Shown: positions 1 to 47,255 of the stretch, piece after piece
Layout of the letters: each line of letters starts with the position of its first letter
How positions within the stretch are numbered: the first letter of the stretch is position 1
Assembly (NCBI GenBank): GCA_028696185.1
Contig: JAQVHL010000017.1
Location: forward strand, 1-47,255
Reading direction: 5' to 3'
DNA length: 47,255 nucleotides
From: Halothiobacillaceae bacterium
GTDB lineage: Bacteria; Pseudomonadota; Gammaproteobacteria; Halothiobacillales; Halothiobacillaceae
The notes under the pieces: generated by a model
What the model was told of the DNA's origin: nothing
Databases searched by the model: none
Seen by the model: only the letters and a program-made list of their open reading frames with translations
Made by a program: the position numbers and the translations under genes

Positions 1-120
1 GTAGCTGATGTCGCGGCGGCTGTCGGGCAGGAACGGGTCCAGCACCAGGATGAAGCAGGCCATCGCGGCCAGCACGATCTCCGGCAGGATGGGGAGAAGG
101 TTCAGGCTATCGAGGGTCAT
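1..120 (-). CDS. nuoN: NADH-quinone oxidoreductase subunit N, N-terminal 40 codons (cut by window edge)
   Basis: An ATG at 120 (minus strand) opens a frame that stays open to base 1 and encodes 40 residues beginning MTLDSLNLLPILPEIVLAAM. The acidic-leaning first residues followed by a hydrophobic segment fit the start of NuoN, one of the three antiporter-like proton-pumping membrane subunits of Complex I. It lies 10 bases after the nuoM stop, where nuoN sits in the standard nuo order. The rest of the gene is outside the window, so domain content cannot be checked. The identification rests mostly on position and on this short N-terminus. Confidence 0.88.
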   Translation of the reverse strand, partial: MTLDSLNLLPILPEIVLAAMACFILVLDPFLPDSRRDISY

Positions 121-130
121 GGTGCGTCCG

Positions 131-1651
131 TCAGAGCTTGGATTGCGAAACGTGCTGGACGAGGTTGTCCATGGTGGCGTGCATCACGTTCACCAGCGGA
201 TCGGGCCATACGCCGAGCAGGATAATCAGGAAAGCCAGCGAGCCGAGAATCCAGAACTCGCGGGTGTCGATGTCGGTCAGTTCCGCGACTTCTTTGTTGG
301 CCACATCGCCAAAAATCACGCGCTTGACCATCCACAGGGTGTAGGCGGCGCCGATGACGAGCGTAGTCGCAGCGATGAAGGCGATCCAGAAATCCGCCTT
401 GAAGCTGGCGAGGATGACCATGAACTCACCCACGAAGCCCGAGGTGCCGGGCAGGCCGGAGTTGGCCATGGCGAACACGACCACCAGCGTGGCAAACCAG
501 GGCATGGTGCTGGCCACACCGCCGTAGGATTTAATTTCGCGGCTGTGCATGCGGTCGTACAGCACACCGATGGACAGGAACATCGCGGCGGAGATCAGAC
601 CATGGGAAACCATCTGCACCATCGCGCCTTCCAGGGCGAGTACGGCGCCACTGCCGCCGGGATTGGCAGGGTTGGCGAAGATCATGAAGATGATGAACAT
701 CCCCAGGGTGACAAAGCCCATGTGTGAGATGGACGAATAGGCGACGAGCTTTTTCATGTCCGACTGCACGAGCGCCACAAAGCCGATGTACACCACAGCC
801 ACCAGCGACATGAAGATGATGAGCCAGTCCAGCTCCGCGCTGGCATCCGGGGTGATGGGCAGGGAAAAGCGCAGGAACCCGTAGCCGCCGATCTTGAGCA
901 TGATGGCCGCCAGGATCACCGAGCCCCCGGTGGGCGCTTCGACGTGCGCATCCGGCAGCCAGGTATGTACCGGCCACATGGGGATCTTCACCGCGAAGGC
1001 GATCAGGAAAGCCAGGAAAATCAGCACCTGCTCGGTCATGTTCAGCTGCAGGGCATGCATGTCGAGAATGGCGAAGCTGCCACCCTCGAAGTACATGTAG
1101 ATCAGGGCGATCAGCATGAACACCGAGCCAAGGAAGGTGTAGAGGAAAAACTTGATCGTCGCATAGACGCGGCGCGGCCCCCCCCAGATGCCGATCACCA
1201 GATACATGGGGATCAGCATGCCTTCAAAGAAGAAATAGAACAGGATGGAATCCAGCGCCGCGAAGGTGCCGTTCATCATGCCTTCCATGATGAGGAAGGC
1301 CGCCATGTACTGCGCCACCTTCTCGCCGATCACTTCCCAAGCGGCCGCCACCACCAGCACTGTGGTGAAGGTGGTGAGGATGATGAGCGGCATGGAAATG
1401 CCATCGACGCCCAGGTGGTAATTGATGTTGAAGGTGGGAATCCAGGCGCCGTACTCGATGAACTGCATCGCCGCGCTGCGCGGATCGAAGCCGGTATACA
1501 GCGGCAGGCTGACGAGGAACGTGAGCACCGCGCTGGCCAGGGCCACGCGACGGACAGCCACAGGGGAACGGTCCCCGATCATGAGGATCAGCACGCCCGC
1601 CACGATGGGCAGCCAGACAACCAGGCTCAGAATAGGCCAAACCGAGAACAT
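131..1651 (-). CDS. nuoM: NADH-quinone oxidoreductase subunit M
   Basis: A 506-residue polytopic membrane protein of normal NuoM length (E. coli 509). It is an antiporter-like proton-translocating subunit in the distal membrane arm of Complex I. The key charged residues are in place: Glu143 in FFFEGMLIPMY and Lys222 in AFAVKIPMWPVHTWLPDAH match the essential TM5 Glu and TM7 Lys of the family. The segment HVEAPTGGSVILAAIMLKI is a strongly conserved NuoM/Mrp signature. It starts with ATG 44 bases after nuoL and is followed by nuoN. Nothing suggests truncation or decay. Confidence 0.97.
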   Translation of the reverse strand: MFSVWPILSLVVWLPIVAGVLILMIGDRSPVAVRRVALASAVLTFLVSLPLYTGFDPRSAAMQFIEYGAWIPTFNINYHLGVDGISMPLIILTTFTTVLVVAAAWEVIGEKVAQYMAAFLIMEGMMNGTFAALDSILFYFFFEGMLIPMYLVIGIWGGPRRVYATIKFFLYTFLGSVFMLIALIYMYFEGGSFAILDMHALQLNMTEQVLIFLAFLIAFAVKIPMWPVHTWLPDAHVEAPTGGSVILAAIMLKIGGYGFLRFSLPITPDASAELDWLIIFMSLVAVVYIGFVALVQSDMKKLVAYSSISHMGFVTLGMFIIFMIFANPANPGGSGAVLALEGAMVQMVSHGLISAAMFLSIGVLYDRMHSREIKSYGGVASTMPWFATLVVVFAMANSGLPGTSGFVGEFMVILASFKADFWIAFIAATTLVIGAAYTLWMVKRVIFGDVANKEVAELTDIDTREFWILGSLAFLIILLGVWPDPLVNVMHATMDNLVQHVSQSKL

Positions 1652-1695
1652 CCTACCTACCTTGTTGTAATCGTTTCAGTTTCCGCACCGACGAA

Positions 1696-3693
1696 TCAGC
1701 GCCACAGGATCATCCAGCTCATCAGGCCGATGAGCGTGGCGATCATCACGAAAGCATAGTGATACAGATAACCCGTCTGCACGCGGCGCACCAGCATGGC
1801 CGCCCGCTCAATGACATTGGCGGTGCCGTTGACCATCCAGCCGTCAATCATCTTCAGGTCGAAGTAGCGCCACAAGCCACGCCCCAGACCACGGCTGCCA
1901 GCCGCGAACACGGCGTTGTTGAACTCATCGAAGCCGTAGGCGTGGTCCAGGGTATCGTAGGCAAACCCAAAGCGGCGGCGCACCGCATCGGCAATACCTG
2001 GCTTGACCATGTAGATGAAGTACGCAAGCCCCACCCCGGCCATGGCCAGCCAGAAGGCCGGCGTCATCAGACCATGCAGCATGAACCCAGCCGCCCCGGT
2101 GAAATGCTCGCCCAGGCGCGCCAGTACGTCATGCTCCGGCGCAACGGCAATCACGCCCTTGAGGTAGTCGCCGAACAACAGCGGCTCGATGGTCAGGTAA
2201 CCGATCAGGAGCGAGGGTACGGCAAGGAACAGCAGCGGAACGGTGACCACCCACGGGGATTCATGCGGGATCCCGCCATGGTGATGCCCATGGTCGTCAT
2301 GCCCATGCCCGTGATGCGCCCCGGAGGTATCGAAACGCTCCTTGCCGAAGAACACCAAAAAGAACATGCGGAAGGAATAGAAAGCCGTGACAAACACCCC
2401 GGCGAGCACCAGCAGATAGGCAAAGCCCGCACCGGGAATGTCGGAGAGGTGCACCGCCTCGATGATCGCATCCTTGGAGAAGAAACCGGCAAAGCCCGGA
2501 AAGCCGATCAGCGCCAGCGAGCCGATCAGGAAGGTCCAGAAGGTGATGGGCATGTACTTGCGCAGCCCGCCCATCTTGCGGATGTCCTGTTCGTGGTGCA
2601 TGGCAATGATGACCGAGCCGGCGGCGAGGAACAGCAGCGCCTTGAAGAAGGCATGGGTCATCAGGTGGAACAGCGCCGCCGAGTACGCCGATGCGCCCAG
2701 CGCGACCGTCATGTAGCCGAGCTGTGAGAGGGTGGAATACGCCACCACGCGCTTGATGTCGTTCTGGATGATGCCGAGCAGGCCCATGAAGAACGCCGTC
2801 AGGGCGCCGATAATCATCACGAAGGACAAGGCCGCCTCGGACAGCTCGTACAAGGGCGACATGCGCGCGACCATGAAGATACCGGCCGTGACCATGGTCG
2901 CCGCGTGGATGAGCGCGGAGATCGGGGTCGGGCCTTCCATGGAATCGGGCAGCCACACATGCAGCGGCACCTGGGCGGATTTGCCCATCGCACCGATGAA
3001 CAGCAGGATGGCAATCACGCTGACCAGCGACCATTCGATACCGGGAATGATTTCCAGCTTGATGGCCGCAAGATCGTCGGCCTTGGCGAAAACATCCGCA
3101 TAATCCAGCGTGCCGGTGTACATGAGTACGGCGGCAATCCCCAAGAGGAAGCCGAAGTCGCCCACGCGGTTGACCAGGAAGGCTTTGAGGTTGGCGAAAA
3201 TCGCCGTTTCGCGCTTGTACCAGAAGCCGATCAGCAGGTAGGACACCAGACCCACGGCTTCCCAGCCGAAGAACAGCTGCAGGAAGTTGTTCGCCATGAC
3301 CAGCATGAGCATGGAGAAGGTGAACAGCGAGATGTAGCTGAAAAAGCGCTGATAGCCGTCGTCATCGGCCATGTACCCGATGGTGTAGATATGCACCATC
3401 AGGCTGACGAAGGTGACGACCAGCATCATCATGACGGTCAGCCGGTCCACAAGGAAACCGACTTCGAAGGTGAAGGCGTCGGATGCCATCCAGGTGTAGA
3501 CCGGGCCATTGAAGGCTTCACCGCCCTGCAGAACGATGTGATTGAACGCGACCACCGACAGGATGAAGGCGATTGCCACACCGATGATGGTGACGGTATG
3601 CGCACCGGCACGGCCAATCTGCCGCCCGAACAGGCCGGCGATGATCGATCCGATCAGCGGGGCGAGAACAATGCCGAGATAGACCTTCTCCAT
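1696..3693 (-). CDS. nuoL: NADH-quinone oxidoreductase subunit L
   Basis: A 665-residue membrane protein, slightly longer than E. coli NuoL (613). It is the most distal antiporter-like subunit and carries the long lateral helix at its C-terminus. Visible markers are Glu145 (FFGWEAVGLVSYLLIGFWY), Lys238 (GAMGKSAQVPLHVWLPDSM) and GPTPISALIHAATMVTAG at 254-271. An unusual His/Gly/Asp-rich loop lies at about residues 460-474, after the antiporter core and before the C-terminal membrane segments, and accounts for part of the extra length. The ATG start lies 3 bases from the nuoK stop, consistent with translational coupling. Confidence 0.97.
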   Translation of the reverse strand: MEKVYLGIVLAPLIGSIIAGLFGRQIGRAGAHTVTIIGVAIAFILSVVAFNHIVLQGGEAFNGPVYTWMASDAFTFEVGFLVDRLTVMMMLVVTFVSLMVHIYTIGYMADDDGYQRFFSYISLFTFSMLMLVMANNFLQLFFGWEAVGLVSYLLIGFWYKRETAIFANLKAFLVNRVGDFGFLLGIAAVLMYTGTLDYADVFAKADDLAAIKLEIIPGIEWSLVSVIAILLFIGAMGKSAQVPLHVWLPDSMEGPTPISALIHAATMVTAGIFMVARMSPLYELSEAALSFVMIIGALTAFFMGLLGIIQNDIKRVVAYSTLSQLGYMTVALGASAYSAALFHLMTHAFFKALLFLAAGSVIIAMHHEQDIRKMGGLRKYMPITFWTFLIGSLALIGFPGFAGFFSKDAIIEAVHLSDIPGAGFAYLLVLAGVFVTAFYSFRMFFLVFFGKERFDTSGAHHGHGHDDHGHHHGGIPHESPWVVTVPLLFLAVPSLLIGYLTIEPLLFGDYLKGVIAVAPEHDVLARLGEHFTGAAGFMLHGLMTPAFWLAMAGVGLAYFIYMVKPGIADAVRRRFGFAYDTLDHAYGFDEFNNAVFAAGSRGLGRGLWRYFDLKMIDGWMVNGTANVIERAAMLVRRVQTGYLYHYAFVMIATLIGLMSWMILWR

Positions 3694-3696
3694 GCC

Positions 3697-4002
3697 TTAG
3701 CCCTTCATGCTGGTAATGTCGTCGACATTGATGCTGCGACGGTTGCGGAACAGCACCACGAGAATCGCCAGACCAATGGCGGCCTCGGCAGCCGCCACGG
3801 TCAGGACGAAAAACACGAAGGCCTGACCGTTCACGTCCCCCAGGAAATGCGAGAACGCCACGAAATTGAAGTTGACCGCCAGCAGCATCAGTTCGATGGC
3901 CATGAGCAGGATCAGGATGTTCTTGCGGTTGATGATGATGCCCGCCACGCTGATGCCGAACAGGATGGCAGCCAGGATCAGGTAATCGGAAAGGGCGATC
4001 AT
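3697..4002 (-). CDS. nuoK: NADH-quinone oxidoreductase subunit K
   Basis: A 101-residue protein with three predicted membrane helices, the standard NuoK size. It belongs to the MrpC-like proton channel part of Complex I. Glu37 ([13 protein letters not shown]) and Glu73 ([14 protein letters not shown]) are the two membrane-embedded glutamates needed for proton pumping in the family. The start ATG overlaps the nuoJ stop by 4 bases (ATGA), so translation is probably coupled. The gene ends 3 bases before nuoL. Confidence 0.97.
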
Positions 4003-4655
4003 GCCTTTTTCTCCCCGCCCTCGGGCGATTGCACGGCTTCGGCCGACTCCACGACCGCCTTCACGGCGGGCATGCTCACGATACGCAGACGGTCTTCGCG
4101 CCGCACCTTGGCCTGTGCGGCCGCGTCCTGATACTTGGCATCGGAACGGCGGCGCTGCGACAGCGCGATGGCGGCAACGATGGCAACCAGCAGAATGAAG
4201 GCGGCAATCTCGAAGGCGTAGACAAAATCCGTGTACAGGACCTGCCCCAGCGCGAGGGTGTTGTTGGTTCCCGCCGGCGCGGGCGCCGGCGCCGGGTAGC
4301 TCTGCAGGCCGAATACCGACGGTCCGACCACCAGCGCCAGCTCGATAATCATGACCAGGGCGACGAACACACCGACCGGCAGGTTGCGGATGAAGCCTTC
4401 GCGCATCGGCGCCATGTTCACATCGATCATCATCACCACGAACAGGAACAAGACCATCACCGCGCCGACATAGACCAGAATCAGCACAATGCCGAGGAAT
4501 TCGGCCTCAAGCAGGATCCAGATCATCGCCGTGCTGAAGAAGGTCAGCACCAGGAACAGCGCGGCATGCACGGGGTTCTTCACCGTGATGACGCGCAAGG
4601 CGGTTATCACGGTGATCGAGGCCAGGATGTAGAACAGTATCTTTTCGAAACTCAT
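3999..4655 (-). CDS. nuoJ: NADH-quinone oxidoreductase subunit J
   Basis: A 218-residue NuoJ, a membrane-arm subunit near the quinone-binding domain. It has about five hydrophobic segments, including the family signature [21 protein letters not shown] charged, Ala-rich cytoplasmic tail covers roughly residues 165-218; it makes this NuoJ longer than E. coli NuoJ (184) and contains many Arg/Asp residues. It sits between nuoI (19 bases upstream) and nuoK (4-base overlap). An Ala-Pro rich loop (PAPAPAPAG) near residue 125 lies between helices. Confidence 0.95.
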
Positions 4656-4674
4656 GGCGCCGGCTCGTTAAGCG

Positions 4675-5163
4675 TTAGCGGTAGCGGGCATCGGCCGCAC
4701 GGTCGGCCGCAATCTGGGCCTCGTACGTGTCGCCGATGGCCAGCAGCTTGTCCTTGGTCATGATCTGCTCGCCGCGGTTTTCGAAGTGGTACTCGAAGAT
4801 GCGCGTCTCGACGATCGAATCGACCGGGCAGGCTTCTTCGCAGAAGCCGCAGTAGATGCACTTGAACAGGTCGATGTCATAGCGCGTGGTGCGGCGGGTG
4901 CCGTCATCGCGCACTTCCGACTCGATGGTAATGGCCAGCGCCGGACAGACCGCCTCGCACAGCTTGCAGGCGATGCAGCGTTCCTCACCGTTGGCGTAGC
5001 GACGCAGGGCGTGCAGGCCACGGAAACGCGGCGAGATCGGGGTCTTTTCCTCCGGATAGCGCACGGTGAACTTGCGCCCGAAGAAATACCGGCCGGTCAC
5101 GCTCATGCCGAGCCACAGCTCCCAGAGGAACCAGGTCTTGAAGAATTGCTTGATGGCATTCAT
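4675..5163 (-). CDS. nuoI: NADH-quinone oxidoreductase subunit I (2x[4Fe-4S])
   Basis: NuoI carries the two [4Fe-4S] clusters (N6a, N6b) that pass electrons towards NuoB in the peripheral arm. I chose the ATG at 5163 ([17 protein letters not shown], 162 residues), which matches the family's amphipathic N-terminus. The frame is open 20 codons further upstream, but that would run into nuoH coding sequence. Two ferredoxin motifs are complete: C63-x2-C66-x2-C69-x3-C73 and C102-x2-C105-x2-C108-x3-C112, each followed by Pro. It lies between nuoH and nuoJ in the operon. Confidence 0.97.
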
Positions 5164-5176
5164 TTCGTCGCTTCCA

Positions 5177-6232
5177 TCAGGAGAACCACGGGCCGAGCTT
5201 GAAGTACACGAACACCCCCTCAACGAAGATCCACAGGACCGTCACCGGGATGAACACCTTCCAGCCCAGACGCATGATCTGGTCATAGCGATAACGCGGG
5301 AAGGTGGCGCGGAACCACAGGAACAGGAAAAGCAGGAAGGCGATCTTCAGCAGGAACCAGACGATCCCCGGCACGAGGGCGAACGCCGGCTCAAGGAAGG
5401 TGCCCTGGAAGGGGGACAGCCAGCCGCCCAGGAACAACAGGGCCGTCAGGGCGGAAATCAGGATCATGTTGGCGTATTCCGCCAGCATGAACAGCGCAAA
5501 GCCCATGCCCGAGTATTCAACGTGGAAGCCCGCGACGATCTCCGATTCACCTTCGGCGATATCGAAGGGCGCACGGTTGGTTTCAGCCACGCCGGAAATG
5601 AAATACACCGCGAACATCGGCAGCAGCGGCAGCCAGTACCAGTGCAGGATGCTCCCGGACTGACCGCGCACAATCTCACCGAGGTTGAGGCTGTTGGAGG
5701 CCATCAGCACACCGACCAGCGCAAAGCCCATGGCCAGCTCATAGGCGACCTTGTGCGCGGCGGAGCGCATCCCGCCCAGCAGGGCGTACTTGGAGTTTGA
5801 AGCCCAGCCGGCCAGGATCACCCCGTACACCCCCGCTGCACCCACGGCCAGCACATACAGCAGACCGGCGTTGACATCGGCGATGACCCAGCCATCGTCG
5901 AAGGGGATCACGGCCCAGGCGACATAGGCTGCCAGCAGGATGATGATCGGCGCGGCGTAGAAGATCACCCGGTTGGCCACCGCCGGGGTGATGATCTCCT
6001 TGAACATGAGCTTCACCACGTCGGCGATGGGCTGCAAAAGCCCCTTGGGGCCGACGCGGTTGGGCCCCAGGCGCACCTGCATGTAACCGATCACCTTGCG
6101 CTCGGCGTAGGTGAGGTAGGCCACCGCCAGGGTGACGCCCAGGATGATGATGCCGATCTGGATCAGGGTGACGATCAGGAACTGGATCGTCTGCGGCAGC
6201 CAGCCCAGCACGGGCGACAGGAATTCAGTCAT
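5177..6232 (-). CDS. nuoH: NADH-quinone oxidoreductase subunit H
   Basis: A 351-residue membrane protein with about eight helices. NuoH forms the quinone-binding chamber where the peripheral and membrane arms of Complex I meet. Characteristic strings include [20 protein letters not shown] near residue 40, [19 protein letters not shown] near residue 63, and [20 protein letters not shown] near residue 217, which supplies the conserved acidic loop. The start ATG is 1 base after the nuoG stop, so the genes are tightly coupled. Length and motifs are normal. Confidence 0.97.
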
Positions 6233-6233
6233 C

Positions 6234-8603
6234 TCATGCCCCCCTCACGTCCACGCGGTCCACACTACCGAGAGCCCGCGTCGCTTCACGCGCCAGCGGC
6301 AGGGATACGCTGCCGGCCGGAAGGCGATCGTCGAAGACCAGCTTCAGCAGGATTTCCGCATCGCCACCGCGTACCCGCACCGTCTGCCCTTCGACCAGGG
6401 CCTGCGCGCGGGCATCGGCGGTTGTCATACCCAGTACATCGCACTGCGCGGCGGGCGTTTTCTGCAGTGAGCTCGCCCGACGCACCAGCGCGTTGCCCGC
6501 ATACAGCGGCAGGCAGGCGACACGGGTGAAGCCGCCTGCGCCCGACACCCGCCCCGTCTCGCCGGCAAACTCGCCCGCCGGGGCGTTGTTCAGCGTCAGC
6601 TCCTCGCAGGTCCGGCGCAGCTCATCGCGCACTTCCTCGGAATCCACCTGCTCGAAACCGGGCACGTCGAGCAGATTGCCCAGCACGCGCAGTATCTTCC
6701 AGCCCGGTCGGGCCTGTCCTACCGGCGCTGCCGCGCCGGACATCGACTGCCAGCGCCCTTCGGCATTGACATAGGTGCCCGATGTCTCGGCAAAGCTGCC
6801 CAGGGGCAGCAGCACATGCGCATAGCGAAGCAGGGTTTCGGTGGCATGGCCCGTTACCGCCACCACGGTTTCCGCCTGGGCCAGGGTGGCCAGGGCCTGC
6901 GCCCCGTTCGCGCCGTCGAACTCCGGCTCGATCCCGAACAGCAGATAGCCCTTGAGCGGCGTGGAAAGCATCTGCAGGGCGTTGCGCCCAGCGCCGCTCA
7001 CCGCGCGACCCGCCGGGCCACGGTGAGGAACACTGCCGGCAAGCCAGGCGCCGCAGGCATTGCCTTCGACACCGAAATACCCAAGCTGTGCCCCCGTGGC
7101 CGCGGCAAGCGCGCCCGCCAGACGGCGCAGCGCATCGAAACGCGCATCGCGCTGAGCCAGTTGCCCAAGATAAATGGCGCGCTCGCCCGCCCCACGCAGA
7201 ACATCCAGGAGGGCGCGGTGCCCCTCCTCCACGGCGACATCGGCCGCCCGCGCCGTCCAGGCCGCAGGCACGGCGCCGGCGAGCTTGAGCAGCGCCAGCA
7301 GAGTATCGATCTGCGCATCGGTATCACCCACATGCTGGACGAAGGGCTCGAAAGTCAGGTCCAGACGCAGCGGATTGATGAAGGCAATGCGCGCCCCCCG
7401 GAGGGCGGCCTTGCGCAGACGCAGGGCCAGCAACGGCGCTTCGGCGCGGATATCGGCGCCCACGACGAGGGCGGCACTGAGCGTGTCCATCGCGGCAATG
7501 TCGTGACCCAGCCAGGGCATGACGGGCGCGTCGGCATCGCCGCTGAAATCGCGCTGACGCAGGCGATGGTCGATGTTCTGGCTACCCAGACCACGCAGCA
7601 GCTTCTGCGCGAGGTAATGCTCTTCCAGGCTGGCATGCGGGCTGATGAGCGCGCCCATTTCGTTCGCACCGTCACGGACCATGATGCCCTTGATGCGCTG
7701 GGCTGCCGTTTCCAGGGCCTCCTCCCAGCTCACTTCACGCCAGGTATCGCCGTCACGGCGCATCGGGTTCATGAGCCGGTCAGCGGCATAGATGCCCTCG
7801 TAGGCAAAACGGTCGCGGTCGGCAATCCAGGTTTCATTGACCGGCTCGTTCTCGCGCGGCACCGCGCGCATGACCTTGCCATTACGGGTATGCAGATATA
7901 GGTTCGCGCCGACCGAATCCAGCGGCGAGATGGCCGCGTGCTGGGTAATCTCCCAGGGACGCAGGGTGTAGCGCGAGGGTTTGGCGGTGAGGGCGCCGAC
8001 CGGGCACAGGTCAATGACGTTGCCGGACAGCTCGGAACTGATGGTGCGTGCCACGTATGTGCCGATTTCCATATGCTCGGAACGGCCGGTCGCGCCCAGC
8101 TCCTTGAGGCCGGCGATTTCCTCGCCGAAACGCACGCAACGGGTGCAGTGGATGCAGCGGGTCATGTCGGTCGCGATCAGCGGGCCGATGTCCTTGTCCT
8201 TCACCACGCGCTTGGTTTCGGAGTACTGACCGATGCCTTCGCCGTAGCCCATGGCCACGTCCTGCAGCTCGCACTCCCCGCCCTGGTCGCAGATAGGGCA
8301 ATCCAGCGGGTGGTTGATGAGCAGGAATTCCATGGTCGCGCGCTGCGCGGCCAGCGCCTTGGGCGAACGGGTGAATACGCGCATGCCTTCACTGACCGGC
8401 GTGGAACAGGCCGGCAAGGGCTTCGGGGCACGCTCGACTTCCACCAGGCACATGCGGCAGTTGGCCGCGATCGACAGTTTGCGGTGGTAACAGAAACGCG
8501 GGATGTTGATGCCCGCGGCATCGGTCACCTCGATCAGCATCTCCCCCTTTCGGCCCTGGAGGGGGATGCCGTCGACTTCGATATTGATCAGATCATCGCT
8601 CAT
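6234..8603 (-). CDS. nuoG: NADH-quinone oxidoreductase subunit G (iron-sulfur, molybdopterin-oxidoreductase fold)
   Basis: The large iron-sulfur subunit of the electron-input arm, 789 residues from the ATG at 8603. A TTG at 8618 would add five residues, but its AGGA is too close to act as a ribosome site. N-terminal [2Fe-2S] ligands are C38, C49, C52 and C66. The His/Cys cluster N5 uses H98, C102, C105 and C111. A further [4Fe-4S] site uses C150, C153, C156 and C200. From about residue 215 onwards the protein has the molybdopterin-oxidoreductase fold, which in NuoG is catalytically inert. The C-terminal half diverges more, as usual for this subunit. It is flanked by nuoF (8627) and nuoH (1-base gap). 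Confidence 0.95.
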
Positions 8604-8626
8604 CGGCTTCTCACTCAAGTCCTGGC

Positions 8627-9916
8627 TCAGACGGTGGCCAGACCGTCTTCGATCATGCTGTGCCCGTGGTCGATGTAATACTCGAACTCGTGCCGGAAAT
8701 GCTTGATGAAGCTGCGTACCGGCATGGCCGCCGCGTCACCGAGCGCGCAGATGGTGCGCCCTTCGATCTTGCTCGCCACGTCGTCGAGCCGGTCGAGATC
8801 CTGCTTGCCTCCCTTGCCTTCCACGATACGGGTCAGCATGCGGTACAGCCAGCCGGTACCTTCACGGCAGGGCGTGCACTGACCGCAGGACTCGGAATAG
8901 TAAAACCGCGAGATGCGCTGCAGGGCACGAACCATATCGGTGGTTTCGTCCATGACGATAACCGCGCCGGAGCCGAGCATGGAGCCGGATTTCGCAATCG
9001 AGTCGTAGTCCATGAGCGTCTTGAGCATGACTTCGCCCGGCACCACCGGGACAGACGAGCCACCGGGGATTACCGCCTTGAGCTTGTTACCGTTACGCAC
9101 ACCGCCGGCCATTTCCAGCAGTTCGGCAAACGGTGTGCCCATCGGAATCTCGAAGTTGCCCGGCTTGTTCAGATGGCCGGACATGGAGAAGAGCTTGACG
9201 CCGCCGCTGTTGGGCACGCCCAGTTCAGCGAACCACTTGCCGCCGTTGCGCAGGATGGCCGCCACCGAGGACAAGGTTTCGGTGTTGTTGATCGTGGTCG
9301 GACGACCGTAGAGGCCGAAGTTGGCAGGGAACGGCGGCTTGAAGCGCGGCTGGCCTTTCTTGCCTTCCAGCGACTCCAGCAATGCCGTTTCCTCCCCACA
9401 GATATAGGCGCCCGCGCCCAGTGAACCGAACAGATCGAAATCGACCCCGGAGCCCAGGATATTCCTGCCCAGAAGACCGGCGGCGTAGGCTTCCTTGATG
9501 GCCTGCTCGAAGCGCTGGAACGGCAGGTCCAGGAACTCGCCACGCATGTAGTTGTAACCGACCGTGGCGCCGATGGTGTAACCGGCAATCGCCATGCCCT
9601 CGACCAGCGCATGCGGGTTGTTCAGCAGGATCTGACGGTCCTTGCAGGTGCCCGGCTCGGACTCATCGGTATTGCAGACGATGTACTTCTGCCCCGGCGC
9701 GTTACGCGGCATGAAGCTCCACTTGAGCCCCGTGGGAAACCCGGCCCCGCCGCGACCACGCAGGTTGGAAACCTTGAGCTCCTCGATGATGAGGCTCGGA
9801 TCGGTCTTTTCGGCGAGGATCTTCTTCCACGCCTGATAGCCGCCGATCTTGAGGTAATTCTCGAAGGTCCACGGCTCATCGAACTGGCGGGTGGCAAAGC
9901 AAACCTGGGTGGTCAT
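8627..9916 (-). CDS. nuoF: NADH-quinone oxidoreductase subunit F (NADH/FMN-binding)
   Basis: NuoF binds NADH and FMN and holds cluster N3, so it is the entry point for electrons. From the ATG at 9916 it has 429 residues. I prefer this start because GGAG lies 7 bases upstream and the ATG falls 4 bases after the nuoE stop; an alternative ATG at 9934 would add six residues and overlap nuoE. The Gly-rich nucleotide loop [13 protein letters not shown] covers about 54-66. The cluster motif [14 protein letters not shown] lies near residue 345, and the last Cys is in [12 protein letters not shown] near 386. Confidence 0.95.
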
Positions 9917-9920
9917 CGCA

Positions 9921-10421
9921 TCACTCCAGTTCATCGAGAATCCTGTCCACCTGCTCGGGGGTCAGCTTCTCATAGTAGACATGGTTGACCTGCATCATCG
10001 GTCCACCATCGCAGGCGGCCAGACACTCTTCCTCGCACTTGAGGTAAATCCGCCCATCGGGCGTGGATTCACCCAGCTTGATGCCGAGTTTCTTCTCGCA
10101 GTGCTCGACGATCTTGTCCGAGCCCATCAGCCAGCAGGAAATGTTGGTGCAGATCGAGACATGATTACGTCCGACCGGACGGGTCTCGAACATCGAGTAA
10201 AAGGTAGCGACCTCATAGACATTGATGGCCGGAATGCCGATGTACTCGGCTACGGCATCCATAAGCTCGGTAGTCAGGTGACCGTGGTTCTGATGCTGGA
10301 CGGCACGCAAGGCCGCCAGCAGCGCCGACTGGCGCTGATTGGCCGGGTATTTGGCCAGCCAGTGGTCGATCTCTTCGCGGGTGTGCTCATCAAGCAGCCC
10401 GATGAGGGATTTTTCGCTCAT
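9921..10421 (-). CDS. nuoE: NADH-quinone oxidoreductase subunit E ([2Fe-2S])
   Basis: A thioredoxin-fold [2Fe-2S] subunit (cluster N1a), 166 residues from the ATG at 10421. That ATG overlaps the nuoD stop by one base (TGATG); a TTG one codon earlier is possible but unneeded. Cluster ligands are C91 and C96 ([13 protein letters not shown]) and C133 and C137 ([13 protein letters not shown]). The protein partners NuoF and NuoG in the NADH dehydrogenase module. Length is typical for the family. Confidence 0.95.
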
Positions 10422-11674
10422 CAACGGTCAACCTCGCCGAATACGATGTCCTGGGTTCCGATAATCGCCACCACGTCGGCCAGCATGTGACCGCGCGACA
10501 TTTCGTCAAGCCCCGAGAGATGCGCAAAGCCCGGCGCGCGGATCTTGAGGCGATAAGGCTTGTTGGCTCCGTCGGATACCAGATAGATGCCGAACTCACC
10601 CTTGGGATGCTCGACGGCGGAATACACCTCGCCCTCCGGCAGGCAGTAACCTTCGGAGAACAGTTTGAAGTGGTGAATCAGGGCCTCCATGTCGGCCTTG
10701 ACTTCCTCGCGGCGCGGCGGGGCGATCTTGTGGTTATCCACCATCACCGGGCCGGGATTCGCGCGCAGCCACGCGATGCACTGCTTGATGATGCGATTGG
10801 ACTGGCGCATCTCCTCGACGCGGACCAGATACCGGTCGTAGCAGTCGCCGTTCACCCCCACCGGGATGTCGAAATCAAGACGGTCGTAAACCTCGTAAGG
10901 CTGCTTCTTGCGCAGATCCCAGGCCACGCCGGACCCGCGCAGCATCGGCCCGGTGAACCCCATCTGCATGGCCCGCTCGGGGCTGACGATACCAATGTCG
11001 ACCGTGCGCTGCTTCCAGATACGGTTGTCGGTGAGCAGGGTTTCGTACTCATCGACATAGGCCGGAAAACGCTGGGTGAAATCTTCGAGGAAGTCGAGCA
11101 TGCTGCCTTCGCGCGCTTCGTTCATGCGCGCAACGGCCTTGGCGTCGTGCCAGGGCGTGGGCTCGTACTTGGGCATGGAGTCGGGCAGATCGCGTGCCAC
11201 ACCGCCCGGGCGGTAATAGGTGGCATGCAGACGCGCGCCCGAGACCGCCTCGTAGCAGTCCATGAGATCTTCACGCTCACGGAAGCAGTACAGGAACAGG
11301 GTCATCGCGCCGATATCCAGCGCGTGCGCCCCCAGCCATAGCAGGTGATTGAGGATGCGCGTGACCTCATCGAACATCACGCGGATGTACTGCGCACGCT
11401 CGGGTATGGAAAGACCGACCAGTTTCTCGATGGCCATGACATAGGCGTGCTCGTTGCACATCATGGACACGTAATCGAGCCGGTCCATGTAACCGATGCT
11501 CTGGTTGTACGGCTTGCTCTCGGCGAGTTTTTCGGTGGCACGGTGCAACAGGCCGATATGCGGATCGGCACGGACAATGGATTCCCCATCCATCTCCAGC
11601 ACCAGGCGCAGTACGCCGTGCGCAGAAGGATGCTGCGGACCGAAGTTGAGCGTGTAGTTCTGGATTTCCGGCAT
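10421..11674 (-). CDS. nuoD: NADH-quinone oxidoreductase subunit D (49 kDa type)
   Basis: A 417-residue NuoD, related to [NiFe]-hydrogenase large subunits but without metal ligands. It forms the quinone-reduction site together with NuoB. Visible signatures are [20 protein letters not shown] at 10-29, [14 protein letters not shown] near 39-52, and the C-terminal FGEVDR. It is separate from NuoC here, unlike the fused nuoCD of E. coli. This split arrangement is usual in alpha-, beta- and many lithotrophic gammaproteobacteria. The start is 5 bases after the nuoC stop. Confidence 0.97.
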
Positions 11675-11679
11675 GTCGA

Positions 11680-12390
11680 TCAGCCTTTCTTGCCGTTACG
11701 CAGGTAGCGGTTGTCTTCGCGGATCACCCGCGGCACCAGCACGCGCGGCTCGATGGAAACGGGTTCGTACACCACGCGCTCCTGCTCGGGGTCATAGCGC
11801 ACCTCGACGTGGCCGATGAGCGGAAAATCCTTGCGGAACGGATGCCCGACAAAACCGTAATCGGTCAGCAGGCGACGCAGATCGGGATGACCGTCGAACA
11901 GAACGCCGTACAGGTCGAAGGCTTCACGCTCAAACCAGTTCGCACCCGACCAGATACCGCACACGGAAGGCACACTGGGGAAGGCATCGTCACGCGCGGC
12001 AACACGCAGACGCAGACGCAGGTTATGTGCACAGGAAAGCAGGTGATAGACGACGACATAGCGTGGGCGCGTCGCATGGGCGGGCAGATCGTCACCGAAT
12101 TTCAGCCGTCCGGCGGTGGACGGCTGCACGCCCCGGCTGTAACCGGTGCGGCTGACACTGTCTTCGCCCGCCCATTCGCTCTTGCCGTAATCGAGATAAT
12201 CCACTGCGCACAGATCAATGAGCTGCTCGAAGGAAAACCCGGGCTCAACGCACAAGGCAGAGCACACATCGAGCAGCTGCTCGGGCGCGAGCTCGACTGT
12301 CAGCTCGTCAAACGCCAGACGCACAGCCTCGTAACGCCCGGCGAAACGGGCCTCGAAGGCTTCCTTGAGATTTTGCAGCGACTTCGCCAT
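11680..12390 (-). CDS. nuoC: NADH-quinone oxidoreductase subunit C (30 kDa type)
   Basis: A 236-residue peripheral-arm subunit that supports NuoD. The family signature appears as [21 protein letters not shown], followed by [19 protein letters not shown] near residues 175-195. The N-terminal ~60 residues are variable, as in other NuoC proteins. It begins with ATG at 12390, 23 bases after nuoB, and ends just before nuoD. As a stand-alone gene it supports the 14-gene rather than the fused 13-gene operon type. Confidence 0.96.
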
Positions 12391-12413
12391 CGGTCACTCC
12401 GGCTTTACGGACA

Positions 12414-12893
12414 TCAGGTCCGCGCAATGGTATTGGTGCGACGGATCTTGTTCTGCAACTGGATGATCCCGTACAGCAGGGCCTCGGCGGTCGGCGGGCA
12501 TCCAGGCACGTAGATATCGACGGGCACGATGCGATCGCATCCGCGCACAACGGCATAGGAATAGTGATAGTAGCCCCCGCCATTGGCGCAGGAGCCCATC
12601 GAAATGACCCAGCGCGGCTCGGCCATCTGGTCGTAGACCTTGCGCAGCGCGGGCGCCATTTTGTTGACCAGCGTACCCGCAACGATCATCACATCGGACT
12701 GACGGGGGCTCGGGCGGAACACCACACCGAAACGGTCCAGGTCATAGCGTGCCGCACCGGCGTGCATCATCTCGACCGCACAGCAGGCCAGACCAAAGGT
12801 CATCGGCCACAGAGAGCCGGTCCGCGCCCAGTTGATGAGCTTGTCCGCCGTGGTGGTGACAAAGCCCTTGTCCAGAACACCTTCTACTCCCAT
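12414..12893 (-). CDS. nuoB: NADH-quinone oxidoreductase subunit B ([4Fe-4S] N2)
   Basis: NuoB carries cluster N2, the last iron-sulfur centre before quinone. With the ATG at 12893 it has 159 residues and begins [19 protein letters not shown], the usual family N-terminus. An earlier ATG (12914) adds seven residues inside nuoA coding sequence and looks unnecessary. The cluster ligands are the tandem C37-C38 ([10 protein letters not shown]), C102 ([14 protein letters not shown]) and C132 (YVPGCPP). The start overlaps the nuoA stop by 10 bases. Confidence 0.96.
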
Positions 12894-13240
12894 TCCAGAG
12901 CACCCTTCTTCCACTCGTAGACAAAGCCGATGACCAGCACCAGCAGGAAGATGGCCATGGCAATCAGGCCGAACGTGCCGATGCTGTCCAGAGCAACGGC
13001 CCAGGGAAACAGGAAAGCGATTTCGAGATCGAAAACGATGAACAGGATGGCGACGAGGTAGTAGCGCACATCAAACTTCATGCGCGCATCTTCGAACGCG
13101 GCAAAACCGCATTCGTAGGGGGAGTCTTTTTCCTGACCGGGACGACGCGGAGCAAGAACCCAGCCAATGGACAGCAAAACGGCCGAAAACAGGAACGCCA
13201 CGACCAGAAAGATCAGGATTGGCAGATAACCTTCAAGCAT
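12884..13240 (-). CDS. nuoA: NADH-quinone oxidoreductase subunit A
   Basis: The first gene of the nuo operon: a 118-residue protein with three membrane helices. I start at the ATG at 13240 ([20 protein letters not shown]) because a strong GGGGAG ribosome site lies 6 bases upstream; the frame is open for 12 more codons without such a site. The conserved loop [20 protein letters not shown] near residues 42-61 is the NuoA signature. It contains the cysteine and acidic residues facing the quinone channel. Upstream are a hairpin (13291-13306) and the tRNA-Leu gene. Confidence 0.95.
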
Positions 13241-13279
13241 GCTTGACTCCCCTCCCGTCCAGAGCCCGTCAGGCAAGCG

Positions 13280-13306
13280 CGCAAAATAATGGGGGCGTTA
13301 GCCCCC
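13280..13306 (-). terminator. Hairpin between tRNA-Leu and nuoA, possible terminator or attenuator
   Basis: GGGGGC and GCCCCC pair perfectly around a 4-base loop (13291-13306). On the minus strand the stem is followed by ATTATTTTGCG. The stem is short (6 bp) but all G-C, and the tail is T-rich without being a pure T-run. It could end transcription coming from secG/tRNA-Leu, leaving nuo with its own promoter, or only weaken it. Confidence 0.5.
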
Positions 13307-13370
13307 GGTTCGCGCCGTTCACGACGGGTATTTCTTGTAGCGAGGCCTCGATGGCGGGCCCCTTGGTGTT

Positions 13371-13455
13371 TGGTGCGGATGGTGGGACTCGAACCCACAC
13401 GTCTTTCGACACTACCCCCTCAAGATAGCGTGTCTACCAATTCCACCACATCCGC
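13371..13455 (-). tRNA. tRNA-Leu (anticodon GAG)
   Basis: Read on the minus strand, the 85-base sequence begins GCGGATGTGGTGGAATTGG and ends ATCCGCACCA with an encoded CCA. The acceptor stem GCGGATG/CATCCGC is perfect. The anticodon loop CTTGAGG reads GAG, complement at 13419-13421. A long variable arm (GTGTCGAAAGACGTG region) makes it class II, as expected for Leu. The TPsiC arm contains GGGTTCGAGTCCC. It lies between secG and nuoA, a position conserved in many proteobacteria. Confidence 0.97.
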
Positions 13456-13471
13456 GGAATTCTTTAATCCC

Positions 13472-13819
13472 TTATTGCGCCGGAGGAACGTCCGCCGGCC
13501 GCACCGGCTCGCTTGCCGCCGGCTTTTCACCCTGAACTGCATCCTGGACTACAGGGGCGAGAGACTCTACCACGCTGGGACGATTCGTGGAAGTATTAAC
13601 TACGTAAGCCAGCGCCAGACTGGTGGCAAAGAAACCTGCCGCCAGCCAGCCGGTGGTTTTGGTCAGAAAGCTGGCCGCGCCACGCGCACCGAAGACGGTA
13701 CCCGAAGCGCCGGCACCAAAGGCCGCGCCGGCATCGGCGCCTTTGCCATGCTGCATCAGCACCAGCGCAACCAGCGCCAGCCCGATGAATAGATGAATGA
13801 CGATCAGGATGGTGAACAC
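13472..13819 (-). CDS. secG: Preprotein translocase subunit SecG
   Basis: SecG is the small membrane subunit that helps SecYEA drive protein export. The signature LMQHGKGADAGAAFGAGASG between two hydrophobic helices is diagnostic. I chose the GTG at 13819 (115 residues). GGAGG lies 9 bases upstream of it, and the distance to the HGKGAD motif then matches other proteobacterial SecG proteins. A TTG at 13825, overlapping the tpiA stop (TTGA), is the alternative but sits only 3 bases from the GGAGG. The Pro/Ala-rich C-terminal tail is normal. No ATG start is available. Confidence 0.9.
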   Translation of the reverse strand: MFTILIVIHLFIGLALVALVLMQHGKGADAGAAFGAGASGTVFGARGAASFLTKTTGWLAAGFFATSLALAYVVNTSTNRPSVVESLAPVVQDAVQGEKPAASEPVRPADVPPAQ

Positions 13820-13821
13820 GC

Positions 13822-14589
13822 TCAACGACCTCCGACCTGGGCAGCTGCGCCACAGATCGCCAGAAAATCAGCCGCCTTGAGCGAGGCTCCACCAATGAGC
13901 CCCCCATCAATGTCCGGCTGCGAAAACAGCTCAACCGCATTATCCGGCTTGACACTGCCACCATACTGAATGCGCAATGACTGCGCGACCGCGGCATCAC
14001 GCGCGGCGACACGCCCACGAATGAATGCATGCACGGCCTGCGCCTGCCCTGGGGAGGCCGTGCGACCGGTACCAATGGCCCAGACCGGCTCGTAGGCCAC
14101 AATCAGACGGGAAAACACGGCGACACCGCAACGATCAAGCACGGCGTCGAGCTGCTCGCCCACCACGGCCTCGGTCGCGCCCGACTCACGCTCCTCCAGG
14201 GTTTCCCCCACACAGAGCACGGGGGTCAACCCGGCATCCAGCGCGACCGCAACCTTTTCAGCCACCAGCACGCTGGTCTCACCGAACAGGCTGCGACGCT
14301 CGGAATGCCCCACGATCACATAGGCACAACCCAGCTCCTTGAGCATGAAGCCTGCCACTTCGCCGGTATAGGCCCCGGCGGCCGGCTGTACGGCCAGGTT
14401 CTGCGCCCCGACCCCGAGAGCCGGCCCAACCTGATCCCGCACGCGCGCGATGTGCACGAAGGACGGGCAAACCCCGACCTCCACGCCCGCAAGCCCTGCG
14501 AGACCGGCCAGCACGCCCTGCGCCAGAGCATCCACCTCTGCGAGCGTGCCATTCATCTTCCAGTTGCCGATCACTACGGGCGTGCGCAT
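13822..14589 (-). CDS. tpiA: Triose-phosphate isomerase
   Basis: A 255-residue TIM-barrel enzyme interconverting glyceraldehyde-3-phosphate and dihydroxyacetone phosphate in glycolysis, gluconeogenesis and the Calvin cycle. Active-site residues are all visible: Asn9 and Lys11 (GNWKMNG), His95 (IVGHSERR) and Glu167 (VAYEPVWAIGTG). The phosphate-gripping loop follows at about 168-178. It starts with ATG. Its stop lies 3 bases from the chosen secG start, so the two are probably cotranscribed. In this autotroph it would process triose phosphate made by RuBisCO flux. Confidence 0.97.
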   Translation of the reverse strand: MRTPVVIGNWKMNGTLAEVDALAQGVLAGLAGLAGVEVGVCPSFVHIARVRDQVGPALGVGAQNLAVQPAAGAYTGEVAGFMLKELGCAYVIVGHSERRSLFGETSVLVAEKVAVALDAGLTPVLCVGETLEERESGATEAVVGEQLDAVLDRCGVAVFSRLIVAYEPVWAIGTGRTASPGQAQAVHAFIRGRVAARDAAVAQSLRIQYGGSVKPDNAVELFSQPDIDGGLIGGASLKAADFLAICGAAAQVGGR

Positions 14590-14648
14590 GCCACCATTCC
14601 GGGTCAGTCAAAAACGGTCGTGAAGATTAACGTCGCAAGGGGAATAAA

Positions 14649-16004
14649 TCAACCAGCCCGATGCACTTCCCGGCGCGTTGCGTCCCGCACGACAAGCGCG
14701 ATGCGCTCCGCCAGACCTTCCACCTCGCCCGCATCCTCGCCTTCCACCATGACCCGCACCAGCGGTTCAGTACCCGAAGGGCGCAGTACGACACGCCCGC
14801 GCCCGGCCAGCGCGGCCTCGACACCCTCCACAACCCTGACGACGTCCGGCAGGCTTGAGAGGTCCACTCGCTCTTGAATGGCCACATTGATCATGACCTG
14901 AGGATAGACCTTAAGCCCCGAGCACAATTGCGCAAGACTCAATCCCGTGCGCTTCATGGCCGCCATGACCTGCAGGGCGGCCACAATCCCATCGCCAGTA
15001 CTGGTACGGTCCAGACACAGGATATGCCCCGAGGCTTCACCGCCGTACAGCCAACCGGTTCGACGCAGCTGCTCCATGACATAGCGGTCGCCGACCTTGG
15101 CGCGCAGGAAGGGCAGGCCCAGGGCCGTGACGGCCTGCTCCAGACCGAAATTACTCATCAAGGTACCGACCACGCCGCCGGCATAACCGGTGGTTTCCAC
15201 CCGCTCGCGCACCAGGGCGTACAGGATGGCATCACCGTCGATCAGCCGTCCATCGGCATCGACCATCACGACCCGGTCGCCGTCGCCGTCCAGCGCCAGT
15301 CCCAGATCGGCCCCTACCTGCCGCACCGTCTCGCGCAGCAGCGCAGGCGAGGTCGAGCCACAGCCTTCGTTGATATTGAGCCCGTCGGGGTCAACCCCGA
15401 TGGCATGGACTTCCGCCCCCAGCTCACGCAGGACGCGGGGCGCAATGTGATAGGTGGCGCCATGCGCACAATCGACCACCACCTTGAGACCGGCAAAGGA
15501 CAGTCCCAGCGGCACGGTACTCTTGCAGAATTCAATATAACGTCCGGCAGCGTCGTCCACCCGCTGCGCCTTGCCCAGGGCATCCGGGGCGGTCAGCTGC
15601 AGGGGTTCGTCGAGCAGGGCCTCGATGGCTGCCTCCACCTCATCCGGCAGCTTCTCGCCATCGGCAGAGAAGAACTTCACCCCGTTGTCGTGAAACGGAT
15701 TGTGCGAGGCACTGATAACGATACCCGCCGACGCACGCAGACTGCGTGTAAGGTACGCCACGGCGGGTGTGGGCATGGGACCCAGCAGACGCACATCCAC
15801 ACCGGCTGCGGACAGACCGGCTTCCAGCGCCGACTCGAACATATACCCCGAAAGCCGCGTGTCCTTGCCGATAAGCACACGCTTGCGCCCGGTGGACGCC
15901 AGCACCCGGCCGGCGGCCCAGCCCAGGCGCAGCACGAAATCCGGGGTCATGGGCGACTGCCCGACCCGTCCGCGCACCCCATCGGTGCCAAAATAGCGAT
16001 TCAT
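14649..16004 (-). CDS. glmM: Phosphoglucosamine mutase
   Basis: Converts glucosamine-6-phosphate to glucosamine-1-phosphate for UDP-GlcNAc, and so for peptidoglycan and LPS synthesis. The 451 residues match the family length. The phosphoserine is Ser100 in [13 protein letters not shown]. The Mg-binding loop is [14 protein letters not shown] near residue 238. The C-terminal phosphate-binding loop is [17 protein letters not shown]. Its ATG overlaps the folP stop by 4 bases (ATGA), the classic folP-glmM coupling of Proteobacteria. Confidence 0.97.
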
Positions 16005-16825
16005 CTTGTTGAATACTCCATCACCCGGGTGTGGACCCGCACCATATCCACGGTCTGCTTCACGTCATGCACGCGCAGGATGCGCGCGCCACGCTCCAGT
16101 GCCAGCAGATGCGCCGCCAGCCCCGCCGCCTCGCGCTCACCCACCTCGCGCCCGGTTATTTCGCCCAGCATGCGCTTGCGCGACATGCCGACCAGAACGG
16201 GATACCCCAGCGCGACAATCTCGCCCAGGGCGGCAAGCAGCGCGAGATTGTGCGCCAGCGTCTTGCCAAAACCAAACCCAGGATCGAGGATGATCTGCGA
16301 GGGTAAAAGCCCCGCCTCGGTACAGCGCATCGCGCGTTCGTGCAGGAAGGCGCGCACTTCAGCCACCACATCGGCATAGTGCGGAGCTTTCTGCATGTCA
16401 CGCGGCTCGCCCTGCATGTGCATAAGGCACACGGGCACGCCCAGTGCCACCGCAGCCTCCAGCGCCCCCGGCGCGCCCAGGGCGCCCACGTCGTTTATCA
16501 TCGAGGCACCGGCCTCCACGGCAGCACGCATGACCTCGGGCTTGCGAGTATCGATGGAAATGGGCACATCGCAGCGTTCGCTCAGTGCCTGCACGACAGG
16601 CACAACACGCTCAAGCTCCTCGTCAAGCGCCACGGAAGGCGCGCCAGGCCGGGTCGACTCGCCCCCCACGTCCAGGATGTCCGCCCCCGCTTCAACCAGC
16701 CCCAGGCCGTGGGCGACCGCCCGATCCACGGAAAAAAAACAACCCCCGTCCGAGAAGGAATCGGGGGTGACGTTGACGATACCCATGACCCGGGGCGCGC
16801 CCCGGGTCAGGAAATCACGATCCAT
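16001..16825 (-). CDS. folP: Dihydropteroate synthase
   Basis: Condenses p-aminobenzoate with dihydropterin pyrophosphate in folate synthesis; the family is the target of sulfonamides. From the ATG at 16825 the protein has 274 residues. That ATG overlaps the ftsH stop by one base (TGATG), and the extra upstream open frame (43 codons) lies inside ftsH, so I reject it. Motifs: [15 protein letters not shown] at about 14-28, [10 protein letters not shown] near 60, DPGFGFGKT near 188, and GMSRKRM near 222. It is coupled to both neighbours. Confidence 0.96.
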
Positions 16826-18774
16826 CAATGCTCGCTCGCCGTCCCGCCCAGGGCGCCGGACCCCCGGCCGCCATCGGCGGCCGGCGCATCGGATGGGGCT
16901 TCGGCCGACGGACGCCCGGCATCGGAAGAGCCACCACCGGAGGACCCACCCCAACCGCGCGGCTCACCCGGCTCGCGTCGTGCCATCAGGTTGTCGATCT
17001 GACCGACATCGATGGTCTCGTATTTCATCAGGGCCTCGGCCATGGCGTGCAGGACATCCATGTTGTCGACCAGAATCTGCCGCGTACGCTCGTAGTTGCG
17101 GTCGATGATCGAACGGATTTCCTCGTCGATGATATGCGCGGTCTCGTCCGAGACGCTCTTGTGCTGGGTCACGGAACGCCCCAGGAACACTTCGCCCTCT
17201 TCCTCGGTGTACGCCAGCGTCCCCAGACGCTCGGACATGCCCCATTTGGTAACCATGTTGCGCGCGATGTCGGTGGCGCGCTCGATGTCGTTGGATGCCC
17301 CCGTGGTTACGGCTTCCGCCCCGAAGATCAGCTCCTCGGCGATACGGCCGCCGAACAGGCTGGACACCTGGCTCTCCAGCTTGCGCTTGCTGTAACTGTA
17401 GCGGTCCTGCTCGGGCAGGAACATGGTCACCCCCAGCGCTCGTCCGCGGGGAATGATGCTGACCTTGTAGACCGGATCATGCTCCGGCACGACGCGGCCG
17501 ACAATCGCATGCCCGGCTTCGTGATAGGCGGTCAGGCGCTTTTCCTCGTCGCTCATCACCATGGAGCGCCGTTCGGTACCCATGATGATCTTGTCCTTGG
17601 CGCGCTCCAAGTCGACCATCGTCACTTCATGCTTGTTCTCGCGTGCGGCGAACAGCGCCGCCTCGTTGACGAGATTGGCCAGATCCGCACCGGAAAAACC
17701 CGGCGTGCCGCGCGCAATCAGCGACGCTTCCACGTCGGCGGCCATCGGCACCTTGCGCAGATGCACCTTGAGGATCTGTTCGCGCCCACGCACGTCGGGC
17801 AGGCCGACCACCACCTGACGGTCGAAACGCCCCGGACGCAGCAACGCCGGGTCCAGCACGTCCGGACGGTTGGTGGCGGCAATAACGATGATGCCCTCGT
17901 GGCCTTCAAAGCCGTCCATCTCGACCAGCAACTGGTTCAGGGTCTGCTCACGCTCGTCGTGACCGCCCCCCAGACCCGCACCACGATGACGGCCTACCGC
18001 ATCGATCTCGTCGATAAAGATGATGCAGGGGGCATGCTTCTTGGCCTGCTCGAACATGTCGCGCACACGCGAAGCACCCACGCCGACGAACATCTCGACG
18101 AAATCGGAGCCGGAGATGGTGAAGAACGGCACCTTGGCTTCGCCGGCAATGGCTTTGGCGAGCAGGGTCTTGCCGGTGCCCGGCGGGCCAACCATCAGCA
18201 CGCCGCGTGGAATCTTGCCACCCAGCCGCTGGAACTTGCCCGGATCGCGCAGGAACTCAACAAGCTCAACCACTTCACCCTTGGCTTCGTCGGCACCCGC
18301 CACATCGGCAAAGGTCACCTTCACCTGATCCTCGCCCATCAGGCGGGCGCGGCTCTTGCCGAAGCTCATCGCGCCCCTGCCGCCACCGCCCTGCATCTGG
18401 CGCATGAAGAACACCCAGATACCGATCAGCAGCAGGAAGGGGAACCACTGGATGAAGATGGTCATCAGCAGAGAGGGACGCTCGGGCGGCACGGCCTGGA
18501 TGTCCACACCGTTGTTCAGCAGATCGCCGATCAGGGCGCGGTTGTCCGTTTCCGGGCTATAGGTCATGAAATCGTTGCCGGCAGTCGTGCGGCCACGTAT
18601 CTGGTTGCCCTCAATCATGACCTTGTCTACCTGGCCGCTCTTCACGTCATTGATGAATTGCGAGTAGGACAGCGGCTGGCTGACGGGGGAGCGCTGATTG
18701 AAGCTGTTGAAAACCGTCATCAGCACGACGGCAATCACCAGCCAGATCAGGACATTCTTGGCAAGATCGTTCAA
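16825..18774 (-). CDS. ftsH: ATP-dependent zinc metalloprotease FtsH
   Basis: A membrane-anchored AAA+ protease that degrades unassembled membrane proteins and regulators such as LpxC. The 649 residues comprise an N-terminal helix (about 6-23), a periplasmic domain, a second helix (about 103-124) and the AAA+ domain, with Walker A GPPGTGKT at 196-203 and [15 protein letters not shown]. The zinc site HEAGH lies near residue 420. The start codon is TTG: no ATG fits, and GAGG lies 7 bases upstream. The N-terminus [19 protein letters not shown] closely follows other gammaproteobacterial FtsH. The Gly/Ser/Ala-rich C-terminal tail is variable in the family. Confidence 0.96.
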
Positions 18775-18839
18775 GGCAACACCTCGAAATGGGCGGGCCC
18801 GGCCTGCGGCCGGACAGGAAAGGTTTAATGCTAAAGCTA

Positions 18840-19460
18840 CTACAGTCGGGCCCCGCGGGCCAGAATGTAGGCTTCGCGCGAGCGTGGCCGCGAGGCTTTG
18901 GGTTTGCGGATCGTCACATTCGAAAAGCCCTGGCGAACCTCCTTGACGTAGGCATCGAAGCCCGCGCCCTGGAATACCTTGACCAGGAATCCACCGTCTT
19001 CGTTCAACACCCGTCGGCAGAAATCCAGTGCCAGCTCGGCCAGATACATGGCGCGCGGCTGATCGACCGAGTCCATTCCGCTCATGTTCGGCGCCATGTC
19101 GGAGAGCACGAAATCCACTCCACGCCCGTCGAGCACGGTCAGGAGCCGCTCAAGCACGGCTTCTTCGGTGAAGTCCCCCTGAATGAACTCCACACCAGGA
19201 AAGGCATCCATCGGGAGGATGTCGAGCGCGACCAGACGCCCCTTGTCGCCGATCAGGCTGCCGGCCAGCTGTGACCAGCCGCCCGGCGCCGCGCCCAGAT
19301 CGACGACGCGCATCCCCGGACGCAGGATGCGGTCGCGCTCCTGAATTTCCATCAGCTTGTAGACCGCCCGCGAGCGGAAGCCTTCCCGCTGGGCGCGCAG
19401 GACGTATTCGTCCTGGAAATGTTCGCGCAGCCAGCGCCGGCTGCTACCGCTTCGTGACAT
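18840..19460 (-). CDS. rlmE: 23S rRNA (uridine-2'-O-)-methyltransferase RlmE (FtsJ/RrmJ)
   Basis: A 206-residue SAM-dependent methyltransferase that modifies U2552 in the A loop of 23S rRNA, late in 50S assembly. The SAM site is [16 protein letters not shown] near 53-68, and the catalytic K-D-K-E set includes the Lys in YKLMEIQ, the Asp in [10 protein letters not shown] and the Lys in LVKVFQG. It is the first gene of the leftward block, 65 bases before ftsH. The rlmE-ftsH pairing is a heat-shock-linked arrangement in E. coli; I see no clear heat-shock promoter here. Confidence 0.95.
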
Positions 19461-19677
19461 GATCGTTATCTGTTGGCAGGGGGAAGCCCCGGTAGTGACA
19501 TCGCCACCCGTACATGGCGGCGCAAGGATACGGATTCAAGCCCGCAAGACGAACAATACCCGCGCAAAATGGCGGGCTTTCATCGGACGCACCGGCCCGT
19601 CATCCGGCGCTTGAGCGCATTTTCGCCGTTTTGTGCGCATGATACCATCGCCTACCATCGATCAAGGCGTGAACTTC

Positions 19678-19974
19678 ATGAAACTGACCCAATCCCAGCT
19701 GCGCTTCCTGCGCGCCCAGGCCCATCACCTGAATCCGGTCGTCCTGCTCGGTCAGAACGGGCTGACCGAGAACGTGCTGGCCGAAATCGACGGCGCGCTG
19801 GAACACCACGAGTTGATCAAGGTCCGCGTCCCCGGTATGGATCGCGAGCAGAAACACGCCGTCATCCAGACCATCAGCGAACGTACCGGTAGCGTGCTCG
19901 TACAGCAGCTGGGCCATGTCGCCACGCTGTACCGCCACCGGACGCGCAATCCCGGCATCATCCTGCCGCGCTGA
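19678..19974 (+). CDS. yhbY: YhbY-type CRM-domain RNA-binding protein
   Basis: A 98-residue protein made of a single CRM domain, a ribosome-assembly-associated RNA-binding fold. Typical features are the N-terminal LTQSQLRFLRAQAHHLNPVV, the GxxG-like loop GQNGLTENV and the basic C-terminal strand region. I start at the ATG at 19678; the frame is open 15 codons upstream but family members begin with MKLT/MxLT. It is divergent from rlmE across a 217-base gap, an arrangement conserved in gammaproteobacteria. Downstream is aat. Confidence 0.92.
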   Translation: MKLTQSQLRFLRAQAHHLNPVVLLGQNGLTENVLAEIDGALEHHELIKVRVPGMDREQKHAVIQTISERTGSVLVQQLGHVATLYRHRTRNPGIILPR

Positions 19975-19987
19975 CGCGGCACCGGCA

Positions 19988-20668
19988 ATGCCCCTGTACG
20001 CACTGGACGAGGATCCGAGCCACTTCCCGCCTCCCGCGCATGCGCTGACCGAGCCCAACGGCCTGCTGGCCATTGGCGGCGACCTCTCCCCCGAGCGGCT
20101 GAAGAATGCCTACGCGAGCGGCATCTTCCCCTGGTACAGCCCGGACCAGCCGATACTGTGGTGGTCCCCCGACCCGCGCACCGTGCTGCATCCGGACCAT
20201 CTGCGCATCTCGCGCAGCCTGCGCAAGACACTGAGCCGGGGGCATTTCGAGCTGCGCTGCGACAATGACTTTTCCGCCACGCTCGACGGCTGCGCTGCAC
20301 CACGCCCCGGTGCAGACGGCACCTGGATTGTCCCGGCCATGCGCGAGGCCTATCGTGAGCTGCACCGGCAAGGGCTGGCGCATTCGGTGGAGACCTGGCT
20401 CGACGGGACGCTGGTCGGCGGATTGTACGGTGTGCAACTGGGCCGGGTATTCTTTGGTGAATCGATGTTCAGCCGGGTCAGCGATGCCTCGAAAGCGGCC
20501 CTCGCCCATCTGTGCCAGAGGCAACCCTTCGGCCCTATCGGTCTGATCGACTGCCAGTTCAGCACGGCTCATCTTCTGCGCCTGGGCGCAGTGGAAATCC
20601 GCCGCGCGACCTTCATTGAAATGCTCCATACCTTGATCCACGCGCCTCAGGCAGACGGGCCGGGCTAA
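19988..20668 (+). CDS. aat: Leucyl/phenylalanyl-tRNA-protein transferase
   Basis: Adds Leu or Phe from aminoacyl-tRNA to N-terminal Arg/Lys of proteins, marking them for ClpAP degradation (N-degron pathway). It has 226 residues from the ATG at 19988. Signatures are FPPPAHALTEPNGLLAIGGD at 15-34, SGIFPWY near 47, WWSPDPR near 60, GTWIVPAMREAY near 112, GVQLGRVFFGESMFS near 150 and LIDCQ near 190. The start is 13 bases after the yhbY stop, so cotranscription is likely. Confidence 0.95.
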   Translation: MPLYALDEDPSHFPPPAHALTEPNGLLAIGGDLSPERLKNAYASGIFPWYSPDQPILWWSPDPRTVLHPDHLRISRSLRKTLSRGHFELRCDNDFSATLDGCAAPRPGADGTWIVPAMREAYRELHRQGLAHSVETWLDGTLVGGLYGVQLGRVFFGESMFSRVSDASKAALAHLCQRQPFGPIGLIDCQFSTAHLLRLGAVEIRRATFIEMLHTLIHAPQADGPG

Positions 20669-20699
20669 GCTCCATTCATTTACATCGGACCCGAACGGC

Positions 20700-22682
20700 A
20701 TGCATACACACATCCTCGGAGAAACCCTCATCCTGCTGGCCATCGCCGTGGTGGTTGTGGTGGCTTTTCGCCGACTGGCCCTGCCCGCCATCCTGGCCTA
20801 TCTGGGGGTGGGTGCCGTCGTCGGCCCCTTTGGCATGGGCTGGGTGTCCGACTCGGAGAACATCCGCTTCATTGCGGAATTTGGTGTGGTGTTCCTGCTT
20901 TTTACCCTTGGGCTTGAGTTTTCCCTACCCAAGCTGATGTCCATGCGACGCGCCGTGCTGGGCATGGGAAGCGCGCAGGTGATTGCCACCACGGTGATTG
21001 CCGGAGGAATCGCCTTGCTGGCGGGCTTCTCCCTGGAGGCGGCCTTCGTCATCGGGGGCGTGTTCGCCATGTCGTCCACCGCCATCGTCATCAAGCAGCT
21101 CGGCGAGCAGATGGAAGTCAACTCGCGTCATGGGCTCAATGCCATCGGCATTCTGCTGTTCCAGGACCTGGCCGTCATCCCCTTCCTGATCCTGATCCCC
21201 ATCCTCAGCAGCGGCGGCGATGAAAGCGAGGTCACCCGTAGTCTGCTCTGGGCGCTGGGCTCGGGCATCGTGGTCACGGCCTTCCTGCTGGCCGTGGGGC
21301 GCTGGGTGCTGCGTCCCTTGTTCCGCGAGATCGCCAATGCCCGCTCAGCGGAGCTGTTCACCCTTGCCGTGCTCCTGGTCGCGCTCAGTGCCGCCTGGCT
21401 CACCGAAGCCGCCGGCCTGTCCATGGCCCTGGGCGCCTTCCTCGCCGGCATCATGCTCAGCGAAACCGAGTTCCGCCACCAGATCGAAACCGACATCCGT
21501 CCCTTCCGGGACGTACTGCTCGGCCTGTTCTTCGTCACCATCGGCATGATGCTGAATCTGCGCGCCCTGCCGGAGATCCTGCCCTGGGTCGTGCTCATCC
21601 TCGCCCTGCTGATCGCACTCAAGGTGGCCACCATCTTCCTCGTGGGCCTGCTCAGTCGCGAAAATCCTGGCGTTTCGCTACGCACCGGCCTCGTGCTCGC
21701 TCAAAGTGGCGAGTTCGGTTTCGTGCTGCTGGCCCTGGTGGATCAGAGCGTTCTTTCCGACCAACACATGCAAATTATCCTCGCCGCCGTCATCCTCAGC
21801 ATGGTGCTCACCCCGTTCCTGGTACGCTACAACGGACGTATCGCCAAGCGCGCCAGTCCGAGCTACCGGCGCTCCATCGTCGAGCGCAAGGAGGAAATCA
21901 GTCAGGGCGCGCGTGAACTTGAGCGTCACGTCATCCTCTGCGGTTTTGGCCGCGTCGGGCAGAACCTGGCCAATTTCATCGAACAGGAAGGCGTGGACTA
22001 TGTCGCCCTCGAAGTCGATCCCGATATTGTCTACAAGGCGCGACAAGCCGGTCTGCCCGTACATTTTGGCAACTCCACGCACCAGGAAATCCTCCATGCT
22101 GCCGGCATCCTGAGTGCAAAGGCGCTGGTCATCACTCACCATGACATCACGGCCGCCATCAAAACCGTTTCCCTGGCGCGCAACATCGCCCCAGGCCTGC
22201 CCATCCTTGTGCGCACACCAACCGACCAGTTCCTGGAGGAGTTGATCGAGGCCGGCGCCACCGAAGTGGTTCCCGATGCTTTCGAGGCCAGCCTGATGCT
22301 TTCCTCCTACCTGCTGGGACGCTTGGGCGTCCCCCTGTCGAAGATCATCCGCATGAACCAGCAAATCCGGCGGGACAACTACAGCCTGCTGCGACACACT
22401 TTCCGAGGTCAGGAAGTGAGCGACCTCGACATCCCCCCCCGCAAGCAATGGCACCTGCAGAGCGTGCATCTGGTCCACGGCAGCCATGGCATCGGCCAGT
22501 CCCTGGGCGAGCTTCGAATCGAAGAAAGCGGCGTGATTGTCGATGCCATCCGCCGCAGCGGCATCAAGGGGCAGTCCCCCGACCCGGAAACCCGCCTGCA
22601 GGAAGACGACGTACTGATCCTTTATGGTACGGAAAGTGACCTCGCGCGCGTGGAAAAACGCCTGCTGAGCGGCAGGGAATAA
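20700..22682 (+). CDS. CPA2-family monovalent cation:proton antiporter with RCK (TrkA-N/TrkA-C) domains
   Basis: A 660-residue protein of the KefB/KefC/YbaL class. Residues 1 to about 390 form a polytopic membrane exchanger domain, with markers such as LAYLGVGAVVGPFG, FLLFTLGLEFSLPKL, and the GFV/QSGEFGFVLLAL region. An RCK_N Rossmann domain follows at about 409-525 (HVILCGFGRVGQNLANFIEQ), then an RCK_C domain at about 580-655. These regulatory domains bind nucleotides or small ligands and gate K+ or Na+ movement. It probably exports K+ in exchange for protons. I cannot tell Kef from YbaL type, so no symbol is given. It stands alone, 31 bases after aat. Confidence 0.88.
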   Translation: MHTHILGETLILLAIAVVVVVAFRRLALPAILAYLGVGAVVGPFGMGWVSDSENIRFIAEFGVVFLLFTLGLEFSLPKLMSMRRAVLGMGSAQVIATTVIAGGIALLAGFSLEAAFVIGGVFAMSSTAIVIKQLGEQMEVNSRHGLNAIGILLFQDLAVIPFLILIPILSSGGDESEVTRSLLWALGSGIVVTAFLLAVGRWVLRPLFREIANARSAELFTLAVLLVALSAAWLTEAAGLSMALGAFLAGIMLSETEFRHQIETDIRPFRDVLLGLFFVTIGMMLNLRALPEILPWVVLILALLIALKVATIFLVGLLSRENPGVSLRTGLVLAQSGEFGFVLLALVDQSVLSDQHMQIILAAVILSMVLTPFLVRYNGRIAKRASPSYRRSIVERKEEISQGARELERHVILCGFGRVGQNLANFIEQEGVDYVALEVDPDIVYKARQAGLPVHFGNSTHQEILHAAGILSAKALVITHHDITAAIKTVSLARNIAPGLPILVRTPTDQFLEELIEAGATEVVPDAFEASLMLSSYLLGRLGVPLSKIIRMNQQIRRDNYSLLRHTFRGQEVSDLDIPPRKQWHLQSVHLVHGSHGIGQSLGELRIEESGVIVDAIRRSGIKGQSPDPETRLQEDDVLILYGTESDLARVEKRLLSGRE

Positions 22683-22742
22683 CCCACCGATCAGCTGCAC
22701 TTATGGATGATAAGCAAGCACACTCGCACGGACAGGCTATAC

Positions 22743-22768
22743 TCAAGTTATCTTTGATTGGCAGACAA
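22743..22768 (+). promoter_or_regulatory. Possible FliA (sigma-28)-like promoter upstream of the 69-residue protein
   Basis: TCAAGTTA (22743-22750) and GCAGACAA (22761-22768) resemble the flagellar sigma-28 elements TAAAGTTT/TCAAG and GCCGATAA, with a spacer of 10 instead of the usual 11. The second element matches 6 of 8 positions. An overlapping TATACT (22738-22743) could instead be a sigma-70 -10 box, but without a good -35. The call is tentative. Confidence 0.3.
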
Positions 22769-22822
22769 CGTCGGCAGCCTCACCGATCCAGGCCGCCGGC
22801 GATCCCTCCGAGGGCATAGGCC

Positions 22823-23032
22823 ATGATCGATCCCGTCAGTAGCGCAAGCTTCAACCCACCGGTCGCCCTGCGTCGTCCGGACGAGCCTTCCTACGTTCAG
22901 GAAGGGCTGACGGCTCGCGCACGCATGCCCACCCCATACCGTATCGCCTCACCCGGTGAAATCGAGCAGGCGGTGCGTGATCGTGGAGCGCTTGAATCCC
23001 GCGTCGGCAGCCTGCTTGACGTACGGGCCTAG
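22823..23032 (+). CDS. Small protein of unknown function (69 aa), paired with SprA-type gene
   Basis: A 69-residue hydrophilic protein (MIDPVSSASFNPPVALRRPD...) without signal peptide or membrane segment. I do not recognise the family. It begins with ATG at 22823 and ends LLDVRA, sharing the last four residues (DVRA) with the next gene's product, which ends VVDVRA. The 11-base gap to that gene, which includes its GGAG ribosome site, suggests one operon. The Pro/Ser-rich N-terminus looks disordered; residues 43-66 could form a helix. A sigma-28-like site upstream hints at motility-linked expression, but this is weak. Confidence 0.65.
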   Translation: MIDPVSSASFNPPVALRRPDEPSYVQEGLTARARMPTPYRIASPGEIEQAVRDRGALESRVGSLLDVRA

Positions 23033-23043
23033 GAGCATCGGCC

Positions 23044-23610
23044 ATGGATATGAGCACCGCCAGCTGGTCGCAACAACCGCTCCCCCCCTGGAACCCGGCC
23101 ACCCAGGAAGCACTCAAACGCGGCGCCCAGGTCAACAGCAAGACCGAGCCTGGCGAGCCCCCCACCGCGCAGGAAAACGCCGCCGTACGCCCGCAATCGG
23201 CCGAGCCCGACCAGCAGCAGACCCGCGAGCAGGCAAATGAGTTGCGCGAGCTCAAGGTCCGTGACCAGGAAGTGCGCCAGCACGAAAACGCCCATCGCTC
23301 CGCCGGCGGGGGATTGGTTCGTGGGGGCAGCTACGAATACACCCGAGGCCCCGATGGGCGCATGTATGCGATTGCCGGGGAAGTCAGCATCGACAGCGGC
23401 AGTGTCCCCGGAGACCCGGAGGCCACCTTGCAAAAGGCTCAGACCGTGCTGCGTGCGGCCCTGGCCCCCGCAGAACCCTCGGGCCAGGATCGGCGTGTGG
23501 CGGCCCAGGCACAAGCCACGGCAGCTCAGGCTCGCCTGGAACTGATGCAAAAACGCGCCCGTGGTGAAGAAGGGCAAGCCCCTGGAGGCGTCGTCGATGT
23601 CCGTGCCTGA
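23044..23610 (+). CDS. SprA-family putative metalloprotease
   Basis: A 188-residue protein with the SprA-related domain. Residues 1-60 are Pro/Gln/Glu-rich and probably disordered. Around residue 78 is VRQHENAHRSAGG, where HENAH fits the HExxH zinc-protease motif and the trailing AGG is typical of this family. It is followed by SYEYTRGPDGRMYAIAGEVS, a conserved core strand region. The C-terminal third is an Ala/Gln-rich helix. There is no visible signal peptide, so the site of action is unclear. GGAG lies 8 bases before the ATG. Family knowledge supports a putative peptidase; activity and substrate are unknown. Confidence 0.78.
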   Translation: MDMSTASWSQQPLPPWNPATQEALKRGAQVNSKTEPGEPPTAQENAAVRPQSAEPDQQQTREQANELRELKVRDQEVRQHENAHRSAGGGLVRGGSYEYTRGPDGRMYAIAGEVSIDSGSVPGDPEATLQKAQTVLRAALAPAEPSGQDRRVAAQAQATAAQARLELMQKRARGEEGQAPGGVVDVRA

Positions 23611-23667
23611 AAAACAATTACTTGGCAGTGTCGGCAAACCGGGTTGGAAAAACCCTTGTAACTTGGC

Positions 23668-26253
23668 ATGCTAAGCCCACATATCAACCCGAATCGGTTC
23701 GAGATGACCCAGCCCAACAGCACGCTCACGGCAGCACAGATACTCGACACCCTGCGCAAGCGGGGCCGCGAGATCCTGCTGGGCCGCATGGATGCCATGT
23801 TCAGTCACGCGGACGATACGCTGTTCGGCATGGCCGAGCGCGCGTCCGAGGCTCGCCAGCAAAACCTCTATTTCGACACCATGCGCACCCTGCGTCTGGA
23901 ACGGCAATCGCTCACGGAACGCTTTCTTGCCCTGGTCGGAGAAACCGAAAGGCCGGCAGGGCCGACACCGGAGAGTAAAAACGACCCCGAGGACATGTTC
24001 TCGCTCTCGCTGCTGGATCACGATCAGGTCGAGGAAAATGTCGCCGTGACCAATATGGTCACCAAGATCAAAAACCTCTACGCCACCGAAATCGCGCATC
24101 TGGAAACCCGTCTGGAATGGCTGGCCGAGCGGCATAGCCTCGAACTTCCCGCCAGCCTGTACTCGCCCCAGCGCATTTGCGAAGCCTTTCGCGACGCCAT
24201 GGACGAGCTGGAGCACGAAATCCAGATCAAGCTGCTGATATTCAAGCTTTTCGAGCAGCATGTCGCCTCCCGGCTGGCGGATTTCTACCGTGAACTGAAC
24301 GAAACCCTGATCGAGTCCGGCGTCCTGCCCAAGATCCGCCTGCAGCGCGGTGGATCAGGCCGAGGCGGGGGTGGCGGGGGGAGTATGGGCGGCATGGGGG
24401 GAGGCATGGCCGCACCGGCATCGCCCGCCCTGGCGGGCGATGCCGAGATGGGAGGCGATTACGGCGGCGGGGCCGGAGGATACGGCGGGGCCGCGCCGGC
24501 CTATGCCGGATACCCCATAAGCCGCGCCTCCCTGCTGCAACAGCTGACCCAGCCAGGGCTCAACGAAGGCATTGCCCCACCCACTGCTGCCTGGAATGCC
24601 GATACCCTGCTCAGCCACCTGCTGGAAAGGCTCGATGGCGGTCAGGGCGGCAAGCTGACGCCAGCGAGCATGCAGGATAACGAAAAGCAGGTTCTGGAAC
24701 TGGTGAGCATGATGTTCGGCGCCCTGCTTACCGACCGCAATGTCACCGACGCCACCAAGCTGCTGATCGCACGCCTGCAGGTACCCGTGCTCAAATCCGC
24801 CCTGCTCGACCCAAGCTTTTTCCGCAATGCGATGCACCCGGCCCGCGCCTTCATCAACACCCTGGCGCTACGCGGCACTTCGGCGGTCCCGACCGAAGCC
24901 CCCAGCTTCCAGCGCATGCAGGCCCTCACCGAGCGCGTTGTCGAACAGTTTGATAGCAACCCCAACGTCTTCGCCAGCGCGCTTGAAGAACTCAAGAACA
25001 TCGAAAAAGACATCCCGGCGGCTCCGGATGAATTTCTCGAACAGGAACGTGCCCAGGCGCAACGCCGACGCACGGAGCTCATTGCCCGTGCCCGTGAGGA
25101 AGTCACCGCGCTGATTGTGCGCCACACGCGGGGCATACAGCTCCCCCCCTTCCTGCAGCAGTTCATCCAGCAGGGTTGGGGACCGCTCATGGTGGTGAAA
25201 TTCATCAACCACGGCCAGCACAGCGTCGCCTGGATTCAGGCCGAAGAGCTCCTGAGCGACCTGCTCAAGCGCACCCAGCCTTCCCTGCCGATCGATCAGG
25301 AAGAAGATCGCTCCCTGCTCGTTGCCCTGCGCGATGAGTTGGACAGTGTGAATTTCGACTCCTCGCGCGTCGAGCTGATGCTGGCCCCGATCACTGCCTG
25401 GTTCAACGAACGCCATGCCACGCTGACCAGCGAAGAAAATGCCTTGGCTCCGTTCGCCAGCCTTGAGGAAGTCGAAGCCGAAGCCGAAGCCGAAGCCGAA
25501 GCCGAAGCCGAAGCCGAAGCCGAAGCCGAAGCCGAAGCCGAAGCCGAAGCCGAAGCCGAAGCCGAAGCCGCAGCCGAAGCCGAAGCCGAAGCCGAAGCCG
25601 AAGCCGAAGCCGAAGCCGAAGCCGAAGCCGAAGCCGAAGCCGAAGCCGAAGCCGAAGCCGAAGCCGAAGCCGAAGTCGAAGCCGAGGTCGAAGCCGAAGC
25701 GCCTCCGCCTGCTCCCGAGGCAGAAGCAACCGTGCCCGTTACGAAAGCCGAGGAATCCGCCGCCTCATGGGCCGCTGCAACCGTGGCACGCCTTGCGGAA
25801 GACTGGAAGCGCGCCGAACCGGAACCCGAGTTTGAAGCCACCGGGGATTATGTCGTCGGCACCGTCATCGATATACCACCTAGCGTTGATAAGGAACCCA
25901 GCGAAAGCAGCGAAACAGCCGGAGAGGAAAATCCGACCCGTTGGAAGGTCATCGACTTCCTGGCCTCCACTTTCACCCCGAACACCTGGTTCCAGATTTT
26001 CACGGGCGAGGGACTGGCTGTTCGGCGCCTGAAGGCACACAGCTTCTCCGCCAGTATGGATGTGGTGATCTTTGCCGACCGCAACGGACAGAAATGCCTG
26101 TTCCGTCCCATCGACGCCTTTATCGACGATCTGCTGCAGGGACGTTCGCACCCCGTATTCGACGATCCGCGCTTCCAGGCCGACCTCAACCATCTGCGCG
26201 ATGTGCTCACCGCCGCCGCGTTTCAGGAAACCCGCAAGACCGGTCAATCATGA
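23668..26253 (+). CDS. DUF1631 family protein with a long Ala-Glu repeat
   Basis: An 861-residue cytoplasmic protein of unknown function. The DUF1631 hallmark is the N-terminal [20 protein letters not shown] near residue 52 with following helices; homologous blocks resume at about 285-590 and 740-861. Two low-complexity stretches interrupt it: a Gly/Met-rich linker at about 228-282, and an acidic (Ala-Glu)n tract at 602-677. The C-terminal part ([33 protein letters not shown]) resembles the end of other DUF1631 proteins. An ATG at 23704 ([12 protein letters not shown]) is an alternative start; neither has a clear ribosome site. Its stop overlaps the PilZ gene start (ATGA), suggesting a joint role. 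Confidence 0.85.
25471..25698 (+). repeat. Hexanucleotide tandem repeat (GCCGAA)n inside the DUF1631 gene
   Basis: Thirty-eight consecutive 6-base units encode (Ala-Glu)n, residues 602-677. By eye 33 are exact GCCGAA; the variants are three GTCGAA (Val), one GCCGCA and one GCCGAG, concentrated at the edges. The unit is a multiple of three, so copy-number change alters protein length without frameshift. The same repeat keeps several shadow frames open (Pro-Lys, Ser-Ala and Arg-Leu dipeptides), which are not genes. Confidence 0.97.
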
Positions 26254-26603
26254 CAGAAACCATCGGCAATCCCAGCGACCGTCGTCTGTTTCACCGTGAA
26301 ATCCGGGAAGAGCGTCTGCTGGCCCGTATTCCGGGCGTGGCGGGAGACCCTGCGCGTTTTATTCGCTGCCGCACCATTGATGTCTCGGCGGAAGGACTGC
26401 AACTGCTGAGTGAGGAGCCTCTGCCCACCAATCTCACGGTGGAGCTGTGGGTCAATCTTTCCGACAGCCCCGGCAAATTCCTTCTGCACTGCAGGGTTGT
26501 ATGGACACACATGCAGGACGGTCATTTCCTCAGTGGCGTCATTTTGTTCCAGGACTCGAACATCGACGACTGGGATGACTGGCGGGCGCTATTTGCCGAC
26601 TGA
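26250..26603 (+). CDS. PilZ-domain protein (putative cyclic-di-GMP receptor)
   Basis: A 117-residue single-domain PilZ protein. The c-di-GMP motif is present as R22-L-L-A-R26 (RxxxR) and D44-V-S-A-E-G49 (D/NxSxxG), followed by beta-strand segments (NLTVELWVNLS, FLLHCRVVWTH). The ATG at 26250 overlaps the DUF1631 stop in ATGA, so the two are translationally coupled. The frame is open further upstream only as a shadow of DUF1631. By family knowledge it probably binds c-di-GMP and acts on motility, adhesion or exopolysaccharide. The direct partner may be the DUF1631 protein, which is inference from coupling. Confidence 0.85.
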   Translation: MTETIGNPSDRRLFHREIREERLLARIPGVAGDPARFIRCRTIDVSAEGLQLLSEEPLPTNLTVELWVNLSDSPGKFLLHCRVVWTHMQDGHFLSGVILFQDSNIDDWDDWRALFAD

Positions 26604-26715
26604 AAAAGAAACCTAAAAAAACCGGGTTGGCGGATACAAACAGGACGCAGCAATAACTACTTCAACCGCCTGCCAATCCAGACCACGCCCAGAACAGCGT
26701 CCTACAAACGGGACC

Positions 26716-26751
26716 GCCGGCGGCTGAAACAGTGTTTCGACAGCCGACGGC
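26716..26751 (-). terminator. Imperfect hairpin just after trpE
   Basis: GCCG-G-CGGCTG-AAAC pairs with GTTT-CGA-CAGCCG-A-CGGC around a 3-base loop, starting 7 bases past the trpE stop on the minus strand. The stem is long but has a mismatch and a bulge, and no real T-run follows. It may end or stabilise the rpe-gph-trpE message. It also lies downstream of the PilZ gene on the other strand. Confidence 0.4.
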
Positions 26752-26757
26752 AGCGAA

Positions 26758-28275
26758 TCAACGGTGCAACTGCGTGCCGTCCAACCCGGCTTCAGCCAGA
26801 CTCACGGCACGAAACACCGCACGCCCCTTGTTGAGCGTCTCCTGCCATTCGCTTTCAGGCACTGAGTCATACACGATGCCCGCCCCGGCCTGGATGTGCA
26901 GCGTTCCATCCTTGATGACAGCCGTGCGGATGGCGATGGCCGTGTCCATATTGCCGTTCCACGCCCAATAGCCCACCGCGCCGGAATACACGCCGCGCTT
27001 GACCGGCTCCAGCTCGTCGATGATCTCCATGGCCCGCACTTTGGGGGCGCCGGAGACGGTGCCCGCCGGAAAGGTGGCGCGCAGCACGTCCATCGCCGAC
27101 AAACCCGGACGCAGATGCCCGGTGACATTGGAAACAATATGCATGACATGCGAATAGCGCTCGATCACCATGCGGTCGGTAACGCACACGCTGCCGGTCT
27201 GCGACACGCGTCCGGCATCGTTGCGCCCCAGATCGATCAGCATCAGGTGTTCGGCGCGCTCCTTGGGGTCAGCGAGAAGCTCAGCTTCAAGCGCGCGATC
27301 CTCCGCTTCATTGCAACCGCGCGGCCGGGTGCCGGCGATGGGCCGCACGGTGACCAGATCATCCTCAAGCCGCACGAGGATTTCCGGGGACGAACCGACG
27401 ACCTGGAAGGTGTCGAAATCCAGGAAATACATGTATGGCGAGGGATTGAGCCCCCGCAGGGCGCGATACAAATCCAGCGGCGAGGCGTGATAAGGAATCG
27501 ACAGGCGCTGCGAAAGCACCACCTGCATCACATCCCCATCGACGATGTACTCCTTGCAGCGTACGACAGCGGCCTTGAACCCCTCTTCGGTGAAACCCGA
27601 AACAAAGTCGGCCTCCTCCACCGCGCGCCCCCGCGGCGCGGGCGGCCGCGGTGTCGGCGTATTGCGCAGACGCTCCGCCAGCCGGTCCAGACGACGCTCG
27701 CCCAAGGACAGCGCATCCGGAGCCGCCGGGTCAATGAGCACGATGAGCAGGAGCCGGCCGCGCAGATTGTCAAAGACCAGCACGTCCTCCGAGGCCATCA
27801 GCAGGATGTCCGGGGTCTCCAGCGGATCAGGCTTGGCGGGCGCCCGCCCGAAGGCCAGCTTCGGTTCGATATAGCGAATGGTTTCGTAGCCGAAATAGCC
27901 GACCAGCCCGCCGGAGAAGCGCGGCAGCCCTTCGGGGGAGTAACAGCGGTAACGCGCCTTGAATTGCTCGACCCAGGCCAGCGGGTCCTCGACCGTCAGC
28001 GACTCGACCGGCACGCCCTCACGCTCGACACTCACATCGTGACCATGAATGCGCACCACATCCCGCGCTGGCAGGCCGATGATCGAGTACCTCCCCCACT
28101 TCTCCCCGCCCTGCACCGATTCGAACAGGTAGGAATACGGTCCGGAAGCCAGCTTGAGGTAGGCCGAAAGAGGGGTGTCGAGATCCGCGAGCACTTCACG
28201 AACCAGCGGCACACGGTTATACCCTTCCGCCGCGAGACGGGCCAAGGTTTGCAGGTCGGGGTTTACATAAGTCAT
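26758..28275 (-). CDS. trpE: Anthranilate synthase component I
   Basis: Makes anthranilate from chorismate, the first step to tryptophan, using ammonia from the TrpG glutaminase. It has 505 residues from the ATG at 28275, chosen because GGAG is 8 bases upstream; an ATG at 28281 is only 3 bases from it. The feedback-site region [11 protein letters not shown] is near residue 46. Catalytic-core motifs are [39 protein letters not shown] and [18 protein letters not shown]. TrpE is favoured over the aminodeoxychorismate synthase PabB by overall length and the rpe-gph-trpE context. trpG is not adjacent: the next gene is convergent and unrelated. Confidence 0.93.
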
Positions 28276-28365
28276 GCGCATTTCTCCGGAGGCGATTCAA
28301 GACAGAGCGGGCGGGTGCGAATCACCGCACGCCATCGCCATGCCCCGACGGCCCGGAAAATGAGA

Positions 28366-29049
28366 TCAGCCACGGCAGGGCTCCAGCAGCTCCGCCAGCT
28401 CGACCATCGAGTCGATGACCACATCCGGGTTGTAGTTGCGGATATCCTCGCCGTGGTTGTAGCCATAGCTCATGCAGATGATGTTGAATCCGGCGGCACG
28501 CGCGGCCTTCACGTCGGAAATCGAGTCACCGACCATCAGGGCCTCATGCGGAGCGCACTGGAACCAGCCAGCGGCATAGAACAGCGGCCCTGGATCGGGC
28601 TTTTTCACAGTCAGCGTATCGCCTGAAATCACCACCTCGAACGTGTCCAGCACCCCCATGTCGCGCAGCAGCGGCAGGGTGAAGGCTTCCGCCTTGTTGG
28701 TGACACAGCCCATGCGGTAACCGCGCGAACGCACGATCTCCAGCCCTTCGACCACGCCGGGGTAGAGCAACGAGCGCTTGGAGGTGTTCTCGGCGTACAG
28801 AGCCTTGAACATCGGCAGCGCACGCGCGAAAAGCATGGCATCCGGCTTGCCGTTGAGGTCGTTGGTCAGCGCGCGTTCGACCAGGCGCTCCACGCCGTTG
28901 CCGACCCAGTTGCGTACGGCGGCCTCGCCACGCACGGGCAGATCGAGCGCCTTCATCATCTCGTCCACGCAGAAAGCAAGATCAGGTACGCTGTCGATCA
29001 GGGTGCCATCCAGATCGAACAGCACCATTTTCGGGGTGAAGGTCTTCAT
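28366..29049 (-). CDS. gph: Phosphoglycolate phosphatase (HAD family)
   Basis: Hydrolyses 2-phosphoglycolate, the toxic product of RuBisCO oxygenation, to glycolate. It has 227 residues. HAD motif I is FDLDGTLIDSVPDL, with the nucleophile Asp12 and acid Asp14. Motif II (VTNKAEAFT), the motif III Lys (VKKPDPGP) and the motif IV acids (MVGDSISDVKAARAAG) are all present, with a helical cap between. Family members are also called cbbZ in autotrophs. It lies between rpe and trpE, as in many proteobacteria, and about 6 kb from the first RuBisCO gene. Confidence 0.93.
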   Translation of the reverse strand: MKTFTPKMVLFDLDGTLIDSVPDLAFCVDEMMKALDLPVRGEAAVRNWVGNGVERLVERALTNDLNGKPDAMLFARALPMFKALYAENTSKRSLLYPGVVEGLEIVRSRGYRMGCVTNKAEAFTLPLLRDMGVLDTFEVVISGDTLTVKKPDPGPLFYAAGWFQCAPHEALMVGDSISDVKAARAAGFNIICMSYGYNHGEDIRNYNPDVVIDSMVELAELLEPCRG

Positions 29050-29070
29050 CGGCCCACTCTTTTTCGTCAG

Positions 29071-29763
29071 TTAGCCGCCGACCTTGGCGAGCTCGTCGCG
29101 CATGGTCTGGATGACGGTGTTGTAACGGTTGGCGTCGCTGTCCTTGGCGGCGCCGAAGATGGCGGAACCGGCGACGAAGGTGTCCACGCCAGCGGCGGCC
29201 ACTTCGCGGATATTGGCCGGACCGACGCCGCCGTCGATCTCCAGGCGGCAGTCATAACCACCCGCGTCGATCATGGCGCGCACTTCGCGGGCCTTGTCGA
29301 GCACGTAGGGAATGAACTTCTGCCCGCCGAAGCCCGGGTTGACCGACATCAACAGCACCATGTCCAGCTTCGGCAGCATGTACTTGAGCACGTCCAGCGG
29401 GGTGGCCGGGTTGAACACCAGGCCCGCCTTGCAGCCGGAATCCTTGATGAGGCCGATGGTGCGGTCGATGTGCTCGGAGGCTTCCGGGTGGAAGGTGATG
29501 TAGGTGGCGCCGGCCTTGGCGAAGTCCGGGATGATGCGGTCCACCGGCTTGACCATCAGGTGCACGTCGATCGGCGCGGTGACGCCGTGCTTGCGCAGGG
29601 CTTCGCAGACCAGCGGGCCGATGGTGAGGTTCGGCACGTAGTGGTTGTCCATCACGTCGAAGTGGACGATGTCGGCGCCGGCGGCCAGCACGTTGTCCAC
29701 TTCCTCGCCCAGTTTGGCGAAGTTGGCGGAGAGGATGGACGGTGCGATGAGGAACTTCGACAT
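29071..29763 (-). CDS. rpe: Ribulose-phosphate 3-epimerase
   Basis: Interconverts xylulose-5-phosphate and ribulose-5-phosphate, feeding RuBP regeneration in the Calvin cycle and the pentose phosphate pathway. It has 230 residues from the ATG at 29763 ([19 protein letters not shown]); the frame is open 46 codons upstream without a family match. Metal-binding residues are His34 and Asp36 ([12 protein letters not shown]), His68 (DVHLM) and the Asp in [12 protein letters not shown] near 174. [15 protein letters not shown] is a family signature. It is first in rpe-gph-trpE. Confidence 0.96.
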
Positions 29764-29884
29764 GGTGTGCGCTCCAGTGGGTACGTTGTCGCGTGGCTTG
29801 CGAATCAAAACCGCAACTTTACCGGAACAGGCGGGTATTTTCAGCCACCGGTTCCCTATCGTTCGTACGGACAAGAATTCTGGA

Positions 29885-29916
29885 CAAAAAAAATCCGCCA
29901 TGTCTCCACGGCGGAT
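29885..29916 (-). terminator. Rho-independent terminator after the cytochrome c gene
   Basis: On the minus strand ATCCGCC and GGCGGAT form a perfect 7-bp stem with a 10-base loop (29893-29916), immediately followed by a run of T (A-run 29886-29893 on the plus strand). It lies 27 bases past the cytochrome c stop and upstream of rpe, separating the two units. Confidence 0.9.
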
Positions 29917-29943
29917 CCCGGCTGACCTGACGGCCCGGAAGGA

Positions 29944-30261
29944 TTACTTCAGGGTAGCGAGGTAAGCGGCAACGTTGGCCATGTCGGCATCGGACAGACC
30001 AGCGGCCATCGGAGCCATCATGGCGGTGTTGGCGCCAACCTGCTCACCGGCTTTGTACTTCTTCAGCTTGGCGAGGGTGTCGTCAACGGCATGGCCGGCC
30101 AGCTTCGGGAAGATACCCTGGCCTTCAGCGCTCATGCCGTGGCAGCTGGCGCAGCTGCCGCCGTAGAGGGTTTTGCCAGCGGCGGCATCGCCAGCGGCAA
30201 GGGCAACACCGCTCAGAGCGGTCAGGGCAGCGGTCAGTGCGACAGCGGAAACGATTTTCAT
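29944..30261 (-). CDS. Small periplasmic class I cytochrome c (c5/c553-like)
   Basis: A 105-residue precursor with a Sec signal peptide (MKIVSAVALTAALTALSGVALA, cleavage probably after residue 22 or 23). The mature protein is about 82 residues. The haem motif is C37-A-S-C40-H41 in YGGSCASCHGMSAEGQG, and the distal Met is probably in NTAMMAPMAAGLSD. A single haem and short chain fit a soluble electron carrier, for instance between sulfur-oxidising enzymes or the bc1 complex and a terminal oxidase. The physiological partner cannot be read from context. It is monocistronic, with its own terminator. Confidence 0.9.
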   Translation of the reverse strand: MKIVSAVALTAALTALSGVALAAGDAAAGKTLYGGSCASCHGMSAEGQGIFPKLAGHAVDDTLAKLKKYKAGEQVGANTAMMAPMAAGLSDADMANVAAYLATLK

Positions 30262-30502
30262 GCGTCTTCTCCTGCTAGGGTTGTAAAAGCGTCCGGGGCC
30301 TCACGGCGAGCTCCCTTTCGCGTCTTGAGAATATCCATCATGTTTCATGCCAGACGCCTTACGCCCAGACATCAACACGTTAGCCGATCACCCGCGACCT
30401 GCGCGGGTTGCAATTCACACCCAGGAATGAGCGGGGATTGCAGAATGCACAAAACAGCGCGGATTCTAGTACAAATTACAGGGAAGTTCACAGCCAGCCA
30501 TC

Positions 30503-31171
30503 TCACTTGCCAACGATGTAATCCGCATCGTCAAAACTGCGCACCCATTGCGGACGAATGACCACGAAGGTTGTGATGAGCATGCCGTTGAGTACGCCCT
30601 CGGGAAACAGGATCAAGGGCAGATAACGCAGATAGTCGTGACTGAGGTGACTCCAATCGTACAGACCGCTGCCCCACATGACCCACGACAGGGCCAAAGC
30701 GGCCGACAGCGCCGCCAGCATCGCCCCTGCAAAGGCGCTCAGGAAAATATATATGAAGAAATTATGCGGCAAGTACATATAAACCACGCGCCGCACGACA
30801 TCACTGACCAGCGCCGGCAAGACACCCGCCACCAGCGCATTGAGCGCCAGAGCCTCCCACCCGGCCATGCCCAGAAAACTGTACCCCGCCAGGATCACGG
30901 CGCTGGCAAGCACGGCCAGGGCCCAGCCGAACATCAGGGTGAAGGCGGTCATGCCCAGGAAATGGATACTGACGCCCGGCGTCACATCGGCACGCAGCGA
31001 CCACAGGAGAACGAGGACCAGACAAGCACCAAGAAAAACATGCTGACGCTCGCCTACAGCCAGAAACTCCCGCCAGGGCGCTTTCCAAACCGCCACCAGC
31101 AAGACTAGGCCAAACAAGGCCCAGGACGCAAGAATCCACGCCTCACTCAAAAGTCCGTCAGGAAGATTCAT
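30503..31171 (-). CDS. CbiM-like membrane protein (energy-coupling factor transporter permease family)
   Basis: A 222-residue polytopic protein with six or seven hydrophobic segments. From the ATG at 31171 it starts MNLPDGLLSEAW; AGGGG lies 7 bases upstream. The opening resembles the MHIPDG start of CbiM/NikM substrate-specificity subunits, and LVAGVLPALVSDVVRR and the overall layout also fit. However, the metal-loop His at position 2 is replaced by Asn, and no CbiN, CbiQ or CbiO gene is nearby. It may therefore be a stand-alone family member with another substrate or role. It is divergent from the TDT transporter gene. Confidence 0.72.
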   Translation of the reverse strand: MNLPDGLLSEAWILASWALFGLVLLVAVWKAPWREFLAVGERQHVFLGACLVLVLLWSLRADVTPGVSIHFLGMTAFTLMFGWALAVLASAVILAGYSFLGMAGWEALALNALVAGVLPALVSDVVRRVVYMYLPHNFFIYIFLSAFAGAMLAALSAALALSWVMWGSGLYDWSHLSHDYLRYLPLILFPEGVLNGMLITTFVVIRPQWVRSFDDADYIVGK

Positions 31172-31257
31172 ATAAAAACCCCTGCGGGGACCGCCGTTTA
31201 TTAGAACCCGCCAATGTGTTAATAATAAACACCCCAGCAACCCCATAGGGAAATTTT

Positions 31258-32226
31258 ATGGACACCCCCTCCGCGCATGACAAGCTCGCCCATTTCCCAA
31301 TCTCCTTCTTTGCCACCGTGATGGGCCTCTCTGGCCTGACCATCGCCACCGAGAAGGCGGAGCACGTCTGGCAGACCGGACATTTCGCCAGCCCCTGGCT
31401 GCTCGGCCTGACCGTTCTGGTCTTTCTTGGCATAGCGGCGGTATACCTCATCAAGCTCGCCACCCGGCGCGCCTCGGTGATGGAGGAGTTCAACCACCCC
31501 ATCCGCCTGAGCTTCTTTCCCGCGACCTCCATCGGTCTCATCCTGATCGCCATCGCCGCCTACCCTTACCTCCCCGGTGTGTCGCTCTGGCTATGGGGCC
31601 TCGGCACTGTCGCGCATCTGCTGTTCACACTCACCATCCTGTCGCTGTGGATGCACCATGACAAGTTCCAGATTCAACATAGCAACCCGGCCTGGTTCAT
31701 TCCCATCGTCGGGAACATCCTGGTACCGGTCATCGGCGTCGATCTGGGCTTTCCCGAAGTTTCCTGGTTCTTCTTCAGCGTCGGGCTGCTGTTCTGGGTC
31801 GTTCTGCTGACCATCCTGATGAACCGCTACTTCTTCCACAACCCGATGCCAGCCAAGCTGCTGCCGACGCTGTTCATCTTCATCGCCCCGCCGGCAGTGG
31901 GCTTTATTTCCTGGCTCAAGCTCAACGGCGGCGAAATCGACGCCATGGGCCGCTTCCTTTACTACATCGCGCTGTTCACCACCCTGCTGCTATTCTTCCA
32001 GTTCCGGCACTTCGCCAAAGTGAAGTTCGCGATGCCGTGGTGGGCCTACTCCTTCCCCATGGCCGCCATCGCCATCGCCAGCATGCTGATGTATCAGAAA
32101 ATCGGCGGCAGCTTCTTTGCCGTGCTCTCCCTGATCCTTCTGGCCGCACTCGCCCTGCTGATCGTGGTGCTCATCATCAACACACTCGCCGCCATGAAGC
32201 GCGGTGAGGTCTGCGTACCGGAGTAA
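31258..32226 (+). CDS. TDT-family / SLAC1-type anion transporter (TehA-like)
   Basis: A 322-residue protein with about ten membrane helices. The opening HFPISFFATVMGLSGLTIA is characteristic of the TehA/SLAC1 fold, as are the RLSFFPATSIGLILIAIA and IVGNILVPVIGVDLG segments. Characterised members are TehA, a tellurite-resistance protein, and SLAC1 plant anion channels. The likely role is uptake or efflux of a small anion; the substrate cannot be read from sequence. The stop is 7 bases before the SirB2 start, suggesting cotranscription. Confidence 0.87.
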   Translation: MDTPSAHDKLAHFPISFFATVMGLSGLTIATEKAEHVWQTGHFASPWLLGLTVLVFLGIAAVYLIKLATRRASVMEEFNHPIRLSFFPATSIGLILIAIAAYPYLPGVSLWLWGLGTVAHLLFTLTILSLWMHHDKFQIQHSNPAWFIPIVGNILVPVIGVDLGFPEVSWFFFSVGLLFWVVLLTILMNRYFFHNPMPAKLLPTLFIFIAPPAVGFISWLKLNGGEIDAMGRFLYYIALFTTLLLFFQFRHFAKVKFAMPWWAYSFPMAAIAIASMLMYQKIGGSFFAVLSLILLAALALLIVVLIINTLAAMKRGEVCVPE

Positions 32227-32233
32227 TGCGCGT

Positions 32234-32617
32234 ATGACCCCGGGTCTTGTTCACCTTCACGGTCTGTTTGTCGTCCTGTCACTCGCCGGGTTCATCACAC
32301 GCGGGTTATGGATGCTGCGTGACTCACCGCGACTCAAGGCCCGCTGGGTACGCATCGCCCCGCAGGTTGTCGACACCCTGCTGCTTTGCACCGCGCTTCT
32401 GGCCGCCTGGCGGCTCTACTGGCAGCACGGCGCCCATCCGGCGTTTCTGAGCGTCAAGATCGCCGGACTGCTGCTGTACATCGCCCTGGGCCTTATCGCC
32501 CTGCGACTGGGCCGAACCAAAGCCGTGCGTGCCACGGCTTTCGCCTTGGCCGTACTCCTCTTCCTTTACCTCATGGCCGTCGCCATAACCCGCCAGCCCT
32601 TCCCGTTTATCCGCTAA
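32234..32617 (+). CDS. SirB2 family membrane protein
   Basis: A 127-residue protein with four hydrophobic helices, from the ATG at 32234. The N-terminal [21 protein letters not shown] and the central [21 protein letters not shown] fit the SirB2 family, named from a Salmonella invasion-regulator locus; its biochemical function is unknown. Paired His residues in the first helix could in principle bind haem or metal, which is speculative. It follows the TDT gene by 7 bases and precedes purE by 80. Confidence 0.83.
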
Positions 32618-32697
32618 AAATCGCCTCGCAACAACGGAGCTTGAGCCAAAGGCATCGGGTGGGTAATCTTCCCCGTTTGTCACGATCAGGATTTGCC

Positions 32698-33198
32698 ATG
32701 ACAGCCGAGGCCGCGCTCGTCGGCGTCATCATGGGCTCCCGCTCCGACTGGGACACCATGGACGCCGCCATTGCCATACTGGAGCAACTCGGGATCCCCC
32801 ACGAGACCCGTGTGGTATCCGCCCATCGCACGCCGGACCTGCTTTTCGACTACGCAGCCCACGCGGAAGGGCGCGGCATCGAGGTGATTATCGCCGGAGC
32901 CGGTGGTGCAGCCCATCTTCCAGGCATGGTTGCGGCCAAGACCGCCCTGCCGGTACTGGGTGTGCCCGTACAGTCCAAGGCGCTCAACGGCATGGACTCC
33001 CTGCTATCCATCGTGCAAATGCCGGCCGGCATCCCGGTCGGCACCCTGGCCATCGGCCGCGCAGGGGCGACCAACGCCGCCCTGCTCGCCGCCGCCATGC
33101 TGGGCAACAAATACCCCGCCATCCGCGCGGCCCTGCACGCCTACCGGCGTACGCAGACCGACACGGTACTGGCCCATCCGGATCCGAGAAGCGCGTGA
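32698..33198 (+). CDS. purE: 5-(carboxyamino)imidazole ribonucleotide mutase
   Basis: Class I PurE, 166 residues: converts N5-CAIR to CAIR in purine synthesis, after PurK. Signatures are [15 protein letters not shown] near 10, SAHRTPD at 41-47 (catalytic His43), [16 protein letters not shown] near 71 and [20 protein letters not shown] near 97. The presence of purK directly downstream confirms the class I type. The stop overlaps the purK start (TGATG). Confidence 0.96.
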
Positions 33199-34280
33199 TG
33201 AAAAAAATCGGTGTCGTCGGCGGCGGCCAGCTCGGCCAGATGCTGGCCCTGGCGGGCATTCCCCTGGGGCTGGAGTTCATTTTTCTGGAACCCTCCGCCG
33301 ATGCCTGCGCGGCCCGCCTGGGCCGGCAGATCGCGGCGGAATACGACGACATCGAAGGGCTGGAGCGCCTGGCGGTAGAAACCGACCTAGTCACCTTCGA
33401 GTTCGAGAACTTCCCCGTACAGGCTGCCCGCCACCTCGCCACGCTCACCGATCTCGCCCCCGGTGTGCGTGCCCTGGACGTTGCCCAGGACCGTCTCAAC
33501 GAAAAGGCCCTTTTCCGTGAGCTGGACATCCCGGTGGCGGATTTCGCCGCCATCGACAGCCAGGACGACCTGGATAAGGCCGTCACCCGGCTGGGCCTGC
33601 CCGCCGTACTCAAAACCCGCCGACTGGGCTATGACGGCAAAGGGCAGAAAGTGCTGCGCACCCGGGCCGATGCCGAAGGCGCCTTTGAAGAACTGGGCGC
33701 CGTGCCACTGATTCTGGAAAGCTTCGTGCCTTTCAACCGCGAGCTCTCCCTGATTGCCGTGCGCGGCCGCGATGGCGAATGCCGTTTCTATCCCGTCGCG
33801 GAAAATATTCACATCAACGGCATTCTGCATCTCTCCCGCCCGCGCCTGCACGACTTCATGCAGGAACAGGCGCAAACCCATGCCCGCCGCGTACTGGAAA
33901 GCCTGGATTATGTCGGCGCACTCGGTTTCGAGTTCTTTCAGGTGGATGATTACCTGCTTGCCAACGAGATCGCCCCCCGCGTGCACAACACCGGGCACTG
34001 GACCATCGAAGGCGCGGTCACCTCGCAGTTCGAAAACCACCTGCGCGCCGTGCTCGGCCTGCCACTGGGAGCCACCGCGGCACTGGCCCACGCGGCGATG
34101 GTCAACTTCATCGGCGAGATGCCCGCCATCGAACCCGTGCTCCATCTGCCCGGCGCGCGCTGGCACGATTACCACAAGGATCCGCGCCCTGGGCGCAAGG
34201 TCGGCCACGTCACCCTGCTCTCGGATTCCCCCCGTCGCCTGGAACAGCAGATTGCCCAGGTCGAGGCCCTGATGCGCTGA
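33198..34280 (+). CDS. purK: 5-(carboxyamino)imidazole ribonucleotide synthase
   Basis: An ATP-grasp enzyme that carboxylates AIR with bicarbonate to N5-CAIR. It has 360 residues from the ATG at 33198; a GTG one codon earlier is also possible. The N-terminal KKIGVVGGGQLGQMLALAG is the nucleotide-binding preATP-grasp start, LKTRRLGYDGKGQKVLRT is the ATP loop, and NEIAPRVHNTGHWTIEG is the C-terminal active-site signature. The 1-base overlap with purE indicates coupling. It is convergent with cbbR1 across a 15-base gap. Confidence 0.96.
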   Translation: MKKIGVVGGGQLGQMLALAGIPLGLEFIFLEPSADACAARLGRQIAAEYDDIEGLERLAVETDLVTFEFENFPVQAARHLATLTDLAPGVRALDVAQDRLNEKALFRELDIPVADFAAIDSQDDLDKAVTRLGLPAVLKTRRLGYDGKGQKVLRTRADAEGAFEELGAVPLILESFVPFNRELSLIAVRGRDGECRFYPVAENIHINGILHLSRPRLHDFMQEQAQTHARRVLESLDYVGALGFEFFQVDDYLLANEIAPRVHNTGHWTIEGAVTSQFENHLRAVLGLPLGATAALAHAAMVNFIGEMPAIEPVLHLPGARWHDYHKDPRPGRKVGHVTLLSDSPRRLEQQIAQVEALMR

Positions 34281-34295
34281 ACCGCCCTCGGCGCA

Positions 34296-35183
34296 TCACC
34301 CCCCTTCGAGTACGAACTCCCGAAACGCCTGCGCCACAGGTGAGAGACGCTTGCCCGCCCGGTTGACCAGATACCAGTGGCGCACGATGGGGAAACCCTG
34401 CACATCAAGGGTGACAACCCGCCCTTCGCGCAATTCGTTCTCCACCGTGTGCAGTGACACCACCCCAAGCCCCAGCCCCACCTCCACCGCCTGTTTGATG
34501 GCCTCGTTCTTGTTCATCTCCATGGCCGGACGCAGGGTCAATCCCTGCTCGCGGAAAATCGCCTCCACCGCGCCACGCGTACCGGAACCCGCCTCGCGCG
34601 CCAGCATGGCCTCCTCCGCCAGACGCGCGAAAGGGATACCTTTCTTGCCAACGAGCGGGTGGGCAGGAGGGGCAATCAGCACCAGCGGATTATCCATGAA
34701 CGCCTGCGCGAACAGATCGCTGCCCGAAGGGGGTTGGCCCATGATGGCAAGATCGGTTTCGTTGTCGGCCAGCTGCTTGAGCAGGGTTTCCCGGTTGACC
34801 ACATTGAGTGTCAGACGCACTTCCGGGCGCGACTGGCGAAAGCGCGCCATCAGGCGGGTGGCGAAGTAGCTGGCGGTGCTGACCACCCCGACCGTGAGCG
34901 AACCGCCCCGCATCCCGCGCAGGTTCGCCAGCGCGCCCTCCATGTCCTGAAGCTGCTGGGCAATCGACTGGCTGACGCGCTGCACCTCCTGCCCGGCCTC
35001 GGTCAGGAAGATTTTCTTGCCAATCTGTTCGAACAGGGGGATCCCCAGCGCCTCTTCCAGCTGCTTGACCTGCATGGAAACCGCCGGCTGCGAGAGGTGC
35101 AGCTCGCCGGAAGCACGGGAAAAGCTCAAATGACGCGCCACCGCATCGAAGATACGCAGCTGGCGCAGGGTGACATGAATCAT
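34296..35183 (-). CDS. cbbR: LysR-type regulator of the form II RuBisCO module (CbbR-like)
   Basis: A 295-residue LysR-type regulator from the ATG at 35183, with CAGG 7 bases upstream; a TTG at 35204 would add seven residues. The winged helix-turn-helix covers about residues 4-62 ([35 protein letters not shown]). The effector domain follows from about 85, with SGSDLF and GSGTRGAVE typical of CbbR-like proteins. It is divergent from cbbM with 135 bases between, the standard CbbR layout. By family knowledge it activates cbb transcription in response to RuBP, PEP or NADPH-type signals. The role is inferred from context and similarity to the second copy. Confidence 0.9.
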   Translation of the reverse strand: MIHVTLRQLRIFDAVARHLSFSRASGELHLSQPAVSMQVKQLEEALGIPLFEQIGKKIFLTEAGQEVQRVSQSIAQQLQDMEGALANLRGMRGGSLTVGVVSTASYFATRLMARFRQSRPEVRLTLNVVNRETLLKQLADNETDLAIMGQPPSGSDLFAQAFMDNPLVLIAPPAHPLVGKKGIPFARLAEEAMLAREAGSGTRGAVEAIFREQGLTLRPAMEMNKNEAIKQAVEVGLGLGVVSLHTVENELREGRVVTLDVQGFPIVRHWYLVNRAGKRLSPVAQAFREFVLEGG

Positions 35184-35318
35184 AAGCAGACCTGATAATT
35201 TCAATCAGGATAACCAAATATATCTTATAGCTGCCAGCCGCTATAGTCCACAAAGCTTCCGGGGACATGCCCGGGCGCCACGGCACACACGCCGCATCGA
35301 AAATTTCAGGAGAGCAAC
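35184..35318 (+). promoter_or_regulatory. cbbR1-cbbM divergent regulatory region with two inverted repeats
   Basis: Two perfect dyads lie here: CCTGAT-N7-ATCAGG at 35191-35209 and TATAGC-N8-GCTATA at 35226-35245. The first overlaps the ribosome site of cbbR1 and could serve autoregulation. The second overlaps a candidate -10 box TATAGT (35242-35247) with no good -35, as expected of an activator-dependent promoter. The spacing (about -54 and -18 from the inferred start) resembles LysR recognition and activation sites. cbbM has AGGAG 6 bases before its ATG. Confidence 0.6.
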
Positions 35319-36704
35319 ATGGCCCTTGACCAGTCCAACCGTTACTCCGATCTGAGCCTTCGCGAAGAAGACCTGATCGCCGGCGGCAAGCACATCCTCG
35401 TCGCCTACATCATGACCCCGGGCGCCGGCCACGGCTTCCTGGAGTGCGCCGCGCACGTCGCCGCCGAGTCCTCCACCGGCACCAACGTCGAAGTCTCCAC
35501 CACCGACGACTTCACCCGCGGCGTCGATGCCCTGGTGTACGAGATCAACGAATCCACTGGCCTTGTCAAGATCGCCTACCCGCTCGACCTGTTCGATCGC
35601 AACGTGATCGACGGCCGCATGATGATCGTCTCCTTCCTGACCCTCGCCATCGGCAACAACCAGGGCATGGGCGACGTCGAAGCGCTGAAGATGGTGGACT
35701 TCTACGTTCCCCGCCGCGTGATCGAGCTGATGGACGGCCCGGCCGTCGACATCTCCGACCTGTGGCGCATCCTCGGTCGTCCGGTCAAGGACGGCGGCTA
35801 CATCTCCGGCACCATCATCAAGCCGAAGCTGGGTCTGCGTCCGGAGCCGTTCGCCAAGGCCGCCTACGAGTTCTGGCTGGGCGGTGACTTCATCAAGAAC
35901 GACGAGCCGCAGGGCAACCAGGTCTTCTCCCCGATGAAGAAGACCATCCCGCTGGTCTACGATTCAATGAAGCGCGCGATGGACGAAACCGGCGAGGCCA
36001 AGCTGTTCTCCGCCAACATCACCGCCGACGACCACTACGAGATGTGCGCCCGCGCGGACTTCATCCTCGAAACCTTCGGCCCGGACGCGGACAAGGTCGC
36101 GTTCCTGGTTGACGGCTACGTCGGCGGCCCGGGCATGGTTACCACCGCCCGTCGCCAGTATCCGAAGCAGTACCTGCACTACCACCGTGCCGGTCACGGC
36201 GCCGTGACCTCCCCGTCCGCCAAGCGTGGCTACACCGCCTACGTGCTGGCCAAGATGTCCCGCCTGCAGGGTGCTTCCGGCATCCACGTCGGCACCATGG
36301 GCTTTGGCAAGATGGAAGGCGACAAGAGCGACCGCGACATCGCCTACATCATCGAGCGCGACAGCTACACCGGCCCGTACTTCCACCAGGAGTGGTACGG
36401 CATGAAGCCGACCACCCCGATCATCTCCGGCGGCATGAACGCCCTGCGTCTGCCCGCGTTCTTCGAGAACCTGGGCCACGGCAACGTGATCAACACCGCC
36501 GGTGGCGGCTCCTACGGTCACATCGACTCTCCGGCCGCGGGCGCCAAGTCCCTGCGCCAGGCTTACGAGTGCTGGAAAGCCGGCGCCGACCCGATTGAGT
36601 ACGCGAAGGAGCACAAGGAATTCGCACGCGCGTTCGAATCCTTCCCGCACGACGCCGACAAGATCTATCCGGGCTGGCGCGAGAAGCTGGGCGTCCACAA
36701 GTAA
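35319..36704 (+). CDS. cbbM: Ribulose-1,5-bisphosphate carboxylase/oxygenase, form II
   Basis: Form II RuBisCO large chain, 461 residues, which works without small subunits. It fixes CO2 onto RuBP and typically serves high-CO2 or low-O2 conditions because of low CO2/O2 specificity. Catalytic residues are all present: Lys168 ([13 protein letters not shown]), the carbamylated Lys193 with Asp195 and Glu196 ([13 protein letters not shown]), His289 ([11 protein letters not shown]), and loop-6 Lys331 ([11 protein letters not shown]). The gene is strongly biased to C/G-ending codons, in keeping with high expression. It is followed by a strong terminator and then its own cbbQ-cbbO pair. Confidence 0.98.
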
Positions 36705-36725
36705 TAGACGCTTAGCCTAAGGCCT

Positions 36726-36756
36726 AAATACCCCCGGTCCGCCGGGGGTATTTTTT
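36726..36756 (+). terminator. Strong Rho-independent terminator after cbbM
   Basis: AATACCCCCGG and CCGGGGGTATT form a perfect 11-bp stem with a 4-base loop, ending in TTTTTT (36751-36756). It lies 22 bases past the cbbM stop and about 77 bases before cbbQ1, so the activase genes would be read only by leak-through or from a separate promoter. Confidence 0.95.
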
Positions 36757-36832
36757 CCCGCCCTCTTGGCCATGCGCACCCGACCGCCCCCTCCGTGCCC
36801 ATCGCCAAGCGGGCCACCTCAGGAACACGAGC

Positions 36833-37636
36833 ATGATCGACACAGCACAGTACCTGGTGAAGAAAGAACCGTTCTACCAGCCACAGCGTAATGAAGTGGC
36901 GCTGTATCAAGCCGCCTACCGCAACCGCCTGCCGGTGATGGTCAAAGGCCCGACCGGCTGCGGCAAGTCGCGCTTCGTCGAATACATGGCCTGGACGCTG
37001 GGCAAGCCGCTCATCACCGTGGCCTGCAACGAAGACATGACCGCCTCCGACCTTGTCGGCCGCTACCTGCTCGAATCCAACGGCACCCGCTGGCAGGATG
37101 GCCCGCTCACCCTCGCCGCCCGCATCGGCGCCATCTGCTATCTGGATGAAGTGGTCGAGGCCCGCCAGGACACCACCGTGGTCATCCACCCGCTGACCGA
37201 CCACCGCCGCACCCTGCCGCTGGACAAGAAGGGCGAGCTGGTCGAGGCCCATCCGGACTTCCAGCTCGTTATCTCCTACAACCCCGGCTACCAAAGCCTG
37301 ATGAAGGACTTGAAGCAATCCACCAAACAGCGCTTCGCGGGCTTCGAGTTCGACTATCCCAAGCCCGAACTGGAAACCGCCATCCTCGCGAAGGAAACCG
37401 GCCTGGACGAAGCCACTGCCGCCAAGCTGGTGAAGATCGGCGTGACCGCGCGCAACCTCAAGGGCCACGGCCTGGACGAGGGCATTTCCACCCGCCTGCT
37501 GGTGTACGCAGCGACCCTCATCAAGGATGGCGTCAGCCCGTTCGATGCCTGCCGCATGGCCCTGGTGCAGCCGATCACCGACGATGCGGACATCCGCGAC
37601 ACGCTGGAACACGCCATCGACGCAACGTTTGCCTGA
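36833..37636 (+). CDS. cbbQ: CbbQ, AAA+ RuBisCO activase motor (form II module)
   Basis: A 267-residue MoxR-type AAA+ ATPase (CbbQ/NorQ family) that with CbbO removes inhibitory sugar phosphates from RuBisCO. Walker A is GPTGCGKS at 39-46, Walker B ICYLDE at 101-106, sensor-1 Asn150 ([14 protein letters not shown]), and the likely arginine finger is Arg167 (STKQRFAG). The C-terminal helical lid contains [13 protein letters not shown]. It is nearly collinear with the second copy at 43238. NorQ (nitric-oxide reductase maturation) is the alternative family name; the RuBisCO context favours CbbQ. The gene is followed by cbbO1 after 58 bases. Confidence 0.94.
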   Translation: MIDTAQYLVKKEPFYQPQRNEVALYQAAYRNRLPVMVKGPTGCGKSRFVEYMAWTLGKPLITVACNEDMTASDLVGRYLLESNGTRWQDGPLTLAARIGAICYLDEVVEARQDTTVVIHPLTDHRRTLPLDKKGELVEAHPDFQLVISYNPGYQSLMKDLKQSTKQRFAGFEFDYPKPELETAILAKETGLDEATAAKLVKIGVTARNLKGHGLDEGISTRLLVYAATLIKDGVSPFDACRMALVQPITDDADIRDTLEHAIDATFA

Positions 37637-37694
37637 GGGCGTGCTCGCGCCCGCCTCGCCCGAGGCAGCGGAGCGGAATCGGGGATCACGCACC

Positions 37695-39965
37695 ATGACC
37701 ACCAACACTGCCGAACAAACCCAGGCCTGTCGCGCCCGTCTGGAAACCCGTTTCGAACAGGTCGAGGCGGTGTTCGAGGACTGCCTGACCGAGGCTCTGG
37801 CCACGCTCAGCCCGGCGGGCATTGACGCCTGGCTGGATGCCGCGCGTCTGCTCGGCAAGCTCGGGCGCGGCGCGGAGCCGATGCTCGCCCTGCTGGAAGA
37901 ATGGCCCTCCGTGGCGCGGGCCGTGGGCGAAGACGAACTGCCCGCTGTCATGGCCCTAGTGCACAGGCTGCAACGCTCGCCCAATGGCCGCGCCATCGCC
38001 CCCTTCCTGCAAACCCTCGCCCCGGTGGCCCGCCGCCTGCATTCGCCGGAACAGCTCGAACACTACCTCGACATCGTGCGCGACCTCGCGGAGCGCACCA
38101 CCGGCTCCATCCACGGCCACCACACCACCTTCCCCAGCCCCGGCCTGCCGGACTTCCTGGACAAGGCCCCCGTCCTGCTGCAACTGCTCAGTGTCGGTGG
38201 CCTGCGCAACTGGACGGACTACGGGGTACGCAACTACCACAACCACCCGGAGCGCCAGAAGGAATACTTCAGCCTGCAATCCGCCGACAGCCGCGCGGTG
38301 ATGCAGCGCGAGCGCCACGGCACCCTGCTGGCGGATGTGGAGCGCAAGCTCGACCTCTACCTGCGCGGCCTGTGGCAGGACAGCGATCCGCTCGTGCCCT
38401 ACTCCACGGCCTTCCACGAACTCCGCAAACCGATGCCGTACTTCGACAAGCTCGGCATTCGCCTGCCGGACGTGCAGGACGACCTGATCCACGCCGACGC
38501 AAGCGTGATCAGCGGTCTGGACCGCTACCGCGCCATGCTGGCCCACATGGTCGGTCATCGCCGCTGGAGCACGCCGCAGATCGCCGACAACTGGAGCCCG
38601 TTCCAGCGCATGGCGGTCGAGTTCCTCGAAGACTGCCGCATCGACACCCTGCTCGTGCGCGAATACCCCGGCCTGCGCCGCCTGTTCCTCGCCCTGCACC
38701 CCAAGCCTGTCGAGGACGCCTGCAATGAAGAAACCACCGCCTGCCTGCGCCACCGTCTGGCCCTGCTCTCGCGCGCCCTGCTCGACCCCAAGCATGGCTA
38801 CCGAAATGCCGTGCTGAACGAATTCGTCCAACGCTTCCACACCCTGATGCAGGACGGCGAGGCCAGCACAAACGACATGGCACGCCTCGCCATCGACTAC
38901 GTCGCCCGCACCCGCCGCCAGAGCGACCAGCTCCCCAACATCCATTTCGACAACACCGAGGTGGACTACCGCGACGACAACCGCCACCTGTGGCGCTTCA
39001 TCGAGGAGGGCGACGAAGAAGAGGCGTTCGACGAAAAGCGCAAGCTGGAGCCTAACGAGGAGCTCAAGGGCCTGCCGCCGCGCCACTACCCGGAATGGGA
39101 CCATCACAGCCAGAGCTACCGCCCCGACTGGGTCAGCCTGTACGAAGCCCTGCACCCGCAAGGACAGGCGACCCTCATCGACGCTCTGCTGAACAAGCAC
39201 GCCGGCACCGCCAAGCGGCTCAAACGCATTCTCGACCTGCTCAAGCCGCAGGACAAAGTCCGCATCCGCTTCCAGGAAGAAGGCAGCGAACTCGATCTGG
39301 ACGTCGCCATCCGCTCGCTCATCGACTTCAAGGGCGGCGCCCAGCCCGACCCGCGCATCAACATGAGCCACCGCACCGCCGGGCGCGACATTGCCGTCAC
39401 CCTGCTGCTGGACCTCTCGGAATCGCTGAACGAAAAGGTCAAGGGATCGGAGCAGACCATCCTCGAACTGTCACAGGAGGCCGTATCCCTGCTCGCCTGG
39501 GCCATCGAGCATTTGGGCGACCCGCTCGCCATCGCCGGTTTCCACTCCAACACCCGCCACGACGTGCGCTACCAGCACATCAAGGGCTTCTCGGAACCTT
39601 GGAACGACGAGGTGAAGGGGCGCCTGGCGGCGATGGAAGCGGGCTTCTCGACCCGCATGGGCGCCGCCATGCGCCACGCCGGGCATTACCTCGGCAAGCG
39701 CCGCACCGACAAGAAGCTGCTGCTGATCCTCACCGACGGCCAGCCCGCCGACATCGACGTCACCGACGAGCGCGCCCTGATCGAAGACGCCCGCCAGGCC
39801 GTCAACGAGCTCGACCGCGAGGGCATCTTCACCTACTGCATCAGCCTCGATCCGAAAGCGGACGAGTACGTCTCCGACATTTTCGGTCGCCAGTACACCG
39901 TCATCGACCACATCGAACGCCTGCCGGAACGGCTGCCGGAGCTGTTCATCGCCTTGACGAAATAG
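37695..39965 (+). CDS. cbbO: CbbO, VWA-domain adaptor of the RuBisCO activase (form II module)
   Basis: A 756-residue protein from the ATG at 37695. The long N-terminal part (about 1-560) has the helical CbbO/NorD region, including LSVGGLRNWTDYGVRNYHN and VMQRERHGTLL. The C-terminal von Willebrand A domain (about 565-756) has the metal site D573-L-S-E-S577 plus the downstream STRMGAAMRHAG and LTDGQPADID motifs. In characterised CbbQO systems this protein docks the CbbQ hexamer on RuBisCO through the VWA site. It has a His-rich insert near residue 135 (GSIHGHHTTF) absent from the second copy. It is convergent with cbbR2. Confidence 0.93.
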   Translation: MTTNTAEQTQACRARLETRFEQVEAVFEDCLTEALATLSPAGIDAWLDAARLLGKLGRGAEPMLALLEEWPSVARAVGEDELPAVMALVHRLQRSPNGRAIAPFLQTLAPVARRLHSPEQLEHYLDIVRDLAERTTGSIHGHHTTFPSPGLPDFLDKAPVLLQLLSVGGLRNWTDYGVRNYHNHPERQKEYFSLQSADSRAVMQRERHGTLLADVERKLDLYLRGLWQDSDPLVPYSTAFHELRKPMPYFDKLGIRLPDVQDDLIHADASVISGLDRYRAMLAHMVGHRRWSTPQIADNWSPFQRMAVEFLEDCRIDTLLVREYPGLRRLFLALHPKPVEDACNEETTACLRHRLALLSRALLDPKHGYRNAVLNEFVQRFHTLMQDGEASTNDMARLAIDYVARTRRQSDQLPNIHFDNTEVDYRDDNRHLWRFIEEGDEEEAFDEKRKLEPNEELKGLPPRHYPEWDHHSQSYRPDWVSLYEALHPQGQATLIDALLNKHAGTAKRLKRILDLLKPQDKVRIRFQEEGSELDLDVAIRSLIDFKGGAQPDPRINMSHRTAGRDIAVTLLLDLSESLNEKVKGSEQTILELSQEAVSLLAWAIEHLGDPLAIAGFHSNTRHDVRYQHIKGFSEPWNDEVKGRLAAMEAGFSTRMGAAMRHAGHYLGKRRTDKKLLLILTDGQPADIDVTDERALIEDARQAVNELDREGIFTYCISLDPKADEYVSDIFGRQYTVIDHIERLPERLPELFIALTK

Positions 39966-40029
39966 CTCCCCTCTCCAAGCCCACCCTCCCCCCGGGAAAC
40001 GGCAAGCCTGCGATCACATCCAGGACAAA

Positions 40030-40983
40030 CTACCCGCCCGACGGGCGGCGGCGCACCGGGCGTGTGGAGGATTCCAGCACGGCGGGGGCGAGCTTCGGCC
40101 CCTCTTCCAGCACATAACTGCGGAAAGCCTGCGCCACCGGCGAGAGGCGCTTGCCCTTGCGATGCACCAGATACCAGTGGCGCATGATGGGGAAACCTTC
40201 CACGTCCAGCACCACCAGTCGCCCGGTTTCCAGCTCCATCTCCAGGGTATGCACCGACGCGATTCCCAGCCCCAGCCCGGCAATCACTGCCTGCTTGATC
40301 GCTTCGTTGCTGCCCAGCTCGATCACCGTCGAAAAATGCACATGGTTGGCATCGAAGAAACGCTCGATTGCACTGCGTGTGCCTGAACCCTGCTCACGCA
40401 CCACGAAGCTTTCCTTCGCCACTTGCGCCAAGGGAATGCTCGTCAGTCCCGCCAGCGGATGCCCCGAGGGCGCCAACACGACCAGCGGATTGTCCATGAA
40501 CGGCTCGGCATCCAGCTCCATGTCCGCCGGCGGGCGCCCCATGATGACCAGATCGCGCTCGTTGCGCTCAAGCTGCCCGAGCAGGGTCTCACGATTGGTC
40601 ACGTCGAGGCTGATCTGGATTTGCGGATGCATGCGGGCAAATTCCGCCAGCAAGCGGGTGGAAAAATAGCTCGCTGTGGTCGCCACCGAAACGGACAAGG
40701 CGCCACGCTCCATCCCCTTGATCGCACCGAAAACATCATCCATTTCGGCAAACAGCGCCGAAATGGTGCGGCTATAGCGGTAAAGCTCGCCCCCGGCTTC
40801 GGTCAGGAAAGTCTTGCGCCCCATCTGCTCGAACAAGGGCAGTCCAATCACCTCTTCCAGCTGCTTGACCTGCATGGATACGGCAGGCTGGGTCAGGTGC
40901 AACTCCTGCGCAGCCTTGGTGTAGTTCAGGTGCCGCGCAACCGTTTCAAAGATCTTGAGCTGGCGAAAAGTGAGGTTTTTCAT
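40030..40983 (-). CDS. cbbR: LysR-type regulator of the form I RuBisCO module (CbbR)
   Basis: A 317-residue LysR-type regulator starting with ATG at 40983. The HTH covers about residues 3-62 ([35 protein letters not shown]), with a C-terminal effector domain. It is clearly paralogous to the copy at 34296, sharing [12 protein letters not shown] and [11 protein letters not shown]-type blocks. It is divergent from cbbL with 209 bases between. The last ~20 residues are basic and Pro/Arg-rich ([11 protein letters not shown]), a tail absent from the first copy. The role as activator of cbbLS is inferred from position. Confidence 0.92.
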
Positions 40984-41192
40984 GCCGTTCCCATAAGGTT
41001 TTCATTATGCGAGCAATCAGAATTTCTGAGTTCTCTAATGGGTTATTGTGCCCCATGATAGGTCTCGTTCAAGCACGCGACCCCCACGGTCGACGCGCAG
41101 GGACCAGGGCCGATGGCACAGCCGGCGCCACCTCAAGGCGGCGCGCCCTCGACAAGCTTCCGATGCTTTTCCATCCGACAGGAGGACCGTTC
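40984..41192 (+). promoter_or_regulatory. cbbR2-cbbL divergent regulatory region with LysR-type dyad
   Basis: TCAGAA-T-TTCTGA at 41017-41029 is a perfect palindrome with T-N11-A spacing, the classic LysR-type box. Weaker dyads are CATAA-N8-TTATG (40992-41009) and ATGGG-N9-CCCAT (41038-41056). The heptamer CAATCAG at 41014-41020 also occurs in the cbbM dyad (35202-35208). No sure -10/-35 pair is seen. A GC-rich leader of about 130 bases precedes AGGAGG, which lies 7 bases before the cbbL ATG. Confidence 0.6.
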
Positions 41193-42611
41193 ATGGCGAA
41201 AACATACAAGGCTGGCGTCAAAGAATACCGCGCCACCTACTGGGAACCGAACTACACCCCGAAAGACACCGACCTGCTCGCGTGCTTCAAGGTCACCCCG
41301 CAACCGGGTATCGACCGTGAAGAAGTCGCCGCGGCAGTAGCCGCCGAGTCCTCGACCGGCACCTGGACGACCGTGTGGACCGACCTCTTGACCGATCTGG
41401 ACTACTACAAGGGGCGCGCCTATCGCATCGAGGACGTACCGGGCTCCGACACCGAGTTCTACGCCTTCATCGCCTACCCGATCGACCTGTTCGAGCCGGG
41501 CTCGGTTGTGAACGTGTTCACCTCCCTGGTCGGTAACGTGTTCGGCTTCAAGGCGCTGCGCGCCATCCGCCTGGAAGACATCCGCTTCCCGGTGGCCTAC
41601 CTGACCACCTGTGACGGCCCCCCGCACGGTATCCAGGTCGAGCGCGACATCATGAACAAGTACGGCCGTCCGATGCTCGGCTGCACCATCAAGCCGAAGC
41701 TGGGTCTGTCCGGCAAGAACTACGGTCGCGCCGTATACGAAGCCCTGCGTGGCGGTCTGGACTTCACCAAGGACGACGAAAACGTCAACAGCCAGCCGTT
41801 CATGCACTGGAAGCAGCGTTTCGACTTCTGCCAGGAAGCCATCGAGAAGTCCGAGCGCGAAACCGGCGAGCGCAAGGGACACTACCTGAACGTCACCGCG
41901 CCGACCTCCGACGAGATGTTGCGCCGCGCGGAGTACGCCAAGGAGCTGAACACCCCGATCATCATGATCGACTACATCACCATGGGCTTCGGCGCCACCA
42001 CCGCCCTGTCCAAGTGGTGCAAGCAGAACGGTATCCTGCTGCACGTTCACCGCGCGATGCACGGCGTGATCGACCGCAACCCGCACCACGGCATCCACTT
42101 CCGTGTGCTGTCCAAGATCATGCGCCTGATGGGCGGCGACCACCTGCACTCCGGCACCGTTGTAGGCAAGCTGGAAGGCGACCGCACCGCCACCCTGGGC
42201 TGGATCGACATCATGCGCGAGGAGTACGTCAAAGAAGACCGTTCGCGCGGCATCATGTTCGATCAGGACTTCGCCTACATGGCGGGCATGATCCCTGTGG
42301 CTTCCGGTGGCATCCACGTCTGGCACATGCCGGCGCTGGTTTCCATCTTCGGTGACGACTCCGTGCTGCAGTTCGGCGGTGGCACCCTGGGCCACCCGTG
42401 GGGCAACGCCGCTGGCGCCTGCGCCAACCGCGTCGCCCTGGAAGCCTGCGTCAAGGCACGCAACGAAGGCATCGAGCTGGAGAAAGAAGGCGGCAACGTA
42501 CTGCGTGAAGCGGCCAAGCACTCCCCGGAGCTGGCCATCGCACTCGAAACCTGGAAAGAAATCCGCTTCGAGTTCGATACCGTCGACAAGCTGGACGTAG
42601 CCCACAAGTAA
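41193..42611 (+). CDS. cbbL: Ribulose-1,5-bisphosphate carboxylase/oxygenase large subunit, form IA
   Basis: A 472-residue large subunit of hexadecameric RuBisCO. The start ATG at 41193 has AGGAGG 7 bases upstream, which rules out the longer open frame. Catalytic residues are Lys167 ([11 protein letters not shown]), the carbamylated Lys193 with Asp195 and Glu196 ([12 protein letters not shown]), His286 ([10 protein letters not shown]) and loop-6 Lys326 ([12 protein letters not shown]). [17 protein letters not shown] is a typical form IA N-terminus. The following cbbS-cbbQ-cbbO order, without csoS genes, marks the non-carboxysomal form IAq type. Codon use is strongly biased, as for cbbM. Confidence 0.98.
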
Positions 42612-42666
42612 TGGCCTGGGCGGGGTACTCCCCCGCCTCAATGAACCTGAATCACGAGGTGAACAC

Positions 42667-43023
42667 ATGAGCCAAGTTCAAGATTACAAGAGCCGCCTGT
42701 CCGACCCGGCCAGCCGCAAGTTCGAGACTTTCTCCTACCTGCCGGCCATGACCGATGCGGAAATCCGCAAGCAGGTGGAGTACATCGTCTCCAAGGGCTG
42801 GAACCCGGCCGTCGAGCACACCGAACCCGAGCACGCCATGGCCAACTACTGGTACATGTGGAAGCTGCCGATGTTCGGCGAAACCGACGTCGACACCATC
42901 CTGGCCGAGGCCAAGGCCTGCCATGAAGCCAATCCGGGCAACCATGTCCGCCTGATCGGCTACGATAACTTCAAGCAGTCCCAGGGCGCGTCCATGGTGA
43001 TCTACCGCGGCAACACCAAGTAA
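42667..43023 (+). CDS. cbbS: RuBisCO small subunit, form IA
   Basis: A 118-residue small subunit that caps the CbbL octamer core. Characteristic segments are [20 protein letters not shown] near 17-36, [11 protein letters not shown] near 44, [14 protein letters not shown] at about 61-74 and [15 protein letters not shown] near 92. It follows cbbL by 55 bases with GAGGTGA shortly before its ATG. It is followed by two strong hairpins, the second with a T-run. Confidence 0.97.
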
Positions 43024-43040
43024 CTGCCGCTTGGTGTGGG

Positions 43041-43072
43041 CCCGCCCCGAGTGCCTTGCCACTCGGGGCGGG
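43041..43072 (+). other. GC-rich 13-bp hairpin after cbbS, likely mRNA-stabilising
   Basis: CCCGCCCCGAGTG pairs perfectly with CACTCGGGGCGGG around a 6-base loop. No T-run follows, so it is not itself an intrinsic terminator. Such a structure at the 3' end would protect cbbLS mRNA from 3' exonucleases. It lies 8 bases before a second hairpin that does have a T-run. Confidence 0.7.
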
Positions 43073-43080
43073 TAGCCGAA

Positions 43081-43114
43081 AGCCCCAGGCAGCCGCTGTC
43101 TGGGGCTTTATTTT
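43081..43114 (+). terminator. Rho-independent terminator between cbbS and cbbQ2
   Basis: AGCCCCAGGCAG pairs with CTGTCTGGGGCT (12 bp, one G-U pair) around a short CCG loop, followed by TTATTTTT. It ends the cbbLS message before cbbQ2, which starts 124 bases later with AGGAGG in front of its ATG. Confidence 0.88.
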
Positions 43115-43237
43115 TAGTATTCCCGGTGCCATGCCGATTGCAGAGGCTCTCTTCAATCGCCATCGCATCGTAGGGGCCGGACGCTCTGTTCCGCCGATGT
43201 GCATGACCATCCGCATCCCTAGCAGGAGGATAAGACC

Positions 43238-44044
43238 ATGACCGATCTGCTCGCCCAATACCGCGTCATCAAAGAGCCGTACTATGAGCCGCAATCCGAC
43301 GAGATCGCGCTCTATGAAGCTGCCTACGAGAACCGCCTGCCGGTCATGCTCAAGGGCCCGACCGGCTGCGGCAAATCCCGCTTCGTCGAGCACATGGCCC
43401 ACCGCCTGGGCAAGCCGCTCATCACCGTGGCCTGCAACGAGGACATGACCGCCGCCGACCTCGTCGGCCGCTGGCTGCTCGACAAGGACGGCACCCGCTG
43501 GCAGGACGGCCCGCTGACCACCGCCGCCCGCCTGGGCGCCATCTGCTACCTGGACGAGATCGTCGAGGCCCGCCAGGACACCACCGTGGTCATCCACCCG
43601 CTGACCGACCACCGCCGCACCCTGCCGCTGGACAAGAAAGGCGAGCTGATCGAGGCGCACCCGGACTTCCAGCTGGTGATCTCCTACAACCCCGGCTACC
43701 AGAACCTGATGAAGGACTTGAAGCAGTCCACCAAGCAGCGTTTCGCCGGTCTGGACTTCGACTACCCGCAGCCCGAGGTGGAGGCCAAGGTCATCGCCCG
43801 TGAAGCGGGCGTGGATGCCGCTACCGCCGAGAAGCTCGTACAGATCGCCCAGCGCGCACGCAATCTCAAGGGACATGGCCTGGACGAGGGCATCTCCACC
43901 CGTCTGTGCGTTTACGCCGGCAAGATGATCGCCAAGGGCGTCGAGCCGCGCACCGCCTGCCGCATGGCGATGGTGAGCCCGATCACCGACGATGCCGACA
44001 TCCGCGACACGCTGGATGCGACCATCCACACTTTCTTCAACTGA
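43238..44044 (+). CDS. cbbQ: CbbQ, AAA+ RuBisCO activase motor (form I module)
   Basis: A 268-residue paralogue of the protein at 36833 and very similar along its whole length. Walker A is GPTGCGKS at 40-47, Walker B ICYLDE near 102-107, and the sensor and finger region [20 protein letters not shown] near 148-167. AGGAGG lies 8 bases before the ATG. Differences between the copies concentrate in the first ~25 residues and in the C-terminal lid, which could set partner specificity (inference). Adjacent cbbL, cbbS and cbbO support the CbbQ rather than NorQ assignment. Confidence 0.94.
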
Positions 44045-44054
44045 AGGGTGGATT

Positions 44055-44116
44055 GACGGGGCGCCCGCCGGCGCCCGTCACACGTCTGATGCACACCGGC
44101 TTTGCTGTAGCCGGTG
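44055..44116 (+). other. Two hairpins between cbbQ2 and cbbO2
   Basis: GACGGGGCGCC/GGCGCCCGTC (44055-44079, one bulged G) and the perfect CACCGGCT-N7-AGCCGGTG (44094-44116) fill most of the 114-base gap. Neither has a T-run, so they are more likely to shape mRNA processing or stability than to end transcription. Confidence 0.55.
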
Positions 44117-44158
44117 ATCGCTGGCGGCCCGCCCGCCATCCGCTAGGGGGAAAAGGCC

Positions 44159-46567
44159 ATGTCCATTGACCTTCAGGAATTCATCGCAGGCCTGCCCTGC
44201 GCACAAAAATCGCACGTCCTGCGCGATGCACTGGAAGGCGGCTACTCGGAAGCGCAGCGCGTCATGTCGCCCAACGGTCTGAAGACCTACCTGGACGGGG
44301 TGACCGCCCTGTGCAACATGGGCAAGGGAGAAGACGTGATTGTCTCCTTCCTCGAAGAAATGCCCGAAGTGGTGCGCGAAATCGGCGAGGAGGCCGTGGG
44401 CGAATCGGTCTACACCGTGCTCAAGCTGTCCTCGCAGACCTCCGGTGCGGTGCTCGCCCTGCTGTTCGCCAGCCTGCCGACCGCCGCCCGCCGCCTGGGC
44501 GACATCGCCGTCTACAAGGGCTATCTGAACCTGATCGAACGCATGGTGGCACTGGCCCCGCGCGGCCTGCGGCCCATGCTCGACCATGTCGATGAACTGC
44601 TCTCCAAACTTACCCTGGGCGGCCTGCGCCGCTGGGTGATGTACGGCGCGGAAACCTACAAGCGCGACTTCAAGGGCCAGATCGCCTACTTCTCGCTGGA
44701 GTCTTCGGATGCGATGAGCGTGATGCAGCGCGAACGACGCGGCATCCTGTTCATCGACGCCCAGCGCAAGTTGCAGATGTACCTGCGCGCCTTCTGGAAC
44801 CGCGAGTTCTACCTGCGTCCGACCGCCGGCGACTATGAATCCAAGGAAGGCTACAAGCCCTACATCGAGAAGGGCGCCATCTTCGTCCCCGATGCCTACG
44901 ACGACTACTCGTCTGACTTTCCTTCCTCGCAAGCGACGAAGGGAAAAGGCGAAGGCGCCGCCGGCATGGAGGTCTACCGCGCCGCCGCGGCACACGCGGC
45001 CTCGCACATCGTCTACACCACCGCAGCCATCCAGGCAGACAATCTCAGCCAGATCCAACGTCTGGTCGTTTCGGTGTTCGAGGACGCGCGCATCGAGGAG
45101 CTAGCCATCCGCGACTTCCCCGGCCTGCGCCAACTCTGGCTGACCCTCCACCCCATGCCAGATGCCGCCCACGCGCCCTCCACCATGGATGAGTTCATCC
45201 ATGACCTGCTCTGCCTCTCACGCGGCCTGCTGGACCCATCCTACGACCCCGGCGTTGAGCGTCGCCGTCAGTGGATCGCCCGCTTCCACGAGGAAATGTC
45301 CAAGCGCCCGGACGACAACCAGCTCGCCTGGGACCTGGGCGTGACCTACTGCGGCCAGGCCATGCAGGCCATCCCGGCGCGCGTCTCGTCCGCCACCATG
45401 GCCGGCCTGCCCGTCGTCTACCGCGACGACAACCGCTTCATCTGGGAATTCGCCGAGCTCGACTGGGAAGGCGACGGCAAGGACTACACCCCGGCCAGTC
45501 AGCGCGCCGCCCGCCGCCATGTCAACGTGATGGAGTTCGTCGATGCCATCGACTCGGAAATGACCGGCCCGATGGAAGACGATGGCGAAATCCTGGTGCT
45601 CTCCACCGAGCTGTTCCCGTATGAAGACAACGGCGTCAGCTACAACCAGATGGAAGGCAAGGAACCCATCCTCGGCCCCTTCCACTACCACGAGTGGGAC
45701 TACCAGGTGCAGGTCCACCGCCCCGACTGGACCACGGTCTACGAGCGCCGCCTGCCGCGCGGCGACAAGGACGAGATCGACCGCATCCTGCGCGAGCACA
45801 AGGGCGTCGCCGCCCGCCTGCGCCACATCATCGACATGCTGCAACCGCGCGGACTCGTGATCGAGCGCAAGCAAGCCGAAGGCGACGACCTGGACCTCGA
45901 CGCCGCCGTGCGTTCGATGGTGGACTACCGCATGGGCATCACCCCGGATGATCGCGTCCACCTGCGCCGCATCCAGAAGGTGCGCGACGTGGCGGTGATG
46001 GTGCTGATGGACCTCTCACAGTCCACCAACGACAGGGTGCGCGGCAGCGAGAAGAGCGTGCTGCAACTGACCAAGGAAGCGACCACCCTGCTTTCCTGGG
46101 CCATCGACGGCATCGGCGACCGCTTCGCCGTGCACGGCTTCGCCTCCGACAGCCGCCACGACGTGCAGTACTACCGCTTCAAGGACTTCTTCGAACCCTG
46201 GGACGACAACGCCCAGTCCCGCCTCGCGGGCATGAGCGGCCAACTCTCCACCCGCATGGGCGCGGCCCTGCGTCACGCGGGCCGTCACCTGGCCAAGCAG
46301 CAGGCGGCGAAGAAGCTGATGCTCGTCATCACCGACGGCGAACCCGCCGACGTGGACGTGGACGACCCGCAACACCTGCGCTTCGACACCAAGAACGCGG
46401 TGGAGGAACTCAAGAGCAATGGCGTGATGACCTACTGCATCACCCTCGATCCGCATGCGGATGCCTATGTATCGCGCATCTTCGGCGACAAGCAATTCAC
46501 CGTGATCGACAACGTCCAGCGCCTGCCGGAAAAGCTGCCGCAACTGTTCGCGTCGCTGACCAAGTAA
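44159..46567 (+). CDS. cbbO: CbbO, VWA-domain adaptor of the RuBisCO activase (form I module)
   Basis: An 802-residue homologue of the protein at 37695, 46 residues longer. AGGGGGA precedes the ATG. The N-terminal ~120 residues differ greatly from the first copy. From LTLGGLRRWVMYGAETYKRD onwards they align well (YFSLESSDAMSVMQRERRG). The VWA metal site is D618-L-S-Q-S622, with LSTRMGAALRHAG and ITDGEPADVDVDD downstream. A segment near residues 245-265 (SSQATKGKGEGAAG) is inserted relative to the first copy. It partners CbbQ2, presumably on form IA RuBisCO. A terminator follows. Confidence 0.93.
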   Translation: MSIDLQEFIAGLPCAQKSHVLRDALEGGYSEAQRVMSPNGLKTYLDGVTALCNMGKGEDVIVSFLEEMPEVVREIGEEAVGESVYTVLKLSSQTSGAVLALLFASLPTAARRLGDIAVYKGYLNLIERMVALAPRGLRPMLDHVDELLSKLTLGGLRRWVMYGAETYKRDFKGQIAYFSLESSDAMSVMQRERRGILFIDAQRKLQMYLRAFWNREFYLRPTAGDYESKEGYKPYIEKGAIFVPDAYDDYSSDFPSSQATKGKGEGAAGMEVYRAAAAHAASHIVYTTAAIQADNLSQIQRLVVSVFEDARIEELAIRDFPGLRQLWLTLHPMPDAAHAPSTMDEFIHDLLCLSRGLLDPSYDPGVERRRQWIARFHEEMSKRPDDNQLAWDLGVTYCGQAMQAIPARVSSATMAGLPVVYRDDNRFIWEFAELDWEGDGKDYTPASQRAARRHVNVMEFVDAIDSEMTGPMEDDGEILVLSTELFPYEDNGVSYNQMEGKEPILGPFHYHEWDYQVQVHRPDWTTVYERRLPRGDKDEIDRILREHKGVAARLRHIIDMLQPRGLVIERKQAEGDDLDLDAAVRSMVDYRMGITPDDRVHLRRIQKVRDVAVMVLMDLSQSTNDRVRGSEKSVLQLTKEATTLLSWAIDGIGDRFAVHGFASDSRHDVQYYRFKDFFEPWDDNAQSRLAGMSGQLSTRMGAALRHAGRHLAKQQAAKKLMLVITDGEPADVDVDDPQHLRFDTKNAVEELKSNGVMTYCITLDPHADAYVSRIFGDKQFTVIDNVQRLPEKLPQLFASLTK

Positions 46568-46590
46568 GGGGCAGAAACCTCGACACAACC

Positions 46591-46617
46591 AAGCCGGCAC
46601 ATGCCGGCTTTCTTGTT
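46591..46617 (+). terminator. Rho-independent terminator after cbbO2
   Basis: AAGCCGGC and GCCGGCTT form a perfect 8-bp stem with a 4-base loop (46591-46610), followed by TCTTGTT. The T-run is imperfect, but the place, 23 bases after the cbbO2 stop, fits the end of the module. Confidence 0.75.
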
Positions 46618-46920
46618 GCGAACAGTTCGCGCTCCCAGGGTACAAGCCACTCGATGCCTGCCGCCATTGCTGCGCCTAGCGCAACGCGCCCTATTGGTTT
46701 CATGATCGAATCGTTCAAGCACAAGCGCTTGCGATGCGATACACGACGAGCTCTGGCAAGCAAGTCCGCAGGTCAAGCTTGACGAAGTGGGCAAGATAAC
46801 GCGGACGGCGGCCTGATCGCGCCTTACCGGATGGCTGTCTCCACTAAAAGCGAAGCCGGCCCAAGGGGATAGAAAAGAAGGTGTTGCGGGCAATTCAGCG
46901 CCGGACGAAGGATTTCCAGA
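46618..46920. other. Intergenic stretch with no supportable gene
   Basis: All six frames were read. A 27-codon plus-strand frame at 46702 begins MIESFKHKRL, which recalls HigB-type toxins but stops soon and loses similarity. Minus-strand frames run antisense into cbbO2. I see no promoter, RNA gene or intact mobile element here. It may contain gene remnants. Confidence 0.5.
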
Positions 46921-47255
46921 TCCCCTTTGGAGGCGTCATGGACGGGGTTGTGGAGACCGGGTGAAAGGGCCATGGAGGGCCTTTTCAGTCCCGCCACACA
47001 ACAGGATGTTGTGCATCCTGTTCTCGCACCCTTGATTTTTTCAGCCTGTCCGCCTGCGAAAGATCAAGCCGTTCAACAGCCGGTTAAAGCCGCTTTCAAT
47101 AACCGTTGAAACCCTTTTTCGCCCGCCTTGAGGCTTAGCCTTTCAAACAGGCGCCAACGCAAGCGGGCGAGTCACTTTTCTTGCTTGTGCAAGAAAAGTA
47201 ACCAAAAGAACACACCCCCACGGGACCGCCCTTCGGGCAAGCCCTGGCCTGACCT
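46921..47255. repeat. Inverted-repeat-rich intergenic element, probably a dispersed repeat
   Basis: The stretch holds AACAGGATG-N5-CATCCTGTT (47000-47022), TCGCCCGC...GCGGGCGA (47119-47170) and a perfect 11-bp hairpin ACTTTTCTTGC-N4-GCAAGAAAAGT (47174-47199), followed by AACCAAAAGAA. From memory, similar ACAGGATG and AAGAAAAGTAACCAAAAG strings recur between genes in several gammaproteobacterial genomes. Whether they recur in this genome cannot be checked from one window. No coding sequence is supported. Confidence 0.5.

Follow-up and report, generated by a model that had tools for sequence, protein, structure and literature searches.

Several described flagellar systems bear on the C-terminal ending analysed here. 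In Salmonella, the parts of FliK important for export switching include residues 301-350 and the five at its C-terminus, and the substitution A405V suppresses an FlhA mutant (PMC10965912). Salmonella FliK has 405 residues (PMC6972891), so that A405V alters its last residue; V is also the second commonest end residue seen in the present analysis. A 2026 model places the last five residues of FliK in contact with the cleaved FlhB domain (PMC13344023), and both the need for these residues and the identity of their reader are still argued (PMC13344023, PMC10965912). In Caulobacter, removal of LDIRI from FliK-C stops its degradation by Lon and abolishes the effect of its overexpression on motility, a mild flagellin effect persisting (PMC8545394). 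A five-residue, transferable C-terminal Lon degron, rich in hydrophobic residues and with a terminal histidine, is present in LarA (PMC10665427). The FliK cases are direct precedents for a partner that reads a C-terminal pentapeptide of the pattern defined below.

The SprA-related protein CJM1_0395 of Campylobacter jejuni is found in wild-type supernatants and is absent from flgG supernatants (PMC5223770). Its deletion mutant grows and swims like the wild type, so that the C. jejuni flagellum works without SprA, and a version with a FLAG tag immediately before the stop codon is still released in a flagellum-dependent manner (same source). In our literature search, mostly without subscription papers, we found no paper on a C-terminal motif common to FliK, YjfB, SprA and the small family described below, and the portions of the literature covered make no mention of the tag in the PF12118 family.

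The window, i.e., the whole stretch of DNA analysed, comprises 47,255 nucleotides of a Halothiobacillaceae bacterium (contig JAQVHL010000017.1). The initial annotation had pointed to a 69-residue ORF and an SprA-type ORF, 11 bases apart and both ending in DVRA. Coordinates and translations bear this out: the two ORFs lie on the + strand, the TAG stop of the first is followed by 11 bases and then by the second, and DVRA forms the C-terminal end of both products. The features of the unit are as follows.

22743..22768, + strand: sigma-28-like site TCAAGTTA-N10-GCAGACAA, 54 bases 5' of the first ATG
22810..22814, + strand: possible Shine-Dalgarno sequence GAGGG of the 69-aa gene, from the sequence, 8 bases before the ATG
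22823..23032, + strand: 69-aa ORF, positional counterpart of the small pre-SprA gene of many genomes, with a diverged body and no Pfam or NCBIfam match
23015..23029, + strand: tag LDVRA, C-terminal end of the 69-aa ORF (sequence and small-family profile alignment)
23032-23035, + strand: Shine-Dalgarno-like GGAG of the SprA gene, from the sequence, 8 bases before the ATG
23044..23610, + strand: SprA-related (PF12118) putative zinc metalloprotease of 188 aa (Pfam match), with N- and C-terminal tails that are flexible in the model
23281..23295, + strand: HENAH (HExxH) motif of SprA, residues 80-84 (alignment of 34 SprA proteins)
23593..23607, + strand: tag VDVRA, C-terminal end of SprA (sequence and SprA tail counts)

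An antisense ORF of 202 aa (window 23029-23637, - strand) spans SprA and exceeds it in length; a length-greedy gene call therefore takes the wrong strand there. Downstream, a DUF1631 protein contains a long internal (EA)n repeat (window about 25430-25740).

The SprA-type identity of the second protein was correctly recognized: a Pfam scan assigns it to PF12118 with 114.7 bits (cut-off 27.3; E 7.2e-33), the match covering residues 42-173 of 188 and leaving the tag outside. Residues H80, E81, H84 and D117 are invariant in an alignment of 34 SprA proteins, and the linker that precedes the tag differs in length among them. In the structure model of SprA, residues 61-170 have a mean pLDDT of at least 95 and the last eight residues about 55. 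No PDB relative was detected by sequence up to E 1, and Foldseek with the model returned no match at E <= 0.001. In a second structure comparison the top Z was 7.1, obtained for flagellar proximal rod chain 7cg0_i (rmsd 3.0 over 60 residues) and equally for unrelated helical proteins; with RseP chains, Z was 4.9 and 4.5 (rmsd 4.3 and 3.8 over 101 and 94 residues).

The endings of SprA proteins were compared in two sets, some loci of which come from the same organism. Of the 276 genomes sampled from the class, 58 contain PF12118; they give 59 SprA loci, of which 58 have a complete C-end (the one cut off, G301, was left out). The named-contig set holds 80 SprA loci, 78 of them complete and two cut off. 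In two genomes (G078 and G177) the SprA match crosses a stop; the C-ends, read in the right frame, both fit the pattern. The initial annotation had considered a common tetrapeptide. The ending is indeed shared, but its unit is a C-terminal pentapeptide, approximately Phi-[DN]-x-x-[AV]-COOH, on a flexible tail, and exact DVRA occurs in this genome only among the 134 distinct SprA proteins. We defined a loose pattern, [ILVMF][DNS]xx[AVI] at the C-end, and a strict one, [ILVMF][DN]..[AV]. The class set contains 47 of 58 SprA proteins that fit the loose pattern (35 strict), and the named-contig set 44 of 78 (32 strict). Among the 134 distinct tails, 89 fit the loose and 65 the strict form at the C-end, leaving 45 and 69 outside, respectively. 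At internal offsets 5-24, the loose pattern occurs in a mean of 1.2 of the 134 tails, compared to 89 at the C-end. Overall, therefore, the orthologues do not carry unrelated C-termini, although one third (45/134) deviate. Together with the occurrence of the ending in unrelated flagellum-linked families, the SprA counts give comparative support to the shared recognition tag that the initial annotation proposed.

The fitting SprA proteins include members from Phycisphaerae (L152), Acidobacteria (L175), Anaerolineae (L172), Kordiimonadaceae (L163) and Thermodesulfatator (L157); another Anaerolineae SprA (L153) does not fit. Many Halomonas/Vreelandella SprA proteins end in -EQAA, -ARAA or similar, and two from Desulfobacteraceae in -FKLAV. 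The Halomonas/Vreelandella proteins of L160, L161, L165, L166, L167, L190 and L192 have AA-type tails without the hydrophobic-D/N positions, which suggests that the tag was lost or altered in this lineage.

The chance background was estimated with length-greedy ORFs, a procedure that loses some real genes (SprA in the window, FliE on contig C91). In the 80 SprA contigs, 36 of 1417 such ORFs fit the loose pattern at the C-end, and 25 of these 36 are a small gene just 5' of SprA; without this gene, the background is 11 of 1392 neighbouring ORFs (0.8%). Within the window, 1 of 45 greedy ORFs fits, namely the 69-mer, SprA being absent from the 45 because the antisense ORF, which is longer, displaced it. 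Contig C91 (77 kb) has two fitting ORFs (of 75), both of them Flg_hook proteins; FliE, likewise displaced from this set, has the end EVMSMSI, which would fit the loose form. Of 17 proteins around fliK in E. coli K-12, two fit, FliK and FliE. The tag set of the window's genome comprises FliK (IDLFA), a Flg_hook paralogue (LNLKA), YjfB (VDIKA), SprA (VDVRA) and the 69-mer (LDVRA).

The 25 fitting small genes are of one kind, 79-128 aa long as called and located directly before SprA. With a profile from which the last eight residues had been omitted, 58 small genes were retrieved, in 58 of 139 SprA loci. The tag is carried by 53 of these 58, a figure that is only partly independent, since the profile was trained largely on 45 small genes picked by their ending; of the five that lack the tag, three have a final G in place of A/V/I. 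The small gene lies 3' rather than 5' of SprA in six loci (L018, L049, L056, L146, L149 and L211). Across the class, strong matches to the small family occur in 67 genomes, with E 3e-9 as the limit; this excludes a hit at 8.6e-9 in a 1141-aa frame of G087, a genome that has FliK. The numerous weaker matches lie in frames of about 400-550 aa and presumably represent FlgE.

The small family is similar to the C-terminal part of the hook protein FlgE. Of five members compared with Pfam, three touch Flg_bbr_C (E 8.5e-5, 1.3e-3 and 1.7e-2), none over the cut-off; the fourth touches a type III inner-rod family (E 3.3e-3), and the fifth has no match. Two of three members compared with NCBIfam touch FlgE models (best E 2.3e-5), and the structure model of the small partner consists of two long helices. 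The clearest connection comes from one genome (G117), in which a 405-aa FlgE-type hook protein is encoded just before SprA (L023:129-1343), at the site of the small gene in other genomes; it has four flagellar axial domains over their cut-offs (FlgE_D2 at E 1.1e-28) and ends in a tag, GSLFDATA. The small gene may accordingly code for a shortened axial protein.

The 69-mer itself has no Pfam or NCBIfam match, the YjfB domain included, and in the Pfam scan Flg_hook (PF02120) matched neither the 69-mer nor SprA. Relatives were found in none of 95 other genomes, its own being the only one among 96, and tblastn against viral contigs found none. Plasmid hits were weak and unrelated (best E 0.2), and membership of the 69-mer in a known family was rejected. 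The small-family profile aligns only the last 12-15 residues of the 69-mer (55-69 or 58-69), i.e., the tail, with no FlgE-end-like helical body found, and in the class search it had no match in the window's genome (G000), nor in G003 and G006, two genomes from the same taxonomic family as that of the window. Because the match is confined to these last residues, we call the 69-mer a positional counterpart that keeps position and tag only, and not a member of the small family by fold.

The sigma-28-like site that the initial annotation described 54 bases before the first gene is present at 22743-22768. With a matrix set by hand to the FliA consensus, it scores 13.1, which places it at the 97.9th percentile among 1227 control upstream regions of the SprA contigs and at the 99.2nd percentile among 130 control regions of the class loci. 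In the window's genome, TMAAG-N14/15-GCCGAT precedes yjfB and flagellin-like genes (the latter identified by eye). Compared with these flagellin-type promoters, the window site has a spacing of N13 from TCAAG instead of 14, and its -10 part, GCAGAC, has two mismatches to GCCGAT. Of 41 upstream regions of small genes, 14 exceed the 95th percentile of the contig controls and two the 99th (p 2.8e-4). The support is uneven, as 4 of 28 contig loci exceed the 95th percentile of their own controls, and 10 of 13 class loci that of theirs (p 2.4e-5 for the class loci). A score of 10.2 on the same matrix is passed by 9 of 17 yjfB upstream regions and by 12 of 36 upstream regions of SprA genes without a counted small gene, one of the 36 being the SprA of the window. 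No sigma-70-like match occurs in 22500-23800, where only 0.2 would be expected by chance. A sigma-28 promoter 5' of the 69-aa gene is plausible; the percentiles are suggestive of it, the class orthologues support it and the contig orthologues lend it little support.

FliK matches were found in 153 genomes and in the window's own genome, and 72 ends were read. All 62 ends of long-tailed FliK fit the pattern, as do 8 of 10 ends of short-tailed FliK-like paralogues. The FliK of the window's genome ends in SGIDLFA and that of E. coli in GVDIFA. Position -2 is Y or F in all 62 FliK proteins, E, K, T, R or N in the paralogue and R in the window pair, which makes the paralogue look more like the window pair than FliK does. 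The second Flg_hook protein of the window's genome (G000:C91:50061-51659, locus L033) has a short tail ending in LLNLKA, and its relatives end in LLDEKA, VVDERA and LVDTRV, nearer to the DVRA of the window than FliK is. An FlhB-like partner directly 3' of FliK was sought in the same genome and rejected, the ORF there being unlike one as judged by eye.

YjfB (PF14070) was found in 29 of the 276 genomes; from 30 matches, 17 ends were read by eye and all 17 are tagged; the end is VDIKA in the window's genome, for example, and LLNVRA in G288. Two yjfB genes adjoin SprA divergently (G207:C11:244318-244488 and G295:C7:302707-302865; loci L005 and L031), and represent another tagged small motility gene in the neighbourhood. 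Such an association is not the rule: within FliK genomes, YjfB occurs in 16 of 58 with SprA versus 13 of 95 without it, a weak difference (p 0.054). For FliE (30 loci, L275-L304), 17 of 25 ends read fit the loose pattern but follow another consensus, roughly IM[NRS]M[QP][VI]; this conserved end is reminiscent of the tag yet distinct. FlgG, FlgF, FlgC, FlgE and FlgK of the window's genome do not have the tag ending, FlgE ending in TIINIR.

The flagellar connection suggested in the initial annotation is upheld by phyletic distribution. In the 276-genome class sample, FliK is present in all 58 SprA genomes, compared to 95 of 218 genomes without SprA (p 6e-18). It is also present in 29 of 29 YjfB genomes and in 66 of 67 small-family genomes, the exception (G106) having the small family without a FliK match. 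Among the FliK genomes, the small family occurs in 41 of 58 with SprA versus 25 of 95 without it (p 1e-7). Lon matches occur in all 276 genomes (269 over the cut-off), including that of the window, with or without FliK. With Lon present in every genome sampled, its distribution is no help in telling docking from degradation.

What this study observed directly is the motif and its clustering at the very C-end, together with the synteny and the finding that SprA and YjfB occur with FliK. The explanation we prefer, with a probability of roughly one half, is that the DVRA ends represent a FliK-type handle that is read at the export switch and possibly serves as a Lon degron too. The two genes would then form a small unit coupled to the flagellum, and their endings would be one case of a C-terminal short linear motif borne by several unrelated flagellum-linked families: the ruler and switch protein FliK, the second Flg_hook protein, the motility protein YjfB, the SprA metalloprotease and the small FlgE-end-like protein. 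We infer that these carriers are clients of one receptor, which would most likely be the export-switch site (FlhB cytoplasmic domain/FlhA) where the C-terminal pentapeptide of FliK is recognized. Synthesis of SprA and of the small partner would come late, in many genomes as part of the sigma-28 class. The tag would let the gate hold or check both proteins, and their exit through the flagellar channel would depend on N-terminal signals. Once outside the cell, SprA would have a flagellar or extracellular protein as its substrate, and copies that are not exported would be degraded wherever Lon also recognizes the pentapeptide. The broader proposal, that one C-terminal motif marks at least five unrelated flagellum-linked families as clients of a single export-switch receptor, is tentative and we hold it at somewhat less than even odds. 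In its boldest form, the handle would bring SprA to the switch or to the growing tip, where it would trim or remove a flagellar component. Considering the Y/F of FliK versus the R of the window pair at position -2, the readers may differ.

The alternative that fares best, although we consider it unlikely, is that the tag is primarily a degron for Lon (or a similar AAA+ protease), which limits the cytoplasmic lifetime of unexported flagellar proteins; the switch role of FliK would then be a separate use of the same residues. The LDIRI that Caulobacter FliK-C needs for degradation by Lon (PMC8545394) closely resembles the LDVRA of the window, LarA provides a transferable five-residue C-terminal degron (PMC10665427), and Lon is encoded in the window's genome. 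Its presence in all genomes sampled, with or without FliK, neither supports nor excludes this alternative. Salmonella, however, needs the FliK tail for switching (PMC10965912), and the combination of D/N/S at position -4 with an A/V/I end shows more specificity than a general hydrophobic degron would; that of LarA, with its hydrophobic residues and terminal histidine, is unlike the tag motif.

An export function is the least likely of the three initially offered for the tag, the other two being docking and degradation. C. jejuni SprA reaches the supernatant only with a flagellum (PMC5223770) and the tag families co-occur with FliK, both of which would agree with an export signal for the flagellar secretion system. 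This reading is nevertheless improbable, because the C-terminal FLAG fusion, which would mask a tag at the end of CJM1_0395 if the native protein has one, is still released, and flagellar export signals are described as N-terminal in the portions consulted of two papers (PMC10965912, PMC6972891). Descent from, or mimicry of, the end of an axial protein such as FlgE, in place of a separate shared reader, is less probable still. It would account for the likeness of the small partner to the FlgE end, for the full FlgE-type protein with a tag in G117, and for the TIINIR end of FlgE in this genome and the similar FliE end, but SprA, FliK and YjfB belong to different Pfam families, the tag follows a tail of variable length in SprA and FliK, and five axial proteins of the same genome do not have the ending. 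Coincidence of the two DVRA ends, for which the restriction of the exact tetrapeptide to this genome among 134 SprA proteins and the absence of a detectable relative of the 69-mer could be cited, is very improbable given counts that contradict chance: a 0.8% background, an ending conserved at both gene positions in other genomes, and a 69-mer end that is matched by the small-family profile.

If the ending is a FliK-type handle, the tagged small proteins, some of about 75 residues, would be simple natural ligands for finding the reader of the FliK tail. The shared ending also gives functional leads for YjfB and SprA, and predicts that further flagellar clients could be recognized from their last five residues.

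Compared with known systems, the window pair shares a five-residue C-terminal element with the Lon degrons of Caulobacter FliK and LarA, which for SprA and the small proteins is a resemblance in sequence only. The small partners align weakly to the C-terminal helix of FlgE/FlgG (Flg_bbr_C, PF06429), but they comprise about 75-110 residues, are devoid of the middle domains and have an added tag. YjfB (PF14070) is likewise a small protein with the same kind of ending, although the 69-mer has no YjfB match. With the PF12118 family, represented by Campylobacter CJM1_0395, the SprA of the window has in common the domain, over the cut-off, the HExxH motif and the link to the flagellum; its tag lies beyond the Pfam-matched stretch (42-173). 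The FliK switch tail differs from the window pair in having Y/F at position -2, where SprA and the 69-mer, both without a Flg_hook match, have R; it shares with them the pentapeptide pattern at a free C-end, in the same genomes.
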